Source: Bdellovibrionales bacterium (GTDB lineage Bacteria > Bdellovibrionota > Bdellovibrionia > Bdellovibrionales > JAKFYE01). From it: a DNA stretch of 64,000 nt. Below are positions 1 to 64,000 of the stretch, one piece after another (positions within the stretch are counted from its first letter, which is position 1; each line of letters starts with the position of its first letter). Under the pieces are notes generated by a model that was not told the DNA's origin, made no database searches, and saw nothing but the letters and a program-made list of their open reading frames with translations. The stretch covers positions 1-64,000 of the forward strand of contig JAKFYE010000035.1 in the NCBI GenBank assembly GCA_021731045.1. Reading direction: 5' to 3'. The position numbers and the translations under genes were made by a program.

Positions 1-510
1 AAAGGAACTGTTGGTTTTTTTAATGATGAACATCTTCTTTTAAGCGCGGCAGAAAAAACATACAAATCGGGATACCGTGAGTTTGATACAATCTCACCTT
101 TCCCCATTCACGGAATGGATGATGCGATGGGATTAAAAAAATCCGCCGTTCCTTCGGTGACGTTTGTATTTGGTTGTATTGGACTTGCGACGGCAGTTGG
201 AGGTCAGTGGTATGTGGCAGCTTATGACTGGCCTTTGAATATTGGCGGAAAACCTTTTTTCAGTTTGCCAGCATTCGTCCCTGTTATGTTTGAATTAACG
301 GTACTCTTCGCAGGTTTGGCAACATTTGGTGCGGTTCTCTTCTTTTGCAAACTTCCAAAAGTAGATCCGCCCATTATTGATCCAGATTTAACGAGTCATA
401 AATTTGCATTGTTCATACCTGAAAACGACGTCGGATACGAGTCAGGTAAAGCCGAATCTTTTTTAAAAAGTATCGGAGCGAATGATGTTCGCCGGATTGC
501 GGAGTTTTAA
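1..510 (+). CDS. actD: Alternative complex III subunit ActD (DUF3341), 5'-truncated
   Basis: The reading frame is open from base 1, so the start lies outside the window; 169 residues are visible and probably only a few are missing. The segment FDTISPFPIHGMDDAMGL is the hallmark N-terminal motif of DUF3341 proteins. Two membrane segments follow (about residues 50-72 and 92-116) with a polar loop between, then a soluble tail. ActD is a small membrane subunit of alternative complex III, the quinol:electron-acceptor oxidoreductase that replaces cytochrome bc1 in many bacteria. Its stop is directly adjacent to the ATG of the cytochrome gene actE, then actF, matching the usual actD-E-F order. The family assignment is strong; the exact N-terminus cannot be seen. 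Confidence 0.9.
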   Translation, partial: KGTVGFFNDEHLLLSAAEKTYKSGYREFDTISPFPIHGMDDAMGLKKSAVPSVTFVFGCIGLATAVGGQWYVAAYDWPLNIGGKPFFSLPAFVPVMFELTVLFAGLATFGAVLFFCKLPKVDPPIIDPDLTSHKFALFIPENDVGYESGKAESFLKSIGANDVRRIAEF

Positions 511-1062
511 ATGAAAAAAATCTATTTAATCTTGATGAGTATTGGACTGATCGGAATGAATATGGGTTGCGAGCGCCGAAGCCGTGAGCCGAATGTGGAA
601 CTCATACAGGACATGATGGTGAGCCCGGCGGTAAAAGCACAAGATGACGATGCCAACTCTATGAAACTTCCTCCGGAAGGCACGGTCCCCCAAGGTTGGA
701 CCCCTTACCGAATGAAAAGCGCGGAAGAAGCAGCTGAAAAATTAAAAAATCCTTTTGAGCGTAGCTTGGAAAATACGATGAAAGGTCAAAAGCTCTATCT
801 CACGTACTGTGTCTCTTGCCACGGTGCTGCGGGTGACGGGAAAGGTTTGATCGCAGAAAAATGGCCCGCGCCAATTCCGGGGCTCACTACAAAAATAGTT
901 CGCGATTTCAAAGACGGACATATTTATCACATCGTAACCGTCGGTAGAGGATTGATGAGCAGTTATGCAAGTCAAATTCGACCTGATGATCGTTGGTTGA
1001 TTATTAATTATATTCGTCACATGCAAGACAACACCATTGCCGCTCAAGACGGCGCTCACTAG
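511..1062 (+). CDS. actE: Alternative complex III monoheme cytochrome c ActE
   Basis: A 183-residue exported cytochrome c. The N-terminus is a lipoprotein-like signal with a cysteine at residue 20. The single heme-binding motif CVSCH lies at residues 100-104, followed by GAAGDGKG, and a Met-containing stretch (RGLMSSYASQ) can supply the axial methionine. In alternative complex III this subunit carries electrons from the quinol-oxidising core towards a terminal oxidase on the periplasmic side. It starts directly after the actD stop and is followed by actF after 8 bases, so the three genes form one transcription unit. Family and role are well supported by motif and context. Confidence 0.9.
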   Translation: MKKIYLILMSIGLIGMNMGCERRSREPNVELIQDMMVSPAVKAQDDDANSMKLPPEGTVPQGWTPYRMKSAEEAAEKLKNPFERSLENTMKGQKLYLTYCVSCHGAAGDGKGLIAEKWPAPIPGLTTKIVRDFKDGHIYHIVTVGRGLMSSYASQIRPDDRWLIINYIRHMQDNTIAAQDGAH

Positions 1063-1070
1063 GAGAAGTC

Positions 1071-2276
1071 ATGGCAGATTCAGGACACAGTGTTCATCCC
1101 GGTAAATTTACACCGACTCAGGGTTCAAAAGGCCTGATTTTTACCTCTATATTTATTGGAATTCTCTCCTTTGTGATTGGATACCAAATTGATAAGAGCC
1201 CAGAGAAAACTCTTATTTGGCAAGGTTACCTGACTGCCTTTTTTTACTTTGTGAGTCTTGCGCTCGGGGGATTATTTTTTACGGCGATCCAGCACGTTTC
1301 GAATGCAGGATGGAGCGTACCGGTGCGCCGAATTGCTGAAAGTTTTACGAGCTTTTTTCCGGTGGCCGTCGTAGCGGTCGCAATCTATTTGGTTTTTGGT
1401 TCACATAAAATGTACGAGTGGATGCATCTTGATGTCGTCAATAGCGATCCTATTTTAGCTGGTAAAGCGAGCTATCTAAACGAAAAATTCTTTATCGTGC
1501 GTACAATTTTATTTTTCGGATTATGGTTTTTATTCGCCAAATGCATCGTTGGTAATTCTTTAAAACAAGATGCGAACGGCGATGAAAAATACACGCGCAA
1601 CAATCTCAAGCTTTCAATTCTATTTATTATTTTCTTTGCGCTTTCTTACTCGTTGTTTGGCGTTGATTATTTGATGAGTCTTAACCCTCATTGGTTTAGC
1701 ACCATGTTTGGGGTGTATTGCTTTGCGGGCCTTTTTCAATCTTCAATTGCATTTATCACCATTATTTTGGCCTGGTTAATGAGACGCGGTTTGCTTAACG
1801 GCATCGTGAATGAGAATCATCTTCACGATATGGGTAAGTTTATGCTCGCCTTTACCGTTTTCTATGCGTACATCGCCTTTTCGCAATTTATGTTAATCTG
1901 GTACGCAAACTTACCAGAAGAAACTTTCTTTTTTGCGAACCGTGGTGTGGGTGGATGGATGTCGGTCAGCATGAGCCTTTTGCTCTTTAAATTCGTAGTG
2001 CCATTCTTGTTATTACTTCCAAAAGCAGTTAAACGCGATGGAATGTATTTATCGCGAGTGGGGATCTTAATTTTAATTATGCAATATGTAGATCTTTACT
2101 GGTTGATTTCACCAAACTTTAGCGAGACCGCGTTCTTCCCAATTTGGGGAATCGGAATATTCTTTGGTTTCTTAGGCGTATTCCTTTTTGTGGTGACGAA
2201 GTTTCTTGAAAAGAACAACATCATCCCTATTAAAGACCCACGATTACACGAAGCTCTTCATCATCACGTATACTAA
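1071..2276 (+). CDS. actF: Alternative complex III integral membrane subunit ActF
   Basis: A 401-residue polytopic membrane protein with about ten hydrophobic segments spread along its length and a short His-rich C-terminus. Size, topology and its position directly after actD and actE match ActF, the NrfD-related membrane subunit of alternative complex III; ActC has the same fold, but here context favours ActF. An AGGAG-type ribosome-binding site (aggagaagtc) precedes the ATG. It is the last gene of the operon: a long hairpin follows 18 bases after the stop. No oxidase genes are visible after it, so the partner oxidase is upstream of the window or elsewhere. Confidence 0.85.
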   Translation: MADSGHSVHPGKFTPTQGSKGLIFTSIFIGILSFVIGYQIDKSPEKTLIWQGYLTAFFYFVSLALGGLFFTAIQHVSNAGWSVPVRRIAESFTSFFPVAVVAVAIYLVFGSHKMYEWMHLDVVNSDPILAGKASYLNEKFFIVRTILFFGLWFLFAKCIVGNSLKQDANGDEKYTRNNLKLSILFIIFFALSYSLFGVDYLMSLNPHWFSTMFGVYCFAGLFQSSIAFITIILAWLMRRGLLNGIVNENHLHDMGKFMLAFTVFYAYIAFSQFMLIWYANLPEETFFFANRGVGGWMSVSMSLLLFKFVVPFLLLLPKAVKRDGMYLSRVGILILIMQYVDLYWLISPNFSETAFFPIWGIGIFFGFLGVFLFVVTKFLEKNNIIPIKDPRLHEALHHHVY

Positions 2277-2290
2277 AAGTAAGGATAAAC

Positions 2291-2350
2291 AAAAGCGTCA
2301 CTCTACTCTTCGTTCCGCATCGCGGAACGAAAAGTAGAGTGACGCCTTTT
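2291..2350. terminator. Bidirectional hairpin terminator between actF and a convergent gene
   Basis: Arms 2295-2318 and 2322-2345 form a 24-bp stem with one A/C mismatch and a 3-base loop. The stem is flanked by AAAA on the left and TTTT on the right (one bulged C), so either strand gives a hairpin followed by a short U tract. It lies between two convergent genes and touches the stop codon of the leftward one. Confidence 0.8.
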
Positions 2351-2768
2351 AGGATTTGTTAATGACGATATGATGGTAGCAGTGAGAGCAAACGTCTTTT
2401 AACGGCCACTCCACTTTATTTTTTGAGATATCAAAAATTTTTTTGCAATCAGGACATTGCGCGGCTCCGCCTAATATGGCGTCTTCACGATTAAAGACAA
2501 CAAGCGCCGCGATAGGTCCCGCAACAAAGAATGCCGGCACCAAAACAAAGTGCGCGATCGGAATAAAAATAGTCAGTATGCAAATAGCCCATAAAATTCC
2601 CCATATTCTTAAAGCTCTTTTGGTTTTCTCTTGAGCCGACCATTCTTTAAAGTAAACCGCTCCCATCGCCCGGTTTTCAAGTTGGGTCTCCAACTTTACG
2701 GGAATTTCTGTCGCGATCGACTTCCAAACGGCTAACTTCTTATCGAGTTCTTCGGGAGATAAGGCCAT
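2349..2768 (-). CDS. Membrane protein with C-terminal zinc ribbon, function unknown
   Basis: A 139-residue protein I do not recognise by name. Residues 1-48 are soluble and charged. Two closely spaced membrane segments lie at about 55-92 (IWGILWAICILTIFIPIAHF and a second stretch). The C-terminus has two pairs of metal ligands, CPDC near residue 104 and CSHC near residue 127, typical of a small zinc ribbon facing the cytoplasm. It is a single-gene unit, convergent with actF and divergent from the downstream helicase. A role in membrane-linked sensing or protein interaction is possible but not shown by the sequence. Confidence 0.7.
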   Translation of the reverse strand: MALSPEELDKKLAVWKSIATEIPVKLETQLENRAMGAVYFKEWSAQEKTKRALRIWGILWAICILTIFIPIAHFVLVPAFFVAGPIAALVVFNREDAILGGAAQCPDCKKIFDISKNKVEWPLKDVCSHCYHHIVINKS

Positions 2769-2829
2769 ACCTCAATAAAAGCCCTACCTCAGTTTTCGTC
2801 AAATTAGCGCTTCTGATCAGTTTTTAAAA

Positions 2830-2844
2830 ATCTAATTATTAGAT
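2830..2844. promoter_or_regulatory. 15-bp palindrome in the divergent promoter region of the helicase
   Basis: ATCTAATTATTAGAT is a perfect palindrome around one central T, 34 bases before the helicase start and 61 bases before the divergent zinc-ribbon gene. It could be an operator. It is AT-rich and short, so chance is possible. Confidence 0.3.
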
Positions 2845-2878
2845 CGACAGTTTGGAACGTGCATTTTAACCTCTGCGG

Positions 2879-4933
2879 ATGTCAAAATGGCTTTTAAATT
2901 TAAATCCAGAGCAACAAGAAGCGGTTCAGCATGTAAGCGGCCCAATGTTGATTTTAGCTGGCGCGGGGAGCGGCAAGACCACTGTCTTAGTTTCGCGCAC
3001 GGGATTTTTAATTGAAAACGGCCATGCTCGTCCTGAAGAAATTTTAGTTCTCACCTTTACTAATAAAGCCGCGCGCGAACTTAAAGAACGCGTGGTTCAT
3101 AAATTAGGCGATTTGGCTGCGGCCAAAGGTAAAAAACAAAGAGGGTTATGGGCTGGAACGTTTCATTCTTTTGGGTTGTCACTGCTAAAACAATTTCACA
3201 ATTTAGTGGGACTGCCTAAACATTTTGGGATTATTGACGGCTCTGATAGTAAGCAAATTCTGAAAGAGCTTTTAAAGACCCATTCCTCGGCGGCGCGCGA
3301 GGCTTTTGACTTAGATCGCTTACTTAACTTTATTAATATACTTCGAAGTGGCGAGGAGTTTGCGGCAGATGCCGATGTTGATTATGCTGACCTCGCGCGC
3401 ATTTTAGCTCCTAAATATGAAAAACGCATGAATCTTTTAGGGGTGGTGGATTTCGAAGCTCTGCTTTTAAAACCGATCCAACTTTTTCGAGATCATCCCG
3501 ATGTTTTGAAGCGATGTCAGGATGCGTTTCGATACGTGATGGTTGATGAGTTTCAAGATACGAACAGTTTGCAGATGCAGCTGATTCAGCAAATGGTGTC
3601 TTCGCATCAAAATATTGCGGTGGTGGGTGATGATGACCAATCCATTTACGGATGGCGCGGAGCCAATATTAGAAATATTTTAGATTTTCCTAAAAACTAT
3701 AAACCCTGCAAAGTCGTCACGCTCGAGCGAAATTACCGTTCAAGCGAAAACATTATTAGGGTCGCTAACGAAATTATTAAAAAAAATCAAGATCGACATA
3801 AAAAAGTTCTTAAGCCCGAAGCTAAAAATAAAGTGAGCGTATTGCCTGAGGTTTTTGTATACGACAATGAAGACGTCGAAGTAGATGAAGCCATCGGACA
3901 AATTCGATATTTTCAACGTGAAGGTTTTAAATTAGATGAGATCGCGATTCTCTATCGCTCCAATAGTCAGGGAGCTTTGCTCGAAGGAGCTTTACGCAGA
4001 AATAACGTTCCCTATTCGCTTACCGGAGGCTCGGCTTTTTTTGAACGTACTGAAGTCAAGGATATCATGGCCTATTTGCGCTCAGCTTTTCGCCCGCACG
4101 AAGTCGCATTTAGACGTGTGATTAACACCCCTTCGCGATCGATCGGAGACGTGACATTAGAGCAACTCGAAAATTATTCTAAAAAAAATAATTGCGGGTT
4201 TATTAAAGCCACGCATGAGTGGCGAAATGCGGGAGTTTCTGAAAAAAGTGGGGAAGGTGTGTCCCGATTTCTAGATGCGCTTGAAAAAATGTCGCAGACC
4301 TTACTTGACCCGATCGATACGCGTCCGATAGGGGAGCGTCTTGTGCGTTACTTCACCGACATTGGATATCGCAATTATGTGTATAATCAATATAAAGATC
4401 CGCAGTCGGCAGAAAAACGCTGGATGCTTGTCGATATCTTAGGGCGGATTCTAGAAGGCTTTGTCAAAAAAACAGGTTTATCCGCTAAAACGATTCGTGA
4501 ATTTTTTGAAAGTATGGAGCTAAGAGATAAAGTTGACGAAGCTTCGGATGTTGAGGCTCCGCAAAAAGTCGAATTACTCACACTTCATGCGTCCAAAGGA
4601 TTAGAGTTCCCGGTTGTAATTTTAATGGGAGTTGAAGAAGATCTGTTGCCTCATCGTTCGTTAGGTCAAAACGTAGACGAAGAACGAAGACTCTTCTACG
4701 TGGGCGTAACCCGAGCCAAAGAACGCCTTGTGCTGACTCGAACTCGCCAGCGCAAAAAATTTGGTAAAATCCAACCTGTCGCGCCTTCACGATTTTTGGT
4801 TGAGATACCAGCCAATATTTTAACGACATTTGAGTCAGGTTTTCGCCCCGTAAGCGAATTTGAACGTAAGTCTATGCTTGGTGATTTATTCAAAAAACTC
4901 GACAATCAAAAAGAAAAAACAAACTTAAGATAA
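2879..4933 (+). CDS. UvrD/Rep/PcrA-family ATP-dependent DNA helicase
   Basis: A 684-residue superfamily 1A 3'-5' DNA helicase. Visible motifs in order: Q motif (LNPEQQEAV), Walker A AGAGSGKT at residues 27-34, motif Ia (LTFTNKAARE), Walker B DEFQDTN, motif III (GDDDQSIYGWRGA), motif IV (ERNYRS), motif V (LTLHASKGLEFPVV) and motif VI (EERRLFYVGVTRAKERL). The length is close to Rep and PcrA (about 670-730). It lacks an obvious extended PcrA/UvrD C-terminal tail, so Rep-like is slightly favoured, but paralogues cannot be separated without a tree. Roles would be replication restart, nucleotide-excision repair or removal of blocks from DNA. It is monocistronic. Confidence 0.93.
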   Translation: MSKWLLNLNPEQQEAVQHVSGPMLILAGAGSGKTTVLVSRTGFLIENGHARPEEILVLTFTNKAARELKERVVHKLGDLAAAKGKKQRGLWAGTFHSFGLSLLKQFHNLVGLPKHFGIIDGSDSKQILKELLKTHSSAAREAFDLDRLLNFINILRSGEEFAADADVDYADLARILAPKYEKRMNLLGVVDFEALLLKPIQLFRDHPDVLKRCQDAFRYVMVDEFQDTNSLQMQLIQQMVSSHQNIAVVGDDDQSIYGWRGANIRNILDFPKNYKPCKVVTLERNYRSSENIIRVANEIIKKNQDRHKKVLKPEAKNKVSVLPEVFVYDNEDVEVDEAIGQIRYFQREGFKLDEIAILYRSNSQGALLEGALRRNNVPYSLTGGSAFFERTEVKDIMAYLRSAFRPHEVAFRRVINTPSRSIGDVTLEQLENYSKKNNCGFIKATHEWRNAGVSEKSGEGVSRFLDALEKMSQTLLDPIDTRPIGERLVRYFTDIGYRNYVYNQYKDPQSAEKRWMLVDILGRILEGFVKKTGLSAKTIREFFESMELRDKVDEASDVEAPQKVELLTLHASKGLEFPVVILMGVEEDLLPHRSLGQNVDEERRLFYVGVTRAKERLVLTRTRQRKKFGKIQPVAPSRFLVEIPANILTTFESGFRPVSEFERKSMLGDLFKKLDNQKEKTNLR

Positions 4934-4952
4934 GAACACCAACTCAGAATAT

Positions 4953-4975
4953 AGGCGTATGAGAACCATACGCCT
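4953..4975. terminator. Hairpin between convergent genes
   Basis: AGGCGTATG and CATACGCCT form a perfect 9-bp stem around AGAAC, lying between the helicase stop and the stop of the leftward secreted-protein gene. No T tract follows on either strand, so it is at best a weak or mRNA-end-protecting structure. Confidence 0.4.
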
Positions 4976-4993
4976 CGAACACTCCAAATTAAC

Positions 4994-5326
4994 TTAAATG
5001 CCTTCGCTTCCAAAAAGAACAGCTTTAACGGCTGTGCAACCTGCCGCCGTAGGTTCTACCGTCACTTTATAAGTGGCGTAGCCATCCCACTCATGAATTT
5101 CTGAAGAGTTAATATCAACGGTAAGGACGTTTTTTTCATCTCCGACTTCGGCGTAAACGCCCTTGTCGTCAACGTACGTAAGCTCCGCGATCTCTTGATC
5201 TGACCACTGAGAATCTACTTTAAATTGAGCGTAGGCTTTGTCTAACGCTGCTGTTTTACAATCAGTAGCGGCAAACGTGTTTAAAGAAACTCCAGTAACA
5301 AAGAACATAGCAAATAAAATCTTCAT
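4994..5326 (-). CDS. Small exported protein, function unknown
   Basis: A 110-residue protein with a clear Sec signal peptide (MKILFAMFFVTGVSLNTFA, cleavage expected after AFA near residue 19). The mature part is about 90 residues, acidic, with two cysteines (near residues 23 and 97) that could form a disulfide. It has no motif I can name. An AGGAGAA ribosome-binding site sits before the ATG. Small exported proteins of this kind recur in this window (24170, 25927, 32942), each probably its own unit. A periplasmic location is inferred from the signal peptide only. Confidence 0.7.
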   Translation of the reverse strand: MKILFAMFFVTGVSLNTFAATDCKTAALDKAYAQFKVDSQWSDQEIAELTYVDDKGVYAEVGDEKNVLTVDINSSEIHEWDGYATYKVTVEPTAAGCTAVKAVLFGSEGI

Positions 5327-5486
5327 CTTAATTCTCCTTTGAATGAATGAGATAGTGAGATCAGGATTAAGGCTTTATCGATCGATTGTAAATCGCAGTC
5401 GAACCATAGAGTTTAATTTACATTGTGGAGGTATAAGAATCTTGCAAATGTCTCCGATTTTATCTCGAGAATGACAAATTTAAACT

Positions 5487-6431
5487 CTATAAATTAACAA
5501 AGATTTCGTTAGTTTTTGGTTTTTCTTTGATCAATTTGAGATCGAACATTTGGTCGATCAGAGTTTTCCAACGAGATTCCGTCATGCTTCCCAATGGAGC
5601 TTTTGAGCCTTTTTCCATTTGTACAAGCGTCTTTTCTACCTTGAACATTTCACTTTGGGTTTTAACGTCCATTGTGGGATTCAACTTCGCAATCATTTCT
5701 TGGGTGGATTTGGGATTTTTTAAATACTCAGTCCAACCCTCGCGAACCGCCGTTACCATCGCCGAAGCCAACTCAGGTTTTTCTTTTAGTGTTTTTTCTT
5801 GAGCGGCGAGGACGACCACGTACGGATTGAAACCCACATCTGAAATCATAAACGTAGACGTCTTCACGCCTTTTTTCTCAGCCAGTAACGGTTCGGAACT
5901 GATAAACCCTTGCTGCGCAAAATTCTCATCGCTTAAAAAGTTGGTAATTCCACCGGCATAGGGCACAACTTTAACTGTTTTAAAACCATACTTGTTTTCA
6001 AGAAAGCTCGCAAATGGCAGGCCTTTAATGATCGAAAGAGTGGTTTTAGCTTTAAAGAGGTCGTCGAGAGATTTAAAACCTTTCGACGCGCGGGCCATAA
6101 TCATATAGGGCGCCTTCTGAAAAACTGCATACAGAGCAATCAAAGATTGTTTCTGTGCACGCGCAATAACCAGCTCGTCCGCGCTGACAATTCCAAAATC
6201 AATGGTGCCCGCAGAGAGCATTTGAATTGTAGGCGTGCCTGCGCCTCCTTCAAGAATTTGCACATTAAGTCCATGTTTTTTGTAAAATGCTTTTATTTGA
6301 GCCGTATAAAATCCGCCGAACTCCGATTCGGCTTTCCAGTTGAGACCTAGTTTTACATCGACTTCAGCAAAACAAGTTGGGCTCGTAAAAAGAGTACAGA
6401 GTAAATACAGTAAACATAAAATAGGTTTCAT
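5487..6431 (-). CDS. NMT1/THI5-like ABC transporter substrate-binding protein
   Basis: A 314-residue periplasmic binding protein. It has a signal peptide (cleavage near CFA, residue 22). The start of the mature protein, LGLNWKAESEFGGFYTA, followed by EGGAGTPTIQMLSAGTIDFGI, is the signature of the NMT1/THI5 family, which binds pyrimidine precursors of thiamine and related ring compounds. Its start overlaps the end of the permease gene by four bases and an ATPase gene precedes that, so the three make a complete importer similar to ThiXYZ or the Ssu/Tau systems. The substrate cannot be read from sequence; no thiamine genes or TPP riboswitch are adjacent. Confidence 0.85.
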   Translation of the reverse strand: MKPILCLLYLLCTLFTSPTCFAEVDVKLGLNWKAESEFGGFYTAQIKAFYKKHGLNVQILEGGAGTPTIQMLSAGTIDFGIVSADELVIARAQKQSLIALYAVFQKAPYMIMARASKGFKSLDDLFKAKTTLSIIKGLPFASFLENKYGFKTVKVVPYAGGITNFLSDENFAQQGFISSEPLLAEKKGVKTSTFMISDVGFNPYVVVLAAQEKTLKEKPELASAMVTAVREGWTEYLKNPKSTQEMIAKLNPTMDVKTQSEMFKVEKTLVQMEKGSKAPLGSMTESRWKTLIDQMFDLKLIKEKPKTNEIFVNL

Positions 6432-7174
6432 TTAGTCTCCTTATACCATCGGTGAAGTGTAAACTTCGAAATTAAATCGATACAACTCACTATAAGTATT
6501 CCCAAGGCGGACGCAATTAAAATAGCAGCAAAAACTTTATCTAATCTTTGCTGGGTTCTTGCCATATCAATAAGACCGCCTAATCCGCCGCCAGCAATAA
6601 ATTCGCCTACAATGGCGCCGATCATTGCGAGTCCACTCGAAATGCGAATCCCGGTAATAATTTGTGGTGTTGCCGAAGGCAGTCTTAATTTTAATAAAAT
6701 GTCTTTTTTTGAAGCGCCGTAAAGAGAAAAAAGATCCAACAAATTGGAAGAAGGCGTGCGCATACCGGCAAGCGTGTTGGCGATAATAGGAAACACCGAT
6801 ACAATAAATGCAGAAACCACAACCGTTGGAAGTCCAAATCCAAACCAAATCACCAAAAGTGGCGCGATGGAAACAACCGGAACGGTTTGAAAGAAAACGG
6901 CATAAGGGTAAAAAGCCTTTTCAATAGTCTCAGAAGTTGAAAGAAAAATGGCACACGAAACACCTATAATAGTCGAAAGTAAAAGCCCCATAATCGCCGC
7001 CGCAAAGGTTTGGCTAAGTGAAGTTAAGTATTCATCACGACTTTCACTAAAACTTGCCAGAATTTCCGAAGGTGCTGGTAAAATGTAAGAGGGAATAATA
7101 AATTTACGTGCGAGCACTTCGAGAATAATTGAAATCAAGACCAAAGGAATGAGTGGAGGCAGGATTCGTTTCAT
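6428..7174 (-). CDS. ABC transporter permease (SsuC/TauC/ThiX type)
   Basis: A 248-residue inner-membrane permease with about six membrane segments. The region GASKKDILLKLRLPSATPQIITGIRI matches the EAA loop of BPD_transp_1 permeases, which docks to the ATPase; the region ends in the usual LPSATPQIITGIR pattern. The gene follows the ATPase gene with no gap and overlaps the binding-protein gene by four bases, indicating translational coupling. It would form the channel of the NMT1-type importer. Confidence 0.88.
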   Translation of the reverse strand: MKRILPPLIPLVLISIILEVLARKFIIPSYILPAPSEILASFSESRDEYLTSLSQTFAAAIMGLLLSTIIGVSCAIFLSTSETIEKAFYPYAVFFQTVPVVSIAPLLVIWFGFGLPTVVVSAFIVSVFPIIANTLAGMRTPSSNLLDLFSLYGASKKDILLKLRLPSATPQIITGIRISSGLAMIGAIVGEFIAGGGLGGLIDMARTQQRLDKVFAAILIASALGILIVSCIDLISKFTLHRWYKETK

Positions 7175-7924
7175 TTAAAATCCCCCGTGAATTTTGCGAT
7201 AAGCTTCGGATATTCTTTCCAGTTCGATCGTATAGCGCGTATCCGTTCGTAAAGTAACCGGACGTTCATTGGGAAGATCGACTTGTAAATCGAGTTCAAT
7301 CGTCGCAGGCTTTTGCGAAATCACTAATGCACGATTGCTCATAAGTGTAGCTTCGGCGAGAGAATGGGTGACCAAGACGATCGTGATCTTTTTGTTTAAC
7401 CAAATTTTGCGTAACTCTTGCGCAAGTGAAAACCGTAAGATTTCATCAAGGGCTGAGAAAGGTTCATCTAACAGAAGTAAGTCTGGCTCTAAAATCAAAC
7501 TCCGCGCAAGAGACGCTCGCATTTTCATTCCGCCTGAAAGCTCGTGCGGAAACAATTCACCTGCGTTTTTAAGCCCAACAAGTTCTAGTGCAAGCTGAAC
7601 TCGTGAATGAGTGTTTTGGATATTTGCGAGTTGCAACGGGAGCGCAACGTTTTCGTTCACGGTTCGCCAAGGCATAAGGGCAGGGTCTTGAAAGACATAA
7701 CCACAATCATACTTTTTTAATCTTTGAACTTTCACAGATCCGTTCTCAGGAGTTTCAAGACCCGCTATCATTCTTAAAAGCGTAGACTTTCCTGAGCCGG
7801 AAGGGCCTAGTAAAGTGACAAACTCTCCACGCTGAATTTGGAGCGAAATGTCTTTTAAAACCGTACCCGATTTTGAAAAACGTTTCGTAACGTTTTTAAG
7901 TTCAATATGTGGTTCTGATGACAT
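7175..7924 (-). CDS. ABC transporter ATPase (SsuB/TauB/ThiZ type)
   Basis: An ABC ATPase of about 249 residues. Walker A GPSGSGKS, signature LSGGMKMR and Walker B LLLLDEPFSALDE are intact, and THSLAEA supplies the switch histidine. It belongs to the nitrate/sulfonate/taurine/pyrimidine-precursor ATPase family. I place the start at the ATG at 7924 (protein MSSEPHIELKNV); a TTG at 7975 would add 17 residues that are not family-like. No strong ribosome-binding site marks either. It is the promoter-proximal gene of the three-gene importer operon, which ends at 5487. Confidence 0.88.
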   Translation of the reverse strand: MSSEPHIELKNVTKRFSKSGTVLKDISLQIQRGEFVTLLGPSGSGKSTLLRMIAGLETPENGSVKVQRLKKYDCGYVFQDPALMPWRTVNENVALPLQLANIQNTHSRVQLALELVGLKNAGELFPHELSGGMKMRASLARSLILEPDLLLLDEPFSALDEILRFSLAQELRKIWLNKKITIVLVTHSLAEATLMSNRALVISQKPATIELDLQVDLPNERPVTLRTDTRYTIELERISEAYRKIHGGF

Positions 7925-8005
7925 AAAGATATAATGCCACATACACCCTAAAGAGTAATAGGTAATGCTCTGCAATGTTCACTCTGAATGAGTTAAATAC
8001 TTAGA

Positions 8006-9166
8006 CTAAACTTTTCGAAGGAGTTCGAATTTAACTTCAAGGCCGCCCGTAGTTGTCGAGATCGGCACAGACGAATTTTTAACCCATTCGTAGTGACCCC
8101 GAGTGACAAGACCGCGAACTTCTGAGGGGCAAAGAATTCCGATCGCTTTAGGCTGATACACATCAATCAATGTATCGATAACCGATTGGTAGTACTTCGA
8201 AACTCCACCCGAAATTTCTATACGTTTACCAAAGGGCGGATTCACAAGTATGAGGGTGTCCTGAATATCAGACTTTGTAGCAGCGAAGAGATCTTGCTTT
8301 TGTATTTCAATCTCAAAATTAATTTTCTTCTTTAAGATGGCAAGATTCTCGCGGGTCGCCTCTAGAGAGTCCTCATCTTGGTCGAAGCCGTATACTTTTA
8401 ATTGAGTAGACTTTAAGTCGTACAATTTGTAGGTCGGCAAGATCTTCGCAAAACACGGAAAATTTTGAAATGCAAAAGTACGTGTGCGCGTGGCTATATT
8501 AAAACCAATAAACTCCGTCAAAAAAGTTCCTGATCCACACATCGGATCCAAAATATAAGAACTCTCTCCGATTGATTTTAACGATGCATACACAAAGGCC
8601 GAAGCTAAAGTTTCGCGAAGGGGGGCCTCCACAGTTTTAGTTTTATATCCTCTCTGATAAAGAGGTTCACCAGACGTATCGATACTGAGTTGAACATGAT
8701 CATCCACAATACGTGCAAAAATAGTTTGTGGCACTTTTAACAAGGACTTTCTAAAAGGTTGATGCTCACGAGCGTCTCGAAGTGCGCTTAAAATGACATC
8801 TTCAATTTGATCCTTCATGCTCAGTCGCGAAGCGTGTGTTGAGCTTTCGACTTTAATTTCGTCTTCACGAAAAAATCGAGTCCATTCGAGACGACGCGTT
8901 TTTTCGTAGAGTTTAGGAACATCGCTCGCACGAAAGGATTCAAATCTCTGAAGAATTCGCGAGGGAATTTTTAAGTACGCATTTAAAAGCCATCCTTCGG
9001 CTTCAGCGCAATGAAGAGTTAAGCCTCCTTTTTCTACTTTTAAAGACGGCGTCGCTTGAAAAAGTCCGGCATAAACTTTTGAAAGTTTTGGCCATTTTTC
9101 TAAGAGTTCTTCGCGTGCGATAGATTCAAGGCCGGGGGTGATTATCAAAAAAAACTCAACTGACAT
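8006..9166 (-). CDS. RlmL-like THUMP-domain RNA guanine-N2 methyltransferase
   Basis: A 386-residue SAM-dependent RNA methyltransferase of the RlmL/TrmN/YpsC group. The N-terminal 160 residues contain a ferredoxin-like and THUMP module that binds RNA. The methyltransferase core starts with the SAM-binding motif LDPMCGSGTFLTE, continues with GFDQDEDSLEATRENL and ends with the catalytic NPPFGKR motif, typical of N2-guanine methylation. It is shorter than E. coli RlmL (no second RlmK domain), so it resembles the single-domain Gram-positive YpsC form. The most likely target is 23S rRNA, but tRNA is possible. It is probably monocistronic, with 30 bases to the next gene downstream. Confidence 0.85.
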   Translation of the reverse strand: MSVEFFLIITPGLESIAREELLEKWPKLSKVYAGLFQATPSLKVEKGGLTLHCAEAEGWLLNAYLKIPSRILQRFESFRASDVPKLYEKTRRLEWTRFFREDEIKVESSTHASRLSMKDQIEDVILSALRDAREHQPFRKSLLKVPQTIFARIVDDHVQLSIDTSGEPLYQRGYKTKTVEAPLRETLASAFVYASLKSIGESSYILDPMCGSGTFLTEFIGFNIATRTRTFAFQNFPCFAKILPTYKLYDLKSTQLKVYGFDQDEDSLEATRENLAILKKKINFEIEIQKQDLFAATKSDIQDTLILVNPPFGKRIEISGGVSKYYQSVIDTLIDVYQPKAIGILCPSEVRGLVTRGHYEWVKNSSVPISTTTGGLEVKFELLRKV

Positions 9167-9194
9167 GAAGCCTCAAATAAAAATAAATTTTTAA

Positions 9195-10028
9195 TTACTT
9201 GCCGAGATTTTTGGCATCGGACGCGCTAAACTGCAAGGCCAATTTAACCGTGATTCGCGTATTATCCGCAATTTTAGCGTATTCCGCGCCTGCAACCAGA
9301 AGAGGTAGTTTAATGACAAAGCCGCCGGCGTACATATTGACATCCTGTTGGATGCGCACTTCTTTTGAAACCGTATACGAAGAATCAAAAATACTAACTG
9401 AACCCGATCCTCTCAGCTGGCCATCTAGTTTTACGACTCCGGCGGATAGATAGGGTTCTATAAACGGTATGTTTTGAAAACTTAAGGTCGCATCTCCACC
9501 ATAAGTAAAACTTTGAAAACTAATTTCAATTGGAACTTCATTGATCGTTTGTGAATAATTGATTTTTCCGTCGCCGTAAAAGCCCCTAATTCTAAAAGCT
9601 AAGAAGCCGGTTGGTGAGAATATTTCTGTCGGTGTCCAAGCAAAAGCCCCGCTGTTGTTTTCAAGACTGGCCCCTTGGTAAGGATATTTTGGAAGTAATA
9701 AGTATTCTCCGCGAAATCCTCCTGGCAAATATAAAATCCCTATTGCACCGGCATGAGGAATATAGCCGTAGTTTTCTTGTACAATAGTGTTGATTCCCGG
9801 AGATTGTGTAAGCCCCGCAAGGGCTCCGATTTCGACTCCAAATCCCCGCAAGCCGCTGGCGGGCGAAACCGACGTGTGGACGAAGTTCGCCGAAAAATCG
9901 CGAACCACTGTTTCTGCGTTTTCTTGGCTTAAGTTTTCAAGGGTTGGAACGGCGGCTCGAGCATGATGAATTGCAAACAAAAATAAAAATCCCAGAAGCC
10001 AAATATCAAGTTTAAGGTGTTCGATCAT
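9195..10028 (-). CDS. Putative outer-membrane beta-barrel protein, function unknown
   Basis: A 277-residue exported protein with a signal peptide (hydrophobic segment about residues 8-21, cleavage near ARA-AVP at 26). The mature chain has alternating hydrophobic and polar residues and glycine-rich turns, with repeated strand-like segments such as GAIGILYLPGGFRGEYLLL and PFIEPYLSAGVVKLDGQL, which suggests a beta-barrel. It resembles DUF6588-type proteins but I am not certain. It ends without a terminal phenylalanine, unlike many barrels. It stands alone on the minus strand, upstream of the rlmL-like gene and divergent from thrS. Confidence 0.65.
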   Translation of the reverse strand: MIEHLKLDIWLLGFLFLFAIHHARAAVPTLENLSQENAETVVRDFSANFVHTSVSPASGLRGFGVEIGALAGLTQSPGINTIVQENYGYIPHAGAIGILYLPGGFRGEYLLLPKYPYQGASLENNSGAFAWTPTEIFSPTGFLAFRIRGFYGDGKINYSQTINEVPIEISFQSFTYGGDATLSFQNIPFIEPYLSAGVVKLDGQLRGSGSVSIFDSSYTVSKEVRIQQDVNMYAGGFVIKLPLLVAGAEYAKIADNTRITVKLALQFSASDAKNLGK

Positions 10029-10292
10029 GGTATTCCTAAGTAAAAGCCCGAGCCTCTTTAGTGTCGCAAATTCAATGCACTAAGACTAGAATCCACCTCA
10101 AAATTAGACCAAATAAGGACTCAGAACCTCTCCATTTGTTTAGGAAATTTAATAGGGATGGCACTTTTTGCCAGTCTTCGCATCACTTGTGAAAAGTACA
10201 GAGGCCTGACTTGACTTTAGTTAGACGATTATGACAACCTGAGCTTAATGATCCGTTTTTGCTCTATAACCACCATGCTTTCATAATCACAG

Positions 10293-12233
10293 ATGTCATC
10301 AGTACGGGTCTATCTTCCAGACAACTCCTATAAAGAATTTCCTGAATCACCAACGGTTTTGGATGTCGCCAAATCTATCGGTCCTCGATTAGCAAATGAT
10401 ACCGTAGCCGGCTTAGTCAATGGCCAACTCAGTGATTTGCGAACCCAACTCAAAGACGGCGATAAACTTAAAATCGTTACAATGAAAGACAAAGAAGCCA
10501 ATGAGGTCATTCGTCACTCGGCAGCTCACGTAATGGCTCAGGCCGTTCAAGAATTATGGCCAGAAGTTAAGGTCACAATAGGTCCGGTGATCGAGAGCGG
10601 ATTTTATTATGACTTTGATTCGCCTCGCACCTTTAGCCCTGAAGATTTAGAAAAAATTGAAAAGCAAATGAAGGATATCGTGAAGCGTGATCTTCCTATT
10701 GTGCGTGAAGATTGGAATGCGAGCAAAGCGGTTGAGACTTTTCAAAAGATGAATGAAAACTTTAAAGTCGAAATCATTACCGACCTTCGTGACAACAAGA
10801 GCGAAACTGTTTTTGGAGTTTACAAGCAAGGGGAGTGGTTTGATTTGTGTCGCGGCCCTCACGTGCAACGAACAGGTCAGATAAAAGCGGTTAAGGTGAT
10901 GTCTCTTGCTGGTTCTTATTGGCGAGGTGACGAAAAAAACAAACAGTTACAAAGAATTTATGCCACCGCGTTTTCAGATCAAAAAGATCTCGAGCATTAT
11001 TTGCTGATGCTTGAAGAAGCTAAAAAACGTGATCATCGAAAATTAGGTAAAGAATTGGGCCTTTACCACTTCAATCAACTGTCTCCGGGAAGTCCGTTTT
11101 TTACGGGTAAAGGATCGATTATTTATAATCAGCTCATAGAATATATTCGCGATTTGTATCCGAAGTATGGGTATCAAGAAGTGATCACGCCCATGCTTTA
11201 CGATGTGGATATGTACAAAACGTCGGGACACTACGAAAATTACGTCGATAACATGTTTTTTTCTGAAGCAGAAAATCGTACGTTTTCAATGAAGCCAATG
11301 AACTGTCCTGGTCATTGCGTGCTCTATTCGATGGAGCATCATTCGTATCGTGATTTACCTTTGCGAGTCGCGGACTTCGGAAGACTCCACAGATTCGAAC
11401 GCAGCGGAACCCTTCATGGGCTCACACGTGTACGCTCCATGTGCCAAGATGATGCTCATATTTTTTGTACCGAAGCGCAGATCGAATCTGAGTCTGAAAA
11501 ATTTATTGATTTATTAAATGAAGTTTACAGAACTCTCGGAATGGAAAAATACACGGTTAAGCTTGCGACACGCCCTGAAAAACGTGTGGGTTCAGATAAA
11601 GTGTGGGATATGTCTGAAAAAGCTTTGGCGGATGTCTTAACTAAAATGAAAATTCCGTTTGAATATTTGCCAGGTGAAGGCGCGTTTTACGGACCTAAAA
11701 TTGAATTTCACTTTTTCGATGCTCTTAACCGTGATTGGCAACTCGGAACTTTACAACTCGATTTTTCAATGCCCGAGCGTTTTGGTTTAAGATATATTGG
11801 CGAAGACAATTCGGATCACACTCCGGTTATGCTTCATCGCGCGATTTTAGGAACGCTTGAGCGGTTTATTGGAGTGTACATCGAACATACGGCGGGACAT
11901 TTGCCGGCATGGTTAACTCCGGTCCAAGTTCAAATTCTCAACGTAACGGATCGCCAGACAGAATACTGTAAAGATATTTTGGCACGTTTAGAAGCTGTGA
12001 AATTGCGCGCACATTACGATTCTCGCAATGAAAAACTCGGCTTTAAAATTCGCGAGGCCCAGCTACAAAAAATTCCGTACATGGTCATTATCGGAGACAA
12101 AGAAGTCGAAAATAAAACTGTGTCAGTTCGTCTTAGCAATGGATCTCAAAAGGAAGGCATTCCTCTTGAGACTTTTATAAATGCATTAACAGAAGAAGTT
12201 CGAGGACGAAAACTAAAGTCTTCATTTGTTTAA
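10293..12233 (+). CDS. thrS: Threonyl-tRNA synthetase
   Basis: A full-length class II synthetase of 646 residues. Domains in order: TGS (about 1-62), the editing second additional domain with the HxxxH motif (HSAAHVMAQAV near residue 73) and a CRGPHV zinc-site motif, the catalytic core with motif 1 and MKPMNCPGHC (zinc ligand Cys), motif 2 (FERSGTLHGLTRVR), motif 3 (GTLERFIGVYIEH), and a C-terminal anticodon-binding domain. It charges tRNA-Thr and clears Ser-tRNA-Thr. It heads the thrS-infC-rpmI-rplT cluster common in bacteria; infC begins 20 bases after its stop. I see no clear thrS operator in the 264-base leader. Confidence 0.97.
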   Translation: MSSVRVYLPDNSYKEFPESPTVLDVAKSIGPRLANDTVAGLVNGQLSDLRTQLKDGDKLKIVTMKDKEANEVIRHSAAHVMAQAVQELWPEVKVTIGPVIESGFYYDFDSPRTFSPEDLEKIEKQMKDIVKRDLPIVREDWNASKAVETFQKMNENFKVEIITDLRDNKSETVFGVYKQGEWFDLCRGPHVQRTGQIKAVKVMSLAGSYWRGDEKNKQLQRIYATAFSDQKDLEHYLLMLEEAKKRDHRKLGKELGLYHFNQLSPGSPFFTGKGSIIYNQLIEYIRDLYPKYGYQEVITPMLYDVDMYKTSGHYENYVDNMFFSEAENRTFSMKPMNCPGHCVLYSMEHHSYRDLPLRVADFGRLHRFERSGTLHGLTRVRSMCQDDAHIFCTEAQIESESEKFIDLLNEVYRTLGMEKYTVKLATRPEKRVGSDKVWDMSEKALADVLTKMKIPFEYLPGEGAFYGPKIEFHFFDALNRDWQLGTLQLDFSMPERFGLRYIGEDNSDHTPVMLHRAILGTLERFIGVYIEHTAGHLPAWLTPVQVQILNVTDRQTEYCKDILARLEAVKLRAHYDSRNEKLGFKIREAQLQKIPYMVIIGDKEVENKTVSVRLSNGSQKEGIPLETFINALTEEVRGRKLKSSFV

Positions 12234-12241
12234 CTATTCCC

Positions 12242-12256
12242 AAGGAGGAATTTATC
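12242..12256 (+). promoter_or_regulatory. infC: Ribosome-binding site and ATC start codon of infC
   Basis: AAGGAGG at 12242-12248 is followed after five bases by ATC (12254-12256), in frame with the whole IF3 reading frame. No ATG, GTG or TTG exists in that frame near the Shine-Dalgarno; the first standard codon is a TTG at 12320, inside the conserved IF3 domain. Confidence 0.8.
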
Positions 12257-12874
12257 TCTCAGCCAACAAAAGAAAAAGGATTACGAGTCAATTTACAAAT
12301 CCGCGCGCCACAAATTCGTTTGATCGATGAGGAAGGCAAAATGGTCGGAGTGATGGCTCCCCAAGAAGCTCTTCGTATAGCAGAAGGTAAAGGACTCGAC
12401 TTGATCGAGATCGCACCTGAAGCTAAGCCACCAACGTGTAAAATCATGGATTTTGGCAAATACAAATACGAACAAAAAAAGAAGGCGCAGGAAGCTCGTA
12501 AAAACCAAACCGTCATTGTGGTTAAAGAGATTCAACTTCGCCCTCGCACAGAACAGCACGATCTTGACGTAAAACTTAGGGCCGCGCGTCGATTCCTAGA
12601 GGACGGGTCTAAAGCTAAATTCAATATGCGTTTTAAAGGTCGGGAAATGGCGCACCAAGAGCTTGGAATGAACATGCTTTTAAAAGTCATCGAGCTTTTT
12701 AAAGAGATTGCGATCGTCGAAGTTCCACCTAAGCGCGAAGGTAAGCAGATCTTTTTACAGCTGGCGCCGGAGCCTGTTTGGTTAAAGGCTATCCAAAAAG
12801 AGCAGAAAGAAAAGAAGAGCAGTCAAACTCAGATGACAACCGAAGAGGCCGAACAAGTCGCAGCCGCAGAATAA
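12254..12874 (+). CDS. infC: Translation initiation factor IF-3 with predicted ATC start
   Basis: A 206-residue IF3 when read from ATC at 12254. The N-domain contains GLRVNLQIRAPQIRLIDEEG and the linker segment PPTCKIMDFGKYKYEQ, followed by the C-domain (VKEIQLRPRTEQHDLDVKL and FNMRFKGREMAHQELG). Starting at TTG 12320 would delete about 22 conserved N-terminal residues and would lack a ribosome-binding site. IF3 rejects non-standard start codons, and E. coli infC (AUU) is autoregulated this way; an AUC start has been described for the Myxococcus IF3 gene dsg. The C-terminal acidic tail is family-typical. It lies between thrS and rpmI. Confidence 0.92.
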   Translation: MSQPTKEKGLRVNLQIRAPQIRLIDEEGKMVGVMAPQEALRIAEGKGLDLIEIAPEAKPPTCKIMDFGKYKYEQKKKAQEARKNQTVIVVKEIQLRPRTEQHDLDVKLRAARRFLEDGSKAKFNMRFKGREMAHQELGMNMLLKVIELFKEIAIVEVPPKREGKQIFLQLAPEPVWLKAIQKEQKEKKSSQTQMTTEEAEQVAAAE

Positions 12875-13202
12875 CATTCGATCTTCCAAACTATTAACTC
12901 TAAAGGCCTACTCCTCGTAGGCCTAAAAATAACAAGTAAATTCAATTCCTTAACGTTAAACCCTCGTGTCCTACGCACAAGATCTTTTGGGGACGGAGCC
13001 TAAGTTTGATAGGCTATTTAAGGCCTTTTTGAGTTCAAAATTTCCAACATAATCCTAGACTGGCGTGTTAATTTTCGATACTTCTAAGCGACTGAAAGAT
13101 AAATACTAGATTCTTTCGCTAACACTGCAGGAATACTGCAGAAAACTAAGGTTGGCTCCAAAAGAACATCTCACGATGTCGCCGCCTCAGAAGGGAAACA
13201 CA
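12875..13202 (+). other. infC-rpmI intergenic leader with two hairpins
   Basis: A 328-base stretch without a credible gene. It holds a perfect 8-bp hairpin (AGGCCTAC 12904-12911, GTAGGCCT 12917-12924) just after infC, without a T tract, and a second small hairpin (AGCCTA 12997-13002, TAGGCT 13010-13015) followed by AAGGCCTTTTT. The rest is the rpmI leader. In other bacteria L20 represses its own operon by binding the rpmI leader mRNA; such a site may exist here, but I cannot match a known L20 leader. A separate rpmI promoter is plausible but not clear. Confidence 0.45.
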
Positions 13203-13397
13203 ATGCCGAAGATGAAAACGCATTCTGGCGCCAAAAAGCGCTTCAAGAAGCTCTCCGGTGGAAAGGTTAAGCTTAAAAAAAGTAAGCGCCGCCACTGCCT
13301 CGAGAATAAGAACCACAAATCAAAACGTCACATGGCTAAAGGAGATTATGTTCACTCTGCGAACATGGATCAAATGGCCCGACTATTGGTATTTTAA
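13203..13397 (+). CDS. rpmI: 50S ribosomal protein L35
   Basis: A 64-residue basic protein starting MPKMKTHSGAKKRFKKL, the conserved L35 N-terminus, so the start is the ATG at 13203 (GAAGGGAA upstream) rather than the codon 51 bases earlier. The body is Lys/Arg-rich (KSKRRHCLENKNHKSKRHM). L35 is a late-assembly large-subunit protein. The next gene, rplT, starts 12 bases after the stop, giving the standard rpmI-rplT pair. Confidence 0.97.
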   Translation: MPKMKTHSGAKKRFKKLSGGKVKLKKSKRRHCLENKNHKSKRHMAKGDYVHSANMDQMARLLVF

Positions 13398-13409
13398 GAG
13401 AGGTATGAG

Positions 13410-13760
13410 ATGAGAGTAAAACGTGGTGTAAAAGCAAGAAGACGACGTAATAAAATTTTAAAACGAGCAAAAGGTTTCTACGCAGCCGGTAGTCGCTCAT
13501 TCACAATCGCGATTGAAAAAACAGATCGTGCATTAGTGTACGCGTATCGTGATCGTAAAGTTAAAAAGCGTGAAATCCGAAGCCTTTGGACAATACGAAT
13601 TAATGCAGCGGCACGAATGAACGGAACAACCTATTCTCGTTTGATCGGGGCTTTAGCGAAATCAGGAGTTATTCTTGATCGTAAATCATTGGCTGATATG
13701 GCCGTTCGTGACCCCGCTTCTTTTTCAAGTCTTTGTCAAAAAGTTGGGGCCAGCGCTTAA
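13410..13760 (+). CDS. rplT: 50S ribosomal protein L20
   Basis: A 116-residue protein beginning MRVKRGVKARRRRNKILK, the extended basic N-terminal helix of L20 that threads into 23S rRNA, followed by the globular C-domain (SLWTIRINAAARMNGTTYSRLI). Full length for the family. L20 is needed early in 50S assembly and is the usual autoregulator of this operon. A strong terminator starts 13 bases after its stop. Confidence 0.97.
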   Translation: MRVKRGVKARRRRNKILKRAKGFYAAGSRSFTIAIEKTDRALVYAYRDRKVKKREIRSLWTIRINAAARMNGTTYSRLIGALAKSGVILDRKSLADMAVRDPASFSSLCQKVGASA

Positions 13761-13772
13761 TCTTCCTTCCGA

Positions 13773-13811
13773 GTAAGACCGATCTCGTCGGTCTTACTTC
13801 TTAGTTTTTTT
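13773..13811 (+). terminator. Intrinsic terminator between rplT and the mevalonate operon
   Basis: AGTAAGACCGA (13773-13783) pairs perfectly with TCGGTCTTACT (13789-13799) around TCTCG, and a seven-T run ends at 13811. It stands only 2-3 bases before the GGAGG ribosome-binding site of the next gene. Confidence 0.88.
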
Positions 13812-13822
13812 ATGGAGGAGAC

Positions 13823-14872
13823 ATGCAAGACTCAACGTTATTTGAATCTCGAAAACGCGATCATATCGAGTTAGCTCTTCAAGAACAAAATCAAACCGCT
13901 GACGTAAGTCAGCTAGAATCTATCACGCTCGTTCACGAAGCTCTTCCAGATATTAACTTTCAAGATATTTCCATTGAAACAACTCTATTCGGCGAAAAGC
14001 AAAGCAAACCATTTTTTATAAGCTCTATGACGGCAGGGCACGCAGATGCGACGGCGCTAAATATGCGCTTGGCTCGTGTTTGCCAGGATTACCAATGGCC
14101 AATGGGCGTAGGCTCACAGAGACGGCAACTTTTTGATCACGAAGCCAGAAGAGAATGGCAAATGGTTCGTCGAGTGGCGCCAACAGCAATCCTTTTTGCA
14201 AATTTAGGTATTGCTCAAGTTATTTCGACATCAACAAAACTTGTACAAGAATTAGTAGATTCTCTCGAAGCGTCCGCAATGATTGTTCATTTGAATGCTT
14301 TGCAAGAATGCTTACAACCAGAAGGGACTCCACAGTTTGCAGGCGGATTAAAATCTATTGGCCGCTTAGTAAAAGAACTCGAATGCCCAGTCATTGTTAA
14401 AGAAACAGGATGCGGAATGAGTCTGGAAACAATGAAGCGTTTAAATGATATTGGTGTTCACGCTATTGATGTGAGCGGTTTAGGTGGAACTCATTGGGGA
14501 CGAATAGAAGGTCGTCGCGGTGAAATCGGAAAAAATAATAAAATATCTCAAGCCGCCCGAGTTTTTTCAAATTGGGGGATTTCATCAGTTGAATCTATTT
14601 TAAACTCGCAGAAATTAACCAGCAAATCTCGTCCTGATATCTGGGCAAGCGGGGGATTAAGGAGTGGTCTCGATACCGCCAAGTTTTTTGCTTTAGGCGC
14701 AAAAATGGCTGGTTTTGCAAAACCTGCATTGGAAAATGCTGTGAAAGGTGAAGAGGCTTTGACCGAGTGGATGTCGCTTATGGAATACGAACTTAAGATC
14801 GCAATGTTTTGTACCGGCAGCCAAAACCTAAACGAAATTAAAAATAAAGTGAGTCTCCATGCAAACCGATAA
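13823..14872 (+). CDS. fni: Isopentenyl-diphosphate delta-isomerase, type 2 (FMN-dependent)
   Basis: A 349-residue type 2 IPP isomerase, which interconverts IPP and DMAPP using reduced FMN. Family motifs are present: SRKRDHIELAL near the N-terminus, the FMN-binding stretch FISSMTAGH, GVGSQRR, ANLGIAQ, HLNALQE, VKETGCGMS, the glycine-rich DVSGLGGTHWGRIE and the phosphate-binding ASGGLRSGLD. GGAGG precedes the ATG by about five bases. It is the first gene of a five-gene mevalonate operon and overlaps the next gene by 14 bases. The enzyme is typical of mevalonate-pathway bacteria and archaea rather than of most MEP-pathway Proteobacteria. Confidence 0.95.
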   Translation: MQDSTLFESRKRDHIELALQEQNQTADVSQLESITLVHEALPDINFQDISIETTLFGEKQSKPFFISSMTAGHADATALNMRLARVCQDYQWPMGVGSQRRQLFDHEARREWQMVRRVAPTAILFANLGIAQVISTSTKLVQELVDSLEASAMIVHLNALQECLQPEGTPQFAGGLKSIGRLVKELECPVIVKETGCGMSLETMKRLNDIGVHAIDVSGLGGTHWGRIEGRRGEIGKNNKISQAARVFSNWGISSVESILNSQKLTSKSRPDIWASGGLRSGLDTAKFFALGAKMAGFAKPALENAVKGEEALTEWMSLMEYELKIAMFCTGSQNLNEIKNKVSLHANR

Positions 14873-16217
14873 TTTAAAATTTTCGAGCCAAGGGGAGTCG
14901 TCATTGTCTTTAGACGCTCAAGCTTTGACATCGGGGTTTTCTAAGTTATCAAAAGAAGAGCGCTACGCACGTCTCCATCAACTAGGTCTACTCACGACCG
15001 AAGATATTGAGTATTTGCAACTTGGTGGATTACAATCAACGGGACTCGCTGAACATTTTATTGAAAATGTGATCGGATACTTTCAACTCCCTCTTGGTGT
15101 TGCTATGAATTTTAATATCGATGGGCGGAATATCGTAATTCCGATGGCCGTAGAGGAAACATCCATCATCGCCGCTGCCAGTAAAACAGCTAAGTGGGTG
15201 CGTGAACAAGGACGTATTACGACACAAACTCTGGGAAATCTCATCATCGGCCAGATTCAGATTGCGCATACCCAAAACCCACAAGACGTCGTGATGCAAA
15301 TTGAGAAGAATAAAGCGAGTTTAATTTCAAGAGCGAATGAAATTGCAGCGGGCATAGTACGACGAGGTGGCGGTGTTCGCGATATTACGTGCCGAATTCT
15401 ACCGCGTACAGACTCCTCTGATCACATGGTGGTGTTGCACGTGTTGTGCGATCCATGCGATGCGATGGGTGCGAATATTATCAATCAAGTATGCGAAGCT
15501 TTAAAAAAGCCAATTGAAACCATGACGGGCGAATCGGTTCGTATGTGCATACTTTCGAACTTGGTTGATACACGTTTAACTCAAGCCCAAGTTGAAATTT
15601 TTGATATTGATCCTGAGCTAGGCTACGGAATCGAAGAAGCTTCAAAATTTGCAGAACTTGATCCTTATCGGGCCGCAACTAATAATAAAGGTGTACTCAA
15701 CGGAATTGATCCAATCGTGATTGCGACGGGCAATGATTGGCGTGCCGTTGAAGCGGGCATACATGCATATGCGGCTCGTGGAGGTTCATACTCTTCTATT
15801 ACGAAATGGCGTATGCGCGGGCCGATTTTAGTCGGAACTTTTGAAGCACCTATTATTGTGGGAACTGTCGGGGGCGTTACAAAGTTACACCCAACCGCTC
15901 AACTCTGTCTAAGAATGCTCAACGTAACGTCGGCAGAAGAACTAAGCCGGATTATGGCGGCTGTTGGCCTCGTACAAAATTTAGGAGCTTTAAAAGCACT
16001 TTCAACGGTAGGTGTTGTTCAGGGACACATGAAGTTACATTCTGCCAATTTAGCTTTAATGGCGGGTGCAGAAACAGATGAAATTGAAACCGTACAAAAA
16101 GAGTTAGAGCTTATTTTGCGAAAAACTCGTCGTGTTTCTTTATCTCATGCGGTTGAGGCACTCGAAAAACTTCGTCGACAAAAGGAATCTAAGCTTGGTC
16201 CTATCTGTACCCAGTAA
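14859..16217 (+). CDS. mvaA: Hydroxymethylglutaryl-CoA reductase, class II
   Basis: A 452-residue HMG-CoA reductase. Substrate and catalytic elements are visible: ENVIGYFQLPLGVA (the catalytic Glu of ENVIG), the Lys in NNKGVLNGID, the Asp of DAMGANIIN with catalytic-domain context, ATGNDWRAVEAG, and a C-terminal histidine (GHMKLHSANLALMAG). Lack of a membrane anchor and the ENVIG motif place it in soluble class II. It makes mevalonate from HMG-CoA; here the setting with kinases and a decarboxylase indicates the biosynthetic direction. It overlaps fni at its start and mvaK2 at its end. Confidence 0.95.
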   Translation: MQTDNLKFSSQGESSLSLDAQALTSGFSKLSKEERYARLHQLGLLTTEDIEYLQLGGLQSTGLAEHFIENVIGYFQLPLGVAMNFNIDGRNIVIPMAVEETSIIAAASKTAKWVREQGRITTQTLGNLIIGQIQIAHTQNPQDVVMQIEKNKASLISRANEIAAGIVRRGGGVRDITCRILPRTDSSDHMVVLHVLCDPCDAMGANIINQVCEALKKPIETMTGESVRMCILSNLVDTRLTQAQVEIFDIDPELGYGIEEASKFAELDPYRAATNNKGVLNGIDPIVIATGNDWRAVEAGIHAYAARGGSYSSITKWRMRGPILVGTFEAPIIVGTVGGVTKLHPTAQLCLRMLNVTSAEELSRIMAAVGLVQNLGALKALSTVGVVQGHMKLHSANLALMAGAETDEIETVQKELELILRKTRRVSLSHAVEALEKLRRQKESKLGPICTQ

Positions 16218-17103
16218 ATCATTTTTAATTGGTGAATACGGAGTGCTTAAAGGTGGTCCCGCACTTTTGGTCAATACGACTCCTCGCTTTGAATTGCATG
16301 TTAGAGCGGGATTAGAAGGTCATAGTCCATTTCATCCTGAAAGTCCGGCTGGCAAATTATATAGTCAAAACATAGATACTCTCAAAAAAATCGTATTTGA
16401 TTTTCATGATCCTCATAAGGGGCGCGGCGGATTGGGGGCCTCGAGTGCACAGTTTGTACTGTTGCATGCTTTTTTAAATCAGGACCATACGGGTGATGGA
16501 TTCAAAATGTTTGAATCTTACAAAAAAATTTCGGCACGAGATCAAGGATTGCCTCCAAGTGGTTATGATGTGTTGGCGCAGAAAATGGGCGGAGTAACTT
16601 TAATTGAAGCTCAATATAAATTGTGCGAGCGTTTAGATTGGAAGCTTTCAGATATTGGTTTCTTTTTGATTCGAACAGGCCATAAAGTTGCTACGCATAA
16701 GCACTTGAGAAATCTTTCAGAACTTGATGTCACGCAGCTTTCAAAAATCTCAGAGTATGCGATTCAAACATATCTTAGCGGTAAAAGGGATCAGTTTTTA
16801 GAAAGCATTAAGTTGTTTCGTGCCACGCTCGCAGAACAAAACCTTACAGCTCCCGAAACAGATACTTTACTAACTGAGTTTGACAAGAATTCAAAAATTT
16901 TATGTGCCAAAGGTTGTGGGGCTTTAGGTGCAGATATTGTCGTGGTATTTTTTGACCAATCTAAAAAAGTAGATTTAAGAAGTGAGTTGAGTAAAAAATT
17001 TGAAATCGTCGCGGACGAATTACAAATTCAACCTGGATTACAGGTTAAAGAAGACACTTTAAATCGTGGTAGCGATCTTTACTTTGAAGGATCGCTACAA
17101 TGA
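16195..17103 (+). CDS. mvaK2: GHMP kinase, probably phosphomevalonate kinase
   Basis: A 302-residue GHMP-superfamily kinase. It shows the N-terminal substrate motif PSKSFLIGEYGVLKGGPAL, the ATP loop GGLGASSAQF and the PPSGYDVLAQKMGG segment, which is typical of phosphomevalonate kinases rather than mevalonate kinases. I choose the TTG at 16195, eight bases after AGGA, because the preceding 21 codons of the open frame (from GTG 16132) are not family-like; the start lies inside mvaA, overlapping by 23 bases. It would convert mevalonate 5-phosphate to the diphosphate. Distinction from mevalonate kinase rests on motif and on the second kinase downstream. Confidence 0.82.
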   Translation: MVLSVPSKSFLIGEYGVLKGGPALLVNTTPRFELHVRAGLEGHSPFHPESPAGKLYSQNIDTLKKIVFDFHDPHKGRGGLGASSAQFVLLHAFLNQDHTGDGFKMFESYKKISARDQGLPPSGYDVLAQKMGGVTLIEAQYKLCERLDWKLSDIGFFLIRTGHKVATHKHLRNLSELDVTQLSKISEYAIQTYLSGKRDQFLESIKLFRATLAEQNLTAPETDTLLTEFDKNSKILCAKGCGALGADIVVVFFDQSKKVDLRSELSKKFEIVADELQIQPGLQVKEDTLNRGSDLYFEGSLQ

Positions 17104-18059
17104 AATTCACGGCTCAAGCTCCAAGTAATATTGCCCTCATTAAATACATGGGTAAAACGGAGGTCGAAAATAATCGCCCCCTAAATGCGTCACTGAGTTA
17201 CACACTAAACAATTTAACAAGTTTTGTTGAAATTGATTTCCATAAGGAAGATGCGGATTTAAATATTCGTTGGGAGCCACTTAACGCCGATTTAAATTTG
17301 AGTGTCGCCGGCCAAGAACGATTTATGCGTCACTTTGAAAATCTCTGTCGCGGTATAGGTTTATCCGGTGATTTTACAATTCGTTCTACAAATGATTTTC
17401 CGAGTGCTTGCGGACTGGCAAGTTCGGCTTCGAGTTTTGCGGCTTTAACAAAATGTTTTGGTGACGTCGCACGCAAATTTAAAGGGCTGGAGTTAAGTGC
17501 CGAACAGTTGAGCCAATTAAGTCAGAGGGGCTCGGGTTCATCATGTCGAAGTTTGTTTCCGACATGGGCCTTGTGGGAGACCGAAGGCGCAAAACAGATT
17601 GAAGTTCCATATCAAAATTTACTTTATGATGTGGTGGTGATTAACACCCAAGAAAAGTTGGTCTTATCTAGCGAAGCTCATCTTAGGGTGAGTACGAGTT
17701 TAAATTTTGTAGGACGGGCCGAACGCGCACAAAAAAGATTAGCGTTATTACTTAGCGCCTTCGAAAAAAGAAATTGGACCAAAGCGTTTGAGATTTGTTG
17801 GGCTGAGTTTTGGGATATGCATTCGCTTTTCGAAACGAGTCAACCCGCCTTTGGCTATATGACACCAGAAACGCTCACGGTTTTGAATTTAACTCGCGAT
17901 TTTTGGCATCGAGAGGGCGATGGTCCACTCGTGACAATGGATGCCGGACCCAATATTCATTTTTTATGGCGTCAGGATCAATCGATACTGCGTGTACGGT
18001 TGAAACAAATGATCGTCAGTAAAGGGTATAATATTTTAGACCCGGATTCTAAGGTATGA
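17100..18059 (+). CDS. mvaD: Diphosphomevalonate decarboxylase
   Basis: A 319-residue GHMP-family decarboxylase. Motifs: APSNIALIKYMGK (Met in place of the usual Trp), the phosphate loop GLASSASSFAAL, QRGSGSSCRSL, the MHSLFETSQP segment and the catalytic Asp of TMDAGPNIHFLW. It converts mevalonate 5-diphosphate to IPP with ATP. The ATG overlaps the end of the preceding kinase by four bases and its own stop overlaps the next kinase start (ATGA), so translation is tightly coupled. A phosphomevalonate decarboxylase activity is the only close alternative; the presence of two kinases favours the classical route. Confidence 0.92.
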   Translation: MKFTAQAPSNIALIKYMGKTEVENNRPLNASLSYTLNNLTSFVEIDFHKEDADLNIRWEPLNADLNLSVAGQERFMRHFENLCRGIGLSGDFTIRSTNDFPSACGLASSASSFAALTKCFGDVARKFKGLELSAEQLSQLSQRGSGSSCRSLFPTWALWETEGAKQIEVPYQNLLYDVVVINTQEKLVLSSEAHLRVSTSLNFVGRAERAQKRLALLLSAFEKRNWTKAFEICWAEFWDMHSLFETSQPAFGYMTPETLTVLNLTRDFWHREGDGPLVTMDAGPNIHFLWRQDQSILRVRLKQMIVSKGYNILDPDSKV

Positions 18060-19036
18060 ATGTGGAATTAAAAGCAAGAAACCCTCGTATTCATGAACAT
18101 GTGCGTGATTATTCTTTATCAATGCAAGATACGTTTTCTACAAAAGTTCATGGAAAGTGCATTTTAACAGGTGAGCATGCCGTTCTTCGCGGAGTGCCGG
18201 CCCTCGTAGTACCTCTGAGATCACGAGTGTTTGAACTGGCTTATATCCCGAGCGTAAATTCAACTGAGACTAGTTTAAAAATAGAAAGTCGCGATGAAGC
18301 GAGCGAACCCACAAAACTTGTACTTTGGGGTGTTTTAGAGCGCGCGCTTTCACATGTGGGAAAAAACTTTCAAGATCTTATCGGCGTGATAAAAATAAAA
18401 AACGACGTGCCTTTTGGAGCTGGTCTTGGAGCCTCGGCGGCATTATGCGTTTCGGTTGCGCGGTTATTTAGATTTTTAGGTTGGATCGATACCGATGCGG
18501 TGGTGGAGTTTGCCCGAACTCTTGAAAATATTTTTCACGGTGAGAGTAGCGGCGTGGATGTAGCCGTTGCAGAAATGGATCGTCCGATTCAATTCACGCG
18601 AGGGCACGGAATTGTTGATTTAGATATTAAGTGGCGCCCCGAACTCTATTTGTCATTTAGTGGGCGCAAAGGCGTGACGTCTGAATGTGTGAAGATGGTA
18701 CAAAATCTTATTAAAGAAGATGTAGTTTTGGGTGCTAAAATCGACGAACAAATGTCGTTGAGCGTTCTATTAATGCAAAAATCTTTAATCGCTGAAAATT
18801 TAACAGAGACAGAGCGACAAGAACTTTTTATTTTATCTTTAAATACCGCGCTAGAGTGTTTTGAAAAATGGAATCTCACAAAAGGCTTTTTAGCCGAGCA
18901 TATTAAAGTTCTTAGATCTCACGGTGTTTTAGCTTGTAAACCGACCGGTTCCGGAGGCGGAGGACATGTCCTTAGTTTCTGGCAAGGGGCTCCTCCTACA
19001 ATTGACGGTTTTGAATTCTTTAAACTTGAAATTTAA
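18056..19036 (+). CDS. mvaK1: Mevalonate kinase
   Basis: A 326-residue GHMP kinase. After about 30 extra N-terminal residues come the motifs KVHGKCILTGEHAVLRGVPAL, VPFGAGLGASAALCVSVARL and ENIFHGESSGVDVAV, the last being diagnostic for mevalonate kinase (HG-x-SG-x-D). The glycine-rich motif KPTGSGGGGHVLSF closes the domain. It phosphorylates mevalonate at the 5-position. It is the last gene of the operon; its stop is separated from the convergent trmH-type gene by a single base, with no room for a terminator in between. Confidence 0.9.
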   Translation: MNVELKARNPRIHEHVRDYSLSMQDTFSTKVHGKCILTGEHAVLRGVPALVVPLRSRVFELAYIPSVNSTETSLKIESRDEASEPTKLVLWGVLERALSHVGKNFQDLIGVIKIKNDVPFGAGLGASAALCVSVARLFRFLGWIDTDAVVEFARTLENIFHGESSGVDVAVAEMDRPIQFTRGHGIVDLDIKWRPELYLSFSGRKGVTSECVKMVQNLIKEDVVLGAKIDEQMSLSVLLMQKSLIAENLTETERQELFILSLNTALECFEKWNLTKGFLAEHIKVLRSHGVLACKPTGSGGGGHVLSFWQGAPPTIDGFEFFKLEI

Positions 19037-19037
19037 A

Positions 19038-19796
19038 TTATTTTCGCTGTGAGCGGTAAGAAAAAAGCGCCACGCTTGAGGCCACAACCGCGTTCAATGA
19101 ATCTGTTTGATCCTGAATCGGAATTGAAAGACGAGTCACAAATTTAAAGTCCTCGGGTAGGCCTTGGCCTTCTTCTCCTACTATCAATCTTACATTTTGC
19201 GGCCACTTAAAATTGTCCAGGGCTTGGCCTTTCATATCGAGAGCAAATAAAGTGTTTGCAACCGTAACGTGACTAGCTAAAGACTCTAATTTAGGTGCAA
19301 GAACTAACGGAGCAAGGAGAGAAGCTCCCGCCGAGGCGCGCAGTGCTTTAGGTAAAAAAGGATTTGCAGACTCTTGGGTGAGAATAATTTTAGAAACGCC
19401 AAATGCTACACAGCTTCTGATCACCGCGCCAATGTTAGAAGGATCAGAAAAAGGAACGACCACTTCGAGTCCTTGAGGCTCTCTGTCTACGTACAAATCA
19501 ATGTTAGGCGTTTCGACGACCAAAAGGGGCGCGTGCGTACCAAAAGTGTCGAGCTCTTTAAAAATATCGGCTGACAACGTGAAAACTTGGTTCAGTGAGC
19601 GATACGAATTGATTTCGTCTTCGTTGGGAAGAAGCGCACACGAAATCTTGAGCCTCCCATTGTTCATGACTTCTTTTGTAATTTTAGAGCCAGAAACAAT
19701 ACATAATTTTTCTTCGCGAATACCTTTTGAAGATAAAAGACTGCGCCAAATTTTAAATTTTGGATTGGTTGAACTCGAAACCGAATCAATCTTCAT
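19038..19796 (-). CDS. SpoU/TrmH-family RNA 2'-O-methyltransferase
   Basis: A protein of about 252 residues with the C-terminal SPOUT fold: motif 1 DPSNIGAVIRSCVAFG, then motif 2 LIVGEEGQGLP and motif 3 LSIPIQDQTDSLNAVVASSVALF. These bind SAM through a knot and are typical of 2'-O-ribose methyltransferases. The N-terminal part (KFKIWRSLLSSKGIREE) matches the substrate-binding domain of 23S rRNA methyltransferases such as RlmB or TsnR-like proteins. I choose ATG 19796 over an upstream TTG. The start overlaps the rsmG end by 11 bases, so the two form an operon. The exact target nucleotide is unknown. Confidence 0.85.
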   Translation of the reverse strand: MKIDSVSSSTNPKFKIWRSLLSSKGIREEKLCIVSGSKITKEVMNNGRLKISCALLPNEDEINSYRSLNQVFTLSADIFKELDTFGTHAPLLVVETPNIDLYVDREPQGLEVVVPFSDPSNIGAVIRSCVAFGVSKIILTQESANPFLPKALRASAGASLLAPLVLAPKLESLASHVTVANTLFALDMKGQALDNFKWPQNVRLIVGEEGQGLPEDFKFVTRLSIPIQDQTDSLNAVVASSVALFSYRSQRK

Positions 19797-20607
19797 TATC
19801 ACTCTCAACAACTTTTGTTAGATTGACGGGTTTAGGATGTGTATGTTTACGAAAAATCACCAAACGACGTTCGTGTGGGGTATTCGGTAAAGTGTAAGGG
19901 ATGTTCCCTTTTAATTCGTAATACTGGCCAAGTTTGGTGATGGCATCACTAATTTCGTTACCAAGATTAGGACCCTTCATAAAATAAACTTCGCCACCCA
20001 ATTGAAGAGAATTAACCACACTTTGCAAGGTCACATCCATACCTTCTACGGCACGCGTGATAGCTCCGCGAATCGGGTACACAAAAGAATCCGTGATATT
20101 GCGCCCGATTATATCGAGATTTTTAAACTGCATGTCTTCACGCACAGTTTTCAAAAACTCGACACGTTTTTGTACGCCTTCCGAAAGTAAAATAGGATCA
20201 TTTGGAAATTCTACTTTTAACGGAATTCCTGGAAAGCCCGCTCCGGTTCCAATATCTAGTAACGGAAACTGTAATTTTGTAAGTTTAGGAATCATGAGGC
20301 AATCAACAAAATGTTTAATCGCAACATCACGAATGGTGAGTAGCCGCGTAATATTTTGACTTTTTTGTTCCTTCATCAGGAGTAAATAAAATTTTACAAG
20401 CTGATGGCGCTTCTCGTGAGGGTAATCGCCGAACCCGTGATTGCGAAAAAAGTCGTACATGCGATCGTCGGCTTCACCAAACGAAAAATCCTCAACGCTC
20501 ACGCGATGGCGGCCGCGTAGGCCTTTGCCTTTAAGGCCCATACCCTTAGGTTTTGGACGTGCGTGAGTTTTTTGAGAATCAGGTTTTCGCGTCATGTTAT
20601 CGGGCAT
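19786..20607 (-). CDS. rsmG: 16S rRNA (guanine527-N7)-methyltransferase RsmG
   Basis: A 273-residue RsmG (GidB) with an unusually basic N-terminal extension of about 50 residues ([17 protein letters not shown]). The core has the motif [20 protein letters not shown], the SAM-binding [15 protein letters not shown] and the TRAVEGM and FMKGP segments of the family, which methylates G527 in the 530 loop of 16S rRNA. ATG codons at 20634, 20607 and 20595 are all possible and none has a strong ribosome-binding site; the conserved domain begins much later, so the choice does not affect function. It is divergent from pheS, with only about 43 bases between them. Confidence 0.9.
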
Positions 20608-20650
20608 AGTAATTGAAAAAATACGCAAAATCATTCACTATTTAAGGGCC

Positions 20651-21670
20651 ATGAATAAAGAAAAAATTGAACAAATTCAAAAGGATGCAGAAGAAGCCTT
20701 AAAAAAGGCTCAAACCTCGCAACAGCTGTACGACACAAAAGTTTTGTTCCTTGGCAAAAATGGCAGCTTGTCGACCCTCATGAAAGACATGAAAAACCTT
20801 TCAGCGGAAGATCGCCCAAAGTTTGGACAATGGGTAAATGAAACGAAATCTGCGCTTGAGTCGCTGTATGAAACTTTAGAAAAAAAAATAAAGACGAAGG
20901 AATTGGGTGAACAGTTAGATAACGAACGTTTGGATATGACGTTGCCGGGACCATTTAAACCTTTGGGGGCACAACATTTAGTCGACAAAGTTATGGATGA
21001 AATGATCGCGATCTTTGCCCGCTTAGGATTTAGCGTGCGGGTCGGCCCCATGATCGAAAAAGACTATTACAATTTTGAAGCGCTTAACATTCCTAAAGAT
21101 CATCCGGCGCGTGATGAGCAAGATACGTTTTATATCGATAGCGAACACGTTTTGCGTACTCAAACAAGTCCTATTCAAATTCACACCATGAAAATCGAAA
21201 AACCTCCGCTTAAAATCATAGGCCCGGGTGCGGTGTTTCGCTGCGATTACGATATTTCGCATTTACCGATGTTTCATCAAATTGAAGGGCTTTACGTAGA
21301 TAAAAAAGTTTCGATGGCCGAATTAAAAGGCACCATGGCGTATTTTAATCGTGAATTTTTTGGGGCAGACGTAAAAACGCGTTTTCGTCCTAGCTTCTTT
21401 CCGTTTACTGAACCATCAGCTGAAGTTGATGCTTCGTGCGCACTTTGTAGCGGCAAGGGTTGTCGCATGTGTAAATTTTCAGGTTGGATTGAAATGGGTG
21501 GTTGCGGACTTGTGCACCCCAATGTTTTAAAAGCAGCCGGCTTAAGCCCCGAAGAGTGGCAAGGATTTGCTTTTGGTATGGGCGTAGAAAGAATGGCGAC
21601 CGTGAAGTACGGTATTGAAGACATTCGCTTGTTTATAGAGAACGACGTACGTTTTTTAGGACAGTTTTAA
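20651..21670 (+). CDS. pheS: Phenylalanyl-tRNA synthetase alpha subunit
   Basis: A 339-residue PheS. The N-terminal coiled coil (about 1-90) is followed by the class II catalytic domain with [48 protein letters not shown] and [18 protein letters not shown]. The cysteine cluster [16 protein letters not shown] is inserted where E. coli PheS has a plain loop; zinc-like clusters at this place are found in several PheS lineages. The start is the ATG at 20651 (AAGGG upstream), not the in-frame TTG at 20594. pheT starts one base after the stop. Confidence 0.96.
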
Positions 21671-21671
21671 T

Positions 21672-24101
21672 ATGAAAATTTCATTGAAATGGTTGTCACA
21701 GTATATCGAGATAGGCGAATTTTTAAATAAGCCCGAAGAACTCGCATCTTTACTTACTAATAAAGGTTTAGAAGTTGAATCGATTGAAAATCGCGCCAAA
21801 CAATTTGATCACGTGATCATTGGTCATATTTTAGAAAAAGCCCAACATCCCGATGCTGATCGATTAACTGTGTGTCAGGTTTCTGCCGGTGGTGGGGTCG
21901 TTCATCAAATTGTTTGTGGAGCAAAAAATCATAATCAGGGCGATCGGGTCGTGGCGTCTCTTCCAGGCGCAGTTCTTCCCGGAAACTTTGAAATTAAAAA
22001 ATCTAAAATCCGCGGTGTGGAATCTGCTGGGATGTTATGTTCTGAAGTCGAGTTGGGGTTAGCTAAGGAGAGCGCGGGCATTATGATTTTGCCTCAAGAC
22101 GCACCTATCGGAAAATCATTCGCGGAGTACATGGGTTATGATGACATTGTTTTTGATATCAAAGTCACTGCGAATCGTGCGGACTGTTTAAGTCATTACG
22201 GGCTCGCCCGAGAGATTGGGTGTTTGCTCGGCCGCGATTTTGCGATTAAGTTTGGAACGCTTTCGATTGCTGGCCCAAGTGGACAAGACATTGTCACTTT
22301 GGAAGTGTTAGATTCCGATTCGTGTCCACGTTATGCTGCTCGTGTGATCAAAGGAGTTAAAGTTGGCCCAAGCCCTCAGTGGTTAAAGTCACGTCTAGAG
22401 AGCGTCGGTTTGAATTCGATCAACAATGTTGTCGATGTTACGAACTTTGTGATGATGGAGCTCGGTCAACCACTGCATGCTTTTGATATTCGTTTTTTAA
22501 AAGGAAGTAAGATTCGCGTCTCGCGTTCAGAGCGTGGCGAAAAGTTTATAAGTTTAGACGGAACTGAGTTTGAACTCGATGGTTCTGAGTTGATGATTCG
22601 CGATTCTGAAAAAAACGTCGCGATGGCGGGCGTCGTCGGAAGTTTAAATTCGGGTGTTAAAGATGACACACAAGATTTGTTTATAGAATGCGCATATTTT
22701 TTACCTAGCAGTGTGCGCAAAACTTCGCGACGTCATGGTATTCAAACCGACGCGGCTTATCGCTTCACGCGTGGAGTAGATCCTGAGGGCACGATGTTAG
22801 CGTTGAATCGATGTTGCGAGTTGATTCACCAAACGGCCGGCGGCACGGTTTATTCGAACCACTATGATATCTATCCTCACCCCATAAAAAAACAGTCCAT
22901 TCCCATTCATTTATCACAAATCGCGCAACGCTTAGGATTTCAAGCAGATGCTAATGAATTTACAGATTGGATGAAACGCGTGGGATGTAAAGTTACACCA
23001 GGTGATTCTGAAGCATGGGAGATCACGCCCCCAACGTATCGACCCGACATCGAGATCGCAGAAGATCTAATGGAAGAATACGCGCGTCTTAAAGGTTACG
23101 AGGCGATTCCCGAATTTGTACCTAGTGCACAAGTAGCGCCGACACCTCATGCGGCTCAATATACTCTTTCAAGACTATTAAGTCGTAAGTTGCAGGCGGA
23201 AGGTTTTCAGCAATCGATTAATCTGGGTTTTATCAACGAAAAATTTGAATCTGCTTTTTTAGGAGATCGTCAAAAGCTAAAACCTTTTGGAATTGAAATT
23301 GCAGAAAAATCAATCAAAGTTAAAAATCCTTTAAGTGAAGACATGAATGTGATGAGAAGCTCATTGTTGCCGGGCTTAATTCAAAATACATCCCACAATG
23401 AACGTTACGGTGCAGAGACAGGACGACTGTTTGAGACTGGTTTTACTTTTGATGTAGCGGAAACTGGATTTGTCGAAGACTGGCGTTTAGGTTTGGTGGC
23501 TTGGGGTTCAACGATTGATTTATGGAATAAATCACAGGAGCCTTTAGTACTTGAGGTAAAATCCAGTTTTGAAAACGTCTTAAAGGGTCTTAATGCCAAA
23601 TCGTGGACTTGGAACACGCATCATGAACCGCCGGAGTTTTTACATCCGGGACAAAACGCCTATTTATTTTTTGAAGGTAAAGTCGTCGGCTTTATCGGGT
23701 CTCTACATCCTAAGTGGATTGAAGAACTAAAACTCAAAGGCCCGGTGGTTGTCGGAGAGTTTGATTTGAGTTTAATTATGCAAGGCCAACCTCGAATTTC
23801 AAAAATGAAGAGCCTTTCGAAATTTCCGTCAGTGGCACGTGATCTCGCATTTGTTATGCCTAAAAATTTACAAGTTCAAGATGTGGTGACTGCCGTAAAA
23901 AAAGCGGGTGGAGTGCAGTTAAATTCAGTGCGCGTTTTTGATGTCTTTGAAGGGGCTTCTCTTGGTATAGACATGAAGTCTGCTGCATTTCGATTGGTGT
24001 ACCAAGATCCTAATGCGACATTGACGGAAGACCAAATCAACACGCTTCAAAAGAAAGTCGTCGAAGACGTCGCGAAAAAACTCAATATTCAAGTTCGTTA
24101 A
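21672..24101 (+). CDS. pheT: Phenylalanyl-tRNA synthetase beta subunit
   Basis: An 809-residue PheT, full length. Domains in order: N-terminal and EMAP-type tRNA-binding fold (VIIGHILEKAQHPDADRLTVC, about 40-150), the B3/B4 editing domain (about 210-400), B5 (about 405-475), the catalytic-like core and the C-terminal FDX-ACB anticodon-binding domain (KFPSVARDLAFV onward). It forms the (alpha-beta)2 PheRS with PheS and hydrolyses Tyr-tRNA-Phe. A hairpin at 24132-24156 ends the unit. The pheST pair followed by ihfA is a common arrangement across Proteobacteria. Confidence 0.97.
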   Translation: MKISLKWLSQYIEIGEFLNKPEELASLLTNKGLEVESIENRAKQFDHVIIGHILEKAQHPDADRLTVCQVSAGGGVVHQIVCGAKNHNQGDRVVASLPGAVLPGNFEIKKSKIRGVESAGMLCSEVELGLAKESAGIMILPQDAPIGKSFAEYMGYDDIVFDIKVTANRADCLSHYGLAREIGCLLGRDFAIKFGTLSIAGPSGQDIVTLEVLDSDSCPRYAARVIKGVKVGPSPQWLKSRLESVGLNSINNVVDVTNFVMMELGQPLHAFDIRFLKGSKIRVSRSERGEKFISLDGTEFELDGSELMIRDSEKNVAMAGVVGSLNSGVKDDTQDLFIECAYFLPSSVRKTSRRHGIQTDAAYRFTRGVDPEGTMLALNRCCELIHQTAGGTVYSNHYDIYPHPIKKQSIPIHLSQIAQRLGFQADANEFTDWMKRVGCKVTPGDSEAWEITPPTYRPDIEIAEDLMEEYARLKGYEAIPEFVPSAQVAPTPHAAQYTLSRLLSRKLQAEGFQQSINLGFINEKFESAFLGDRQKLKPFGIEIAEKSIKVKNPLSEDMNVMRSSLLPGLIQNTSHNERYGAETGRLFETGFTFDVAETGFVEDWRLGLVAWGSTIDLWNKSQEPLVLEVKSSFENVLKGLNAKSWTWNTHHEPPEFLHPGQNAYLFFEGKVVGFIGSLHPKWIEELKLKGPVVVGEFDLSLIMQGQPRISKMKSLSKFPSVARDLAFVMPKNLQVQDVVTAVKKAGGVQLNSVRVFDVFEGASLGIDMKSAAFRLVYQDPNATLTEDQINTLQKKVVEDVAKKLNIQVR

Positions 24102-24131
24102 AAATTGTAAATGAGATTTAAATAGAAAGAT

Positions 24132-24156
24132 CTGGTCACAATGATCTTGTGACCAG
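24132..24156. terminator. Convergent hairpin after pheT
   Basis: CTGGTCACAA (24132-24141) pairs perfectly with TTGTGACCAG (24147-24156) around TGATC. It lies between the pheT stop and the stop of the leftward gene at 24170. T-rich sequence flanks it on the minus strand (ATCTTTCTATTT) and TTAATTTTT follows a few bases later on the plus strand, so it may serve both. Confidence 0.65.
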
Positions 24157-24169
24157 CAGGTGTTAATTT

Positions 24170-24556
24170 TTAATAAGGACTATAAAGAACATTTGGAAGT
24201 ACAAGGCGTAATGTTTTTGCATCGCAATTTGTTACTGAGGATTTGCTGCAGGCTTCAGAGATAAGAGCTGCTAAATCAACCTTAACTTGTCGGCCAAGTA
24301 GAGCTTCACAAAAATCTTCAGCTGGAGTCACATCCTGAACATTCACGATAGCTTCAGTAAAACCGGTTACGTTTTCTTTAATACTGACTGAAACCACAGA
24401 CGTATGTTCTTGGCAGCCGCCGCCGATTTGGTAGCTTAACTCTAAAATTTTACCATCAAAGTTAAGAGTGCGAACCAAGTCAATAGGCGTAGAAATCGAA
24501 GCAAAAGACACCGATGAGCTTACGATAAGTGTGAGAAGGACTAAAATAGTTTTCAT
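24170..24556 (-). CDS. Small exported protein, function unknown
   Basis: A 128-residue protein with a Sec signal peptide (MKTILVLLTLIVSSSVSFAS, cleavage after SFA near residue 19). The mature part has four cysteines (GGGCQEH, EDFCEAL, SEACSK, TNCDAK), suggesting two disulfides in an oxidising periplasm. It contains beta-rich segments and no motif I recognise. AAGGAGAA precedes the ATG. It sits between pheT and ihfA on the opposite strand as a single gene. Confidence 0.7.
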   Translation of the reverse strand: MKTILVLLTLIVSSSVSFASISTPIDLVRTLNFDGKILELSYQIGGGCQEHTSVVSVSIKENVTGFTEAIVNVQDVTPAEDFCEALLGRQVKVDLAALISEACSKSSVTNCDAKTLRLVLPNVLYSPY

Positions 24557-24793
24557 AAATTCTCCTTGCGAATTTGTTAGTTAATGGAGTGGTCTATCAC
24601 TTTTTTGTCGAGAGTCTTTTTCATATTTATTTTTTGAATATTTTTCGCAACATAACGGATGTTCAAAAAAATCGATCGTAGTGGGTTCACAGCAAGTCTA
24701 GTCTGGGTCTTCTGTGTTTGCTCTATGCGTTAACAGCTTTTTATTGAGTTTTATCAAGGACTTGTTAGCCTTTTGTTAGGCGCATCGGTGGGA

Positions 24794-24807
24794 TGAGTTT
24801 AAACTCA
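24794..24807. promoter_or_regulatory. Perfect 14-bp palindrome in the ihfA leader
   Basis: TGAGTTTAAACTCA is a perfect inverted repeat ending 22 bases before the ihfA start and 9 bases before its AAGGAGAG ribosome-binding site. This is where a repressor operator or initiation-region element could act. I could not place a convincing -35/-10 pair in the 273-base gap upstream. Confidence 0.4.
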
Positions 24808-24829
24808 CTCACACTCAAGGAGAGTCTTT

Positions 24830-25174
24830 ATGGCAAAAGATAGCGGCAAAGATATCGAAGCACGATCAACAATGACGAAAGCTGATATCGTCGAAAAGGT
24901 TTACCAAAAAATCGGTTTTTCAAAAAAAGAATCGAGCGAATTGGTGGAACAAGTCTTTAACACCATAAAATCCACCCTTGAGGTTGGAGAAAAAGTTAAA
25001 ATTTCAGGTTTCGGTAATTTCATCGTACGTGAAAAACATGAACGTATTGGCCGTAACCCTCAAACGGGGGATCAAATTAAAATTAGTGCGCGGCGAGTGC
25101 TGACGTTTCGTCCGAGTCAAGTTTTGAAAGCCATGCTGAACGGCGAGGATACAACCGGATTAAGTGACGACTGA
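24830..25174 (+). CDS. ihfA: Integration host factor alpha subunit / HU-family protein
   Basis: A 114-residue DNABII protein with a 14-residue N-terminal extension before MTKADIVEKVYQKIGFSKKE. The beta-arm contains IGRNPQTGDQIKISARRVLTFRPS, with the RNPQTG tip whose Pro intercalates into DNA. Position directly after pheST and before a MerR-type gene matches ihfA. It would form a heterodimer with IhfB to bend DNA, or act as a homodimer HU-like protein; sequence alone favours IHF alpha. Confidence 0.9.
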   Translation: MAKDSGKDIEARSTMTKADIVEKVYQKIGFSKKESSELVEQVFNTIKSTLEVGEKVKISGFGNFIVREKHERIGRNPQTGDQIKISARRVLTFRPSQVLKAMLNGEDTTGLSDD

Positions 25175-25185
25175 GGAGTTTGATT

Positions 25186-25887
25186 ATGTCAGATATGGAT
25201 ATCGATAAAATTATTAAAACGTACTCGAATTCTTCTGAACAAGAAAATATCGAAGAAACACGTTCAATGGTGTCCCAACTTCAAGCTTCTATGATTGAAG
25301 AAGAAGAGTTATTCCCAGAAAAATTTGCAGATCCCTATTTGTTTGCCGAAGAAGTTGTGAATGAAGTCATCATGAAAGAAAACACAGACATAGAGCCGGA
25401 TATTGAATTAACTACGCCTTCGAATCGTCTCGCAGAGATTTCGGCAGAGATTCAAGGAAAGCTCGATTTTGACGAAAGCGCCACGGCTCATTTAGAGGAT
25501 CAACAACTTCTTGAGGACATTAATAAAATTCCTGAACGTATGGCGTTTAAGATCGGTGACGTGGCTGAAATTGTCGATGTTAAGCAATATGTTTTGCGCT
25601 ATTGGGAGACAGAGTTTGACGTTTTGAAGCCCAAAAAATCAAGACAGAATCAGCGTATGTACTCTCGCAAAGATATCGAGAATATTTTGTTTATCAAAAA
25701 ATTATTGTATCGAGATAAATTTTCAATTGAAGGGGCGCGCCGTGCTTTGCGTTCGTTAAAGGCTCAAGTTAAAGAGACCAAGCAGTGGGATCAAGTTGCC
25801 GACCGTTACGAACACGCCCTAGAGCAAGTGCGGGGATTATTGAGCGACATTCGTTTGGTCAAATCTCTTTTTGCCGATAAAGTTTAA
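25186..25887 (+). CDS. MerR-family transcriptional regulator
   Basis: A 233-residue protein. An acidic N-terminal region of about 115 residues, rich in Glu and Asp and without known motifs, precedes a MerR-type winged helix (FKIGDVAEIVDVKQYVLRYW ... RMYSRKDIENI, about 120-187) and a C-terminal coiled coil. I start at the ATG at 25186, seven bases after GGAG; an upstream TTG (25180) is less likely. The gene is co-transcribed with ihfA (11-base gap). This ihfA-merR pair is widespread in former deltaproteobacteria, but the regulator's target is unknown and it lacks the metal-binding cysteines of the classical sensors. Confidence 0.85.
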   Translation: MSDMDIDKIIKTYSNSSEQENIEETRSMVSQLQASMIEEEELFPEKFADPYLFAEEVVNEVIMKENTDIEPDIELTTPSNRLAEISAEIQGKLDFDESATAHLEDQQLLEDINKIPERMAFKIGDVAEIVDVKQYVLRYWETEFDVLKPKKSRQNQRMYSRKDIENILFIKKLLYRDKFSIEGARRALRSLKAQVKETKQWDQVADRYEHALEQVRGLLSDIRLVKSLFADKV

Positions 25888-25926
25888 TCTAAACGTGATT
25901 TTCAAAATAATATTAAGGGAGTAATC

Positions 25927-26211
25927 ATGAAATTCATGATGATTTTGATTATTGGTTTTTTGATTTCAGACAAATCTATCGGAGATGATCAATTTAAAAT
26001 GCCAGAAATGGCTAAAAAAGCGCAAGAATTCATTAAAGAGAACCCAAACTGTACGAATTCCGTGATTGAGTCATTAAAAAAGAAAAGCACGCTTACGTGT
26101 GCAGAAGCGCTTAAGCCCAATACCAAAGATAAAAAGAAAGCGCTCCAAGAAAAATGTGAGAGTTTGAAAGAAGAACTGAAGAGTGCGCAAAGTTCGTGTG
26201 TTGCTAAGTAA
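25927..26211 (+). CDS. Small exported protein, function unknown
   Basis: A 94-residue protein with an N-terminal hydrophobic segment (MKFMMILIIGFLISDKSIG) likely to be a signal peptide. The mature part is Lys/Glu-rich, helical in character, with four cysteines (PNCTNS, LTCAEA, EKCESL, SSCVAK) spaced for two disulfides between helices. AAGGGAG precedes the ATG. It ends 16 bases before the convergent TPM gene. No family recognised. Confidence 0.65.
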   Translation: MKFMMILIIGFLISDKSIGDDQFKMPEMAKKAQEFIKENPNCTNSVIESLKKKSTLTCAEALKPNTKDKKKALQEKCESLKEELKSAQSSCVAK

Positions 26212-26227
26212 GGGCGATCCCTCGTTC

Positions 26228-26875
26228 TTACTCTTTAATTATAATTTTATCAGGTAGCTCATTTGAATCGTTCGGTGTTCGAGGAAATTCTTTCGTGACG
26301 ACTTCAGCACTTTTTTGAATTGCATTTACGATTCCCTGGGTGAGATCTTGCGCATGAATTCCGTTTATAAGATCGGTGATCACATCTGCCCAAATGGATT
26401 TATCGAATTTATCAGAAATGGATTTGTCTGCCAGAACCACGGCTTTTCGCTCTTGTAATGAAATAAATAATAGAATTCCTGTTTTAGAGAGCGTTGAGTG
26501 AATCTGTGCTGAGTAAAATTCAGTTAAGGCGCGACGTTCAACGCAAATGAACTCTTCTTTGTCGCTGGTGAGTAAACGTTTAATTGTATGTGAGCGGGAA
26601 AGTCCGAATGCTAAACCTAAAGAGAGAGACGAAAAAAGTAAAAAAACCATATGACTCGTTAGAGGATAAAAAATATCGAGAGACATTAAGTGAAAGAGTT
26701 CGTTTGAAATTAACAAAAAGAATAAAGCTAAAATTGGAAACACGTGTGCGCTACCCGTGGAACTTAAAACCACCATAGGGATGATTTCCGCAGACGTTTT
26801 ATTTTCGGCAGCTTCAATCGCTTTTTTTATTCTTTCTTGAGAGCTCGGAAGATTTAGATGCTTGAGTGCTTTCAT
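26228..26875 (-). CDS. TPM-domain membrane protein
   Basis: A 215-residue protein related to the second TPM (YgcG) proteins found beside LemA. The N-terminal segment (SSQERIKKAIEAAENKTSAEIIPMVV) is the conserved TPM start, two membrane segments lie at about 48-100, and the rest of the TPM fold follows (LSKTGILLFISLQERKAVVLADKSI). It begins right after the end of the first TPM gene, so lemA, ygcG-like and this gene form an operon. TPM proteins have been linked to photosystem II repair in plants and to membrane stress in bacteria; the bacterial role is not settled. Confidence 0.8.
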   Translation of the reverse strand: MKALKHLNLPSSQERIKKAIEAAENKTSAEIIPMVVLSSTGSAHVFPILALFFLLISNELFHLMSLDIFYPLTSHMVFLLFSSLSLGLAFGLSRSHTIKRLLTSDKEEFICVERRALTEFYSAQIHSTLSKTGILLFISLQERKAVVLADKSISDKFDKSIWADVITDLINGIHAQDLTQGIVNAIQKSAEVVTKEFPRTPNDSNELPDKIIIKE

Positions 26876-27595
26876 TTACCAACTCCCCGAAGAGCCGCCG
26901 CCGCTAAAACCGCCGCCGCCGCCAGACCAACCACCCCCACCGCCGCCACCAAAACCTCCAAACCCGCCGCCGCTATGCCAACCGTGACGTGAGTGTCGAC
27001 CAAAACCGCGAAAAATAACAAAGAGAATAAAAATAAAAAGGTAGAGAATCAGTTTTAGGATTTTAAAACCGCCGCTGGAAGTTCTGCTTTCTTGGACTTG
27101 CGATGTCTCTTCTAAATTATTATTTTTTAAAAACTCAGGGTCGACGCGTTCCAAAATACCATAAACGCCTGTGCCGATAGCTTCATCGTAGAGACCACGT
27201 TTCATAAGTGGGGTCATTCTGTCGATGATACGTCGAGCGTAGGCATCGGGAAGGTCGCCTTCTAAACCTTGGCCCACTTCGATGCGCATTTTACGATCCT
27301 TCATCGCGAGTAAAAGTAAAACGCCATTGTCTTTTTCTTTTGTTCCTAGCTTCCAACTGTCGACAACTTTGATCGAGTATTCTTCGATCACCGAACCTTC
27401 AAGGCTAGGGATCGTCAGCACAGTTATTTGTGCGCGGCCGCGCGACTGTTCATCTCTCAATATAGTATTAAGCTGCTCGACTGTAGATTGAGATAATATG
27501 CGCGCATAATCGTTAACCGGTGCGCGAAGTGGAGGAATTTCTCCACGTCCCGCAATACTAAAAAAGAAAATTAAACTGAGTACTAGAGGCCTCAG
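26876..27595 (-). CDS. YgcG-like TPM-domain protein with predicted CTG start
   Basis: A 239-residue protein when read from CTG at 27595. That reading gives a signal peptide (MRPLVLSLIFFFSIAG), then PPLRAPVNDYARILS and the complete TPM domain (NGVLLLLAMKDRKMRIEVGQGLEG), one C-terminal membrane helix and a Gly/Trp/Ser-rich tail (GGGGGGGWSGGGGGFSGGG). No ATG, GTG or TTG exists in frame before the TTG at 27460, and starting there would remove the signal peptide and about 30 residues of the conserved domain. AGAGG lies seven bases before the CTG, which overlaps the lemA stop (CTGA). The tail resembles other YgcG proteins; the function is not established. Confidence 0.8.
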   Translation of the reverse strand: MRPLVLSLIFFFSIAGRGEIPPLRAPVNDYARILSQSTVEQLNTILRDEQSRGRAQITVLTIPSLEGSVIEEYSIKVVDSWKLGTKEKDNGVLLLLAMKDRKMRIEVGQGLEGDLPDAYARRIIDRMTPLMKRGLYDEAIGTGVYGILERVDPEFLKNNNLEETSQVQESRTSSGGFKILKLILYLFIFILFVIFRGFGRHSRHGWHSGGGFGGFGGGGGGGWSGGGGGFSGGGSSGSW

Positions 27596-28167
27596 AGATT
27601 AACCTCTGGTGCTTTTTCTAAACTTTGAGCGCCTTCGACGGTCCACTGAGGCATTTTTTCGTAATGAAAAAACAATGTGTTCGTTAAGTTGTACGGAAAC
27701 ACACTGACATAATTATTAAAATCTTTAATCGAATCAATGTATCTCTGACGAGCAACTGTAATACGATTTTCTGTACCTTCTAGTTGTGCCTGAAGGTCTC
27801 GAAAGTTTTGATCGGCTTTCAAATTAGGATAATTTTCAGCGACGACCATCAATCGTCCTAAAGCCTGGGTCAACTCACCTTGGGCCGACGCAAACTTTTC
27901 GATTTGTTGGGGAGAAAGTTTGCTCGCATCAATTTCCATTGATGTGGCTTTTGCTCGAGCATTCGTGACGGCCTCAAGAGTTTCTTTTTCGTGCTTGGCA
28001 TAACCTTTCACTACGGTGACAAGATTAGGAATGAGATCGGCACGACGTTTATACTGATTCGTAATTTCAGCTAGAGCCGCATCCACATTGTTTTTACTTT
28101 GTGGAATAGATTGAACTCCGCACGCAGTCAGTTGGGTGAGTAGAGCGATCATCAATAGAAATTTCAT
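27592..28167 (-). CDS. lemA: LemA family protein
   Basis: A 191-residue lipoprotein-like LemA. A lipobox-type signal (LLTQLTAC, Cys16) precedes the family motifs VDAALAEITNQYKRRADLIPNLV and LMVVAENYPNLKADQNFRDLQAQLEGTE, and the FNNYVSVFPYNL segment near the end. LemA proteins are extended helical bundles exposed outside the membrane. The stop codon overlaps the predicted CTG start of the next gene, a TPM protein; lemA and TPM genes occur together in many bacteria, which suggests a shared envelope role. Confidence 0.92.
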   Translation of the reverse strand: MKFLLMIALLTQLTACGVQSIPQSKNNVDAALAEITNQYKRRADLIPNLVTVVKGYAKHEKETLEAVTNARAKATSMEIDASKLSPQQIEKFASAQGELTQALGRLMVVAENYPNLKADQNFRDLQAQLEGTENRITVARQRYIDSIKDFNNYVSVFPYNLTNTLFFHYEKMPQWTVEGAQSLEKAPEVNL

Positions 28168-28324
28168 ATTTTCTCCCTATAAAGAAATAGTAGAGATAGG
28201 AAATACTTCGAATTGCTTTTGTTGCCAAGGATAAGCGGCGCCGAACGCTAAGACGGCTTTAGCCGGGCAGCGCATGTTGTCATACGCTGTTAACGGCGTC
28301 GGTCATAAGCTAGTGAGTTTAAGC
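28168..28324 (-). other. lemA upstream region with stem-loops
   Basis: This 157-base gap between two leftward genes holds inverted repeats. Read leftward, CAGCGTATG-ACAA-CATGCGCTG gives a 9-bp stem with one G-U pair (28270-28295 region), followed by CGGCT-AA-AGCCG. They could terminate the upstream gene's transcript or act in the lemA leader. There is no clear T tract. Confidence 0.35.
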
Positions 28325-28729
28325 TTATTGAAACTCAAGATCACTGAAGTCGTCGACCTCGGGAGTTTTTGTTTCTTCTTTTTTAGGTAGTTCTTTTGGT
28401 GGTTCGACTGAAGCAGGCTTTTTTGGCTCTGCTTTTAATTTTTGTGGTGTCGTATCAGAGGTTGATTCTTTTGTTTGTGTGTCTTCGCCCACAGAATGTT
28501 TAATTTTAATACGAGCCCATGCCTGTTTGCATTCTAAAGAAAGCATGCTCTCTTTTTTGAAAAAACCACGGCGTTTAAAGCAATCAAAAGGCGCCTCACC
28601 TGGAGTACACCATTTCCAATAATCATCGGCACACGCATCGCGCGCCGCGGTTTTGTGGCTTTCTGCTGAAGCCAAAGCAATATTTATTAATAAAATTGCC
28701 GCTAAGATTATAAGAAAATGAAACTTCAT
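28325..28729 (-). CDS. Exported protein with GLG1-like cysteine motif, function unknown
   Basis: A 134-residue protein starting at the ATG at 28729 (MKFHFLIILAAILL, signal peptide, cleavage near ASA); an upstream GTG/ATG-type start at 28795 would bury the signal. The mature N-terminal half has four cysteines in the pattern C-x8-C-x8-C-x16-C (ACADDYWKWC, DCFKRRG, LECKQAW), resembling the Cys-rich GLG1 repeat. The C-terminal half is a low-complexity Lys/Glu/Pro/Thr stretch ending in an acidic patch (EVDDFSDLEFQ). Probably periplasmic, with a disulfide-bonded head and a disordered tail. Function unknown. Confidence 0.65.
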   Translation of the reverse strand: MKFHFLIILAAILLINIALASAESHKTAARDACADDYWKWCTPGEAPFDCFKRRGFFKKESMLSLECKQAWARIKIKHSVGEDTQTKESTSDTTPQKLKAEPKKPASVEPPKELPKKEETKTPEVDDFSDLEFQ

Positions 28730-28839
28730 ATGCACTTGCCTTTGCTGGTATTCATGCTTTCGGAAGAAAAGATTCCAAACGTTAAATTCTCTCAATTTGA
28801 GACAACATTAGAGTCGTTAATAAATTAAAAGTACTTAAA

Positions 28840-30177
28840 TTAAAGAAGAACACCGTGAAGAATCGAGCTGGCAACGGTAAAATATATGACTAAGCCGGTC
28901 ACATCCACAAGGGTTGCGACAAAAGGAGCCGATGCGCTCGCGGGGTCAAAACCGAGCCGACTTAGTATAAGCGGTAACATAGATCCGCAAATAGCGCCCC
29001 ATAAGACAACTCCACCCACACTACAGGCAACCGCGGTACCGATTAAAAAATAATGTTCACCGTAGAGTGCGTCTCGAGTGGGCCAAAATATTATTCTTAG
29101 TAAACCAATGCTACCCAAAATAAGGCCGAGAAAAAATCCAGAGGACAATTCTCGTAATAGAATTTTCCACCAATCTCGGAGTTGCACTTCGCCCAATGCA
29201 ATCGCACGAATGATCAATGTGGAAGCTTGGGAGCCTGAATTGCCGCCACTACTAATAATGAGCGGAATAAAAAGAGCTAAAGCGAGAGTTTGTTCGATTT
29301 GCTTTTCGTAAAAACCCATTGCGGTAGCGGTAAACATTTCGCCCACAAATAAAATGGTTAACCAGCCTGCACGTTTACGAATCATTGCGGGCAAAGACGT
29401 TTGCAAATAAGGAGCATCTAGCGCCGCCACACCACCCAACTTTTGCATATCTTCTGTAGCTTCTTCTTTAACAACATCGACGACGTCATCAACAGTGACG
29501 ATCCCTTTCATTTGCCCTTCTTTATCAATTACGGGTAGGGCGTGAAGGCTATGTTGAGAAAATCGTCGACTCACTTCTTCTTGGTCCATTTCTTCGGGAA
29601 TGGTCACAAGATCTGTTTGCATGACGTCTTTTACGATTTTTTGTGGTTGGGCAATAAAGAGTTCTCGAAATGAAATAGCGCCTAAAAGTTTTTGTTCATG
29701 ATCCAAAACATAAGCATAATAAATTGTCTCGGACGTCGTACGTGCCTGTGCGCGCAAATAGCGAATGGCTTCATCCACCGACATTTCGGGTCTTAAACGA
29801 AAGTAGCGTGAATTCATAAGCCCGCCTGCAACGTCTTCTTCGTACGCCAAAAGTGCTGTGACCTCACGTCGAGTTTGCTCATCTAAGAGGGCTAAGGCTT
29901 CATAACGTAATTCAATAGCTAGGACCTGCATAAGATCGGCGGCATCATCAGGAGCCAGCAAACGTATCCAAGATCTTTTTTGGAGCGAAGGCAACTGCGC
30001 AATAATTTCGGCTTGATCGATGGGACTAAAATTTAAAAACAAATCTTCAGCATCTGAACGGGGGAGCCTAATAAACGCATCCATCCGCTCATCATGCGGC
30101 ATTCTCTCCCAAGCTTCGCGAAGCTGATCAAGGGGCGAGAGGTCGGATTGTTCGACGTTTTTTGTTTCTTCTTCCAT
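28840..30177 (-). CDS. mgtE: Magnesium transporter MgtE
   Basis: A 445-residue MgtE. Domains: the N-terminal superhelical domain (about 15-125, RLPRSDAEDLFLNFSPIDQAEII), a CBS pair (about 130-250, MNSRYFRLRPEMSVDEAI and MKGIVTVDDVVDVV), and five membrane helices with the selectivity-region motif SGGNSGSQAST. The CBS and N domains sense cytoplasmic Mg2+ and close the channel. A GTG directly precedes the ATG at 30177. A 38-bp palindrome stands 21 bases upstream of the start, a possible control site. No Mg riboswitch was recognised. Confidence 0.95.
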   Translation of the reverse strand: MEEETKNVEQSDLSPLDQLREAWERMPHDERMDAFIRLPRSDAEDLFLNFSPIDQAEIIAQLPSLQKRSWIRLLAPDDAADLMQVLAIELRYEALALLDEQTRREVTALLAYEEDVAGGLMNSRYFRLRPEMSVDEAIRYLRAQARTTSETIYYAYVLDHEQKLLGAISFRELFIAQPQKIVKDVMQTDLVTIPEEMDQEEVSRRFSQHSLHALPVIDKEGQMKGIVTVDDVVDVVKEEATEDMQKLGGVAALDAPYLQTSLPAMIRKRAGWLTILFVGEMFTATAMGFYEKQIEQTLALALFIPLIISSGGNSGSQASTLIIRAIALGEVQLRDWWKILLRELSSGFFLGLILGSIGLLRIIFWPTRDALYGEHYFLIGTAVACSVGGVVLWGAICGSMLPLILSRLGFDPASASAPFVATLVDVTGLVIYFTVASSILHGVLL

Positions 30178-30198
30178 CACATATCTACTAACGGCTTA

Positions 30199-30236
30199 AT
30201 ATTAAAAGGTCTAGACGGGTCTAGACCTTTTAATAT
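30199..30236. promoter_or_regulatory. 38-bp near-perfect palindrome ahead of mgtE
   Basis: ATATTAAAAGGTCTAGAC (30199-30216) and GTCTAGACCTTTTAATAT (30219-30236) are perfectly complementary around GG. It lies between the divergent mgtE and TolC-like genes, much closer to mgtE. Its core is a GC-rich stem flanked by A4/T4, so on either strand it could fold as a terminator or attenuator, or as DNA it could bind a dimeric regulator. Confidence 0.6.
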
Positions 30237-30408
30237 AGTGGAGCAACCTAATTTTGATTTAGATTTTAATTTAAAAGCACAGGTTATTAATTTGAAAAAT
30301 ACAAAAAATATGGACAAAAAATGTCTAACTTATGTGCACTCAGAAAAAAGAATTCCAAGATTAAAACCAGTTCTAAAATAGCGACGAAAACCTGATATAA
30401 CGTACGTC

Positions 30409-31755
30409 ATGAAACGCACCAAATTTCTTGCCTCAATCGTTTATATTTTAAGTGCACTCTCGACCGTGGGCAATGCCCAAACTCTTTCTCAATCCGAAAT
30501 CGCTCCTAAAGATCCTCCAAGAACATTGCGCGGAGCCATTTCAGCGGCGATCACTTTAAATCCTAAAACGATTTCTACAGATGAGTTTATGGAGTCGCTG
30601 CACTATGTGACTCAGGCAAGTAAAGCCAATATGTACCCGTCAAGTGGCTTTTCCTGTACTCGCTTTGCCGATAACAGCACAATGTCGACAAACCATCTTC
30701 GCCTGCCTTATAAAATTTCATTTCTCAATTGTGGAGTATCAGTGTCAGCCACTGTGTTTGATGGCGGTGCAAAGTACTACGCTTATAAAAGTGCTCAGGC
30801 CCATGAGGCTGCAACTCGAGCTTCGTTTAATACTGCAGACTCCAGAATACCTAACACTCGTGGTGGATTGGCCAATAGTACAATGTCGAGTTACTCAGAA
30901 CTTGCACAAATGAAGGTCATGGTCGCCTACTTAAAAAAAGTCCAAAATACCTATTTGCAGTTTCAAAAGTTCCAAACAAGTGACAATTTGAATTCGGCGA
31001 TTTCGCAAATTGAACAAGCGGTACAGCAGGGCAGTGACGAGTTAGATGCCGCGATCGAACAATTTAATTATGTCGTCACTTTGCCAGCCGCTGATGACCT
31101 TGAAGATATGGACAGTGCCATTGCATCTTTAAAAATTCCAGCTTCAGCGGAGGATGCGGTCAAAATCGCACTTTCGAGCGGGCCTGAAGTTTTACGTAGA
31201 AATTTAAATGTGCAGATGGCGGAATATAGTCTGAAATCACAACGTGCCTCATTAGGACCTTCAGTAAGTGTGGACGCGTCTTGGGACAAAAATAATTCTA
31301 ATAATCAAGTTAACGGAGCCATTGATCGATATAATATAAGCGGACACAGTATTGGGGTAACGCTTAGAATTCCTATAGACGTCAGTGGTATTTATTATCT
31401 TAAATCGGCAAAAAAAGAGTTGGCGTCTAAAATATCTGAACGTTCAGCCGCCATTGCGGATGCCCAAAATACAATTTTGAACACTTATAAAAGATTAGAA
31501 AGTGAAAGAAAAACTTATCTAGCGATGAACAAGATGTTCGAAGACCAATCCAGAGTTATTCAAACTATCCTAGATAAAATAAACTCTGGAGACACGTCGA
31601 CGTTAGTTTTATCGGATATGTTGGATTCGGTTGGGCTTTGGGAATCGAGCTTTTTTAAATTACAAAGCGTTCAATCCAAAATTTTGAATGATTTGTTTGG
31701 TATTAAACAAGTCACGGGTCTTTTATTTTCTGATTACTCTCTTAAAGTATATTAA
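30409..31755 (+). CDS. TolC-like outer membrane efflux protein
   Basis: A 448-residue exported protein (signal peptide ending near GNA, residue 22). It has the two-repeat helical hairpin and strand pattern of outer-membrane efflux proteins: RGAISAAITLNPKTI in the first half and AEDAVKIALSSGPEVLRRNLNVQMAEYSLKSQRASLGPSVSVDASW in the second, the latter being the usual OEP signature. The middle part is long and Ser/Thr-rich. No membrane-fusion or pump gene is adjacent, so it is an orphan TolC-type channel. Family similarity is moderate, not strong. Confidence 0.75.
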   Translation: MKRTKFLASIVYILSALSTVGNAQTLSQSEIAPKDPPRTLRGAISAAITLNPKTISTDEFMESLHYVTQASKANMYPSSGFSCTRFADNSTMSTNHLRLPYKISFLNCGVSVSATVFDGGAKYYAYKSAQAHEAATRASFNTADSRIPNTRGGLANSTMSSYSELAQMKVMVAYLKKVQNTYLQFQKFQTSDNLNSAISQIEQAVQQGSDELDAAIEQFNYVVTLPAADDLEDMDSAIASLKIPASAEDAVKIALSSGPEVLRRNLNVQMAEYSLKSQRASLGPSVSVDASWDKNNSNNQVNGAIDRYNISGHSIGVTLRIPIDVSGIYYLKSAKKELASKISERSAAIADAQNTILNTYKRLESERKTYLAMNKMFEDQSRVIQTILDKINSGDTSTLVLSDMLDSVGLWESSFFKLQSVQSKILNDLFGIKQVTGLLFSDYSLKVY

Positions 31756-31853
31756 TTAGCATTCTCGACACCAGTCTGGCGCAATGCGCTGAAAGCATTC
31801 TCGCTTAAATCTAAAATAAAGTACTTAAGGACGCTTCGAGTGTCGTTTTGACT

Positions 31854-31861
31854 CTTTTTTT
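31854..31861 (+). terminator. Possible weak terminator after the TolC-like gene
   Basis: An imperfect GAGTGTC...GACTC stem at about 31838-31853 runs into a T7-8 tract ending at 31861. The pairing is short and imperfect. Confidence 0.35.
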
Positions 31862-31959
31862 ATGGCCCTGACGTTGCACTTATGTAGCTTTGTGATCCTG
31901 TGGTGAAAGTTTGAACCTGGGGTCCTTGAGTGATTGGGCTCATAAAATAAGGGGAGAAT

Positions 31960-32346
31960 ATGCAATCAGATGAAGTCTTAGATCAAGTTGGTTCACGATT
32001 AGCAGTACTTTCAAAATCTGCAGGTTTAACACAAGAAGAAATCGCGAAGCGATGTCAGATTTCGCGCATTACGATTAATCGTTTTTTTAAAGGCCGCACA
32101 GAGATTCGCTCTGGGGATTTGGTTCAATTATTGTCTTTATTTGGAATCGATATATTAGCGATTTTAGATGAAAAAATTGAGCGCAAAATGAACGGAAAAA
32201 CTTTGAATGATTCCGCCGAGTCAAAAGAAATAGTAAAGGCTTTAGATGAGATGGACCCCAACGTAAGTCGCACGATTTTAGATCAAATTAGTTGGTGGAG
32301 AAACGCCACCCTAAAGCCTGTTACCGAACAAGGGGTTGAGTTGTAA
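31960..32346 (+). CDS. XRE-family (HTH_3) transcriptional regulator
   Basis: A 128-residue protein with an N-terminal helix-turn-helix of the Cro/C1 type: AGLTQEEIAKRCQISRITINRFFKGRTEI (about 24-52), with the recognition helix at SRITINRFF. The C-terminal half is helical and unclassified. GGGGAG precedes the ATG. The next gene starts 21 bases downstream and also looks regulatory, so the two may act together on nearby genes. Confidence 0.85.
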   Translation: MQSDEVLDQVGSRLAVLSKSAGLTQEEIAKRCQISRITINRFFKGRTEIRSGDLVQLLSLFGIDILAILDEKIERKMNGKTLNDSAESKEIVKALDEMDPNVSRTILDQISWWRNATLKPVTEQGVEL

Positions 32347-32367
32347 TTTAGAAAGCAAGGAGGAGTT

Positions 32368-32940
32368 ATGAGTCACGCTGTAAAAGTTGTCGACATTCGA
32401 AATGCCCAGATGGATCTGGCCACAACACGCGAATTAAAACAGAAAACTGAACTTCAAAAAAAGTATACAAGTAGTTGGGTGTGGAGGTCGTTAGCCGCCG
32501 TTATCGAAATTAATCCCGAGGCTTCGCGAAGTTTAAAATGGCTCTCTCAAAAGCTAAATGTGGCTCTGGAACAAATCGTAGAGGGTCTTGAAGGTCTTGA
32601 GGCTCTAGGAATAATTGAAAGAACCGCACAGGGTTACAAAAAAATTCTTAAATACGTGTATTTTTCAGATCGGGATATTGATCCGAAGTCGGTTTTAGCT
32701 GATCACGTATTGATTTCTTCACAGTTATTGAGTCGCTTAAATCCCCGAAGTTCAAATGCAAAAAGTTTTTACCGTACGGGATTTGTCGCCAGTAATGAAA
32801 CTTTAGTTCGAGAGTTTTGTATTCAAGTTGAAGTCCTCATGAAGGAATTTGTTGAGAAGTCCTCTAAAAGTGTTTCTGATCGCGTTGTCGGATTTACTTT
32901 TTCAAATGTAAAAGTAACGCAAGATGATCCTGGAGTTTAA
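32368..32940 (+). CDS. DUF4423/TIGR02147-like regulatory protein, short form
   Basis: A 190-residue protein. Residues about 45-95 (NPEASRSLKWLSQKLNVALEQIVEGLEGLEALGIIERT) read as a winged-helix module with the layout of TIGR02147/DUF4423 proteins, which are abundant in Bdellovibrio relatives; the region after it (DHVLISSQLLSRL) resembles their helical tail, but the N-terminal HTH of full-length members is missing. AAGGAGG precedes the ATG. The gene follows the XRE regulator and its end is almost contiguous with the next small secreted gene. Function unknown; a regulatory role is inferred. Confidence 0.6.
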   Translation: MSHAVKVVDIRNAQMDLATTRELKQKTELQKKYTSSWVWRSLAAVIEINPEASRSLKWLSQKLNVALEQIVEGLEGLEALGIIERTAQGYKKILKYVYFSDRDIDPKSVLADHVLISSQLLSRLNPRSSNAKSFYRTGFVASNETLVREFCIQVEVLMKEFVEKSSKSVSDRVVGFTFSNVKVTQDDPGV

Positions 32941-32941
32941 T

Positions 32942-33226
32942 ATGAAAAAGAATATGTTTTCTATATTTATATTTGCAGTATTATGGGTTGCGATCACCAT
33001 TTCGGCTCACGCAGACCAGTCAGGAATAAAAACTAATGGTGGCGACGTTGGGGGTGGTGGAGTGGCCCAGTTATTAGCTCTGACTCCGCAAGAAAAAGAT
33101 TTGCTTAAACAACAGCAAAATGTGAAAGCTGCTTTCAATAAATGGTTATCGACAATGGATGAACAAAAAGAGATGAAGGTTCTCGAAAAACTTTACGAGA
33201 TTCACGTCGTCCCACAATTAAAATAA
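32942..33226 (+). CDS. Small exported glycine-containing protein, function unknown
   Basis: A 94-residue protein starting at the ATG at 32942, which has GGAG six bases upstream (inside the end of the preceding gene). A signal peptide (MKKNMFSIFIFAVLWVAITI, cleavage near AHA) leads to a short Gly-rich stretch (NGGDVGGGGVAQ) and a helical, charged tail of about 50 residues. I do not recognise a family. Its coupling to two regulator-like genes suggests the three are expressed together. A strong terminator follows 21 bases after the stop. Confidence 0.65.
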   Translation: MKKNMFSIFIFAVLWVAITISAHADQSGIKTNGGDVGGGGVAQLLALTPQEKDLLKQQQNVKAAFNKWLSTMDEQKEMKVLEKLYEIHVVPQLK

Positions 33227-33247
33227 TATTAAAAAATAAATTATAAT

Positions 33248-33287
33248 AAAAATCCGCGTCATTTAAAAGTCGCGGATTTTTTATTTT
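33248..33287 (+). terminator. Intrinsic terminator of the XRE/DUF4423-like/exported-protein operon
   Basis: AAAAATCCGCG (33248-33258) pairs with CGCGGATTTTT (33271-33281), followed by further T residues (TTTTTTATTTT). The A-rich left arm makes it usable in both directions. Confidence 0.85.
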
Positions 33288-33575
33288 CTAAACGTGTTCG
33301 TATTTCTATATTTGATGAGATCATATATCAAAGACGTTGCACTAATTTCGCCTTGCCAGAATGTCTCTAGCGTTCGTGTTTCATACGTATCACTCGCGAT
33401 ATGCACGTGACACAGCTGATATTAAAATAGCAGCTGTGCGTGGTAGCGACAAAAGTCCGTACGCGATTCAGGCTAACGCACACATGTGGTATGTGCGTTG
33501 CTCTTCTTACCTGTGACGCCTCGGTTACTGAAAAAGTAAAAATAAAAAAGGCGAAAACAACAAAAGGGAGGAAGA
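33288..33575 (+). other. Intergenic region with two hairpins ahead of the DUF4360 genes
   Basis: No gene is visible in this region. It contains two perfect 8-bp inverted repeats: CACAGCTG/CAGCTGTG (33411-33418, 33431-33438) and AACGCACA/TGTGCGTT (33475-33482, 33492-33499). The gene downstream has a GGGAGG ribosome-binding site (about 33566). It may be a long structured 5' leader or an unrecognised small RNA; neither is proven. Confidence 0.35.
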
Positions 33576-34181
33576 ATGAATTTTAGAATAATGACAAAGC
33601 TCGCGGTTGCCGCAGTGTTGGTCACATCTGCATTATCGAAAGCCGATGATATAGCGTTAGGTATACCAGGTTACGGAGGTAATGGATGTCCTTCGGGCTC
33701 GGTTGATACAGTTTTAGCACCGGATGCCAAAACGCTTTCGATTTTATTTGATCAGTTTGTTACAGAAGCTGGACGCAGTTCAGGAAAGTCCATTGATCGT
33801 AAGTCTTGTAACTTAGCTATTCCGGTTCACGTGCCTCAAGGTTACAGCATTTCTTTAATTGGAATCGATTATCGCGGATATGTTTCAGCTCCTCGAGGAA
33901 CCACAGCGCAATTAAATGTCGAATATTTTTTTGGTGGTTCTTCAGGTCCTAAATACAATAATACATTTCTGACCCCGCATGACTCTGACTACACACTAAC
34001 AAATAATCTCGTCGCTTCGGCCCTAGTCTGGTCGCCTTGCGGTGCAGATGTAAACTTACGTGTGAACGCCAGCATGCTGACAAGAACGAACGCAAAACGT
34101 GATGACGTTTTTGCGACCGTAGACTCAGCAGACGTGACAGCGGGAATTGTTTATCATCTTCAGTGGAGAACTTGTCGTTAA
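33576..34181 (+). CDS. DUF4360-like secreted protein
   Basis: A 201-residue exported protein (signal peptide ending near LSKA, residue 22). The mature part has the DUF4360 pattern: GNGCPSGSVDTVLAPDAKTLSILFDQF, an IDRKSCNLAIPVHVPQGYSISL segment, then a beta-rich domain with a late WSPCGADVNLRV motif. Four cysteines at matching places probably form two disulfides. DUF4360 proteins are best known from fungi and actinobacteria and their function is unknown. A second, similar protein is encoded 80 bases downstream, so this is a tandem duplication. Confidence 0.82.
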   Translation: MNFRIMTKLAVAAVLVTSALSKADDIALGIPGYGGNGCPSGSVDTVLAPDAKTLSILFDQFVTEAGRSSGKSIDRKSCNLAIPVHVPQGYSISLIGIDYRGYVSAPRGTTAQLNVEYFFGGSSGPKYNNTFLTPHDSDYTLTNNLVASALVWSPCGADVNLRVNASMLTRTNAKRDDVFATVDSADVTAGIVYHLQWRTCR

Positions 34182-34200
34182 GTTTTTTGCTGTTACCGAT

Positions 34201-34228
34201 CGCGGTCTTCTCCCCCGGGAAGACCGCG
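34201..34228 (+). terminator. Hairpin between the two DUF4360 genes
   Basis: CGCGGTCTTC (34201-34210) pairs perfectly with GAAGACCGCG (34219-34228) around TCCCCCGG. No T tract follows, so it may be an mRNA-processing or stability element rather than a full terminator. Confidence 0.5.
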
Positions 34229-34261
34229 ACGTCCTAAAACTCCGGGGACAACGGGGGTCAT

Positions 34262-35065
34262 ATGAATAAAATATTTTTAGCGCTCGTATTTATCACTGGT
34301 TTTATCACTGGTTTTTCAAGTTTATCATTGGCTCAGCGTCGACAGGTGATTACCGTTAATGAAAACGGCCAACTTGTGCGTCAAAGAATTCCGCCTTCGG
34401 CCCCTCCACAAAACTCGTCTTCTGATTTTGATGGTGGCGCGCAGATGGAGTTACCAAATTATCAAGGGAACGGTTGTCCTCAGGGTACACTTTCGGCCAC
34501 TTTAAGTCCCGACAACAAAACACTTTCTGTTCTTTACGACAATTTTATTTCGCAAGCGGCCAGTAATGGAATAGATCGTAAGTTATGTCGGTTGAGAATT
34601 CCTATTAAAGTATCTTCCGGATTTCAGGTCGCAATTGTAAAATTAGATTGGAGGGGGTTTACCTCACTGCCACCCGCCGCACGGGCTTCGATTCGCACCA
34701 CCCATAATATTACCATAAAAAGTGGTGGCCTTGATAGGCAGGTCGATCGTATTCCATTTACTCGAGAAACTTCATTTGAAGGTCCGCTAGACGAAGAAAT
34801 TTACATTGGAGAGCATGTGGAGAGCGAACAAGTTTGGTCACCATGTGGTGCAAATTTGGCTATTAATATCGCGGCAACCATCACTCTTTCAAATGCAAAT
34901 TCACCAGACCTCGCAATGGTGAGTGTTGATAGTTTAGATGTGCAAAGCGATGAAAAAGGAATGAAATACTTTTTAAGTTGGAGACGTTGCGAAATGGCGC
35001 CTTCGGCTCCCACTCACCCCCCGGTGCCATCACGTCCTGTCCCGCCACGACCACGCCGTATCTAG
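34262..35065 (+). CDS. DUF4360-like secreted protein with Pro-rich tail
   Basis: A 267-residue paralogue of the preceding gene product. It shares NGCPQGTLSATLSPDNKTLSV, the IDRKLCRLRIPIKV segment and VWSPCGANLAINIAATI, with four cysteines in the same order. It differs by a linker of about 40 residues after the signal peptide (RRQVITVNENGQLVRQRIPP) and a C-terminal Pro/Arg-rich tail (PVPSRPVPPRPRRI). A role at the cell surface or outside it is inferred from the signal peptide. It ends three bases before the convergent PilZ gene. Confidence 0.82.
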   Translation: MNKIFLALVFITGFITGFSSLSLAQRRQVITVNENGQLVRQRIPPSAPPQNSSSDFDGGAQMELPNYQGNGCPQGTLSATLSPDNKTLSVLYDNFISQAASNGIDRKLCRLRIPIKVSSGFQVAIVKLDWRGFTSLPPAARASIRTTHNITIKSGGLDRQVDRIPFTRETSFEGPLDEEIYIGEHVESEQVWSPCGANLAINIAATITLSNANSPDLAMVSVDSLDVQSDEKGMKYFLSWRRCEMAPSAPTHPPVPSRPVPPRPRRI

Positions 35066-35068
35066 TTA

Positions 35069-35719
35069 TTATTTGGAGTCTGGAGCGATCGGATCTGCCA
35101 CGTCCTCAAATGGGGCGTGGTTTTTGTCGGCCCATATAGGAGGACCTGATCCGCGCATGTATCGTGAGCCTACCGTTGATAAGTAAGTTAGAAACTCAAA
35201 ACCTAAAAAAAGAGAAATAGCAATTAGGAGGATCGGACGTACAAAACGCCAAACCGTGACATCATAACGTCGTCTTACCGTCAAAGCTTCGGTTAAAATA
35301 GAAGCTCTTTCATTTGGTTTAACGTTTAATATTTGGGACGAAACACTTTCAATCAGGCGTCCTAACTGTTTTTGACGAAACTCTGGCATTTCAATAAAAG
35401 TCGCCGCGATTCTTAAAACTTGGGTGTAAACATCTGCTCGAGTTTCTATAAACTCAAACTCCATACGCACAACTTTCGCATACCACGCCATTCGGCCTGA
35501 TTTTGGAAGTTGAAACTCAATCGCGATGAGCTCTCCTAGTACCGGTGCATAATTAGCACTAATGCGAAATGAAATTCCACCCTGAGAAATGTCATAAATT
35601 TCGGCGTGTCGAATTTGACGTTCGCCTTTTAAATAACCCGTCGAAACACGACCGGTGCGCACGGCATTTTCTGGGAGTTTGAAACGTCCTGCTAGGCGAC
35701 GATTTTTATTAGCCGACAT
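35069..35719 (-). CDS. PilZ-domain membrane protein
   Basis: A 216-residue protein with an N-terminal PilZ domain: the arginine-rich start (NKNRRLAGRF) and YDISQGGISFRI, the D/NxSxxG motif used to bind cyclic di-GMP, near residue 43. A single membrane helix lies near residues 170-188 (FVRPILLIAISLFLGFEFL). The C-terminus is a short acidic tail. It is probably a c-di-GMP receptor fixed in the inner membrane; the target is not evident. Single gene, divergent from the glucoamylase. Confidence 0.82.
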   Translation of the reverse strand: MSANKNRRLAGRFKLPENAVRTGRVSTGYLKGERQIRHAEIYDISQGGISFRISANYAPVLGELIAIEFQLPKSGRMAWYAKVVRMEFEFIETRADVYTQVLRIAATFIEMPEFRQKQLGRLIESVSSQILNVKPNERASILTEALTVRRRYDVTVWRFVRPILLIAISLFLGFEFLTYLSTVGSRYMRGSGPPIWADKNHAPFEDVADPIAPDSK

Positions 35720-35759
35720 CTTGATACCTCAAATTCGTATCGGTATTTGCTGCTATAAA

Positions 35760-35776
35760 ATGAGATGACGTCTCAT
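35760..35776. promoter_or_regulatory. Inverted repeat in the PilZ/glucoamylase divergent region
   Basis: ATGAGA-TGACG-TCTCAT is a 17-bp inverted repeat 41 bases upstream of the PilZ gene start and 222 bases upstream of the glucoamylase start, followed by a related TGAGATAATGG. It may be an operator for either gene. Confidence 0.35.
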
Positions 35777-35997
35777 TTTGAGATAATGGGTCGGTTATAT
35801 GCCGAGTGGTGTCGCAAATCTTATTAACTCCTAGGAAAATTATCTAAAGAGATAGGGTATTTAATGAGCAAGGATAACAAAAACTTGCGCGGCGACCCAA
35901 TTTTTTTGAGATTTATCTAAGGGCATTCAATATTGCGCTGGACATAACTGGGGTTCCGAGTTTTTATCTCATTTTACGTGTTGAAGGGGACAGCGCG

Positions 35998-37284
35998 ATG
36001 GTTCGTTATTTAGTAAAACTAATAATGCTAAATTTGGTGATATTAACAACGATCGTGTCTTCAGACGCGCACGCACTCGATTTTCAAGAATGGTTAACAG
36101 CACAAAAAAAGGTTTCCGAAGAGCAGATTCTTGCAAATATTTCTCCCAAAGGAACATTGGCTGGCACCGTGATTGCGTCGCCATCTCGAACAAATCCCGA
36201 TTATTATTATCATTGGATTCGAGATGCCGCACTGACGATGCTGGCTATCCAAGAGTTAGGATTTGGCGCTCCGGAAGCATTGCTAAAAGACTTTCTCAAT
36301 ATCACTAAGATCCATCAGGATAATTCTGGAAATGGTAACCTAGGTGAACCCAAATACTTAGTAAATGGCGAGCCGTACACGGGCCCCTGGGGACGACCTC
36401 AAAATGACGGCCCAGCTTTACGTGCCATTGTTTTTGCCAATTGGGCAACCCAACTCCTTAATCAAAATCAATTAACCTTCGTTAAAGACAATATTTACGA
36501 TGGTCAGTGGGATTCAAAATCGCCTTTAAAACGTGATCTCCAGTATGTCGCGCACCATTGGCAAGACTTAAACTTTGATCTTTGGGAAGAGGTTAAAGGT
36601 GAGCATTACTTTACTTTGGCCGTCAGCCGTAAGGCCTTGATTCTAGGGGCTGAAATCGCAGGACGACTCAACGATAGAGGAGCTATGTCCTACTATTTAG
36701 GGCAAGCTGAATTGATAAAAAATAAAATTTTGACATTTGTACGAAATAAACGTCTTTATGCGACGCTAAATTCTGTAGAAGGTTTAACCTCCAAAAGTTC
36801 CAATCGCGATGTCGCTGTTTTGTTAGGCCTCATTCATGGGGATTTACAGGATGGGTTTCTGAGCTTTGATAACCCTATCGTGAATGAAACTTTGCGTGAT
36901 CTTCAATCATCTTTTAACTCACTTTACATCGTGAACTGGAGCGGCCCAGCTGGAATCGCTTTTGGACGTTATCCTGAGGATGTTTACTACAATGGAAATC
37001 CTTGGTTTTTAACTACTTTGGCGCAGGCCGAAGTTTTGTATAAAATGGCAAAGGCCGCCGCGCTTTCCGCTAAGCCTCTTAAAAAAGTACAGTCGCTTTT
37101 TGATCAAGGCGATCTTGTGATGAAGCGCGTACAGTTTCATGTTCCGAGCGATCTTCATCTCACCGAGCAATTTGATAAGACTTCGGGCTTTTGTCTAGGC
37201 GCGACGGATTTGACCTGGAGTTACGCGAGTTTTCTTACAGCTCTTCACGCGCGCGAAGCAGCATTAGCGGCCTTGAATAAGTAG
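35998..37284 (+). CDS. Glycoside hydrolase family 15 glucoamylase, exported
   Basis: A 428-residue exported GH15 enzyme (signal peptide, cleavage near AHA, residue 26). Catalytic-domain landmarks of the alpha/alpha barrel are present: YYYHWIRDAALTM, GRPQNDGPALRA, the acid Glu in FDLWEEVKGEHYFT (Glu197), NRDVAVLLGLIHG, YNGNPWFLTTLAQAE and the base Glu in LTEQFDKTSGFCLGATDLTWSYA. It would release glucose from alpha-1,4-linked glucans such as glycogen or starch. No starch-binding domain is present. An exported glucoamylase fits a bacterium digesting prey or environmental glucan; this role is inferred. Confidence 0.92.
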   Translation: MVRYLVKLIMLNLVILTTIVSSDAHALDFQEWLTAQKKVSEEQILANISPKGTLAGTVIASPSRTNPDYYYHWIRDAALTMLAIQELGFGAPEALLKDFLNITKIHQDNSGNGNLGEPKYLVNGEPYTGPWGRPQNDGPALRAIVFANWATQLLNQNQLTFVKDNIYDGQWDSKSPLKRDLQYVAHHWQDLNFDLWEEVKGEHYFTLAVSRKALILGAEIAGRLNDRGAMSYYLGQAELIKNKILTFVRNKRLYATLNSVEGLTSKSSNRDVAVLLGLIHGDLQDGFLSFDNPIVNETLRDLQSSFNSLYIVNWSGPAGIAFGRYPEDVYYNGNPWFLTTLAQAEVLYKMAKAAALSAKPLKKVQSLFDQGDLVMKRVQFHVPSDLHLTEQFDKTSGFCLGATDLTWSYASFLTALHAREAALAALNK

Positions 37285-37350
37285 ATAAATAAAAGAGTAC
37301 AAAGTTATAGCGACACTAGGATAAGATGGAATCTTATCAGAGGAGTCGTC

Positions 37351-37761
37351 ATGGACATGAAAACCCTACCTGAAGTCGCGAAGAGCTTCACTCAACATTG
37401 CACGAAATGTGATGCCGAAAAGTATCACCGAGTTCTCAGTCATGTGGATGAGTTTAAAGCTAAAGTTCAGTGTGAAATTTGCGGCAAAAAAAGCACGTTT
37501 AGCATTAAGCCTAAAAAAGTTTCTAAAGGCCCACGCGTACCTAAAAAAACGAAAGCTCAAATTGCCGGTGGTGAGTGGCGAGCGCAAATGGATAAGCGTG
37601 CAACAGATAAGTCTCGTGCGTATTCCATAAAAGAAAAATTCAATTCCAATGAAAAGTTTGATCACCCAAAATTCGGCGTCGGTTTTGTACTTGCTGTAAG
37701 TGGCAATCGCATAACCGTACTTTTTGAAGAGGGCGAGAAGACGCTAATTCACGCGAGTTAA
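37351..37761 (+). CDS. Zinc-ribbon protein, function unknown
   Basis: A 136-residue protein with an N-terminal zinc ribbon (CTKCDAEKYHRV ... CEICGKKSTF, about 17-48), a basic linker (KPKKVSKGPRVPKKTKAQ) and a C-terminal beta-rich segment (FDHPKFGVGFVLAVSGNRITVLFEEGEKTLIHA) that resembles the CarD/KOW-like fold seen in some bacterial proteins. It may bind nucleic acid or RNA polymerase, but this is inference. Translation is coupled to bolA, one base downstream. Confidence 0.7.
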   Translation: MDMKTLPEVAKSFTQHCTKCDAEKYHRVLSHVDEFKAKVQCEICGKKSTFSIKPKKVSKGPRVPKKTKAQIAGGEWRAQMDKRATDKSRAYSIKEKFNSNEKFDHPKFGVGFVLAVSGNRITVLFEEGEKTLIHAS

Positions 37762-37762
37762 A

Positions 37763-38074
37763 ATGTCGGGGCCTTTTCAATCAGAAATTACCAAACTTAT
37801 TCAACAGGCCTTCGATCCTGAAGTTCTTGATGTCGTCAATGAAAGTCAAAATCACAACGTTCCTAAGGGCTCCGAGAGCCACTTTAAACTTGTTTGCGTC
37901 TCCTCTAAATTTAAAGATAAAAATTTGGTTCAAAGGCAGCGAGACGTTTATGCGGTTTTATCGGATATTATGAAAAATAAAATTCATGCCTTAGCTCTTC
38001 ATACTTTCACTCCTGATGAGTGGAAAACCGCCTCACAAAAAGTCTTATTATCCCCACGTTGTATCCATAAGTAA
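37763..38074 (+). CDS. bolA: BolA family protein
   Basis: A 103-residue BolA-type protein with the fold's key segments: VVNESQNHNVPKGSESHFKLV and RQRDVYAVLSDIMKNKIHALALHTFTPDEW, closely following E. coli BolA. BolA proteins pair with monothiol glutaredoxins to carry iron-sulfur clusters and affect cell morphology. A glutaredoxin gene is not visible nearby. It is the second gene of a pair with the zinc-ribbon gene, and it is convergent with hemH. Confidence 0.95.
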   Translation: MSGPFQSEITKLIQQAFDPEVLDVVNESQNHNVPKGSESHFKLVCVSSKFKDKNLVQRQRDVYAVLSDIMKNKIHALALHTFTPDEWKTASQKVLLSPRCIHK

Positions 38075-38110
38075 CTGGTTCTGTTTTCAGATGGTAATCA
38101 TTTAGAATAT

Positions 38111-39172
38111 CTAGAGAGTTGAAATCTCGCGGGCAATTTGCACGATCGCCTTAATCCATTCAGGATGCGTATTTAAACATGAGATCGCAGTGAATTTTTG
38201 ATTTTTTGCCGAAATAAATAATTCACGGCCTCGAATGCCGATCTCTTCGAGTGATTCTAAGCAATCGGTCACAAACGTGGGAGTTAAAACGGCGAGGTGG
38301 CGTATTTTTTTTTGCGCCAATTCGGGAATCACGAAATCTGTGAATGGTTTAATCCAAGGCGTGCGTCCCAAACGAGATTGAAACGAAACGCTATATTGGT
38401 GGGACTGCAAACCTAATTTTTGCGCAATCAACCGAGTGGTCGCGTAACAATGAGCGCGATAACAAAATTTATTTCGAGCGGGGTCGTACGTGTCGCAACA
38501 ACCAGGTTTAAAACAGCTGTCGGGTGAAGATTCTATTTTTTTTATATGGCGTTCAGGTAACCCGTGATAGCTAAATAAAAAATGATCCACAGATTCGATG
38601 TCTTTGGTTTCGCGAATTACTTTTTTCCATGAGTTAATAAGAGCCGGGTGGGAGTGAAATGGATAATCTGAACCATCTTTAAGTTCGACCTGATAATTTA
38701 AATCTTTAAGCTGTCGGTGCAATTCGACCTGTGCGGTCTTCGTACTAGAAAGGGCATACTGCGGGTAAAGTGGTAGATAAATAATTTGGGTAATGCCTCG
38801 TGCTTTAAATTTTTGTAGTGACTCTCGCAAACTGGGCTCTCCGTATCGCATGCCAATATCGACGGTCCAACCCAGTCCTTGCTGGTCGACTTCATCTTGC
38901 ACTTTTTTAACTTGTTCGAGAGAAATTGCTAATAAAGGGGAGCCATCTTTTGTCCAAATCTTTTTGTAGGCCTTCGCCGCTTTAGAAGGACGAAACGGGA
39001 GAATCAAGCCGTAGACGAGCAATGCGCGGAGTACTTTTGGAATATCTATAACGTAAGGATCCATTAAAAATTCATTTAAATACGCGCGAATATCGGAGAC
39101 GGACGTCGATTTGGGCGTGCCCAAATTACAAAGGAGAAGTGCCGTTTTTTTAGTATTTGAATCCGACGTCAT
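38111..39172 (-). CDS. hemH: Ferrochelatase with internal Cys-rich segment
   Basis: A 353-residue HemH that inserts Fe2+ into protoporphyrin IX. Family motifs: LLCNLGTPKSTSVSDIRAYL, the DGSPLLAIS region, YPQYALSSTKT, the catalytic HGLP in LFSYHGLPERHIK, SFQSRLGRTPWIKP and TPTFVTDCLESLEEI with the conserved Glu. Between the HGLP motif and the SFQSR segment lies a run with the pattern Cx4CCx10Cx4C (five Cys in 23 residues). An internal four-Cys segment of this size is known to bind a [2Fe-2S] cluster in a class described from Myxococcus. Upstream, 4 bases away, is a small gene probably in the same operon. Confidence 0.95.
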   Translation of the reverse strand: MTSDSNTKKTALLLCNLGTPKSTSVSDIRAYLNEFLMDPYVIDIPKVLRALLVYGLILPFRPSKAAKAYKKIWTKDGSPLLAISLEQVKKVQDEVDQQGLGWTVDIGMRYGEPSLRESLQKFKARGITQIIYLPLYPQYALSSTKTAQVELHRQLKDLNYQVELKDGSDYPFHSHPALINSWKKVIRETKDIESVDHFLFSYHGLPERHIKKIESSPDSCFKPGCCDTYDPARNKFCYRAHCYATTRLIAQKLGLQSHQYSVSFQSRLGRTPWIKPFTDFVIPELAQKKIRHLAVLTPTFVTDCLESLEEIGIRGRELFISAKNQKFTAISCLNTHPEWIKAIVQIAREISTL

Positions 39173-39176
39173 AAAC

Positions 39177-39392
39177 CTACTTAGACAATTCGTCGATCTG
39201 ATCTCGAAGACGTTTGAGAAGAGACTGCGCGAGTTGTGGCGCGTGCGTCAAATGTTTTTCAGATGGATTTGTATGTCCTTTTGCGATTTCTTCTGAAGTG
39301 GTTTCCCATTCACGAATTGCATTTTCTAGCTGCGATAAAGTCGAAATAAGCTCTTTAGATTTAGGATTTCCGGGTGAATGGCTTGCTGTCAT
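39177..39392 (-). CDS. Small helical protein upstream of hemH, function unknown
   Basis: A protein of about 71 residues starting MTASHSPGNPKSKELIST at ATG 39392, or about 85 residues if translation starts at a TTG at 39434. Neither has a convincing ribosome-binding site. The sequence is all-helical and highly charged, with no membrane segment or motif. It ends 4 bases before hemH on the same strand and probably shares its transcript. Confidence 0.55.
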   Translation of the reverse strand: MTASHSPGNPKSKELISTLSQLENAIREWETTSEEIAKGHTNPSEKHLTHAPQLAQSLLKRLRDQIDELSK

Positions 39393-39457
39393 TTGATCTA
39401 TAAGCGTGGCAACACTCACCTTAAGTTGCAACAAAAAAGTTCACGCGAAGCCCTTAC

Positions 39458-39487
39458 TTGCCAATTGGAATTTTTCAGCTGTATATT
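39458..39487 (+). promoter_or_regulatory. Probable promoter of ettA
   Basis: TTGCCA (39458-39463), an 18-base spacer and TATATT (39482-39487) match a sigma-70-type promoter. The ettA ribosome-binding site AAGGAG begins at 39498, giving a very short leader. Confidence 0.5.
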
Positions 39488-39510
39488 CGTCGCTTACAAG
39501 GAGTTTTTCA

Positions 39511-41187
39511 GTGTCTCGTCAAATTATCTACACCATGAAAGGTGTCGGAAAAGTTGTCCCGCCCAACAAACAAATTCTGAAAGATATTTATTTATCATAT
39601 TTTTACGGAGCCAAAATCGGAGTTTTAGGTCTTAATGGATCTGGCAAATCCACTTTGCTTAAGATTATGGCAGGAGTTGATCAGGATTTTTTAGGTGAAG
39701 CCTTTCCCGCTCGAGAGTTCAAGGTGGGCTATCTTCCGCAAGAGCCGGAGTTAGATCCTAAGAAAACAGTCAAACAATGTGTCGAAGAGGCAGTGGGTGA
39801 TGTTAAAACTCTTCTAGATCAGTATAACGATGTAAATAATAAATTTGCTGAAGAGATGACTCCCGAGCAAATGGAAAAATTAATTGAAAAACAGGGACGA
39901 CTACAAGAGCAAATAGATGCCGTAAATGGCTGGGAGCTTGATCACAAATTAGAAATCGCAATGGATGCGCTTCGCTGTCCTCCGAGTGATACTTTAGTGA
40001 CTAAAATTTCGGGTGGAGAAAAACGTCGGGTTGCACTTTGCCGGCTATTACTATCAAATCCTGATATTCTGCTGATTGATGAGCCGACAAACCATTTGGA
40101 TGCTGAGTCAGTTGCGTGGCTTGAGCGTTATTTGGCTGAATTCCCAGGAACAGTTATTGCGGTCACGCATGATCGCTATTTTTTAGATAACGTAGCTGGT
40201 TGGATTCTCGAACTCGACCGCGGCGAGGGTATACCGTGGGAAGGTAATTATAGCTCATGGCTTGAACAAAAAAGTGCGAGACAAGAGCGTGAAATACAAA
40301 CTGAAGACAAACGTCAAAAGCATATGCAGCGTGAATTAGAATGGGTGCGCCAAGGTGCGAAAGCTCGTCAAGCAAAGTCCAAGGCGCGTCTTGCAAGCTA
40401 CGAGAGCATGTTAAAAGAGCCATCTCCAGAGAGGTTGCAAGAACTGCAAATCTATATTCCTCCAGGACCTCGTTTGGGTGACATCGTAGTCGAAGCTAAG
40501 GACGTCAAAAAAGGCTACGAAGATAAACTTTTATTTGAAAATCTAAACTTTACGATTCCTCGAGGCGGAGTGGTCGGAGTGATTGGACCTAATGGCGCGG
40601 GTAAGACGACTCTCTTCAAAATGATCACGGGTAAAGAAAAGCCTGATTCAGGTTCGTTTAAAGTGGGTGAAACCGTAAAAATGTCCTATGTCGATCAATC
40701 TCGAGATAATTTAAATGCGAACAAAAGCGTTTGGGAAGAAATTTCGGGCGGTCAAGAAGTCATGAAGATCGGATCTAAAGAGATGAACTCTCGAGCGTAT
40801 GTCTCCCGATTTAATTTTAACGGAGCAGACCAACAGAAAAAAGTCGGCACTCTTTCGGGTGGAGAGCGCAATCGTGTGCAATTGGCAAAGATTCTACAAG
40901 AAGGTTCAAACTTATTATTACTGGATGAGCCAACGAACGATTTAGATGTCAACACCATGCGCGCACTTGAAGAGGCAATCAATGAATACGGTGGTTCCGT
41001 CGTCGTCATTAGTCACGATCGTTGGTTCTTAGATCGTATATGCACACACATTTTAGCCTTTGAAGGCGATAGCAAAGTGAACTTCTTTGTGGGCAATTAC
41101 AGCGAATACGAAGAAGATTTAAAAAAACGTTTAGGTGTAGATACATTAATTCCTAAGTCGATTAAGTATAAAAAAATAGATCGGTAA
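39511..41187 (+). CDS. ettA: Energy-dependent translational throttle protein EttA
   Basis: A 558-residue ABC-F protein starting at GTG 39511 (AAGGAG seven bases upstream); an open frame extends 35 codons further but the N-terminus SRQIIYTMKGVGKVVPPNKQ aligns with E. coli EttA from here. Two ABC domains: GLNGSGKSTLLKIMAG, SGGEKRRVALCRLL, DEPTNHLDAESVAWLERYL, then the ELDRGEGIPWEGNYSSWLEQK segment characteristic of EttA, and the second domain GPNGAGKTTLFKMITG, LSGGERNRVQLAKIL, DEPTNDLDVNT. It binds the ribosomal E site and gates the first elongation step according to ATP/ADP. Very close match over the whole length. Confidence 0.96.
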   Translation: MSRQIIYTMKGVGKVVPPNKQILKDIYLSYFYGAKIGVLGLNGSGKSTLLKIMAGVDQDFLGEAFPAREFKVGYLPQEPELDPKKTVKQCVEEAVGDVKTLLDQYNDVNNKFAEEMTPEQMEKLIEKQGRLQEQIDAVNGWELDHKLEIAMDALRCPPSDTLVTKISGGEKRRVALCRLLLSNPDILLIDEPTNHLDAESVAWLERYLAEFPGTVIAVTHDRYFLDNVAGWILELDRGEGIPWEGNYSSWLEQKSARQEREIQTEDKRQKHMQRELEWVRQGAKARQAKSKARLASYESMLKEPSPERLQELQIYIPPGPRLGDIVVEAKDVKKGYEDKLLFENLNFTIPRGGVVGVIGPNGAGKTTLFKMITGKEKPDSGSFKVGETVKMSYVDQSRDNLNANKSVWEEISGGQEVMKIGSKEMNSRAYVSRFNFNGADQQKKVGTLSGGERNRVQLAKILQEGSNLLLLDEPTNDLDVNTMRALEEAINEYGGSVVVISHDRWFLDRICTHILAFEGDSKVNFFVGNYSEYEEDLKKRLGVDTLIPKSIKYKKIDR

Positions 41188-41205
41188 TCGAGACTCTAAC
41201 TAAAA

Positions 41206-41682
41206 CTAGGCCGCACGTGATTTCGACAGTGCGGTCAGACAAGCATAATGAGTTTGCAGCTCGCGAAAAAGCTTGGCCTGGAACTTTTGTTCAAGTTCTG
41301 AGCTAAGGGCATGGGCGTCTGGATGGAGCGATTTAGCAAGTCGTCGATAAGCACCTTTGAGTTCTCGTGCCGTGGATTTATCCGTTACTCTGACTTCACC
41401 ATGTTGATGAAAGAACTCGAACGCCAATGTTAACTCGGCAGAAAATCCTGTTGGCTTCCACCGAATAGATTCCTGCTGCGTACTGACTTTGTAAAGTGAC
41501 GGTCGGGCTATCGAGATTTTGCTGAGACCTAGATCGGTTAATTTTTCCCATAGACTTTCAGATGAGTAAAATGCGGTCGGCGAGACTTTAGGGCGCGGAG
41601 TTTCATCGGCTTGAGACGATTTGTCTAGTTTTTCTTTAAGTATTGAACTGAAAGAATCGATGTCATCGTTGGTTAGTCCCAT
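41206..41682 (-). CDS. J-domain protein
   Basis: A 158-residue protein with a C-terminal J domain of the DnaJ type (TARELKGAYRRLAKSLHPDAH, with the HPD triad that stimulates Hsp70). The first 95 residues are of unknown family. It ends after the J domain (FRELQTHYACLTAL), without Gly/Phe or zinc-finger regions, so it is a J-only protein probably recruiting DnaK to a specific client. Convergent with ettA. Confidence 0.8.
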   Translation of the reverse strand: MGLTNDDIDSFSSILKEKLDKSSQADETPRPKVSPTAFYSSESLWEKLTDLGLSKISIARPSLYKVSTQQESIRWKPTGFSAELTLAFEFFHQHGEVRVTDKSTARELKGAYRRLAKSLHPDAHALSSELEQKFQAKLFRELQTHYACLTALSKSRAA

Positions 41683-42008
41683 GACTTTTTATCGGGTTTC
41701 AAGGGTAAATCTTAAGACTTCTAGAAGGATCTCGACTAAAAACAGACTAATTTCCATAGGAAAAAATAGCCATTCTCCTCGAGAAAACCCTCACTTTCAC
41801 ATGAAAACAGGCTGTTTTCCCTCTGAAAAACATCGTTTTCAGAGGGAGTTTGCCGAAAATTCATCAAAATGACCCTCTAATAAATATTAAAATAAGTGTA
41901 TTTTTCTTTGGACAAACAAAATTATTTCGCTATGCTGACTTCAGCCATGCCGTGAAACGGCAAAAAAAAGCAAAATGCTTAAGCAAAAAAACCCATAGGG
42001 AGGGATTA
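41683..42008 (+). other. Intergenic region upstream of the SWIB gene
   Basis: This 326-base gap has no credible gene. It holds a series of GAAAA(C)-containing short repeats at about 41760-41830, a perfect 11-bp hairpin (CCCTCTGAAAA 41819-41829, TTTTCAGAGGG 41836-41846), the promoter at 41908-41936, and a small leader hairpin TGCCGT-GAA-ACGGCA (41948-41962) followed by A8. The hairpin at 41819 has no T tract. Its function is unknown. Confidence 0.4.
41908..41936 (+). promoter_or_regulatory. Probable sigma-70 promoter of the SWIB/histone-like gene
   Basis: TTGGAC (41908-41913), exactly 17 bases, then TATGCT (41931-41936): a good match to the vegetative promoter. The expected transcript starts near 41943, giving a leader of about 65 bases with one stem-loop before GGGAGG. 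Confidence 0.6.
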
Positions 42009-42338
42009 ATGGCAAAAAAGAAGGCAACGAAAAAAGCTACAAAGAAAGCAACAGCTAAAAAAGCGACTGCTAAAAAAGCAACTAAAAGAAAGCCAAATGC
42101 AGCTTTCATGAGAGCTTTGACTCCAAGTGCAGCTCTTGCTGAAGTTATCGGAACTAAAGCTGTTCCACGCACTGAAGTTGTTAAAAAACTTTGGGCTTAC
42201 ATTCGCAAGAATGACCTTCAAGACAAGAAAAACCGCCGTAACATCAATGCTGACGCGAAACTTAAGCCAGTATTTGGTGGAAAAGCACAAGTTAGCATGT
42301 TCGAAATGACAAAACTTGTTTCTAAACACCTTAAGTAA
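42009..42338 (+). CDS. SWIB/MDM2-domain protein with histone H1-like Lys/Ala tail
   Basis: A 109-residue protein from ATG 42009, preceded by GGGAGG. Residues 1-30 are AKK/ATK repeats (MAKKKATKKATKKATAKK) like those of H1-type bacterial DNA-compacting proteins. Residues about 35-108 form a SWIB domain (ALAEVIGTKAVPRTEVVKKLWAYIRKNDLQDKKNRRNINAD ... SMFEMTKLVSKHLK), split here for display. SWIB proteins are common in Chlamydia and some environmental bacteria. A DNA-binding, nucleoid-associated role is inferred from the basic tail. It has its own strong promoter and terminator, consistent with abundant expression. Confidence 0.9.
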   Translation: MAKKKATKKATKKATAKKATAKKATKRKPNAAFMRALTPSAALAEVIGTKAVPRTEVVKKLWAYIRKNDLQDKKNRRNINADAKLKPVFGGKAQVSMFEMTKLVSKHLK

Positions 42339-42362
42339 ATAAGGTTATTTCTTAGAATAAAG

Positions 42363-42392
42363 AGCCCGCCCAAAAGGTGGGCTTTTTTTTTA
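42363..42392 (+). terminator. Intrinsic terminator of the SWIB gene
   Basis: AGCCCGCC (42363-42370) pairs with GGTGGGCT (42376-42383, one G-U pair) around CAAAA, followed by a run of nine or more T. Confidence 0.9.
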
Positions 42393-42412
42393 ATATAATC
42401 ACGACTTAATTT

Positions 42413-42892
42413 ATGACTAAAAACTATATTACCCCTTTAGGTTTTAAAAAATTACAAGACGAATATCATCAACTTCACAGTGTCGAACGCCCAAAGCTCG
42501 TCACGACTGTCGCATGGGCTGCGAGTAATGGAGATCGCTCTGAAAACGCGGATTATATATATGGAAAAAGACGCTTGCGAGAAATCGACAGCCGTCTTCG
42601 TTTTTTAGCGGGCCGTTTAGAAAGTGCGGTCGTCGTGAACCCTGACGAAATATCCACCCACGCCGTTGTTTTTGGTTGTGAGGTTTGTCTGGTGGATGAA
42701 GATGGTCAAACTCTAAAATATCGAATTGTCGGGGAGGACGAATCCAGTCCTGAAAGAGGGCAGATCAGCTGGGTTTCTCCTGTAGCTAAAGCTCTTTTGG
42801 GTAAGAAAAAAGATGATGAAGTTCTTGTAAAGCGCCCCGTAGGAGAAAAAGTTTATACTATTCTCGCCATCGCCAAACCCGAAACAGTATGA
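42413..42892 (+). CDS. greB: Transcription elongation factor GreB
   Basis: A 159-residue Gre factor. The N-terminal coiled coil carries the acidic tip residues and GDRSENADYIYGKRRLREIDSRLRFL, the form typical of GreB rather than GreA; the C-terminal FKBP-like domain (SWVSPVAKALLGKKKDDEVLV) follows. It rescues backtracked RNA polymerase by stimulating cleavage of the nascent transcript. map follows 42 bases downstream. Confidence 0.94.
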   Translation: MTKNYITPLGFKKLQDEYHQLHSVERPKLVTTVAWAASNGDRSENADYIYGKRRLREIDSRLRFLAGRLESAVVVNPDEISTHAVVFGCEVCLVDEDGQTLKYRIVGEDESSPERGQISWVSPVAKALLGKKKDDEVLVKRPVGEKVYTILAIAKPETV

Positions 42893-42934
42893 TAAGCTCT
42901 GTTTAATAATTAGGACTTCAACAAAAGCAACAAT

Positions 42935-43690
42935 ATGACGCCAGAACGATTAAGTTTTATTAAAGGTATGGAAAAAGCAGGTCGCCTCGCGGCTGAAACT
43001 TTAAAGTATGCGGAATCGCTAATTCGCATTGGAATCTCAACGAACGAAATCGATCAAGCTGTTTTGGATTTTATTTTAACTAGAGGTGCGAAGGCGGGGC
43101 CTCTCGGTTATCATGGGTATCCTAAAGCCACATGTACGAGTGTAAATGATGTTATTTGTCATGGACTGCCGAATGAATATAAACTTAAAAACGGTGATAT
43201 TATCAACGTTGATGTGACGCCGGTTCTCGAAGGTTTTTTTGGAGATACGTCTGGAACATTTTTTGTGGGAGACGTTTCAGAAAAAGCAAAAGATATAACT
43301 GACTGCGCCAAAAATGCGATGTTAGAAGGCATTAAAGTGATCACTCCTCAGGGCACGACCGGAGACATCGGTTTTGCTATTAACAAATATGTCACTCGTC
43401 GAGGCTACGCCACAGTAAAAGAAATTGGCGGGCATGGCATTGGACGAAAATTTCATGATGATCCCTTCGTCCCGTCCTTTGGCAAAAAAGGCAAGGGCGA
43501 CCGTTTAAAACCTTATACGTGTATAACGGTCGAACCCATGGTGAACGAAAACGACAAACCACTTAAAGAATTTGCTATCCCCGATTCGAGCATCATGTAT
43601 TACTCAACAGCAGATGGGACGCTCTCGGCGCAATTTGAACACACCATCCTTATTACAGATACCGGCTACGAAATCTTGACGCAAATTTAG
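42935..43690 (+). CDS. map: Methionine aminopeptidase type I
   Basis: A 251-residue Map that removes the N-terminal Met from nascent proteins. The five metal ligands are in place: Asp in NVDVT, Asp in GDTSG, His in GGHGIGRKFH, Glu in TVEPM and Glu in QFEHTILI. Length and motif order match the short type Ia enzymes. The start at 42935 (MTPERLSFIKGM) has only a weak ribosome-binding site. It is probably co-transcribed with greB upstream. Confidence 0.95.
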   Translation: MTPERLSFIKGMEKAGRLAAETLKYAESLIRIGISTNEIDQAVLDFILTRGAKAGPLGYHGYPKATCTSVNDVICHGLPNEYKLKNGDIINVDVTPVLEGFFGDTSGTFFVGDVSEKAKDITDCAKNAMLEGIKVITPQGTTGDIGFAINKYVTRRGYATVKEIGGHGIGRKFHDDPFVPSFGKKGKGDRLKPYTCITVEPMVNENDKPLKEFAIPDSSIMYYSTADGTLSAQFEHTILITDTGYEILTQI

Positions 43691-43742
43691 TCCCATCACT
43701 GCAGAAGATAAAATATCAAGATAAATGACGAAGCCCGACAGC

Positions 43743-43771
43743 TTGACTCAAAACTGCTGCTGCCCTAGTCT
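43743..43771 (+). promoter_or_regulatory. Candidate ahcY promoter
   Basis: TTGACT (43743-43748), 17 bases, then TAGTCT (43766-43771). The -35 is near consensus and the -10 is weak. The ahcY ribosome-binding site GGAGG is at 43791-43795. Confidence 0.45.
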
Positions 43772-43801
43772 AAGACCTCAAAAATTTACCGGAGGTTAAG
43801 G

Positions 43802-45250
43802 GTGTTGCAATCCACAAAAGGCGCTTCAAAAAAGAATCATAAAAATGGCAAGACACAAAAAAATGTCACAACTAAATCTATTGCCAATAAAACTAACGAC
43901 AAAGCCAGCAAAAAAACAAAAACCTATTCGGTAGATTATCGTGTTTGTAAAGAAGCGATGGAAAGCAATGAGCGATTTGAAGAGTTGGCACGCTGGGGTC
44001 GTAAAGAAATCGAAATCGCCGAAGGTGAAATGCCAGGTTTAATGGCTCTTCGTGCTGAATTTGGAAAAACAAAGCCGCTCAAAGGGGCGCGCATAGCGGG
44101 TTGTCTGCATATGACAATTCAAACGGCCGTTTTAATTGAAACCTTAATTCATTTAGGGGCGAAAATTCGTTGGTCGTCGTGCAATATCTTTTCAACGCAA
44201 GATCATGCGGCGGTCGCGATTGCGGCAGCGGGCATCCCGGTTTTCGCTTGGAAAGGTGAGACCGATGAAGAATTCAACTGGTGCATCGAACAAACCATTA
44301 CGGGTTGGGGCGAAGAAGGCTATAATTTGATTTTGGACGATGGCGGCGACCTCACCAATATGATGCATGAGCCGCGTTTTGCTAAGTTAATTAAAAAAAT
44401 CATCGGTTTGTCTGAAGAAACAACAACCGGCGTACACAATCTTGAAAAACTTCATAAAGACGGAAAACTGAAATTACCTGCAATCAATATCAATGATTCG
44501 GTGACGAAGTCTAAATTTGACAATCTTTATGGCTGTCGTGAATCCCTTGCTGATGGGATTAAGCGCGCAACAGATGTGATGTTAGCGGGAAAAGTCGTTG
44601 TTGTGGCCGGATATGGCGACGTTGGGAAGGGCTGCGCTGTCTCTATGAAATCTTATGGTTCGCGTGTATTGGTAACCGAAATTGATCCGATTTGCGCCCT
44701 CCAAGCTGCAATGGAAGGTTTCGAAGTTACGACAATGGATAAGGCAGCAAAAGTCGCCGACATTTTTGTTACGGCTACCGGCTGCTGCGATATCGTGACT
44801 CCGGAGCACTTTAAATCAATGAAAGACGGCGCGATCGTTTGTAACATTGGCCACTTTGATATCGAAATCGATATGGCTTGGTTAAACAAAAATACGAAAA
44901 TTGATGAAATCAAACCACAAGTTGATCATCATATTTTTAAAGACGGCAAAAAAATCATCGTTTTAGCAAAAGGTCGTTTAGTGAATCTCGGCTGCGCAAC
45001 TGGTCACCCAAGTTTCGTGATGTCCAACTCTTTCACAAACCAAGTCATGGCTCAAATGGAGCTTTTCTTAAAACCAGAGAAATACAAAGAAGTAAAAGTT
45101 TACAGATTGCCAAAAGAGCTTGATGAAAAAGTGGCGTCTCTCCATTTAGCAAAAATCGGCGTAGAGCTTACAAAACTTTCAGACAAGCAATGTAAATATC
45201 TTGGATTCGAAAAAGGTGGACCATTCAAGCCAGATCATTATCGTTACTAG
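43802..45250 (+). CDS. ahcY: Adenosylhomocysteinase with basic N-terminal extension
   Basis: A 482-residue S-adenosylhomocysteine hydrolase, starting at GTG 43802 with GGAGG six bases upstream. Residues 1-40 form a Lys/Thr-rich extension ([17 protein letters not shown]) absent from most homologues. The core is complete: EEMPG-type region ([16 protein letters not shown]), [15 protein letters not shown], the NAD-binding [17 protein letters not shown], the conserved [33 protein letters not shown] and the C-terminal KPDHYRY that closes the NAD site. It splits SAH into adenosine and homocysteine, keeping methylation going. No SAH riboswitch was recognised in the leader. Confidence 0.96.
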
Positions 45251-45579
45251 TTCTCAATTAGTAGATCAGAACTGAATTTAATAGACTCATCTAAAAATGT
45301 GGAACTATCCTCATGCTCAATCTTTGACGTCGTCTCATAGCGTCGAACGGCCGTTACGATCCTTTGGCTTTGCGTACGTGTAAATTGAAGACCGTGAGTA
45401 CAGTACCCTCTTAACGACTTATGCCCGAACCTTACATATATACGATCCTGATCGATTTTAAGAAGCATTTGAACTAATTTTTCTTCTGCCGTGTGAATTT
45501 GATTTGCCAGTTTAAGCGCGCGTTGATTCATCTCAATTAAAAATTTGGGATTAACTCCGTAATGTCTTTCTCGACTCAT
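45247..45579 (-). pseudogene. Truncated HNH/DUF222-like fragment, probably decayed
   Basis: An open frame of about 110 residues from ATG 45579. Its core (MNQRALKLANQIHTAEEKLVQMLLKIDQDRIYVRFGHKSLRGYC) resembles the helical N-terminal domain that precedes HNH nuclease modules in Bdellovibrio-type proteins, but the zinc/HNH part is absent. It overlaps the ahcY end by four bases (TAG/CTA). A 36-bp stretch inside it, coding YETTSKIEHED, recurs inverted at 45669-45704, where the plus strand reads YPTTSKIEHED. This suggests remnants of two related genes. It could instead be a short functional protein; expression is not shown. Confidence 0.45.
45306..45341 (+). repeat. Inverted duplication, copy 1 (inside the HNH-like fragment)
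   Basis: This 36-base copy matches the reverse complement of 45669-45704 at 33 of 36 positions (mismatches at copy positions 8, 31 and 32), including a 21-base perfect core, with 327 bases between the copies. Both copies keep the same reading frame and one difference is synonymous (CAT/CAC, His). Confidence 0.8.
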
Positions 45580-45668
45580 GATAAAACTTAGAAATTGCAA
45601 AGCGAGAACCAATACAGAAGGTCCCCAAGTTAAAACTAAAGCAATAAAGTGTTCGATTTATGAATGCT

Positions 45669-45704
45669 GCTATCCGACGACGTCAAAGATTGAGCACGAG
45701 GATA
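45669..45704 (-). repeat. Inverted duplication, copy 2 (upstream of orn)
   Basis: Second arm of the pair described at 45306-45341, in the gap between the HNH-like fragment and orn. Its plus strand reads YPTTSKIEHED in frame, the same peptide as copy 1 on the minus strand, and continues TLEFFQF. It is not within a credible full gene. Confidence 0.75.
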
Positions 45705-45747
45705 CCTTAGAATTTTTTCAGTTTCCGACGTCTTCTCATTTGAATGA

Positions 45748-46266
45748 TTACGGTTTTACAAATTGAAGATAGTGTTTAAGCTCTCCGATGCTTTCGCGGA
45801 TGTCATCAAGTGCACGGTGGGCGTTTTTCTTTTTATATGAAATATTAAATTTGTCCGACATTAAAATTTTCCAGCTCGTTACATCAAGCATGCGATAGTG
45901 CAGTAAAGACGCAAATGTCTTCATGTATTCATCTATAAAGAGGCGATCTTGAGAGATAGAATTGCCTGCGAGTACGGGTTTTTCTTCTGCGTCAAAATAT
46001 TGATCTACAATATTCATGAGATCCATTTCGACTTGTGAAGGATCTTTCCCTAAGGGAATTTTGACGGTTAGGCCAGATTCGCCGTGCGTGCGTTTATTCC
46101 ACTCGTCCATGCCGTCTATAAATTTTTGATCTTGTTTTACGACTGTTTCGTAGGTGTGAAGCTCGTTAAATTCGAGATCTGTGACTATACACGCGACTTC
46201 GATAATCCGTTCATGGCGAACATCGAGGCCTGTCATTTCAAGATCAACCCATAAAAGCTTTTTCAT
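45748..46266 (-). CDS. orn: Oligoribonuclease
   Basis: A 172-residue DEDDh 3'-5' exoribonuclease. Active-site motifs: WVDLEMTGLD (Asp8, Glu10), AGNSISQDRLFID and the final KKNAHRALDDIRESI with His and Asp. Length matches Orn. It degrades 2-4 nt RNAs and pGpG from c-di-GMP turnover; the PilZ protein at 35069 suggests that c-di-GMP signalling exists here. Its start has no neighbour overlap; the Coq4-family gene lies upstream on the same strand. Confidence 0.95.
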   Translation of the reverse strand: MKKLLWVDLEMTGLDVRHERIIEVACIVTDLEFNELHTYETVVKQDQKFIDGMDEWNKRTHGESGLTVKIPLGKDPSQVEMDLMNIVDQYFDAEEKPVLAGNSISQDRLFIDEYMKTFASLLHYRMLDVTSWKILMSDKFNISYKKKNAHRALDDIRESIGELKHYLQFVKP

Positions 46267-46352
46267 AGTGTCATGATATAGAGGAAGCGTTCCAAGGGCG
46301 AGAGAACTTCGGTATAAATTAAAAATTTTAAACCATGTGTTACATAATGATT

Positions 46353-46910
46353 CTAAAGACCAAGTTCAGCACGAACGCGATCAAGCGGCATTTCTAAATA
46401 GCTTTCCCATTGTGTGCCGAGCAAAAATTTGCATTTTCGTCCTCGTTCGAAAGCCTCGCTCATCTGGGTAAAGAAGGAATGTATGTCGAGAGGATTTTTA
46501 GCAGCGACGGTGAGAATGCCATTCGCCACACTAGCAGCTGAAGACGCCGAACCTGTTTGGGCGGTATAGAAGGAATGAAGTGCGGCTTCTCCGAGAAAAC
46601 TTGTGTCGTAACTAGTCAGGACGTGCCAGAGTTCGTGAGTTTGACGACTCAAAAGCGAGAGGTATTGTGCGGGCGATTGCGGAACACGAATAGGATAAAA
46701 GGTCGCCGTGATTTTATTTTGTAAAATATGTGCCGCGTATTCGTAACCGAGCGTGTCTTTAGGGTATAAAATCAATTCTTTAATGGCCGGAAGATTTAAA
46801 AAATATTTTTTTTCCCAAAGCTGGCGAAAACTTTCGTTTTGTAGAGACGTAAGGGCAATATTTTGGTTTTCAGGAGTTTCGTTGCTTTTGAAGGCTTCAT
46901 TCCATTTCAT
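46353..46910 (-). CDS. Coq4-family protein
   Basis: A 185-residue protein with the Coq4 core: DTLGYEYAAHIL, then QTHELWHVLTSYDTSFLGEAALHSFYTAQ, where the HExxH-like pattern corresponds to the Zn/metal-binding HDxxH motif of Coq4. In eukaryotes Coq4 organises ubiquinone synthesis and acts as an oxidative decarboxylase. No other coq gene is visible here, so the substrate is open; bacterial members may have other roles. It is divergent from a tetR gene with 83 bases between the starts. Confidence 0.8.
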   Translation of the reverse strand: MKWNEAFKSNETPENQNIALTSLQNESFRQLWEKKYFLNLPAIKELILYPKDTLGYEYAAHILQNKITATFYPIRVPQSPAQYLSLLSRQTHELWHVLTSYDTSFLGEAALHSFYTAQTGSASSAASVANGILTVAAKNPLDIHSFFTQMSEAFERGRKCKFLLGTQWESYLEMPLDRVRAELGL

Positions 46911-46993
46911 AAAACTCTCCTAATCGCTTTCCTCACCTCAGATTTTAAGGTAATTTGACTCAAAAGGACGACTCGCAAAAAGGTTAGTATATT

Positions 46994-47626
46994 ATGGATA
47001 AACAATTAGAATCTAAGCCTACGAATTCACAAAGAAAAAGTCCTCGCCAGACCAGGTCAAAAACTTTGGTTTCTTCAATTTTTGAGGCGGCAACTCGCAT
47101 TCTTCCAAAAACGCATTATGAAGCGGTGACAACAAATCAACTAGCTAAAATCGCAGGCGTGAGCGTAGGGTCGATTTATCAATATTTTTCAAACAAAGAT
47201 GAAATTTTCGCGCATCTTTTAGAAAAAAACTTGGCCGAAACTCAGGCACTTGTTGCCACCGTCGTCAGTAGCAAGGCGGATACTCCGCTCAAAGAATTAA
47301 TTCGAGACGCCATTAGCACGGTTGTAGATTTGAATTTTGATAACCGTGATTTTTTTGCGAAATTATTTATTCAGGCTCCACGCTTGAATCGGGTTAAGCG
47401 GGTAATGGAATCACGTGATCAATTTATTACTCAAGTCGTAGACGTTTTAAAAACGCGACCAACTGAAGTTGTAAAGGCCAACCTTGAACTTGCAAGCTAC
47501 ACGGCGGTGCATGCGGTTATGGGGGTTTTGCAAACGATTGTGATACATCCACCTGCGCAACTTGAGCGTGAAGAATTAAAAAAAGAATTAACTGAACTTG
47601 TTGTGCACTATCTTTGTAAACCTTAA
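46994..47626 (+). CDS. TetR-family transcriptional regulator
   Basis: A 210-residue regulator. The helix-turn-helix is clear: ILPKTHYEAVTTNQLAKIAGVSVGSIYQYFSNKDEIFAHLLE (about 38-78), with the recognition helix at VSVGSIYQYF. The basic N-terminus (KPTNSQRKSPRQTRSK) may add DNA contacts. The C-terminal helical ligand-binding domain is unclassified. Placed between a divergent Coq4-family gene and the dpp operon, it could control either, but no operator was found. Confidence 0.9.
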   Translation: MDKQLESKPTNSQRKSPRQTRSKTLVSSIFEAATRILPKTHYEAVTTNQLAKIAGVSVGSIYQYFSNKDEIFAHLLEKNLAETQALVATVVSSKADTPLKELIRDAISTVVDLNFDNRDFFAKLFIQAPRLNRVKRVMESRDQFITQVVDVLKTRPTEVVKANLELASYTAVHAVMGVLQTIVIHPPAQLEREELKKELTELVVHYLCKP

Positions 47627-47745
47627 AATCCCATTCAAACGCGCTGAATCGCAAGCCTCTTTATCGTCACGTCAGTTTAAAAAAACTTGAATAATTATAA
47701 GACTTTTAGCAATCTCAGTGCGCGTCTACTTTAAGAGGGGATTGT

Positions 47746-49341
47746 ATGAAAAAATGTACGTTTTTTTGGACCTTCGTTTTTGTCATTTTGACGGTAATTT
47801 CAAATGCGGCCCATGCCGAAAAAACTTTTGTTTATTGCTCAGAAGGCAGTCCGAGCGCTTTTAATCCTCAGCTGGCAACTGATGGCGCCACTTATAATGT
47901 CACCCGCCAAATTTATAATAAGCTGATCGAGTTTAAACCCGGCGAAACTGAAATCATGCCGGGACTAGCAGAGAGCTGGACAATTTCGAAAGATAACTTG
48001 TCGTTTACTTTTAAACTTCGCCGAAACGTTAAGTTCCATACGACGAAAGACTTTACTCCAACGCGTGATTTTAATGCAGACGACGTGATTTTTACTTTTG
48101 ATCGTCAACGCCTCAAAACACATCCGTACAATAAAGTCAGTGGCGGTTCCTACGAATACTTCGACTCCATGGATATGGGTAAGTTGATTAAAGAAATCAA
48201 AAAAATTGATGAGTACACCGTGCAATTTAATTTGAATCGTCAGGAAGCTCCTTTTCTCGCCAACATCGCGATGGATTTTGCGAGTATTATCTCAAAAGAG
48301 TACGGCGATAAAATGCTAGAAGCTAAAACACCAGAAAAATTAGATACCAATCCGGTGGGAACAGGTCCTTATATTTTTAAAAGTTATCAAAAAGACACGA
48401 TGATTCGTCTAGAAAAAAATCCGACGTTTTTTAGAGGCGGAGTTAAACTCGATAAAATTGTATTTTTAATTACGGTGGATTCAAACGTTCGAACACAAAA
48501 ACTGCGTACGGGTGAATGTCAATTAATCGCGGAGCCAGCTCCCGCTGATTTGCCGGCGCTTAAGACCGCAAAAAATGTAAAAATGTATTCTCGTCCCGGA
48601 ATGAATATGGGGTACCTTGCTTTCAACGTACAAAAAAAGCCGTTTGATAACGTAATAGTTCGTCGTGCGATTTCACATGCGATTAATAAGAAAGCGTTGA
48701 TCGATGCGATTTATCTTGGAAACGCGGAGATAGCAAAAAATCCGATTCCGCCAACAATTTGGTCCTATAACGATGCCGTTAAAGACTACGAATACAGTCC
48801 TGAAAAAGCGAAAGAGTTGTTAAAGCAGGCAGGATTTGAAAAAGGTTTTGAAACCGACATTTGGACCTTGCCCGTTGCACGACCCTACATGCCGAACGGT
48901 AAAAAAGCTGGCGAGCTTATGCAAGCCGATCTGGCAAAAATCGGAATCAAAGCTAAGTTGGTGACGTATGATTGGCCGACGTACTTAGAAAAATCTGGAA
49001 AAGGTGAGCAGTCCTTATTGCAAATGGGCTGGTCTGGAGATAATGGCGATCCGGATAATTTTATGTATGTACTTTTAGCGTGCTCGGGTGTTGAAGCGGG
49101 AAGCAACCGTTCGCGTTGGTGCTTTGAACCGTTCGACAAACTCGTAACGGAAGCAAAGCAAACGACAAATTTAAAAAAACGAGTTGAGCTTTATAAAAAG
49201 GCACAACTGCTTTTTAAAGAGCAGGCACCGTTTATTCCCTTGGCTCACTCGGTTATTTACCGCGCAGCTTCGACTAAATTAAAAAATTATAAAATAGATC
49301 CTTTTGGTGGAGAGTATTTTGAACGATTGGATCTTGAGTAA
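47746..49341 (+). CDS. dppA: Dipeptide ABC transporter substrate-binding protein
   Basis: A 531-residue periplasmic binding protein (signal peptide ending near AHA, residue 24; AGAGGGG upstream). The mature protein starts KTFVYCSEGSPSAFNPQLAT and follows E. coli DppA throughout, including DVIFTFDRQRLKTHPYNKVS, GTGPYIFKSYQKD, MNMGYLAFNVQKKPFDN and GWSGDNGDPDNFMYVLL. It captures di- and tripeptides for import by DppBCDF, encoded next. In DppA-carrying bacteria it may also take up heme or antimicrobial peptides. A peptide importer fits a proteolytic or predatory lifestyle; this last point is inference. Confidence 0.95.
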   Translation: MKKCTFFWTFVFVILTVISNAAHAEKTFVYCSEGSPSAFNPQLATDGATYNVTRQIYNKLIEFKPGETEIMPGLAESWTISKDNLSFTFKLRRNVKFHTTKDFTPTRDFNADDVIFTFDRQRLKTHPYNKVSGGSYEYFDSMDMGKLIKEIKKIDEYTVQFNLNRQEAPFLANIAMDFASIISKEYGDKMLEAKTPEKLDTNPVGTGPYIFKSYQKDTMIRLEKNPTFFRGGVKLDKIVFLITVDSNVRTQKLRTGECQLIAEPAPADLPALKTAKNVKMYSRPGMNMGYLAFNVQKKPFDNVIVRRAISHAINKKALIDAIYLGNAEIAKNPIPPTIWSYNDAVKDYEYSPEKAKELLKQAGFEKGFETDIWTLPVARPYMPNGKKAGELMQADLAKIGIKAKLVTYDWPTYLEKSGKGEQSLLQMGWSGDNGDPDNFMYVLLACSGVEAGSNRSRWCFEPFDKLVTEAKQTTNLKKRVELYKKAQLLFKEQAPFIPLAHSVIYRAASTKLKNYKIDPFGGEYFERLDLE

Positions 49342-49369
49342 TTGTGTTCGAACGCGATAACGAGTTTAA

Positions 49370-50383
49370 ATGTTAAATTTTATTTTTCGTCGTATTGCAG
49401 TTTTGATTCCTACATTTATCGGGATCACTCTTATTTCATTTGGACTCATACGTCTTGTACCCGGTGATCCGGTTCAACTTTTATTAGGTGAGCGGGGAGC
49501 TAGCCCCGAAGTTTATGCCGAAATGAAAACCAATCTGGGATTGGATAAGTCTATTCCCATTCAATATTGGATATTTGCAAGTCGCGCGCTTCAAGGGGAT
49601 TTTGGAATTTCGATTGTTTCGCGAAGACCCGTAATGGAAGAGTTTGTCTCTCGTTTTCCGGCGACTTTGGAATTGAGTTTTGTGGGACTTTTCTTTGCTA
49701 TTATCATCGGGATACCACTGGGAATTTTAGCCGCCTTAAAGCGCAACACGTTTTTTGATTACAGTGTAATGGGCACCGCTCTTGTTGGTTATTCTATGCC
49801 GATTTTTTGGTGGGGCCTGCTTTTGATTATGTTGTTTTCGGTTAAGCTGGGATGGACTCCCGTTTCGGGGCGCATCTCGCCGCTTTTTGAAGTTGAGCCG
49901 TGGTCGGGATTTCTATTAATTGATTCGTGGGTCAATGGTGAAGGTTGGGTGGCGTTTAAAAGTGCGCTCGCACACTTGATCTTGCCGTCGATAGCTTTAG
50001 GCACTATTCCGCTCGCGGTGATTGCCCGCATGACGAGATCGTCAATGCTCGAAGTGATCGGCGAAGACTATGTACGTACCGCCAAAGCAAAAGGCCTTTC
50101 AAAATTTCGCGTTATTTACATTCACGCACTTCGAAATGCGATGATTCCCGTTTTGACGGTGATCGGATTATTAGTTGGCTCACTCGTCACCGGTGCGATT
50201 CTAACCGAATCTATTTTTTCATGGCCGGGTATTGGAAGATGGTTAGTGGCCAGTGTGACGTCGCGAGACTATCCTGTTATTCAAAGCGCCGTTTTGATTA
50301 TCGCGGTGATCATCGTCATGGTGAATCTCGTAGTTGATATGCTGTACGCTTTAGTGAATCCCCGTATGCGAGGGAATAAATAA
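49370..50383 (+). CDS. dppB: Dipeptide ABC transporter permease DppB
   Basis: A 337-residue integral membrane permease with the BPD_transp_1 pattern: MLNFIFRRIAVLIPTFIGIT, the characteristic LIRLVPGDPVQLLLGERG, about six membrane segments and the EAA loop VRTAKAKGLSKFRVIYIHALRN ending before the last two helices. It forms half of the channel with DppC. Its stop shares one base with the dppC start. Confidence 0.95.
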   Translation: MLNFIFRRIAVLIPTFIGITLISFGLIRLVPGDPVQLLLGERGASPEVYAEMKTNLGLDKSIPIQYWIFASRALQGDFGISIVSRRPVMEEFVSRFPATLELSFVGLFFAIIIGIPLGILAALKRNTFFDYSVMGTALVGYSMPIFWWGLLLIMLFSVKLGWTPVSGRISPLFEVEPWSGFLLIDSWVNGEGWVAFKSALAHLILPSIALGTIPLAVIARMTRSSMLEVIGEDYVRTAKAKGLSKFRVIYIHALRNAMIPVLTVIGLLVGSLVTGAILTESIFSWPGIGRWLVASVTSRDYPVIQSAVLIIAVIIVMVNLVVDMLYALVNPRMRGNK

Positions 50384-51312
50384 TGTCGCAGATTTTAGAT
50401 CCTTCAACGTTACCGCCGATTTTATCTTCAGATTCTTATCCGAAAGAAAAAGTATTGTCTCCATTTGAAGAGTTTTGGTATTTTTTTAGACAAAACCGAG
50501 GCGCGGTTTTGGGATTGCTCATTATTGGAATCTTCACGTTGATCGCATTAACGGCCTCATTTTTAGCTCCCTACGGAGAGGCCGAAATATTTTCGGAAAG
50601 TTTACAAAAACCACCATTTTGGGTCGAGGGCGCAGATCCGCGATTTTTACTCGGTACTGATGATGTAGGACGTGATTTACTTTCAAGACTTATTTATGGT
50701 GCGCAAATTTCGATGGGCATTGGGTTTCTCGTCGTACTTTTTTCTATGTTGGTCGGCACAGTTTTGGGTTTACTTGCCGGTTACGTAGGAGGAATTTTAG
50801 ATCGCGTGATTATGCGATGTGTGGATGTCTTAATGGCACTTCCTAGTATTTTACTCGCGATTGTTGTGGTTTCTATTTTAGGTCCCAGCCTTTTAAATGC
50901 TGTGCTGGCGGTGAGCCTTGTCGCCGTACCTAATTTTGTACGCTTAGTTCGTGCCAGTGTAATGTCTGAAAAAGAAAAACAATACGTTATTGCGGCTCGA
51001 AGTTTTGGTTCAGGGCATTTTCGACTCTTAGTTATTAATATTTTTCCTAATTGTTTAGCCCCTTTAATTGTTCAGGCGACTCTCGGTTTTAGCGATGGGA
51101 TTTTAAATGCGGCGGCCTTAGGATTTTTAGGATTAGGAGCGCAAGCGCCGACTGCCGAATGGGGAACTATTTTAGCAGACTCACGACAATATATCGAAAG
51201 CGGTCCTTGGTTAGTGACGCTGCCGGGACTATGCATTTTAATTGTGGTTTTGGCATTTAACGTTTTTGGAGATGGATTACGGGATGCTTTCGACCCACGG
51301 CTAAAAAAATGA
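50383..51312 (+). CDS. dppC: Dipeptide ABC transporter permease DppC
   Basis: A 309-residue permease. The N-terminal cytoplasmic segment (FEEFWYFFRQNRGAVLGL) and the periplasmic LLGTDDVGRDLLSRLIYGAQIS motif are typical of DppC/OppC, and the EAA loop region (IAARSFGSGHFRLLVINIFPN) contacts the ATPases. The gene overlaps dppD by four bases (ATGA). Confidence 0.95.
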   Translation: MSQILDPSTLPPILSSDSYPKEKVLSPFEEFWYFFRQNRGAVLGLLIIGIFTLIALTASFLAPYGEAEIFSESLQKPPFWVEGADPRFLLGTDDVGRDLLSRLIYGAQISMGIGFLVVLFSMLVGTVLGLLAGYVGGILDRVIMRCVDVLMALPSILLAIVVVSILGPSLLNAVLAVSLVAVPNFVRLVRASVMSEKEKQYVIAARSFGSGHFRLLVINIFPNCLAPLIVQATLGFSDGILNAAALGFLGLGAQAPTAEWGTILADSRQYIESGPWLVTLPGLCILIVVLAFNVFGDGLRDAFDPRLKK

Positions 51313-52289
51313 CGAACCTATTAGAAATCAAAAATCTTAATATTGAATTCGATACGATGCGCGGACGAATCCAGCCCGTGCTCGGAATGAATTTGAAAAT
51401 TCAAGAGGGTGAAGCTTTAGGTATTGTAGGAGAATCCGGAAGCGGAAAAAGTCTAACGAGTTTAGCTTCTATGGGACTCCTACCAGAAAATGCAAAAGTT
51501 AGCGCCGACATACTTCAATTTATGGGCCGAGATTTACTCAAAATGTCAGAGAACGAGCGACGACAAATTCGCGGGCGCGATATTGCGATGATTTTTCAAG
51601 ACCCTATGACGAGTTTAAACCCGAGTTTTACAGTAGGTTTTCAAATTAAAGAAACCTTAAAGGTTCATCAGGGTGGATCCGCGAGTCAACTTCACGAGAG
51701 GGCGAGAGAACTTTTAGCACAAGTCGGGATTCCTGATCCGGAGAGCCGATTGGATTCGTATTCTTATCAATTGTCTGGTGGGATGAGCCAACGGGTCATG
51801 ATCGCAATGGCGATTGCATGTGATCCCAAATTGCTAATCGCCGACGAACCCACCACGGCTCTTGACGTGACAATTCAAGCTCAAATACTCGATTTACTTA
51901 AAAAACTTCAAGAAACAAAAAAGATGTCTCTTATGTTAATTACGCACGATATCGGTGTGGTCGCTGAAACTGCCGATCGTATTGCGGTCATGTATGCGGG
52001 CGAAGTCGTAGAAGAAGCTTCGGTTGAACAGATTATTACGTTTCCAAAACATCCTTATACGAAAGCTCTTTTGAGCTGTTTACCCGGCATGCAAGATGAA
52101 GCCCATCACCGCGGCAAACTTCCAAGCATTAGGGGATTAGTACCAGATTTAACTCTTCGTCCTAAGGGCTGTCAGTACAGTCCTCGTTGTCGAAATGTGC
52201 AAGATAAATGTCGGTTGAATAAACCTGAGATGGTGACCGTCGAAGGCCAGTCGTACAAATGCTTTTTTCCAAATCAGGAGCGTTTATGA
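51309..52289 (+). CDS. dppD: Dipeptide ABC transporter ATPase DppD
   Basis: A 326-residue ABC ATPase with Walker A GESGSGKS, signature LSGGMSQRV, Walker [15 protein letters not shown] and the H-loop THDIGVV. The C-terminal cysteine-rich motif [21 protein letters not shown], split here, belongs to the oligopeptide ATPase C-domain and may bind an iron-sulfur cluster. Its stop overlaps the start of dppF (ATGA). Confidence 0.95.
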
Positions 52290-53227
52290 CTCCGATTTTA
52301 GAAGTTGAGAATTTAAAAAAGCATTATCAGATCAAAAAATTTTGGGGTCTTAAAGGATCCGTCAAAGCTCTTGATGGCGTTAGTTTTACGTTGAATAAAA
52401 AAGAAACTCTAGCCGTAGTAGGAGAATCGGGTTGCGGAAAGTCGACGTTGGCAAAAGTCTTGATGCAAATTGAGGACATCACGCAAGGAACGGTCAAACT
52501 TGGCGGCCAGGAGCTGGCGCAAATTGCGAAGCCAGAATTTTATAAAAAAATTCAAATGATTTTTCAGGATCCTTACAGTTCGATCAACCCGCGTCGGCGT
52601 GCTTGGGAAATTATTTCGGAGCCATTGAAGGTCAATCAAAAACTGACGTCGCAAGAATGTTATGTTCGAGCGCATGAAGCCATGGCAAAAGTGGGACTTC
52701 GTCCTGAAATGGCGGATCGTTATCCGCACATGTTTAGTGGTGGTCAAAGGCAGCGGATCGGAATCGCGCGTGCGTTGATGTTAAAGCCCCAAATTATAAT
52801 TTGCGATGAGCCCGTTTCGGCCTTAGATGTTTCCATTCAAGCACAGGTGATTAATCTTTTAATCGATCTGCAAGATGAGATGTCGTTAAGTTATATTTTT
52901 ATCTCGCACGACCTCGGAATTGTGAAACATTTGTCTGATAAAGTTTTGGTTATGTATTTAGGAAAAGTTGTCGAATACGGAACGCGTGAGCAGATCTTTT
53001 TTTCGCCACTCCATCCTTACACGAAAGTGCTTTTAGCAAGTACCCCTAAAATTAAAGGGGCTAAATTTACTCGCACCGTTTTGCAAGGCGAGCTGCCCTC
53101 ACCGATGAATCCTCCGAGTGGTTGTCGTTTTCATAAACGTTGTCCTATGGCTACACCTGCGTGCGCTTTAAGTGAGCCACCGCTTGAATTAAAAAACGGC
53201 CGTCTTGTCGCGTGCTTTCAAGTTTAA
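52286..53227 (+). CDS. dppF: Dipeptide ABC transporter ATPase DppF
   Basis: A 313-residue ABC ATPase starting at ATG 52286 (AGGAG five bases upstream). It has GESGCGKSTLAKVLM, the IFQDPYSSINPRRR Q-loop, MFSGGQRQRIGIARAL and ICDEPVSALDVSIQAQ, plus the C-terminal RFHKRCPMATPACALSEPPL domain with three cysteines. With DppD it powers peptide import. An earlier in-frame TTG (52259) was rejected because it lies within dppD and lacks a ribosome-binding site. Last gene of the operon. Confidence 0.95.
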   Translation: MTPILEVENLKKHYQIKKFWGLKGSVKALDGVSFTLNKKETLAVVGESGCGKSTLAKVLMQIEDITQGTVKLGGQELAQIAKPEFYKKIQMIFQDPYSSINPRRRAWEIISEPLKVNQKLTSQECYVRAHEAMAKVGLRPEMADRYPHMFSGGQRQRIGIARALMLKPQIIICDEPVSALDVSIQAQVINLLIDLQDEMSLSYIFISHDLGIVKHLSDKVLVMYLGKVVEYGTREQIFFSPLHPYTKVLLASTPKIKGAKFTRTVLQGELPSPMNPPSGCRFHKRCPMATPACALSEPPLELKNGRLVACFQV

Positions 53228-53230
53228 GTT

Positions 53231-53803
53231 TTATAAATTTATGAATTCCGATTGAGAAATTTTAACGTGATTAATTGCAATCGAAATTTCGCTAACATGA
53301 TCACAATTTAAAGATTCCAGACCAAGAGAATGAATTAAAGGTTTTAAATAATCGAGAACAGGAATATTAATTTCTTTAACTAGAGTTTGTTGAATGTGTT
53401 TGTTTCTTTGCGGAAAAAGCTCAATTAAAAAAGGAACATCTTTTTTAAACAGATAAGCTAAGTTGTTTTTTACGTAAGAGTCTTTGTACTTAGGGTGAAT
53501 GGTCCAGCCCGCCGTCTCGAGCGATTGAATATAACCAGGCATATCGGTCGTTTCGATGGCCACGTGGTGTAGGCCTGTGCCGCGTTTTTTTAACGCCTTT
53601 TTGTAAGGCCCATCCCGAAATGCCTCTAGAAGTAAAACACGCGAAAGTGTGGTTTCATCACCGATATAAATTTCACGCGTGCCTTCGTCATCATAAATTT
53701 CGATAGGAGTTGCAACGAGTCCCAACTTTTCAAAATAATATGAAGAACGTTTGGCAGAGGTTACGAGAAAGGCAATATGATTGATTTTTGCTAATGGCGA
53801 CAT
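53231..53803 (-). CDS. VOC-family (glyoxalase-fold) protein
   Basis: A 190-residue protein. Residues 1-135 form one VOC beta-alpha-beta-beta-beta pair: INHIAFLVTSAKRSSYYFEKLGLVAT, then LHHVAIETTDMPGYIQSL and FLIELFPQ, with His8, His and Glu in the positions of metal ligands, as in methylmalonyl-CoA epimerases. The last 50 residues are a shorter VOC-like part of unclear function. It has the epimerase/lyase-type fold; the substrate is unknown. A small gene lies 25 bases upstream on the same strand. Confidence 0.75.
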   Translation of the reverse strand: MSPLAKINHIAFLVTSAKRSSYYFEKLGLVATPIEIYDDEGTREIYIGDETTLSRVLLLEAFRDGPYKKALKKRGTGLHHVAIETTDMPGYIQSLETAGWTIHPKYKDSYVKNNLAYLFKKDVPFLIELFPQRNKHIQQTLVKEINIPVLDYLKPLIHSLGLESLNCDHVSEISIAINHVKISQSEFINL

Positions 53804-53828
53804 TTGTTATGTCATCTCAGAAAAGTAT

Positions 53829-54014
53829 TTATTTGAGATCAGATTTTTTTCCTGATTTGGTTCCGGAGTGTTCTCGCCAATTATACAAAGGGTTTTTTTC
53901 AAAGCGGTCCTTCCAATCTTGCCATTTTTTATTAGAGAGTTCATGTTTTGTGCGACCGTCTTCGGTAAATTTAATTTTCGGTTTACTTCCGAAGAGAAAT
54001 TCTACGATACCCAT
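53829..54014 (-). CDS. Small charged protein, function unknown
   Basis: A 61-residue protein starting at ATG 54014, with GAGG five bases upstream (better than the ATG-like codon at 54068). Sequence: MGIVEFLFGSKPKIKFTEDG at the start, then Trp/Lys-rich (KKWQDWKDRFEKNPLYNW) and a basic C-terminus. No membrane segment. Precedes the VOC gene on the same strand, so they may be co-transcribed. Antisense frames of similar length overlap it, but none has comparable initiation signals. Confidence 0.5.
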   Translation of the reverse strand: MGIVEFLFGSKPKIKFTEDGRTKHELSNKKWQDWKDRFEKNPLYNWREHSGTKSGKKSDLK

Positions 54015-54173
54015 TTTTGCCTCACCCGATTTACTATTAAAGTTATTGCGTTTTACTTCGAGAGCCAAGACGGATTATTTTTAAATGACGCAAGCGATCA
54101 CGCGGAGAGCCATTCTGTGCGTCGATTGACTGTGTTTTCTGATCGCGTAATAGTAAAAAGCGAGGAATCATTT

Positions 54174-54467
54174 ATGCAAAATCAAAATGAAAATTGGATA
54201 GATCCTGGATTATCTTCAGAGCTAAAATCCTACGCACAAAAAATTCTCAAAGAGCTAGAGTTAAAAGGACTTCGCGTTCGTTATAATACAGAAACCGAGC
54301 ACATCCTCTTTACGCAAGATCGTCGCGTCGTCGAAGTTCCTATTAAATTAATTAAAAATAATAATTGGCTAGATATTCGCTATTTGTTCCGCGCGGTTTT
54401 AGGTTCGGCCCCAGGAGCTTGGAATCTCACTGCTGACGACAATGATTGGACCGCGTTCAAACAGTAA
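54174..54467 (+). CDS. Small protein of unknown function
   Basis: A 97-residue protein starting at ATG 54174 (GAGGA seven bases upstream); the open frame extends further back to 53868 but overlaps the oppositely oriented small gene and lacks initiation signals. It is acidic, with a helix (SSELKSYAQKILKELELKGLRVRY) and beta-like segments rich in aromatic residues at the end (RYLFRAVLGSAPGAWNLTADDNDW). No family recognised. It is the first of three tightly packed rightward genes (next one 21 bases on). Confidence 0.6.
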   Translation: MQNQNENWIDPGLSSELKSYAQKILKELELKGLRVRYNTETEHILFTQDRRVVEVPIKLIKNNNWLDIRYLFRAVLGSAPGAWNLTADDNDWTAFKQ

Positions 54468-54488
54468 CATAATTATTCCGAGAGTTGT

Positions 54489-54968
54489 ATGATCCGAGTG
54501 GTCTTTGTTTGCCTAGGAAACATCTGTCGATCGCCCACAGCCGAAGGCGTTTTTCGCGATCTTGTTATTAAAAATAATCTGCAATCTAAAATAGTATGTG
54601 AGAGTCGGGGGACAGGTCCGTGGCATGTGGGTGAGCCCCCTGATCCTCGTTCGCAATCCTGTGCGCTTCAAAATGGGGTCGATCTTTCATCTCTACGAGG
54701 GCGACAATTTTCAACTTACGATTTTGAAGTTTTTGATTACATTCTTGTGATGGATGAATCCAATTACAAAGATGTCTTAAGACAAGCCGGAACCGAAGAT
54801 GACGAAAAAAAAGTTGGTTATTTATTAAAATATGCCCAAAAACCTCGTGGTCTTAATGTTCCCGATCCTTATCAAGGTGGGCCCGAGGGCTTTCAAAGTG
54901 TTTTCCGAATGATTGAAGAGTCGGCGCAAGGTCTGCTTCAACACTTAAAAAAAGAACACCAGCTTTAA
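54489..54968 (+). CDS. Low-molecular-weight protein tyrosine phosphatase
   Basis: A 159-residue LMW-PTP with the catalytic loop VCLGNICRSP (Cys8 nucleophile, Arg14) and the general acid Asp in NVPDPYQGG. The rest follows the family (ESRGTGPWHVGEPPDPRS, FDYILVMDESN). It dephosphorylates phosphotyrosine or related phosphoproteins; no partner kinase is adjacent. The next gene starts at its stop codon plus one base. Confidence 0.93.
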   Translation: MIRVVFVCLGNICRSPTAEGVFRDLVIKNNLQSKIVCESRGTGPWHVGEPPDPRSQSCALQNGVDLSSLRGRQFSTYDFEVFDYILVMDESNYKDVLRQAGTEDDEKKVGYLLKYAQKPRGLNVPDPYQGGPEGFQSVFRMIEESAQGLLQHLKKEHQL

Positions 54969-55793
54969 ATGGATGTTTATAAACACACCATAGAAGGTTT
55001 AAAACTCGAAGGCCTGTCTCGCGCAGGTACAGGAACGTGCATTCGATTGCCCGAGCTGGGTATTTGTTTCGATGTGGCCCAAGGGCTACCGTTTGCCATT
55101 CCGAGCGAAATATTTTTGATCACGCATGGTCACATGGATCATGCTGGCGGAATCCCGTATATAGTTTCGCAGAGAGCTCTAAATAATCTCAAGCCGGGTC
55201 GATTTATTATGCCGCATGAATTGAAAAAACCGATGAATGAGATTTTAAATACGTGGGCGGGTATTGAAGGTTTTGAATACCACTACGACCTGACCGGTCA
55301 AAGTCCAGGCGATATTATTGATTTTAAGCCTAATCTACAAATCGAATCCTTCAAAACGGTGCATCGTGTGCCTTCGCAAGGTTATATTCTCAAACAAAGA
55401 AAGAAAAAATTAAAATTAGAATTCGAAAACCTTCACGCAGAAGAAATCATCGCACTTCGCAAAAAAGGAACGCCCGTCGAAGACATTGTTTTAGATTCAG
55501 TTTTGGCGTTTACAGGCGACACGCAAATTGAATTTTTAGATGTAAGCCCTCAAGCGGCGATGGCGCGGGTTCTTATAATGGAAGTTACATACTATGATTC
55601 AAAAAAATCGATCGCGTCTGCACGGGAGTGGGGACATATTCATTTGGATGAACTGATTCCGAGGCTCGATACGATACGCGCTAAAAAAATTGTGCTGATT
55701 CACTCCTCACAGCGGCACTCTCGCGTAGAAGTTTTAAAAATTTTAGATGCACGGATTCCGACAAATCATCGTGAGCGGATTTTACTTCTTTAA
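54969..55793 (+). CDS. RNase Z-like metallo-beta-lactamase fold hydrolase
   Basis: A 274-residue MBL-fold protein with the metal motif THGHMDHAGG (HxHxDH), the phosphodiesterase-type lid segment (PGRFIMPHEL), an FTGDTQIEF stretch carrying the bridging Asp and a late HSSQRHS. The organisation resembles RNase Z (tRNase Z)-like phosphodiesterases more than lactamases. It may process tRNA 3' ends or another nucleotide/RNA substrate. It follows the phosphatase gene directly and is convergent with the DUF3307 gene. Confidence 0.8.
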   Translation: MDVYKHTIEGLKLEGLSRAGTGTCIRLPELGICFDVAQGLPFAIPSEIFLITHGHMDHAGGIPYIVSQRALNNLKPGRFIMPHELKKPMNEILNTWAGIEGFEYHYDLTGQSPGDIIDFKPNLQIESFKTVHRVPSQGYILKQRKKKLKLEFENLHAEEIIALRKKGTPVEDIVLDSVLAFTGDTQIEFLDVSPQAAMARVLIMEVTYYDSKKSIASAREWGHIHLDELIPRLDTIRAKKIVLIHSSQRHSRVEVLKILDARIPTNHRERILLL

Positions 55794-55799
55794 AGTTTA

Positions 55800-56219
55800 T
55801 TATACAGGAGGGGGCAGCGATTTAACGATGACCCAAATAATATAGATATGCGTGAGATGATGAACCAATTGATCGGTTCCAAAGGCAATCCAAAATGGCG
55901 CCTTTGAGGTGTCAGTCCAACGACCAAGGTAACGTGGACTTGCCTTTATGCGGTCCATAGCAAAGTGAGTTACAAAATCTAAAATCGCCAGAGACCAAAG
56001 AGTTTTATTATAATAAAATACAATTAACAAAGTCAGCGTGGCGTGGACCAAGCAGTGTGCAGTCAGTGGCATTAAAAAATCCCAGCCCGGTCTAAATTTT
56101 TTTAGCATGTACGGAAATTGCAAAGGGTAGTCGGCAATAAAATGCTTGAATTGATACAAAACAAGTAATGTAAAAATAAGATTTAACGGTTCCAGTGCGA
56201 TCCTCTTTGGTGCCGACAA
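55800..56219 (-). CDS. DUF3307 membrane protein
   Basis: A 139-residue polytopic membrane protein of the DUF3307 family: FKHFIADYPLQFPYMLKKFR near the N-terminus, then a hydrophobic core with THFAMDRIKASPRYLG, and several aromatic/His residues in the last helices (QLVHHLTHIYIIWVIV). About four membrane segments. Function unknown; it is a single gene between two rightward transcription units. Confidence 0.75.
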   Translation of the reverse strand: MSAPKRIALEPLNLIFTLLVLYQFKHFIADYPLQFPYMLKKFRPGWDFLMPLTAHCLVHATLTLLIVFYYNKTLWSLAILDFVTHFAMDRIKASPRYLGRWTDTSKAPFWIAFGTDQLVHHLTHIYIIWVIVKSLPPPV

Positions 56220-56398
56220 CGTCTGTGCTTTATTATCGGATAGAAATATTCATATATTAATAATCTAGATAATGTTTTTGTTGGCCTAACGTCTTGAATC
56301 TGGGCTTCTTTCTGTAAACGTATTCATTAAATTGAAACATAATACTTCGCTATTGAAATTGCCCTGGCCTTAGAGACAAGGTATTTTGAGAGAAGCCA

Positions 56399-57028
56399 GT
56401 GCTTAAAATCTTTTGGACAGTGATCATTACGAGTTTGTTTATTGCGCCTAGGGTTGTTTACTCTGCCGAGCGACGGCTCATATTTTTGGGCGATTCCATC
56501 ACCGAAGGATACAATTTGTCTAAAGAAGACGCGTATCCGTTTTTAATCGAGAGCATTCTCCATCAAGAAGGCTTCAAAAACATCAAGAGTATAAATGCGG
56601 GTATTAGCGGCTCAACAACGGCCAGTGGGTTAAGTCGGTTCAAGTGGTACCTGAAGGAAAAGCCAGAAGTCTTGATATTAGCTCTTGGTGCCAATGATGG
56701 TTTGAGAGGGCTAGATGCAAAAAAAACGAAGCAACATCTTAAAGATGTCATCACGGAAGCGAAAAAAAATAACATCAAAGTTTTATTGGTGGGCATGAAA
56801 ATGCCGCCCAATTATGGAATTCGTTTTACTAAAGACTTTGAAAATATTTTTGTGGATTTAGCGCGTGAAGAAAAAGTGGAGTTTGTTCCCTTTTTATTAG
56901 AGGGTGTTGCTACTGAAAAGAGATACAATTTAGCTGATGGTATTCATCCGAATGCTGAAGGACAGAAAATTCTTGCTCAAAGTATTCTTAAATATTTACG
57001 TCCTATGCTCAAACAGCCATCACGATAG
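56399..57028 (+). CDS. tesA: GDSL-family esterase/lysophospholipase (TesA-like)
   Basis: A 209-residue SGNH hydrolase starting at GTG 56399. The N-terminus is a signal peptide (cleavage near VYSA, residue 22). Blocks I-V of the family are visible: FLGDSITEGYN with the catalytic Ser, NAGISGSTTASG, the oxyanion Asn in ALGANDGLRG, and the final DGIHPNAEGQK with Asp and His. It is a periplasmic thioesterase/protease I-lysophospholipase L1-type enzyme. The following ABC pair gives the same tesA-ybbA-ybbP neighbourhood as in enterobacteria. Confidence 0.92.
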   Translation: MLKIFWTVIITSLFIAPRVVYSAERRLIFLGDSITEGYNLSKEDAYPFLIESILHQEGFKNIKSINAGISGSTTASGLSRFKWYLKEKPEVLILALGANDGLRGLDAKKTKQHLKDVITEAKKNNIKVLLVGMKMPPNYGIRFTKDFENIFVDLAREEKVEFVPFLLEGVATEKRYNLADGIHPNAEGQKILAQSILKYLRPMLKQPSR

Positions 57029-57035
57029 AGGTATC

Positions 57036-57695
57036 ATGCTCGAAATTCACAATTTAACCAAAAACTACAACCAAGGCGCGGATGTCGTCGAAGTTTTGAA
57101 GGGTCTTGAATTGGTTGTTCAAGAGGGTGAGCATGTGGCCATTTTAGGTCCTTCGGGAAGTGGCAAGAGTACATTTTTATCTCTTATTTCGGGGTTAGAT
57201 AGGCCGACGGAGGGTCGCATTCAACTTGCAGGAATTAATTTTACAAATTTAAATCAAAAAGCTTTAACCCAGTTTCGGGCACGTCATATAGGCATTGTAT
57301 TTCAACAATTTCATTTACTTTCAAATCTTACCGCGCTTGAAAATGTGAAACTCCCGTTACTTATCGCGGGTGTGAGTGATCAAGAGAAGAAATCTGAAAA
57401 ACTTTTAGAGCGGGTAGGGCTTGGTCATCGGATGCATCATTTTCCGAATCAAATGAGCGGAGGGGAAAATCAGAGAGTCGCGATTGCGAGAGCTTTGATA
57501 CATGAACCTTCTCTTTTACTTGCGGACGAACCGAGTGGAAATCTCGACAACGAAATCGGAAAACGCGTAATGGATTTATTATTTGAAGTCGTCAAAGAAA
57601 AAAAGTCGACACTGTTATTGGTCACGCATAATGAAGAACTCGCCAAACGTTGCCAACGGCGAGTGTATTTAAAAAATGGCCGCCTGGACAGCTAA
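57036..57695 (+). CDS. ybbA: LolD-like/YbbA ABC transporter ATPase
   Basis: A 219-residue ATPase of the MacB/LolD group starting at ATG 57036 (GAGG upstream, overlapping the tesA end); a longer frame from 56937 would not be family-like. Motifs: GPSGSGKSTFLSLISGLDRP, the QQFHLLSNLTALENVKLP Q-loop region, MSGGENQRVAIARAL, and LLLADEPSGNLDNEIG. It works with the FtsX-like partner encoded next (TAATG overlap). The pair probably extracts lipids or lipoprotein-like substrates from the inner membrane rather than importing nutrients. Confidence 0.9.
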   Translation: MLEIHNLTKNYNQGADVVEVLKGLELVVQEGEHVAILGPSGSGKSTFLSLISGLDRPTEGRIQLAGINFTNLNQKALTQFRARHIGIVFQQFHLLSNLTALENVKLPLLIAGVSDQEKKSEKLLERVGLGHRMHHFPNQMSGGENQRVAIARALIHEPSLLLADEPSGNLDNEIGKRVMDLLFEVVKEKKSTLLLVTHNEELAKRCQRRVYLKNGRLDS

Positions 57696-60205
57696 TGCGT
57701 TTAGGAATTTGGATTGTATTTTCACTGCGCGAACTTTGGGGACAGAAACGCTTTAGTGTTTTCTTTACGCTAAATCTCATGCTGGGGCTTTTGGGTTTTG
57801 TTGCACTAGAGAGTGTTAAGTCTTCTGTTGAATATACGATCACTCAAAATTCTAAAAATATTTTAGGTGCGGATATCAAAATTGGCGGTCGGCGAGAGTT
57901 CCTTCCTGAAGAGCGGGCCGTTGTGGATTCAAAGTTAAAAAACCAACCTCGGGCGTTGATGCTCGAAATTTATTCCATGTTGGTCGCGCAGCCAGGATCA
58001 AGACTCGTTCAGGTGCGAGGAATTGAAGACGTCTTTCCGTTTTATGGAAAGTTTAAATTGCAAACGTCAGGCTTGGCGTCGGGATATAATTTAAGTAGTG
58101 GGGAGATTTGGGTCTACCCCGAACTTATCGCACAATTAGGAATTAAAATTGGGGATGAAGTTCAAATTGGTGAAAAGAAATTCCGAGTTCGGGATGTGAT
58201 CGAAGACGATGTGGGAGCTTTGTGGTCTTCGTTTTCACTCGCGCCACGAATTTATATGAAGCTTGAAGATTTAAAACTCACCCAACTTATTCGTACCGGC
58301 AGTTTAGTCACTTATAACTATCTTTATAAAGTTGTGGGCGACGAGGAGGCCCTCGCTCAAGACATCGCAGCGCAATTCACGGATCAAGGAATGCGAGTGA
58401 TGACTCATCGAAAATCGAGTGAGCAGTCCGCGAGGTTTTTATCTTATTTTAACGATTATTTAGCTCTCATCGCCATTGTGACGCTGGTCTTATCATCGAT
58501 TGGCTCCATCTTTTTAATTCGCGGCTTCTTACAAACAAAAATTCGTGAGCTGTCGATTTTGGTGTCGTTAGGATTAGACATCGGTAAGGCCCAAAGTGTG
58601 TTTATATTCCAAATATTTATTCTATGTTTGCTCGCCACGTGTGCGGCCTTTTTGGGTGGTGTAGGGGTGTTTCCTTACTTGCAAAAGATATTAGCATCGG
58701 TATTAAATTTAGAAATTCAGTATCAGATTTCGACGCAGTCATTGATCATGCTTTTTACGATTGGCATTGTCGGAAATTTAATCGTATTTCTTCCATTGTT
58801 TATGAGAATTCAAACTCTCTCGCCGAGTTTACTTTTTCAAGAAGCCTCTGGGCGTGAATGGGCATCATCGTCGATTAAAAGTATAATCTACGCTCTACCT
58901 TCGGTTTTATATTTTTGGATTCTGAGTGTGCTGCAGGCGCATTCTATTAAAAATGGATCTTACTTTTTTGTAGGATTACTTGTTGGTGGGTTAGGTCTTT
59001 ATGCCTTGGGAGTTGGTGTCCTAAAATTGTTTGAAAAATTTGAGGTGCGCTCACTTGGTTTTTCTATGAGTTTGAGGTTTTTAGCTCGTAATAAACAATC
59101 TACGCTTTCGAGTTTCTTAGCACTCAGTCTTGGGGCGACGATACTATGTTTGATACCCCAGATTGAAATGAGTCTGAAATCTGAAATAAGGCAGCCCGAA
59201 ACTTCGTTGGTTCCATCGCTCATCTTGTTTGATATTCAAGAAGAGCAGGTGTCTGACCTGCAAAAAGTTCTTCAGGAACAAGGCCAGCAATTAAATCATA
59301 TTTCTCCACTTATTAGGGCCCGTCTTGAAAAAATTAACGGCCAAGACGTCGAAAAGTCCGCAAGCGGAGACTCCCGTTACTTTAGAGAAGATGAGCAAAG
59401 CGAACGGTTTAAAAACCGCACTTTTAATTTAAGTTACCGTCAGGTTTTCTCCAATGCAGAAGAGATTGTTTCGGGTCGTGCGTTTAGCACCAACATAGGT
59501 GCAATTGCCGAGATTTCTTTAGAGGAAAAGTTTGCAGAAAGTTTAAACCTTAAATTAAAAGACCGTTTAGTTTTTGATGTGCAAGGGATTTCAGTAGAAG
59601 GCGAAGTTGTGAGTCTTCGTCGGATTAAATGGACGAGTTTTCACCCCAATTTCTTTGTGCAGTTTCAAGAAGGCTTCTTAGAGTCGGCCCCTAAGACGTA
59701 TTTAGCCTCGATCAATAAGCTGATAGGCTCCGAGCGAGTTAACATTCAAAGCCAGATATCCAAAAATTTTTCGAATATTTCGATCGTAGATGTGAGTCGT
59801 GTTTTAGAAAAAATTATGGATCTTATTCAGACGCTTTCAATCGTTTTGAGTTTGATGGCCGTGCTATCTTTGATCACGGGCTTAGTTGTTTTAGTTTCAA
59901 TCGTAACGTATCAAGTGCAATCTAAATTTATCGAGATGACGCTATTTAAAGTTTTGGGAGCCACACCGTTTCAGTTGCAGAGGGTGTTTGTAATTGAATC
60001 TTCACTAATCGGAGGGGCCGCAGCGATTTTAGGAGCGAGCCTGGGCCTAATTTTTAGTTATCTTGTTTCAAAATATATTTTTGATGGCGTGTGGGTTGCA
60101 GATATTAAAGCTATGATCGGCGTGATCCTAATGCTCACATTTTTAAGCGGCCTAAGTTCGTACTTAGGCTCCTTTGTAATTTTAAGAAAAGAAAAAATAT
60201 TTTAG
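57695..60205 (+). CDS. ybbP: FtsX-like permease (YbbP/LolE family)
   Basis: An 836-residue membrane protein starting at ATG 57695. An N-terminal membrane helix is followed by a large periplasmic domain, then a central membrane cluster (about residues 255-440) with the FtsX signature IATVTLVLSSIGSIF-type segments, a second periplasmic domain, and a C-terminal FtsX cluster (about residues 700-830, LMAVLSLITGLVVLVSIVTY). The two clusters are typical of YbbP-type proteins, longer than LolC/E. It forms the membrane partner of the preceding ATPase and probably moves substrates towards the periplasm or outer membrane. The convergent slyD stop overlaps its stop. Confidence 0.9.
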   Translation: MRLGIWIVFSLRELWGQKRFSVFFTLNLMLGLLGFVALESVKSSVEYTITQNSKNILGADIKIGGRREFLPEERAVVDSKLKNQPRALMLEIYSMLVAQPGSRLVQVRGIEDVFPFYGKFKLQTSGLASGYNLSSGEIWVYPELIAQLGIKIGDEVQIGEKKFRVRDVIEDDVGALWSSFSLAPRIYMKLEDLKLTQLIRTGSLVTYNYLYKVVGDEEALAQDIAAQFTDQGMRVMTHRKSSEQSARFLSYFNDYLALIAIVTLVLSSIGSIFLIRGFLQTKIRELSILVSLGLDIGKAQSVFIFQIFILCLLATCAAFLGGVGVFPYLQKILASVLNLEIQYQISTQSLIMLFTIGIVGNLIVFLPLFMRIQTLSPSLLFQEASGREWASSSIKSIIYALPSVLYFWILSVLQAHSIKNGSYFFVGLLVGGLGLYALGVGVLKLFEKFEVRSLGFSMSLRFLARNKQSTLSSFLALSLGATILCLIPQIEMSLKSEIRQPETSLVPSLILFDIQEEQVSDLQKVLQEQGQQLNHISPLIRARLEKINGQDVEKSASGDSRYFREDEQSERFKNRTFNLSYRQVFSNAEEIVSGRAFSTNIGAIAEISLEEKFAESLNLKLKDRLVFDVQGISVEGEVVSLRRIKWTSFHPNFFVQFQEGFLESAPKTYLASINKLIGSERVNIQSQISKNFSNISIVDVSRVLEKIMDLIQTLSIVLSLMAVLSLITGLVVLVSIVTYQVQSKFIEMTLFKVLGATPFQLQRVFVIESSLIGGAAAILGASLGLIFSYLVSKYIFDGVWVADIKAMIGVILMLTFLSGLSSYLGSFVILRKEKIF

Positions 60206-60690
60206 TGATGGGCTCCACCAGGTCCGTGCGCGTGTCCATGTGAGAGTTCGTCTTTGGTGGCTTCACGAATAGAAACTACGGCGACGTCAAAATGTAAGGT
60301 TTCGCCAGCTAAAGGATGATTTCCATCAACAAACACATGGTCGTCTTCAATTTTTTGGATGACGAATGGAACATGCCCACCTTTTATTTCCGCCACGAAC
60401 TGCATTCCGACTTGAATTTTTTGCTCTTGTGGAAAATGAGACGAGTGAATTTTCATTTTGAGAGACGGGTCGAAAATGCCGTACGCGTTTTCAGGCGCAA
60501 TCGTTACCGATTTTTTATCTCCGACTTTCAAACCAAGAAGTGCGTCTTCGAGACCAGGAATAATTTGTCCTGAACCATGCAGGTACGCGAGAGGTGCGTC
60601 GTTCGTTGCCGAATCAAGCTCCTCACCTTTAGTATTTTTTAACACATAGCTTAACTCAACGACCTGGCCATCTTTTATCTCGTTATTCAT
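60202..60690 (-). CDS. slyD: FKBP-type peptidyl-prolyl isomerase SlyD
   Basis: A 162-residue FKBP-type PPIase with the insert-in-flap domain (GLKVGDKKSVTIAPENAYGIFDPSLKMKI), the FKBP core (ELSYVLKNTKGEELDS; LAYLHGSGQIIPGLEDALLG) and a His-rich C-terminus (GHAHGPGGAHH) that binds Ni and other metals. SlyD supports protein folding and, in enterobacteria, nickel delivery to hydrogenase. The tail here is shorter than in E. coli. GGAG precedes the ATG. Single gene. Confidence 0.93.
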   Translation of the reverse strand: MNNEIKDGQVVELSYVLKNTKGEELDSATNDAPLAYLHGSGQIIPGLEDALLGLKVGDKKSVTIAPENAYGIFDPSLKMKIHSSHFPQEQKIQVGMQFVAEIKGGHVPFVIQKIEDDHVFVDGNHPLAGETLHFDVAVVSIREATKDELSHGHAHGPGGAHH

Positions 60691-60725
60691 TGAGATTCTC
60701 CTCTTATAATGGAATAAAAGATATC

Positions 60726-62333
60726 ATGTCAGAAATTACAAGTGAAATTCTTAAGGCCGAGATTGATCGTCGGCGTACATTTGCGATCATCTCTCACCCT
60801 GATGCTGGTAAAACGACAATTACCGAGCAAATTCTTTATCACGGCGGCGTTATAAACGAAACGGGGGCTGTAAAAGGTAAGGCCGGTACGAAGGCCGCAA
60901 CGAGTGATTGGATGAAAATGGAGCAGGAGCGAGGAGTCTCGATCACATCCAGCGTCATGCAATTTAATTATCAAGGTTTACGTGTGAATTTGCTCGATAC
61001 ACCTGGTCACAAGGATTTCGGTGAGGATACGTATCGCACTTTGATTGCAGCGGATTGCGCCGCGATGTTAATCGATTCGGCAAAAGGTGTAGAGGCCCAA
61101 ACGCAAAAACTTTACGAAGTTTGTCGCTTACGAAAAATGCCGATTTTTACATTTTCAAATAAAATGGATCGTCCCGGTAAGAGCCCTTTAGATTTGATTG
61201 ATGATGTGGAGAGAACACTCGGGATGTATTGCTTTCCGGTCACCTGGCCTTTGGGAATGGGTGATCGGTTTAGGGGTTTGTACCATCGTTTAGAAAATAA
61301 AATGTATCTTTACGAAAAGGGCAGTGAAGAGGTTCAGATTTTAGAGGTCGAAGATTACCTAGACTCTAAAATTAGAGAACTTGTGGATGAAGAAGTTCAC
61401 CAAGTCTTTGTTGAAGAGCTTGAAATTCTTGATGGCGTACTGGTGCAATGGGATGAGCAACGATTTTTAAAAGGCGAGATAAGCCCGATGACCTTTGGGA
61501 GTGCGAAAAACAATTGGGGTGTCGATGTGTTTTTGCGTTTGTTTTGTGAACATGCTCCGGCTCCGCAAGTACGCGATTCCAGCAAAGGTAAAATTTCACC
61601 TTATGATCCGCAATTCAGTGGTTTCGTTTTTAAAATCCAGGCGAACATGGATAAAAAACACCGTGACCGCGTGGGGTTTGTACGAATTTGTTCGGGTAAG
61701 TTTACGCGCGGAATGAAAGTTCAGCATCAAAGACTAGGCCGGGAGTTGCGCCTATCTTACGCAAATCAATTTATTGCGCAAGATCGCGAAACGGTTGAGG
61801 AGGCCTATGCCGGCGATATCGTCGGTATTAGCGATACTGGGCTTTTTCAAATTGGCGACACTCTGACAGAAGGAAAGCCTTTTGAGTTTTCAGGTATTCC
61901 ACGATTTTCGCCCGAACATTTTGCAAGGGTGACCGTCAAAGAAGCGCTCAAACGCAAACAACTTGAAAAGGGTGTGCGCCACTTAGTCGATGAAGGTTCG
62001 ATTCAAATTTTTGCGGATCCTTTTATTGGATGGCAAGATCCGATCTTAGGCGTGGTCGGAAAACTCCAATTTGATGTTTTGATGTACCGATTGAAAGATG
62101 AATATGGACTTGAAGCCCGACTCGAAATGTTGAATTACACTGTTGCACGGTGGCCGCGCACACCAGAAGGAAAACCGTTCAAAGGCGTGCTCAATGGAGG
62201 CATTCGTCTCTTTCAAGATATCAACGAGTTAAATGTTTGTTTATTTGAAAAAGAATGGGATTTAAAGTGGGCTCAAAAAGAAAATCCAGATGTTGTGTTC
62301 CATATGACAAGTCATTATGAAACTTCAGAATGA
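60726..62333 (+). CDS. prfC: Peptide chain release factor 3
   Basis: A 535-residue translational GTPase starting at ATG 60726 (MSEITSEILKAEIDRRRTFA). G1 ISHPDAGKTTITEQ, switch region, G3 LLDTPGHKDFGEDTYR, G4 FSNKMDR and the RF3-type domain II/III (GFVFKIQANMDKKHRDRVGFVR) are present. RF3 recycles RF1/RF2 after peptide release. The length and N-terminal sequence match RF3 rather than LepA or EF-G. It overlaps the start of the downstream dioxygenase gene by four bases. Confidence 0.95.
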   Translation: MSEITSEILKAEIDRRRTFAIISHPDAGKTTITEQILYHGGVINETGAVKGKAGTKAATSDWMKMEQERGVSITSSVMQFNYQGLRVNLLDTPGHKDFGEDTYRTLIAADCAAMLIDSAKGVEAQTQKLYEVCRLRKMPIFTFSNKMDRPGKSPLDLIDDVERTLGMYCFPVTWPLGMGDRFRGLYHRLENKMYLYEKGSEEVQILEVEDYLDSKIRELVDEEVHQVFVEELEILDGVLVQWDEQRFLKGEISPMTFGSAKNNWGVDVFLRLFCEHAPAPQVRDSSKGKISPYDPQFSGFVFKIQANMDKKHRDRVGFVRICSGKFTRGMKVQHQRLGRELRLSYANQFIAQDRETVEEAYAGDIVGISDTGLFQIGDTLTEGKPFEFSGIPRFSPEHFARVTVKEALKRKQLEKGVRHLVDEGSIQIFADPFIGWQDPILGVVGKLQFDVLMYRLKDEYGLEARLEMLNYTVARWPRTPEGKPFKGVLNGGIRLFQDINELNVCLFEKEWDLKWAQKENPDVVFHMTSHYETSE

Positions 62334-62953
62334 TGAACAATATAACGGAACAATCGGCGCTTAAAAATATTTTAGATGATTTGCATAATAAGTCTTATGC
62401 AATTTCGGATGGATTTATTTCGCCACATCTCGCAGCCGATTTACTTGAAGAGTTTTTGAAGTCTGAAAGTGAAGATATTTTTAGACCTGCGGGGATTGGA
62501 AAGGACCAAACTCGAATTCATGCTGATATTCGCGGAGATCAAATTGCCTGGCTAGAGGAGTCAGACACTAGCAGCCCAATACAAAAATATTTTGATGAAA
62601 TGACGAAATTAAAAAGCGCTCTGAATCAAGCGCATTTTTTAGGTTTACAGTCGTATGAATGTCATTTTGCAAAATATCCGGTTGGCAGTTTTTATAGAGA
62701 GCATTTAGATGTAAAAGTCGGAGTTTCGACCCGCAAAGTTTCCACCGTTTTGTACTTAAATCCGAATTGGTCGGAGCCGCTGGGTGGCGGGCTTGTGCTT
62801 TACCCTCGAAGGCCCAACACGGTTGAAATTCACCCAACGATGGGGCGTTTGGTTGTCTTTTTGTCTGAAGATATTCCCCATGAAGTTCTCGAATCTAAAG
62901 AAGAACGACGGAGCTTGACCGGATGGTATCATCGAAGCAAACTTTCTATGTGA
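62330..62953 (+). CDS. Fe(II)/2-oxoglutarate dioxygenase of the prokaryotic prolyl hydroxylase (EGLN/PPHD) type
   Basis: A 207-residue dioxygenase. The double-stranded beta-helix carries the metal triad HxD...H: FYREHLDVK (His125, Asp127) and IPHEV (His184), with Arg194 in RRSLTGWYHRS in the place of the 2-oxoglutarate-binding Arg. Residues such as YPVGSFYREHLD and LGGGLVLYPR follow the EGLN-like PHD pattern. The related Pseudomonas PPHD hydroxylates a proline of EF-Tu. Its ATG overlaps the prfC stop (ATGATGA), so it is translationally coupled to the release factor gene and may target a translation factor; that is inference. Confidence 0.82.
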   Translation: MMNNITEQSALKNILDDLHNKSYAISDGFISPHLAADLLEEFLKSESEDIFRPAGIGKDQTRIHADIRGDQIAWLEESDTSSPIQKYFDEMTKLKSALNQAHFLGLQSYECHFAKYPVGSFYREHLDVKVGVSTRKVSTVLYLNPNWSEPLGGGLVLYPRRPNTVEIHPTMGRLVVFLSEDIPHEVLESKEERRSLTGWYHRSKLSM

Positions 62954-64000
62954 AGACATTGATCTTGAAAAAACCTCACGACGCACTCAAGAAATTTATT
63001 CTATTAGTTTTTGCTATTCACCTTTTTGATTCACTGTATATTCGCTCGCATGGAGATGCACTTAATTATCATTTATACGCGCCTTACAATTGGATTCGAT
63101 TCGGCTTTTTGCATGTTAATCTTTTTCAGAGCACACACATGCAAGGCGCTTGGTACGAGTGGTTGATAGCACTTTTGTACAAAGTCTACCTTCCGCAGAC
63201 GACAGAGGGGCGCGAATTTATACTTAAACTATTTCAAGTGGGGAGCTGTACTTTAGCGTATCTGGCTGTTCCTTGGATTTTATATAAAAACGCGTGTAAA
63301 AAAATGTCGGCATATGGCGCATGGCTTGTGATCTGTGCGTATTACGCTTGTGAGACCGCCCTTTTTACTATGCAATTTGCCAAAAACGATGCTTGGGCTA
63401 TGGCGAGTTTTTTATTTGGTGCATTTGCAAAAAGCCCTTTGTTGATGATGTTAGGCTTGGGTTTGGCGTGCGGAATTAAATCGACCTACTTATTAGGTTC
63501 CGCTTTTGTCATTTTACTTCAGTACCAACAAAAGCAACGACGAGAGATATTATTGATCGTTGCGGGCGTTTTGTTTTTTCCGGTTTCGATCTGGATGCGA
63601 AACTATTTGGCCACAGAAAGTTGGATCTTTCCGCTTCCTTCTGAACGAGGCTTGCAAACATCTTTGTGGTTGAAAGAGTATTTCTCCCAATTTACGGTTC
63701 CCGCGCCTCAGGCTTTTTTACAACGGCTTTGGGATTTATTTTGGCACACACCTCTCTACCTAGTGTTGTGCGTAATGGCGGGCGTTTTAGCGTTTAATAA
63801 AAGCAAAACAAAATTAATGCGTGCGGAATTATTTTATACCTTGATACCCTTCGCATATTTATTAGTCACAGGCTACTTGTTAGAATGGCGAACTTTTGCA
63901 GGTGTTTTGTTTTTTGCCGTCTTTTGGCTTGTCCTTTTTATCGATAAAAATTGGCACTATAAGCGCAACATAATTCTTCCGCTTTTGTGCGTATTAGGTC
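62950..64000 (+). CDS. Polytopic membrane protein, possibly GT-C-type glycosyltransferase, 3'-truncated
   Basis: The frame starts at GTG 62950, overlapping the dioxygenase stop (GTGA), and runs to the window end without a stop (350 codons visible). It has many membrane segments. A GD motif follows the first helix (YIRSHGDALNYHLYAPYNWI), like the acidic residue in the first periplasmic loop of GT-C glycosyltransferases, and similar segments recur (MQFAKNDAWAMASF). The C-terminus and any diagnostic features are missing, so GT-C is a guess. Ribosome-binding site weak. Confidence 0.6.
   Translation, partial: MKTLILKKPHDALKKFILLVFAIHLFDSLYIRSHGDALNYHLYAPYNWIRFGFLHVNLFQSTHMQGAWYEWLIALLYKVYLPQTTEGREFILKLFQVGSCTLAYLAVPWILYKNACKKMSAYGAWLVICAYYACETALFTMQFAKNDAWAMASFLFGAFAKSPLLMMLGLGLACGIKSTYLLGSAFVILLQYQQKQRREILLIVAGVLFFPVSIWMRNYLATESWIFPLPSERGLQTSLWLKEYFSQFTVPAPQAFLQRLWDLFWHTPLYLVLCVMAGVLAFNKSKTKLMRAELFYTLIPFAYLLVTGYLLEWRTFAGVLFFAVFWLVLFIDKNWHYKRNIILPLLCVLG

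What the first reader, a model, noticed from the sequence alone, without database searches (positions are those of the whole stretch)
27458..27600. YgcG-like gene starts at CTG inside the lemA stop codon
Seen: the conserved TPM domain and a textbook signal peptide continue in frame upstream of the first standard start (TTG 27460) to a CTG at 27595-27593 that overlaps the lemA TGA (CTGA). AGAGG stands seven bases before it. No ATG, GTG or TTG exists in between and the frame is closed by a TAA two codons before the CTG. Inferred: translation couples from lemA through a CTG start, possibly setting a low TPM:LemA ratio. Known: CTG starts are rare but real in bacteria.
Basis: partly seen in the sequence, partly recalled or inferred. 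Interest (0 to 1): 0.62.

Follow-up and report, generated by a model that had tools for sequence, protein, structure and literature searches.

The report
TPM gene with a CTG start
A secreted-protein gene that follows lemA in an uncultured bacterium most likely starts at the rare codon CTG, sharing two bases with the stop codon of lemA; this is a rare but known kind of start, one base away from the ordinary arrangements seen in its relatives.

Summary
On the minus strand the TPM (YgcG-like) frame is open from CTG 27595-27593, which shares TG with the lemA TGA (27594-27592). AGAGG (27607-27603) lies seven bases upstream, the frame is closed by TAA at 27601-27599, and no ATG, GTG or TTG occurs before TTG 27460. 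That TTG would remove the signal peptide and two residues invariant in all 95 relatives compared (P21, D29). Of 96 lemA-TPM junctions in the same order, this is the only one without a standard start between lemA and the TPM domain. Six relatives start at exactly this position (five TTGA, one ATGA). About 31 start three bases on, where this genome has AGG, one base from ATG. Overlap starts go with GAG, hence the Shine-Dalgarno-like GAGGT, in the lemA tail (Fisher p=0.002 with this locus, 0.009 without). The initiator tRNA and anti-SD are normal. Best explanation: a genuine CTG start served by termination-reinitiation from lemA. A local hairpin pairs the SD with the CTG and is the strongest of the 96 junctions, but it is only weakly significant. 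A low TPM:LemA ratio is untested. Consensus error cannot be excluded without reads. Rare but known kind; modest interest.

The parts
27592..28167 (-). lemA (191 aa, LemA family PF04011); its C-terminal EKAPEVNL tail carries the SD-like sequence
26876..27595 (-). TPM-domain (YgcG-like) gene read from CTG, 239 aa: signal peptide, TPM domain, transmembrane helix, Gly-rich tail
27593..27595 (-). CTG, proposed start codon, sharing TG with the lemA TGA (27594-27592)
27602..27607 (-). AGAGGT, Shine-Dalgarno-like (GAGGT pairs with the anti-SD ACCTC), seven bases between AGAGG and CTG
27599..27601 (-). in-frame TAA that closes the TPM frame two codons before the CTG
27593..27608 (-). small hairpin CAGAG-GTTAAT-CTCTG pairing the SD with the start codon; strongest local fold of 96 junctions, weak against shuffles
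27590..27592 (-). AGG codon, at the +2 position where about 31 of 96 relatives have their ATG or GTG; one base from ATG
27458..27460 (-). TTG, first standard in-frame start; rejected because it removes the signal peptide and invariant residues P21 and D29
26228..26875 (-). second TPM-domain gene, ATG directly after the TAA of the first

Best explanation
The TPM/YgcG-like gene is intact and is translated from CTG 27595 by ribosomes that have just finished lemA. The terminating ribosome stands on the 4-nt overlap CTGA, is held by the SD-like GAGGT in the last codons of lemA, and restarts with ordinary fMet-tRNA at the CTG. The CTG arose by one base change, either from a TTG at the same place (TTGA in five relatives) or by loss of an ATG three bases downstream (TGATG becoming TGAGG), the CTG then taking over. 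Shown: the reading frame, homology, absence of standard starts, position relative to relatives, SD, normal initiator tRNA and anti-SD. Inferred: actual initiation at CTG, reinitiation rather than de novo entry, and a reduced yield.
For: The TPM domain starts at residue 27 from the CTG. P21 and D29 are identical in all 95 aligned relatives and V27 in 96%, all upstream of TTG 27460. The N-terminal length from CTG to the domain is 26 residues, within the relatives' range (10th-90th percentile 25.5-40), with a hydrophobic core as in relatives. 96 of 100 TPM loci in the order have lemA directly upstream; six relatives start at exactly the same overlap (L012, L013, L039, L052 and L105 TTGA; L028 ATGA). 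GAG at the lemA tail Glu codon occurs in 4 of 6 overlap starts against 4 of 55 others (Fisher p=0.0018; without this locus 3 of 5, p=0.009). NTGA overlaps are normal in this genome. The genome has a canonical initiator tRNA with three G-C pairs (L152) and an anti-SD GGATCACCTCCT. Bona fide CTG starts are documented (FIB rep, PMC11983097).
Against: CTG starts are very rare (0.024% of annotated starts) and weak (0.86% of AUG in E. coli; Hecht et al. as quoted in PMC11497404). No relative shares the CTG, and the family has only this one genome held. The assembly is a fragmentary 83.5%-complete genome without reads, so one wrong base (27595, or 27591 for ATG at +2) would abolish the case. No expression data exist.
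Confidence: 0.78

Rival explanations
1. The consensus is wrong, or this strain is atypical, at one base; the real start is standard (ATG/GTG/TTG at 27595, or ATG at 27592-27590 where the window has AGG).
For: A start at +2 is the commonest arrangement in the order (about 31 of 96) and AGG is one base from ATG; the genome is a 47-contig, 83.5%-complete assembly.
Against: A consensus error would have to fall on one of very few bases; at a typical consensus error rate of about 1e-5 (my estimate) that is less likely than the published 2.4e-4 frequency of CTG starts. No standard start exists in any frame within 50 bases upstream and 39 downstream of the CTG, so an indel error does not explain it. 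The GAG-GTT SD fits a start at 27595.
Confidence: 0.1
2. The gene has lost its start and is a recent pseudogene or is translated only at trace level.
For: No standard start; a second TPM gene follows directly.
Against: 240 codons open with an intact TPM domain, TM helix and Gly-rich tail, and similarity over the full length. A CTG with a correctly spaced SD at the homologous position would be a coincidence.
Confidence: 0.06
3. Translation starts at another in-frame near-cognate (ATT 27538 at residue 20, or ATT 27571/27556), giving a protein without a normal signal peptide.
For: ATT codons exist in frame; GGAG lies two bases before ATT 27538.
Against: The spacing is wrong, the signal peptide would be lost though relatives have one.
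Confidence: 0.03
4. The TTG at 27460 is the start, as automatic annotation would call it, giving a cytoplasmic truncated protein.
For: It is the first standard start.
Against: It removes the signal peptide and the first 20 residues of the TPM domain including invariant D29.
Confidence: 0.02

Closest known systems
4-nt stop-start overlaps (ATGA) and termination-reinitiation in bacteria and archaea (PMC6728339)
   Same: Start codon shares two bases with the upstream TGA, with an SD motif inside the upstream gene.
   Different: The start is CTG instead of ATG/GTG/TTG.
CTG start of FIB plasmid rep (PMC11983097)
   Same: A CTG start with a good SD, often annotated at a downstream GTG instead, keeping expression low.
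   Different: FIB rep was proven by N-terminal analysis and mutation; here it is inferred. The passages read do not describe it as overlapping an upstream stop.
sigR GTC start repressed by IF3 in Streptomyces (PMC5472188)
   Same: A non-canonical start in a coupled gene pair, where the weak start fixes the ratio of the two proteins.
   Different: GTC, not CTG, and it is the upstream gene of its pair; ratio control was shown experimentally there and is only a guess here.

Membership tests
LemA-TPM gene pair | LemA-family gene directly upstream of a TPM-domain gene | tested here: met
   PF04011 and PF04536 well above cut-off; 96 of 100 TPM loci in the order have the pair
YgcG-like TPM proteins | signal peptide, TPM domain, TM helix, Gly-rich tail | tested here: met
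   Pfam match and sequence; signal peptide judged by hydropathy and comparison with relatives, no dedicated predictor run
Overlap (NTGA) coupled gene pairs | start codon overlapping the upstream stop by 4 nt, with SD inside the upstream gene | tested here: met
Overlap (NTGA) coupled gene pairs | downstream translation depends on upstream translation | not testable with these tools
   needs reporter mutants
Genes with CTG start codon | initiation with fMet at CTG | not testable with these tools
   needs N-terminal peptides or ribosome profiling
Genes with CTG start codon | no standard start compatible with the conserved protein | tested here: met
Genes with CTG start codon | CTG conserved in relatives (supporting, not strictly defining) | tested here: not met
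   No other junction of 96 depends on CTG; the sample holds no genome closer than another family

The most novel reading that the evidence does not exclude
The CTG, the SD-start hairpin and the overlap together form a tuned switch: TPM protein is made only behind lemA translation and in a way that depends on IF3 activity, holding it well below LemA, much as GTC does for sigR.
Probability: 0.12. Interest if true: 0.45.

Novelty: new member of a known kind. Interest (0 to 1): 0.27.

Why it matters
Annotation pipelines that accept only ATG, GTG and TTG would cut this protein at TTG 27460 and lose its export signal and part of its domain. It gives a clean natural case, with about 95 related junctions for comparison, for asking whether reinitiation at a stop-start overlap tolerates CTG better than de novo initiation does.

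Tried and rejected
A search for the same species elsewhere: none in viral contigs, genome contigs gave only distant relatives, and no other genome of the family is held. Recoding or an unusual initiator tRNA: rejected; initiator tRNA and anti-SD are canonical. My first initiator pattern found nothing because it was one base too long. Indel error in the T6 run: rejected, no standard start in any frame nearby. Hairpin as a conserved element: not supported beyond a short complementarity built into the Glu (GAA) and Phe (TTC) codons of the lemA tail; shuffle z is only -1.3 at 45 nt and -0.3 at 75 nt. In-frame TGA reported for G001: it lies upstream of that gene's ATG, not inside it. A first junction script did not orient the minus-strand loci and was replaced. 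Hairpin coordinates in notebook entry 2 are one base off; those in this report are right.

Full report
What is there. On the minus strand lemA (28167-27592) ends ...GCA CCA GAG GTT AAT CTC TGA. The next gene, a TPM-domain protein of the YgcG type, is open in the frame that reads CTG AGG CCT CTA ... from 27595, so CTG and the lemA TGA share TG (CTGA). AGAGG lies seven bases upstream, the frame is closed by TAA two codons before the CTG, and no ATG, GTG or TTG occurs before TTG 27460.

Why the frame must extend upstream of TTG 27460. The TPM domain (PF04536, E 5e-38) begins at residue 27 counted from the CTG. In an alignment with 95 relatives P21 and D29 are invariant, V27 is 96% and L23, P26 and L46 are about 85% conserved. 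A start at TTG 27460 would begin at residue 46 and lose nearly all of these and the signal peptide. The peptide from CTG, (M)RPLVLSLIFFFSIAGRG-EIPP, has a normal length (26 residues to the domain; relatives' median 30, 10th-90th percentile 25.5-40) and a normal hydrophobic core; its n-region has a single Arg and its cleavage site is Gly-rich, so it is acceptable rather than textbook.

Comparison with relatives. The window lies in a 2.58-Mb, 47-contig, 83.5%-complete genome, the only held genome of its family. Of 141 genomes of the order, 100 have a match; 100 TPM loci were read at their starts, 96 with lemA directly upstream. This is the only junction with no ATG, GTG or TTG between lemA and the domain. 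Starts cluster around the lemA stop: about 31 lie at +2 (TAATG, TGATG, TAGTG), and six at -1, exactly the place of the CTG (TTGA in L012, L013, L039, L052, L105; ATGA in L028; L052 also has ATG at +2). The CTG is one base from TTG, and the following AGG is one base from the ATG seen at +2 in TTC-TGA-TG junctions such as L027, L068, L085 and L095. Either route makes the CTG a one-step derivative. In a LemA+TPM tree the eleven-member clade holding this locus (support 0.87) has varied starts, including TTG at -1 (L012) and ATG or GTG at +2, so the ancestral state is not resolved.

Initiation signals. The genome has a canonical initiator tRNA (L152, anticodon stem GGG/CCC) and the standard anti-SD GGATCACCTCCT. 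The GAGGT before the CTG is made by the Glu-Val codons of the conserved LemA tail APEV(K/N)(F/L). Where that residue is Glu, GAG is used in 4 of 6 overlap starts and 4 of 55 others (p=0.0018; 0.009 leaving out this locus), which suggests the lemA tail is tuned to serve the overlap start; relatedness was not corrected for. A 464-kb sample of the genome gives 15 candidate NTGA overlaps: 12 ATGA and one each of GTGA, TTGA and CTGA (crude gene calling, and the TTGA case may start further on).

Hairpin. CAGAG-GTTAAT-CTCTG pairs the SD with the start codon. At 27 nt it is the most stable of the 96 junctions (-10.2 against a mean of -2.1 kcal/mol), but in a 45-nt stretch 16 of 200 shuffles fold as well. 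It would make de novo initiation harder and leave opening of the site to ribosomes translating lemA. This is suggestive only.

Mechanism. Termination-reinitiation at stop-start overlaps is widespread and has been tested in E. coli and Haloferax (PMC6728339). CUG supports only 0.86% of AUG expression in E. coli and is 0.024% of annotated starts (Hecht et al., quoted in PMC11497404), and only one of 2,468 ancestral UUG starts switched to CUG in a large reconstruction (PMC5622118). Still, FIB rep uses CTG, shown by mutation (PMC11983097). I therefore take the CTG as a real, weak, lemA-coupled start. A designed low TPM:LemA ratio, as sigR/rsrA has through an IF3-repressed GTC (PMC5472188), is possible but untested; drift to a tolerated weak start is simpler.

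Uncertainty. No reads are available, so a single wrong base cannot be excluded; an indel error is unlikely, since no standard start exists in any frame nearby.

Noticed in passing
window 12254-12874 (+): infC (IF3) has no ATG/GTG/TTG at its start; the likely start is ATC 12254 with AGGAGG five bases upstream. Many relatives also lack a standard start there and show ATT, ATC or ATA, in line with the known IF3 autoregulation by a rare start codon.
   Followed up: partly
lemA tails of 96 relatives; in the window 27602-27607 (-): GAG is rare at the tail Glu codon when the TPM start does not overlap the stop (4 of 55) compared with the rest of lemA (407 GAG to 911 GAA), as if an SD-like GAGGT were avoided there.
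   Followed up: partly
L124 4145-4873 (+): ORF with strong coding signal for 83 codons before its first standard start; from the sequence it looks like an RHS-repeat C-terminal fragment, possibly a broken or displaced tail.
   Followed up: no
window 26875-26878 (-): The second TPM gene begins with ATG immediately after the TAA of the first, with GGGGAG upstream, so the three genes may be coupled in series.
   Followed up: no
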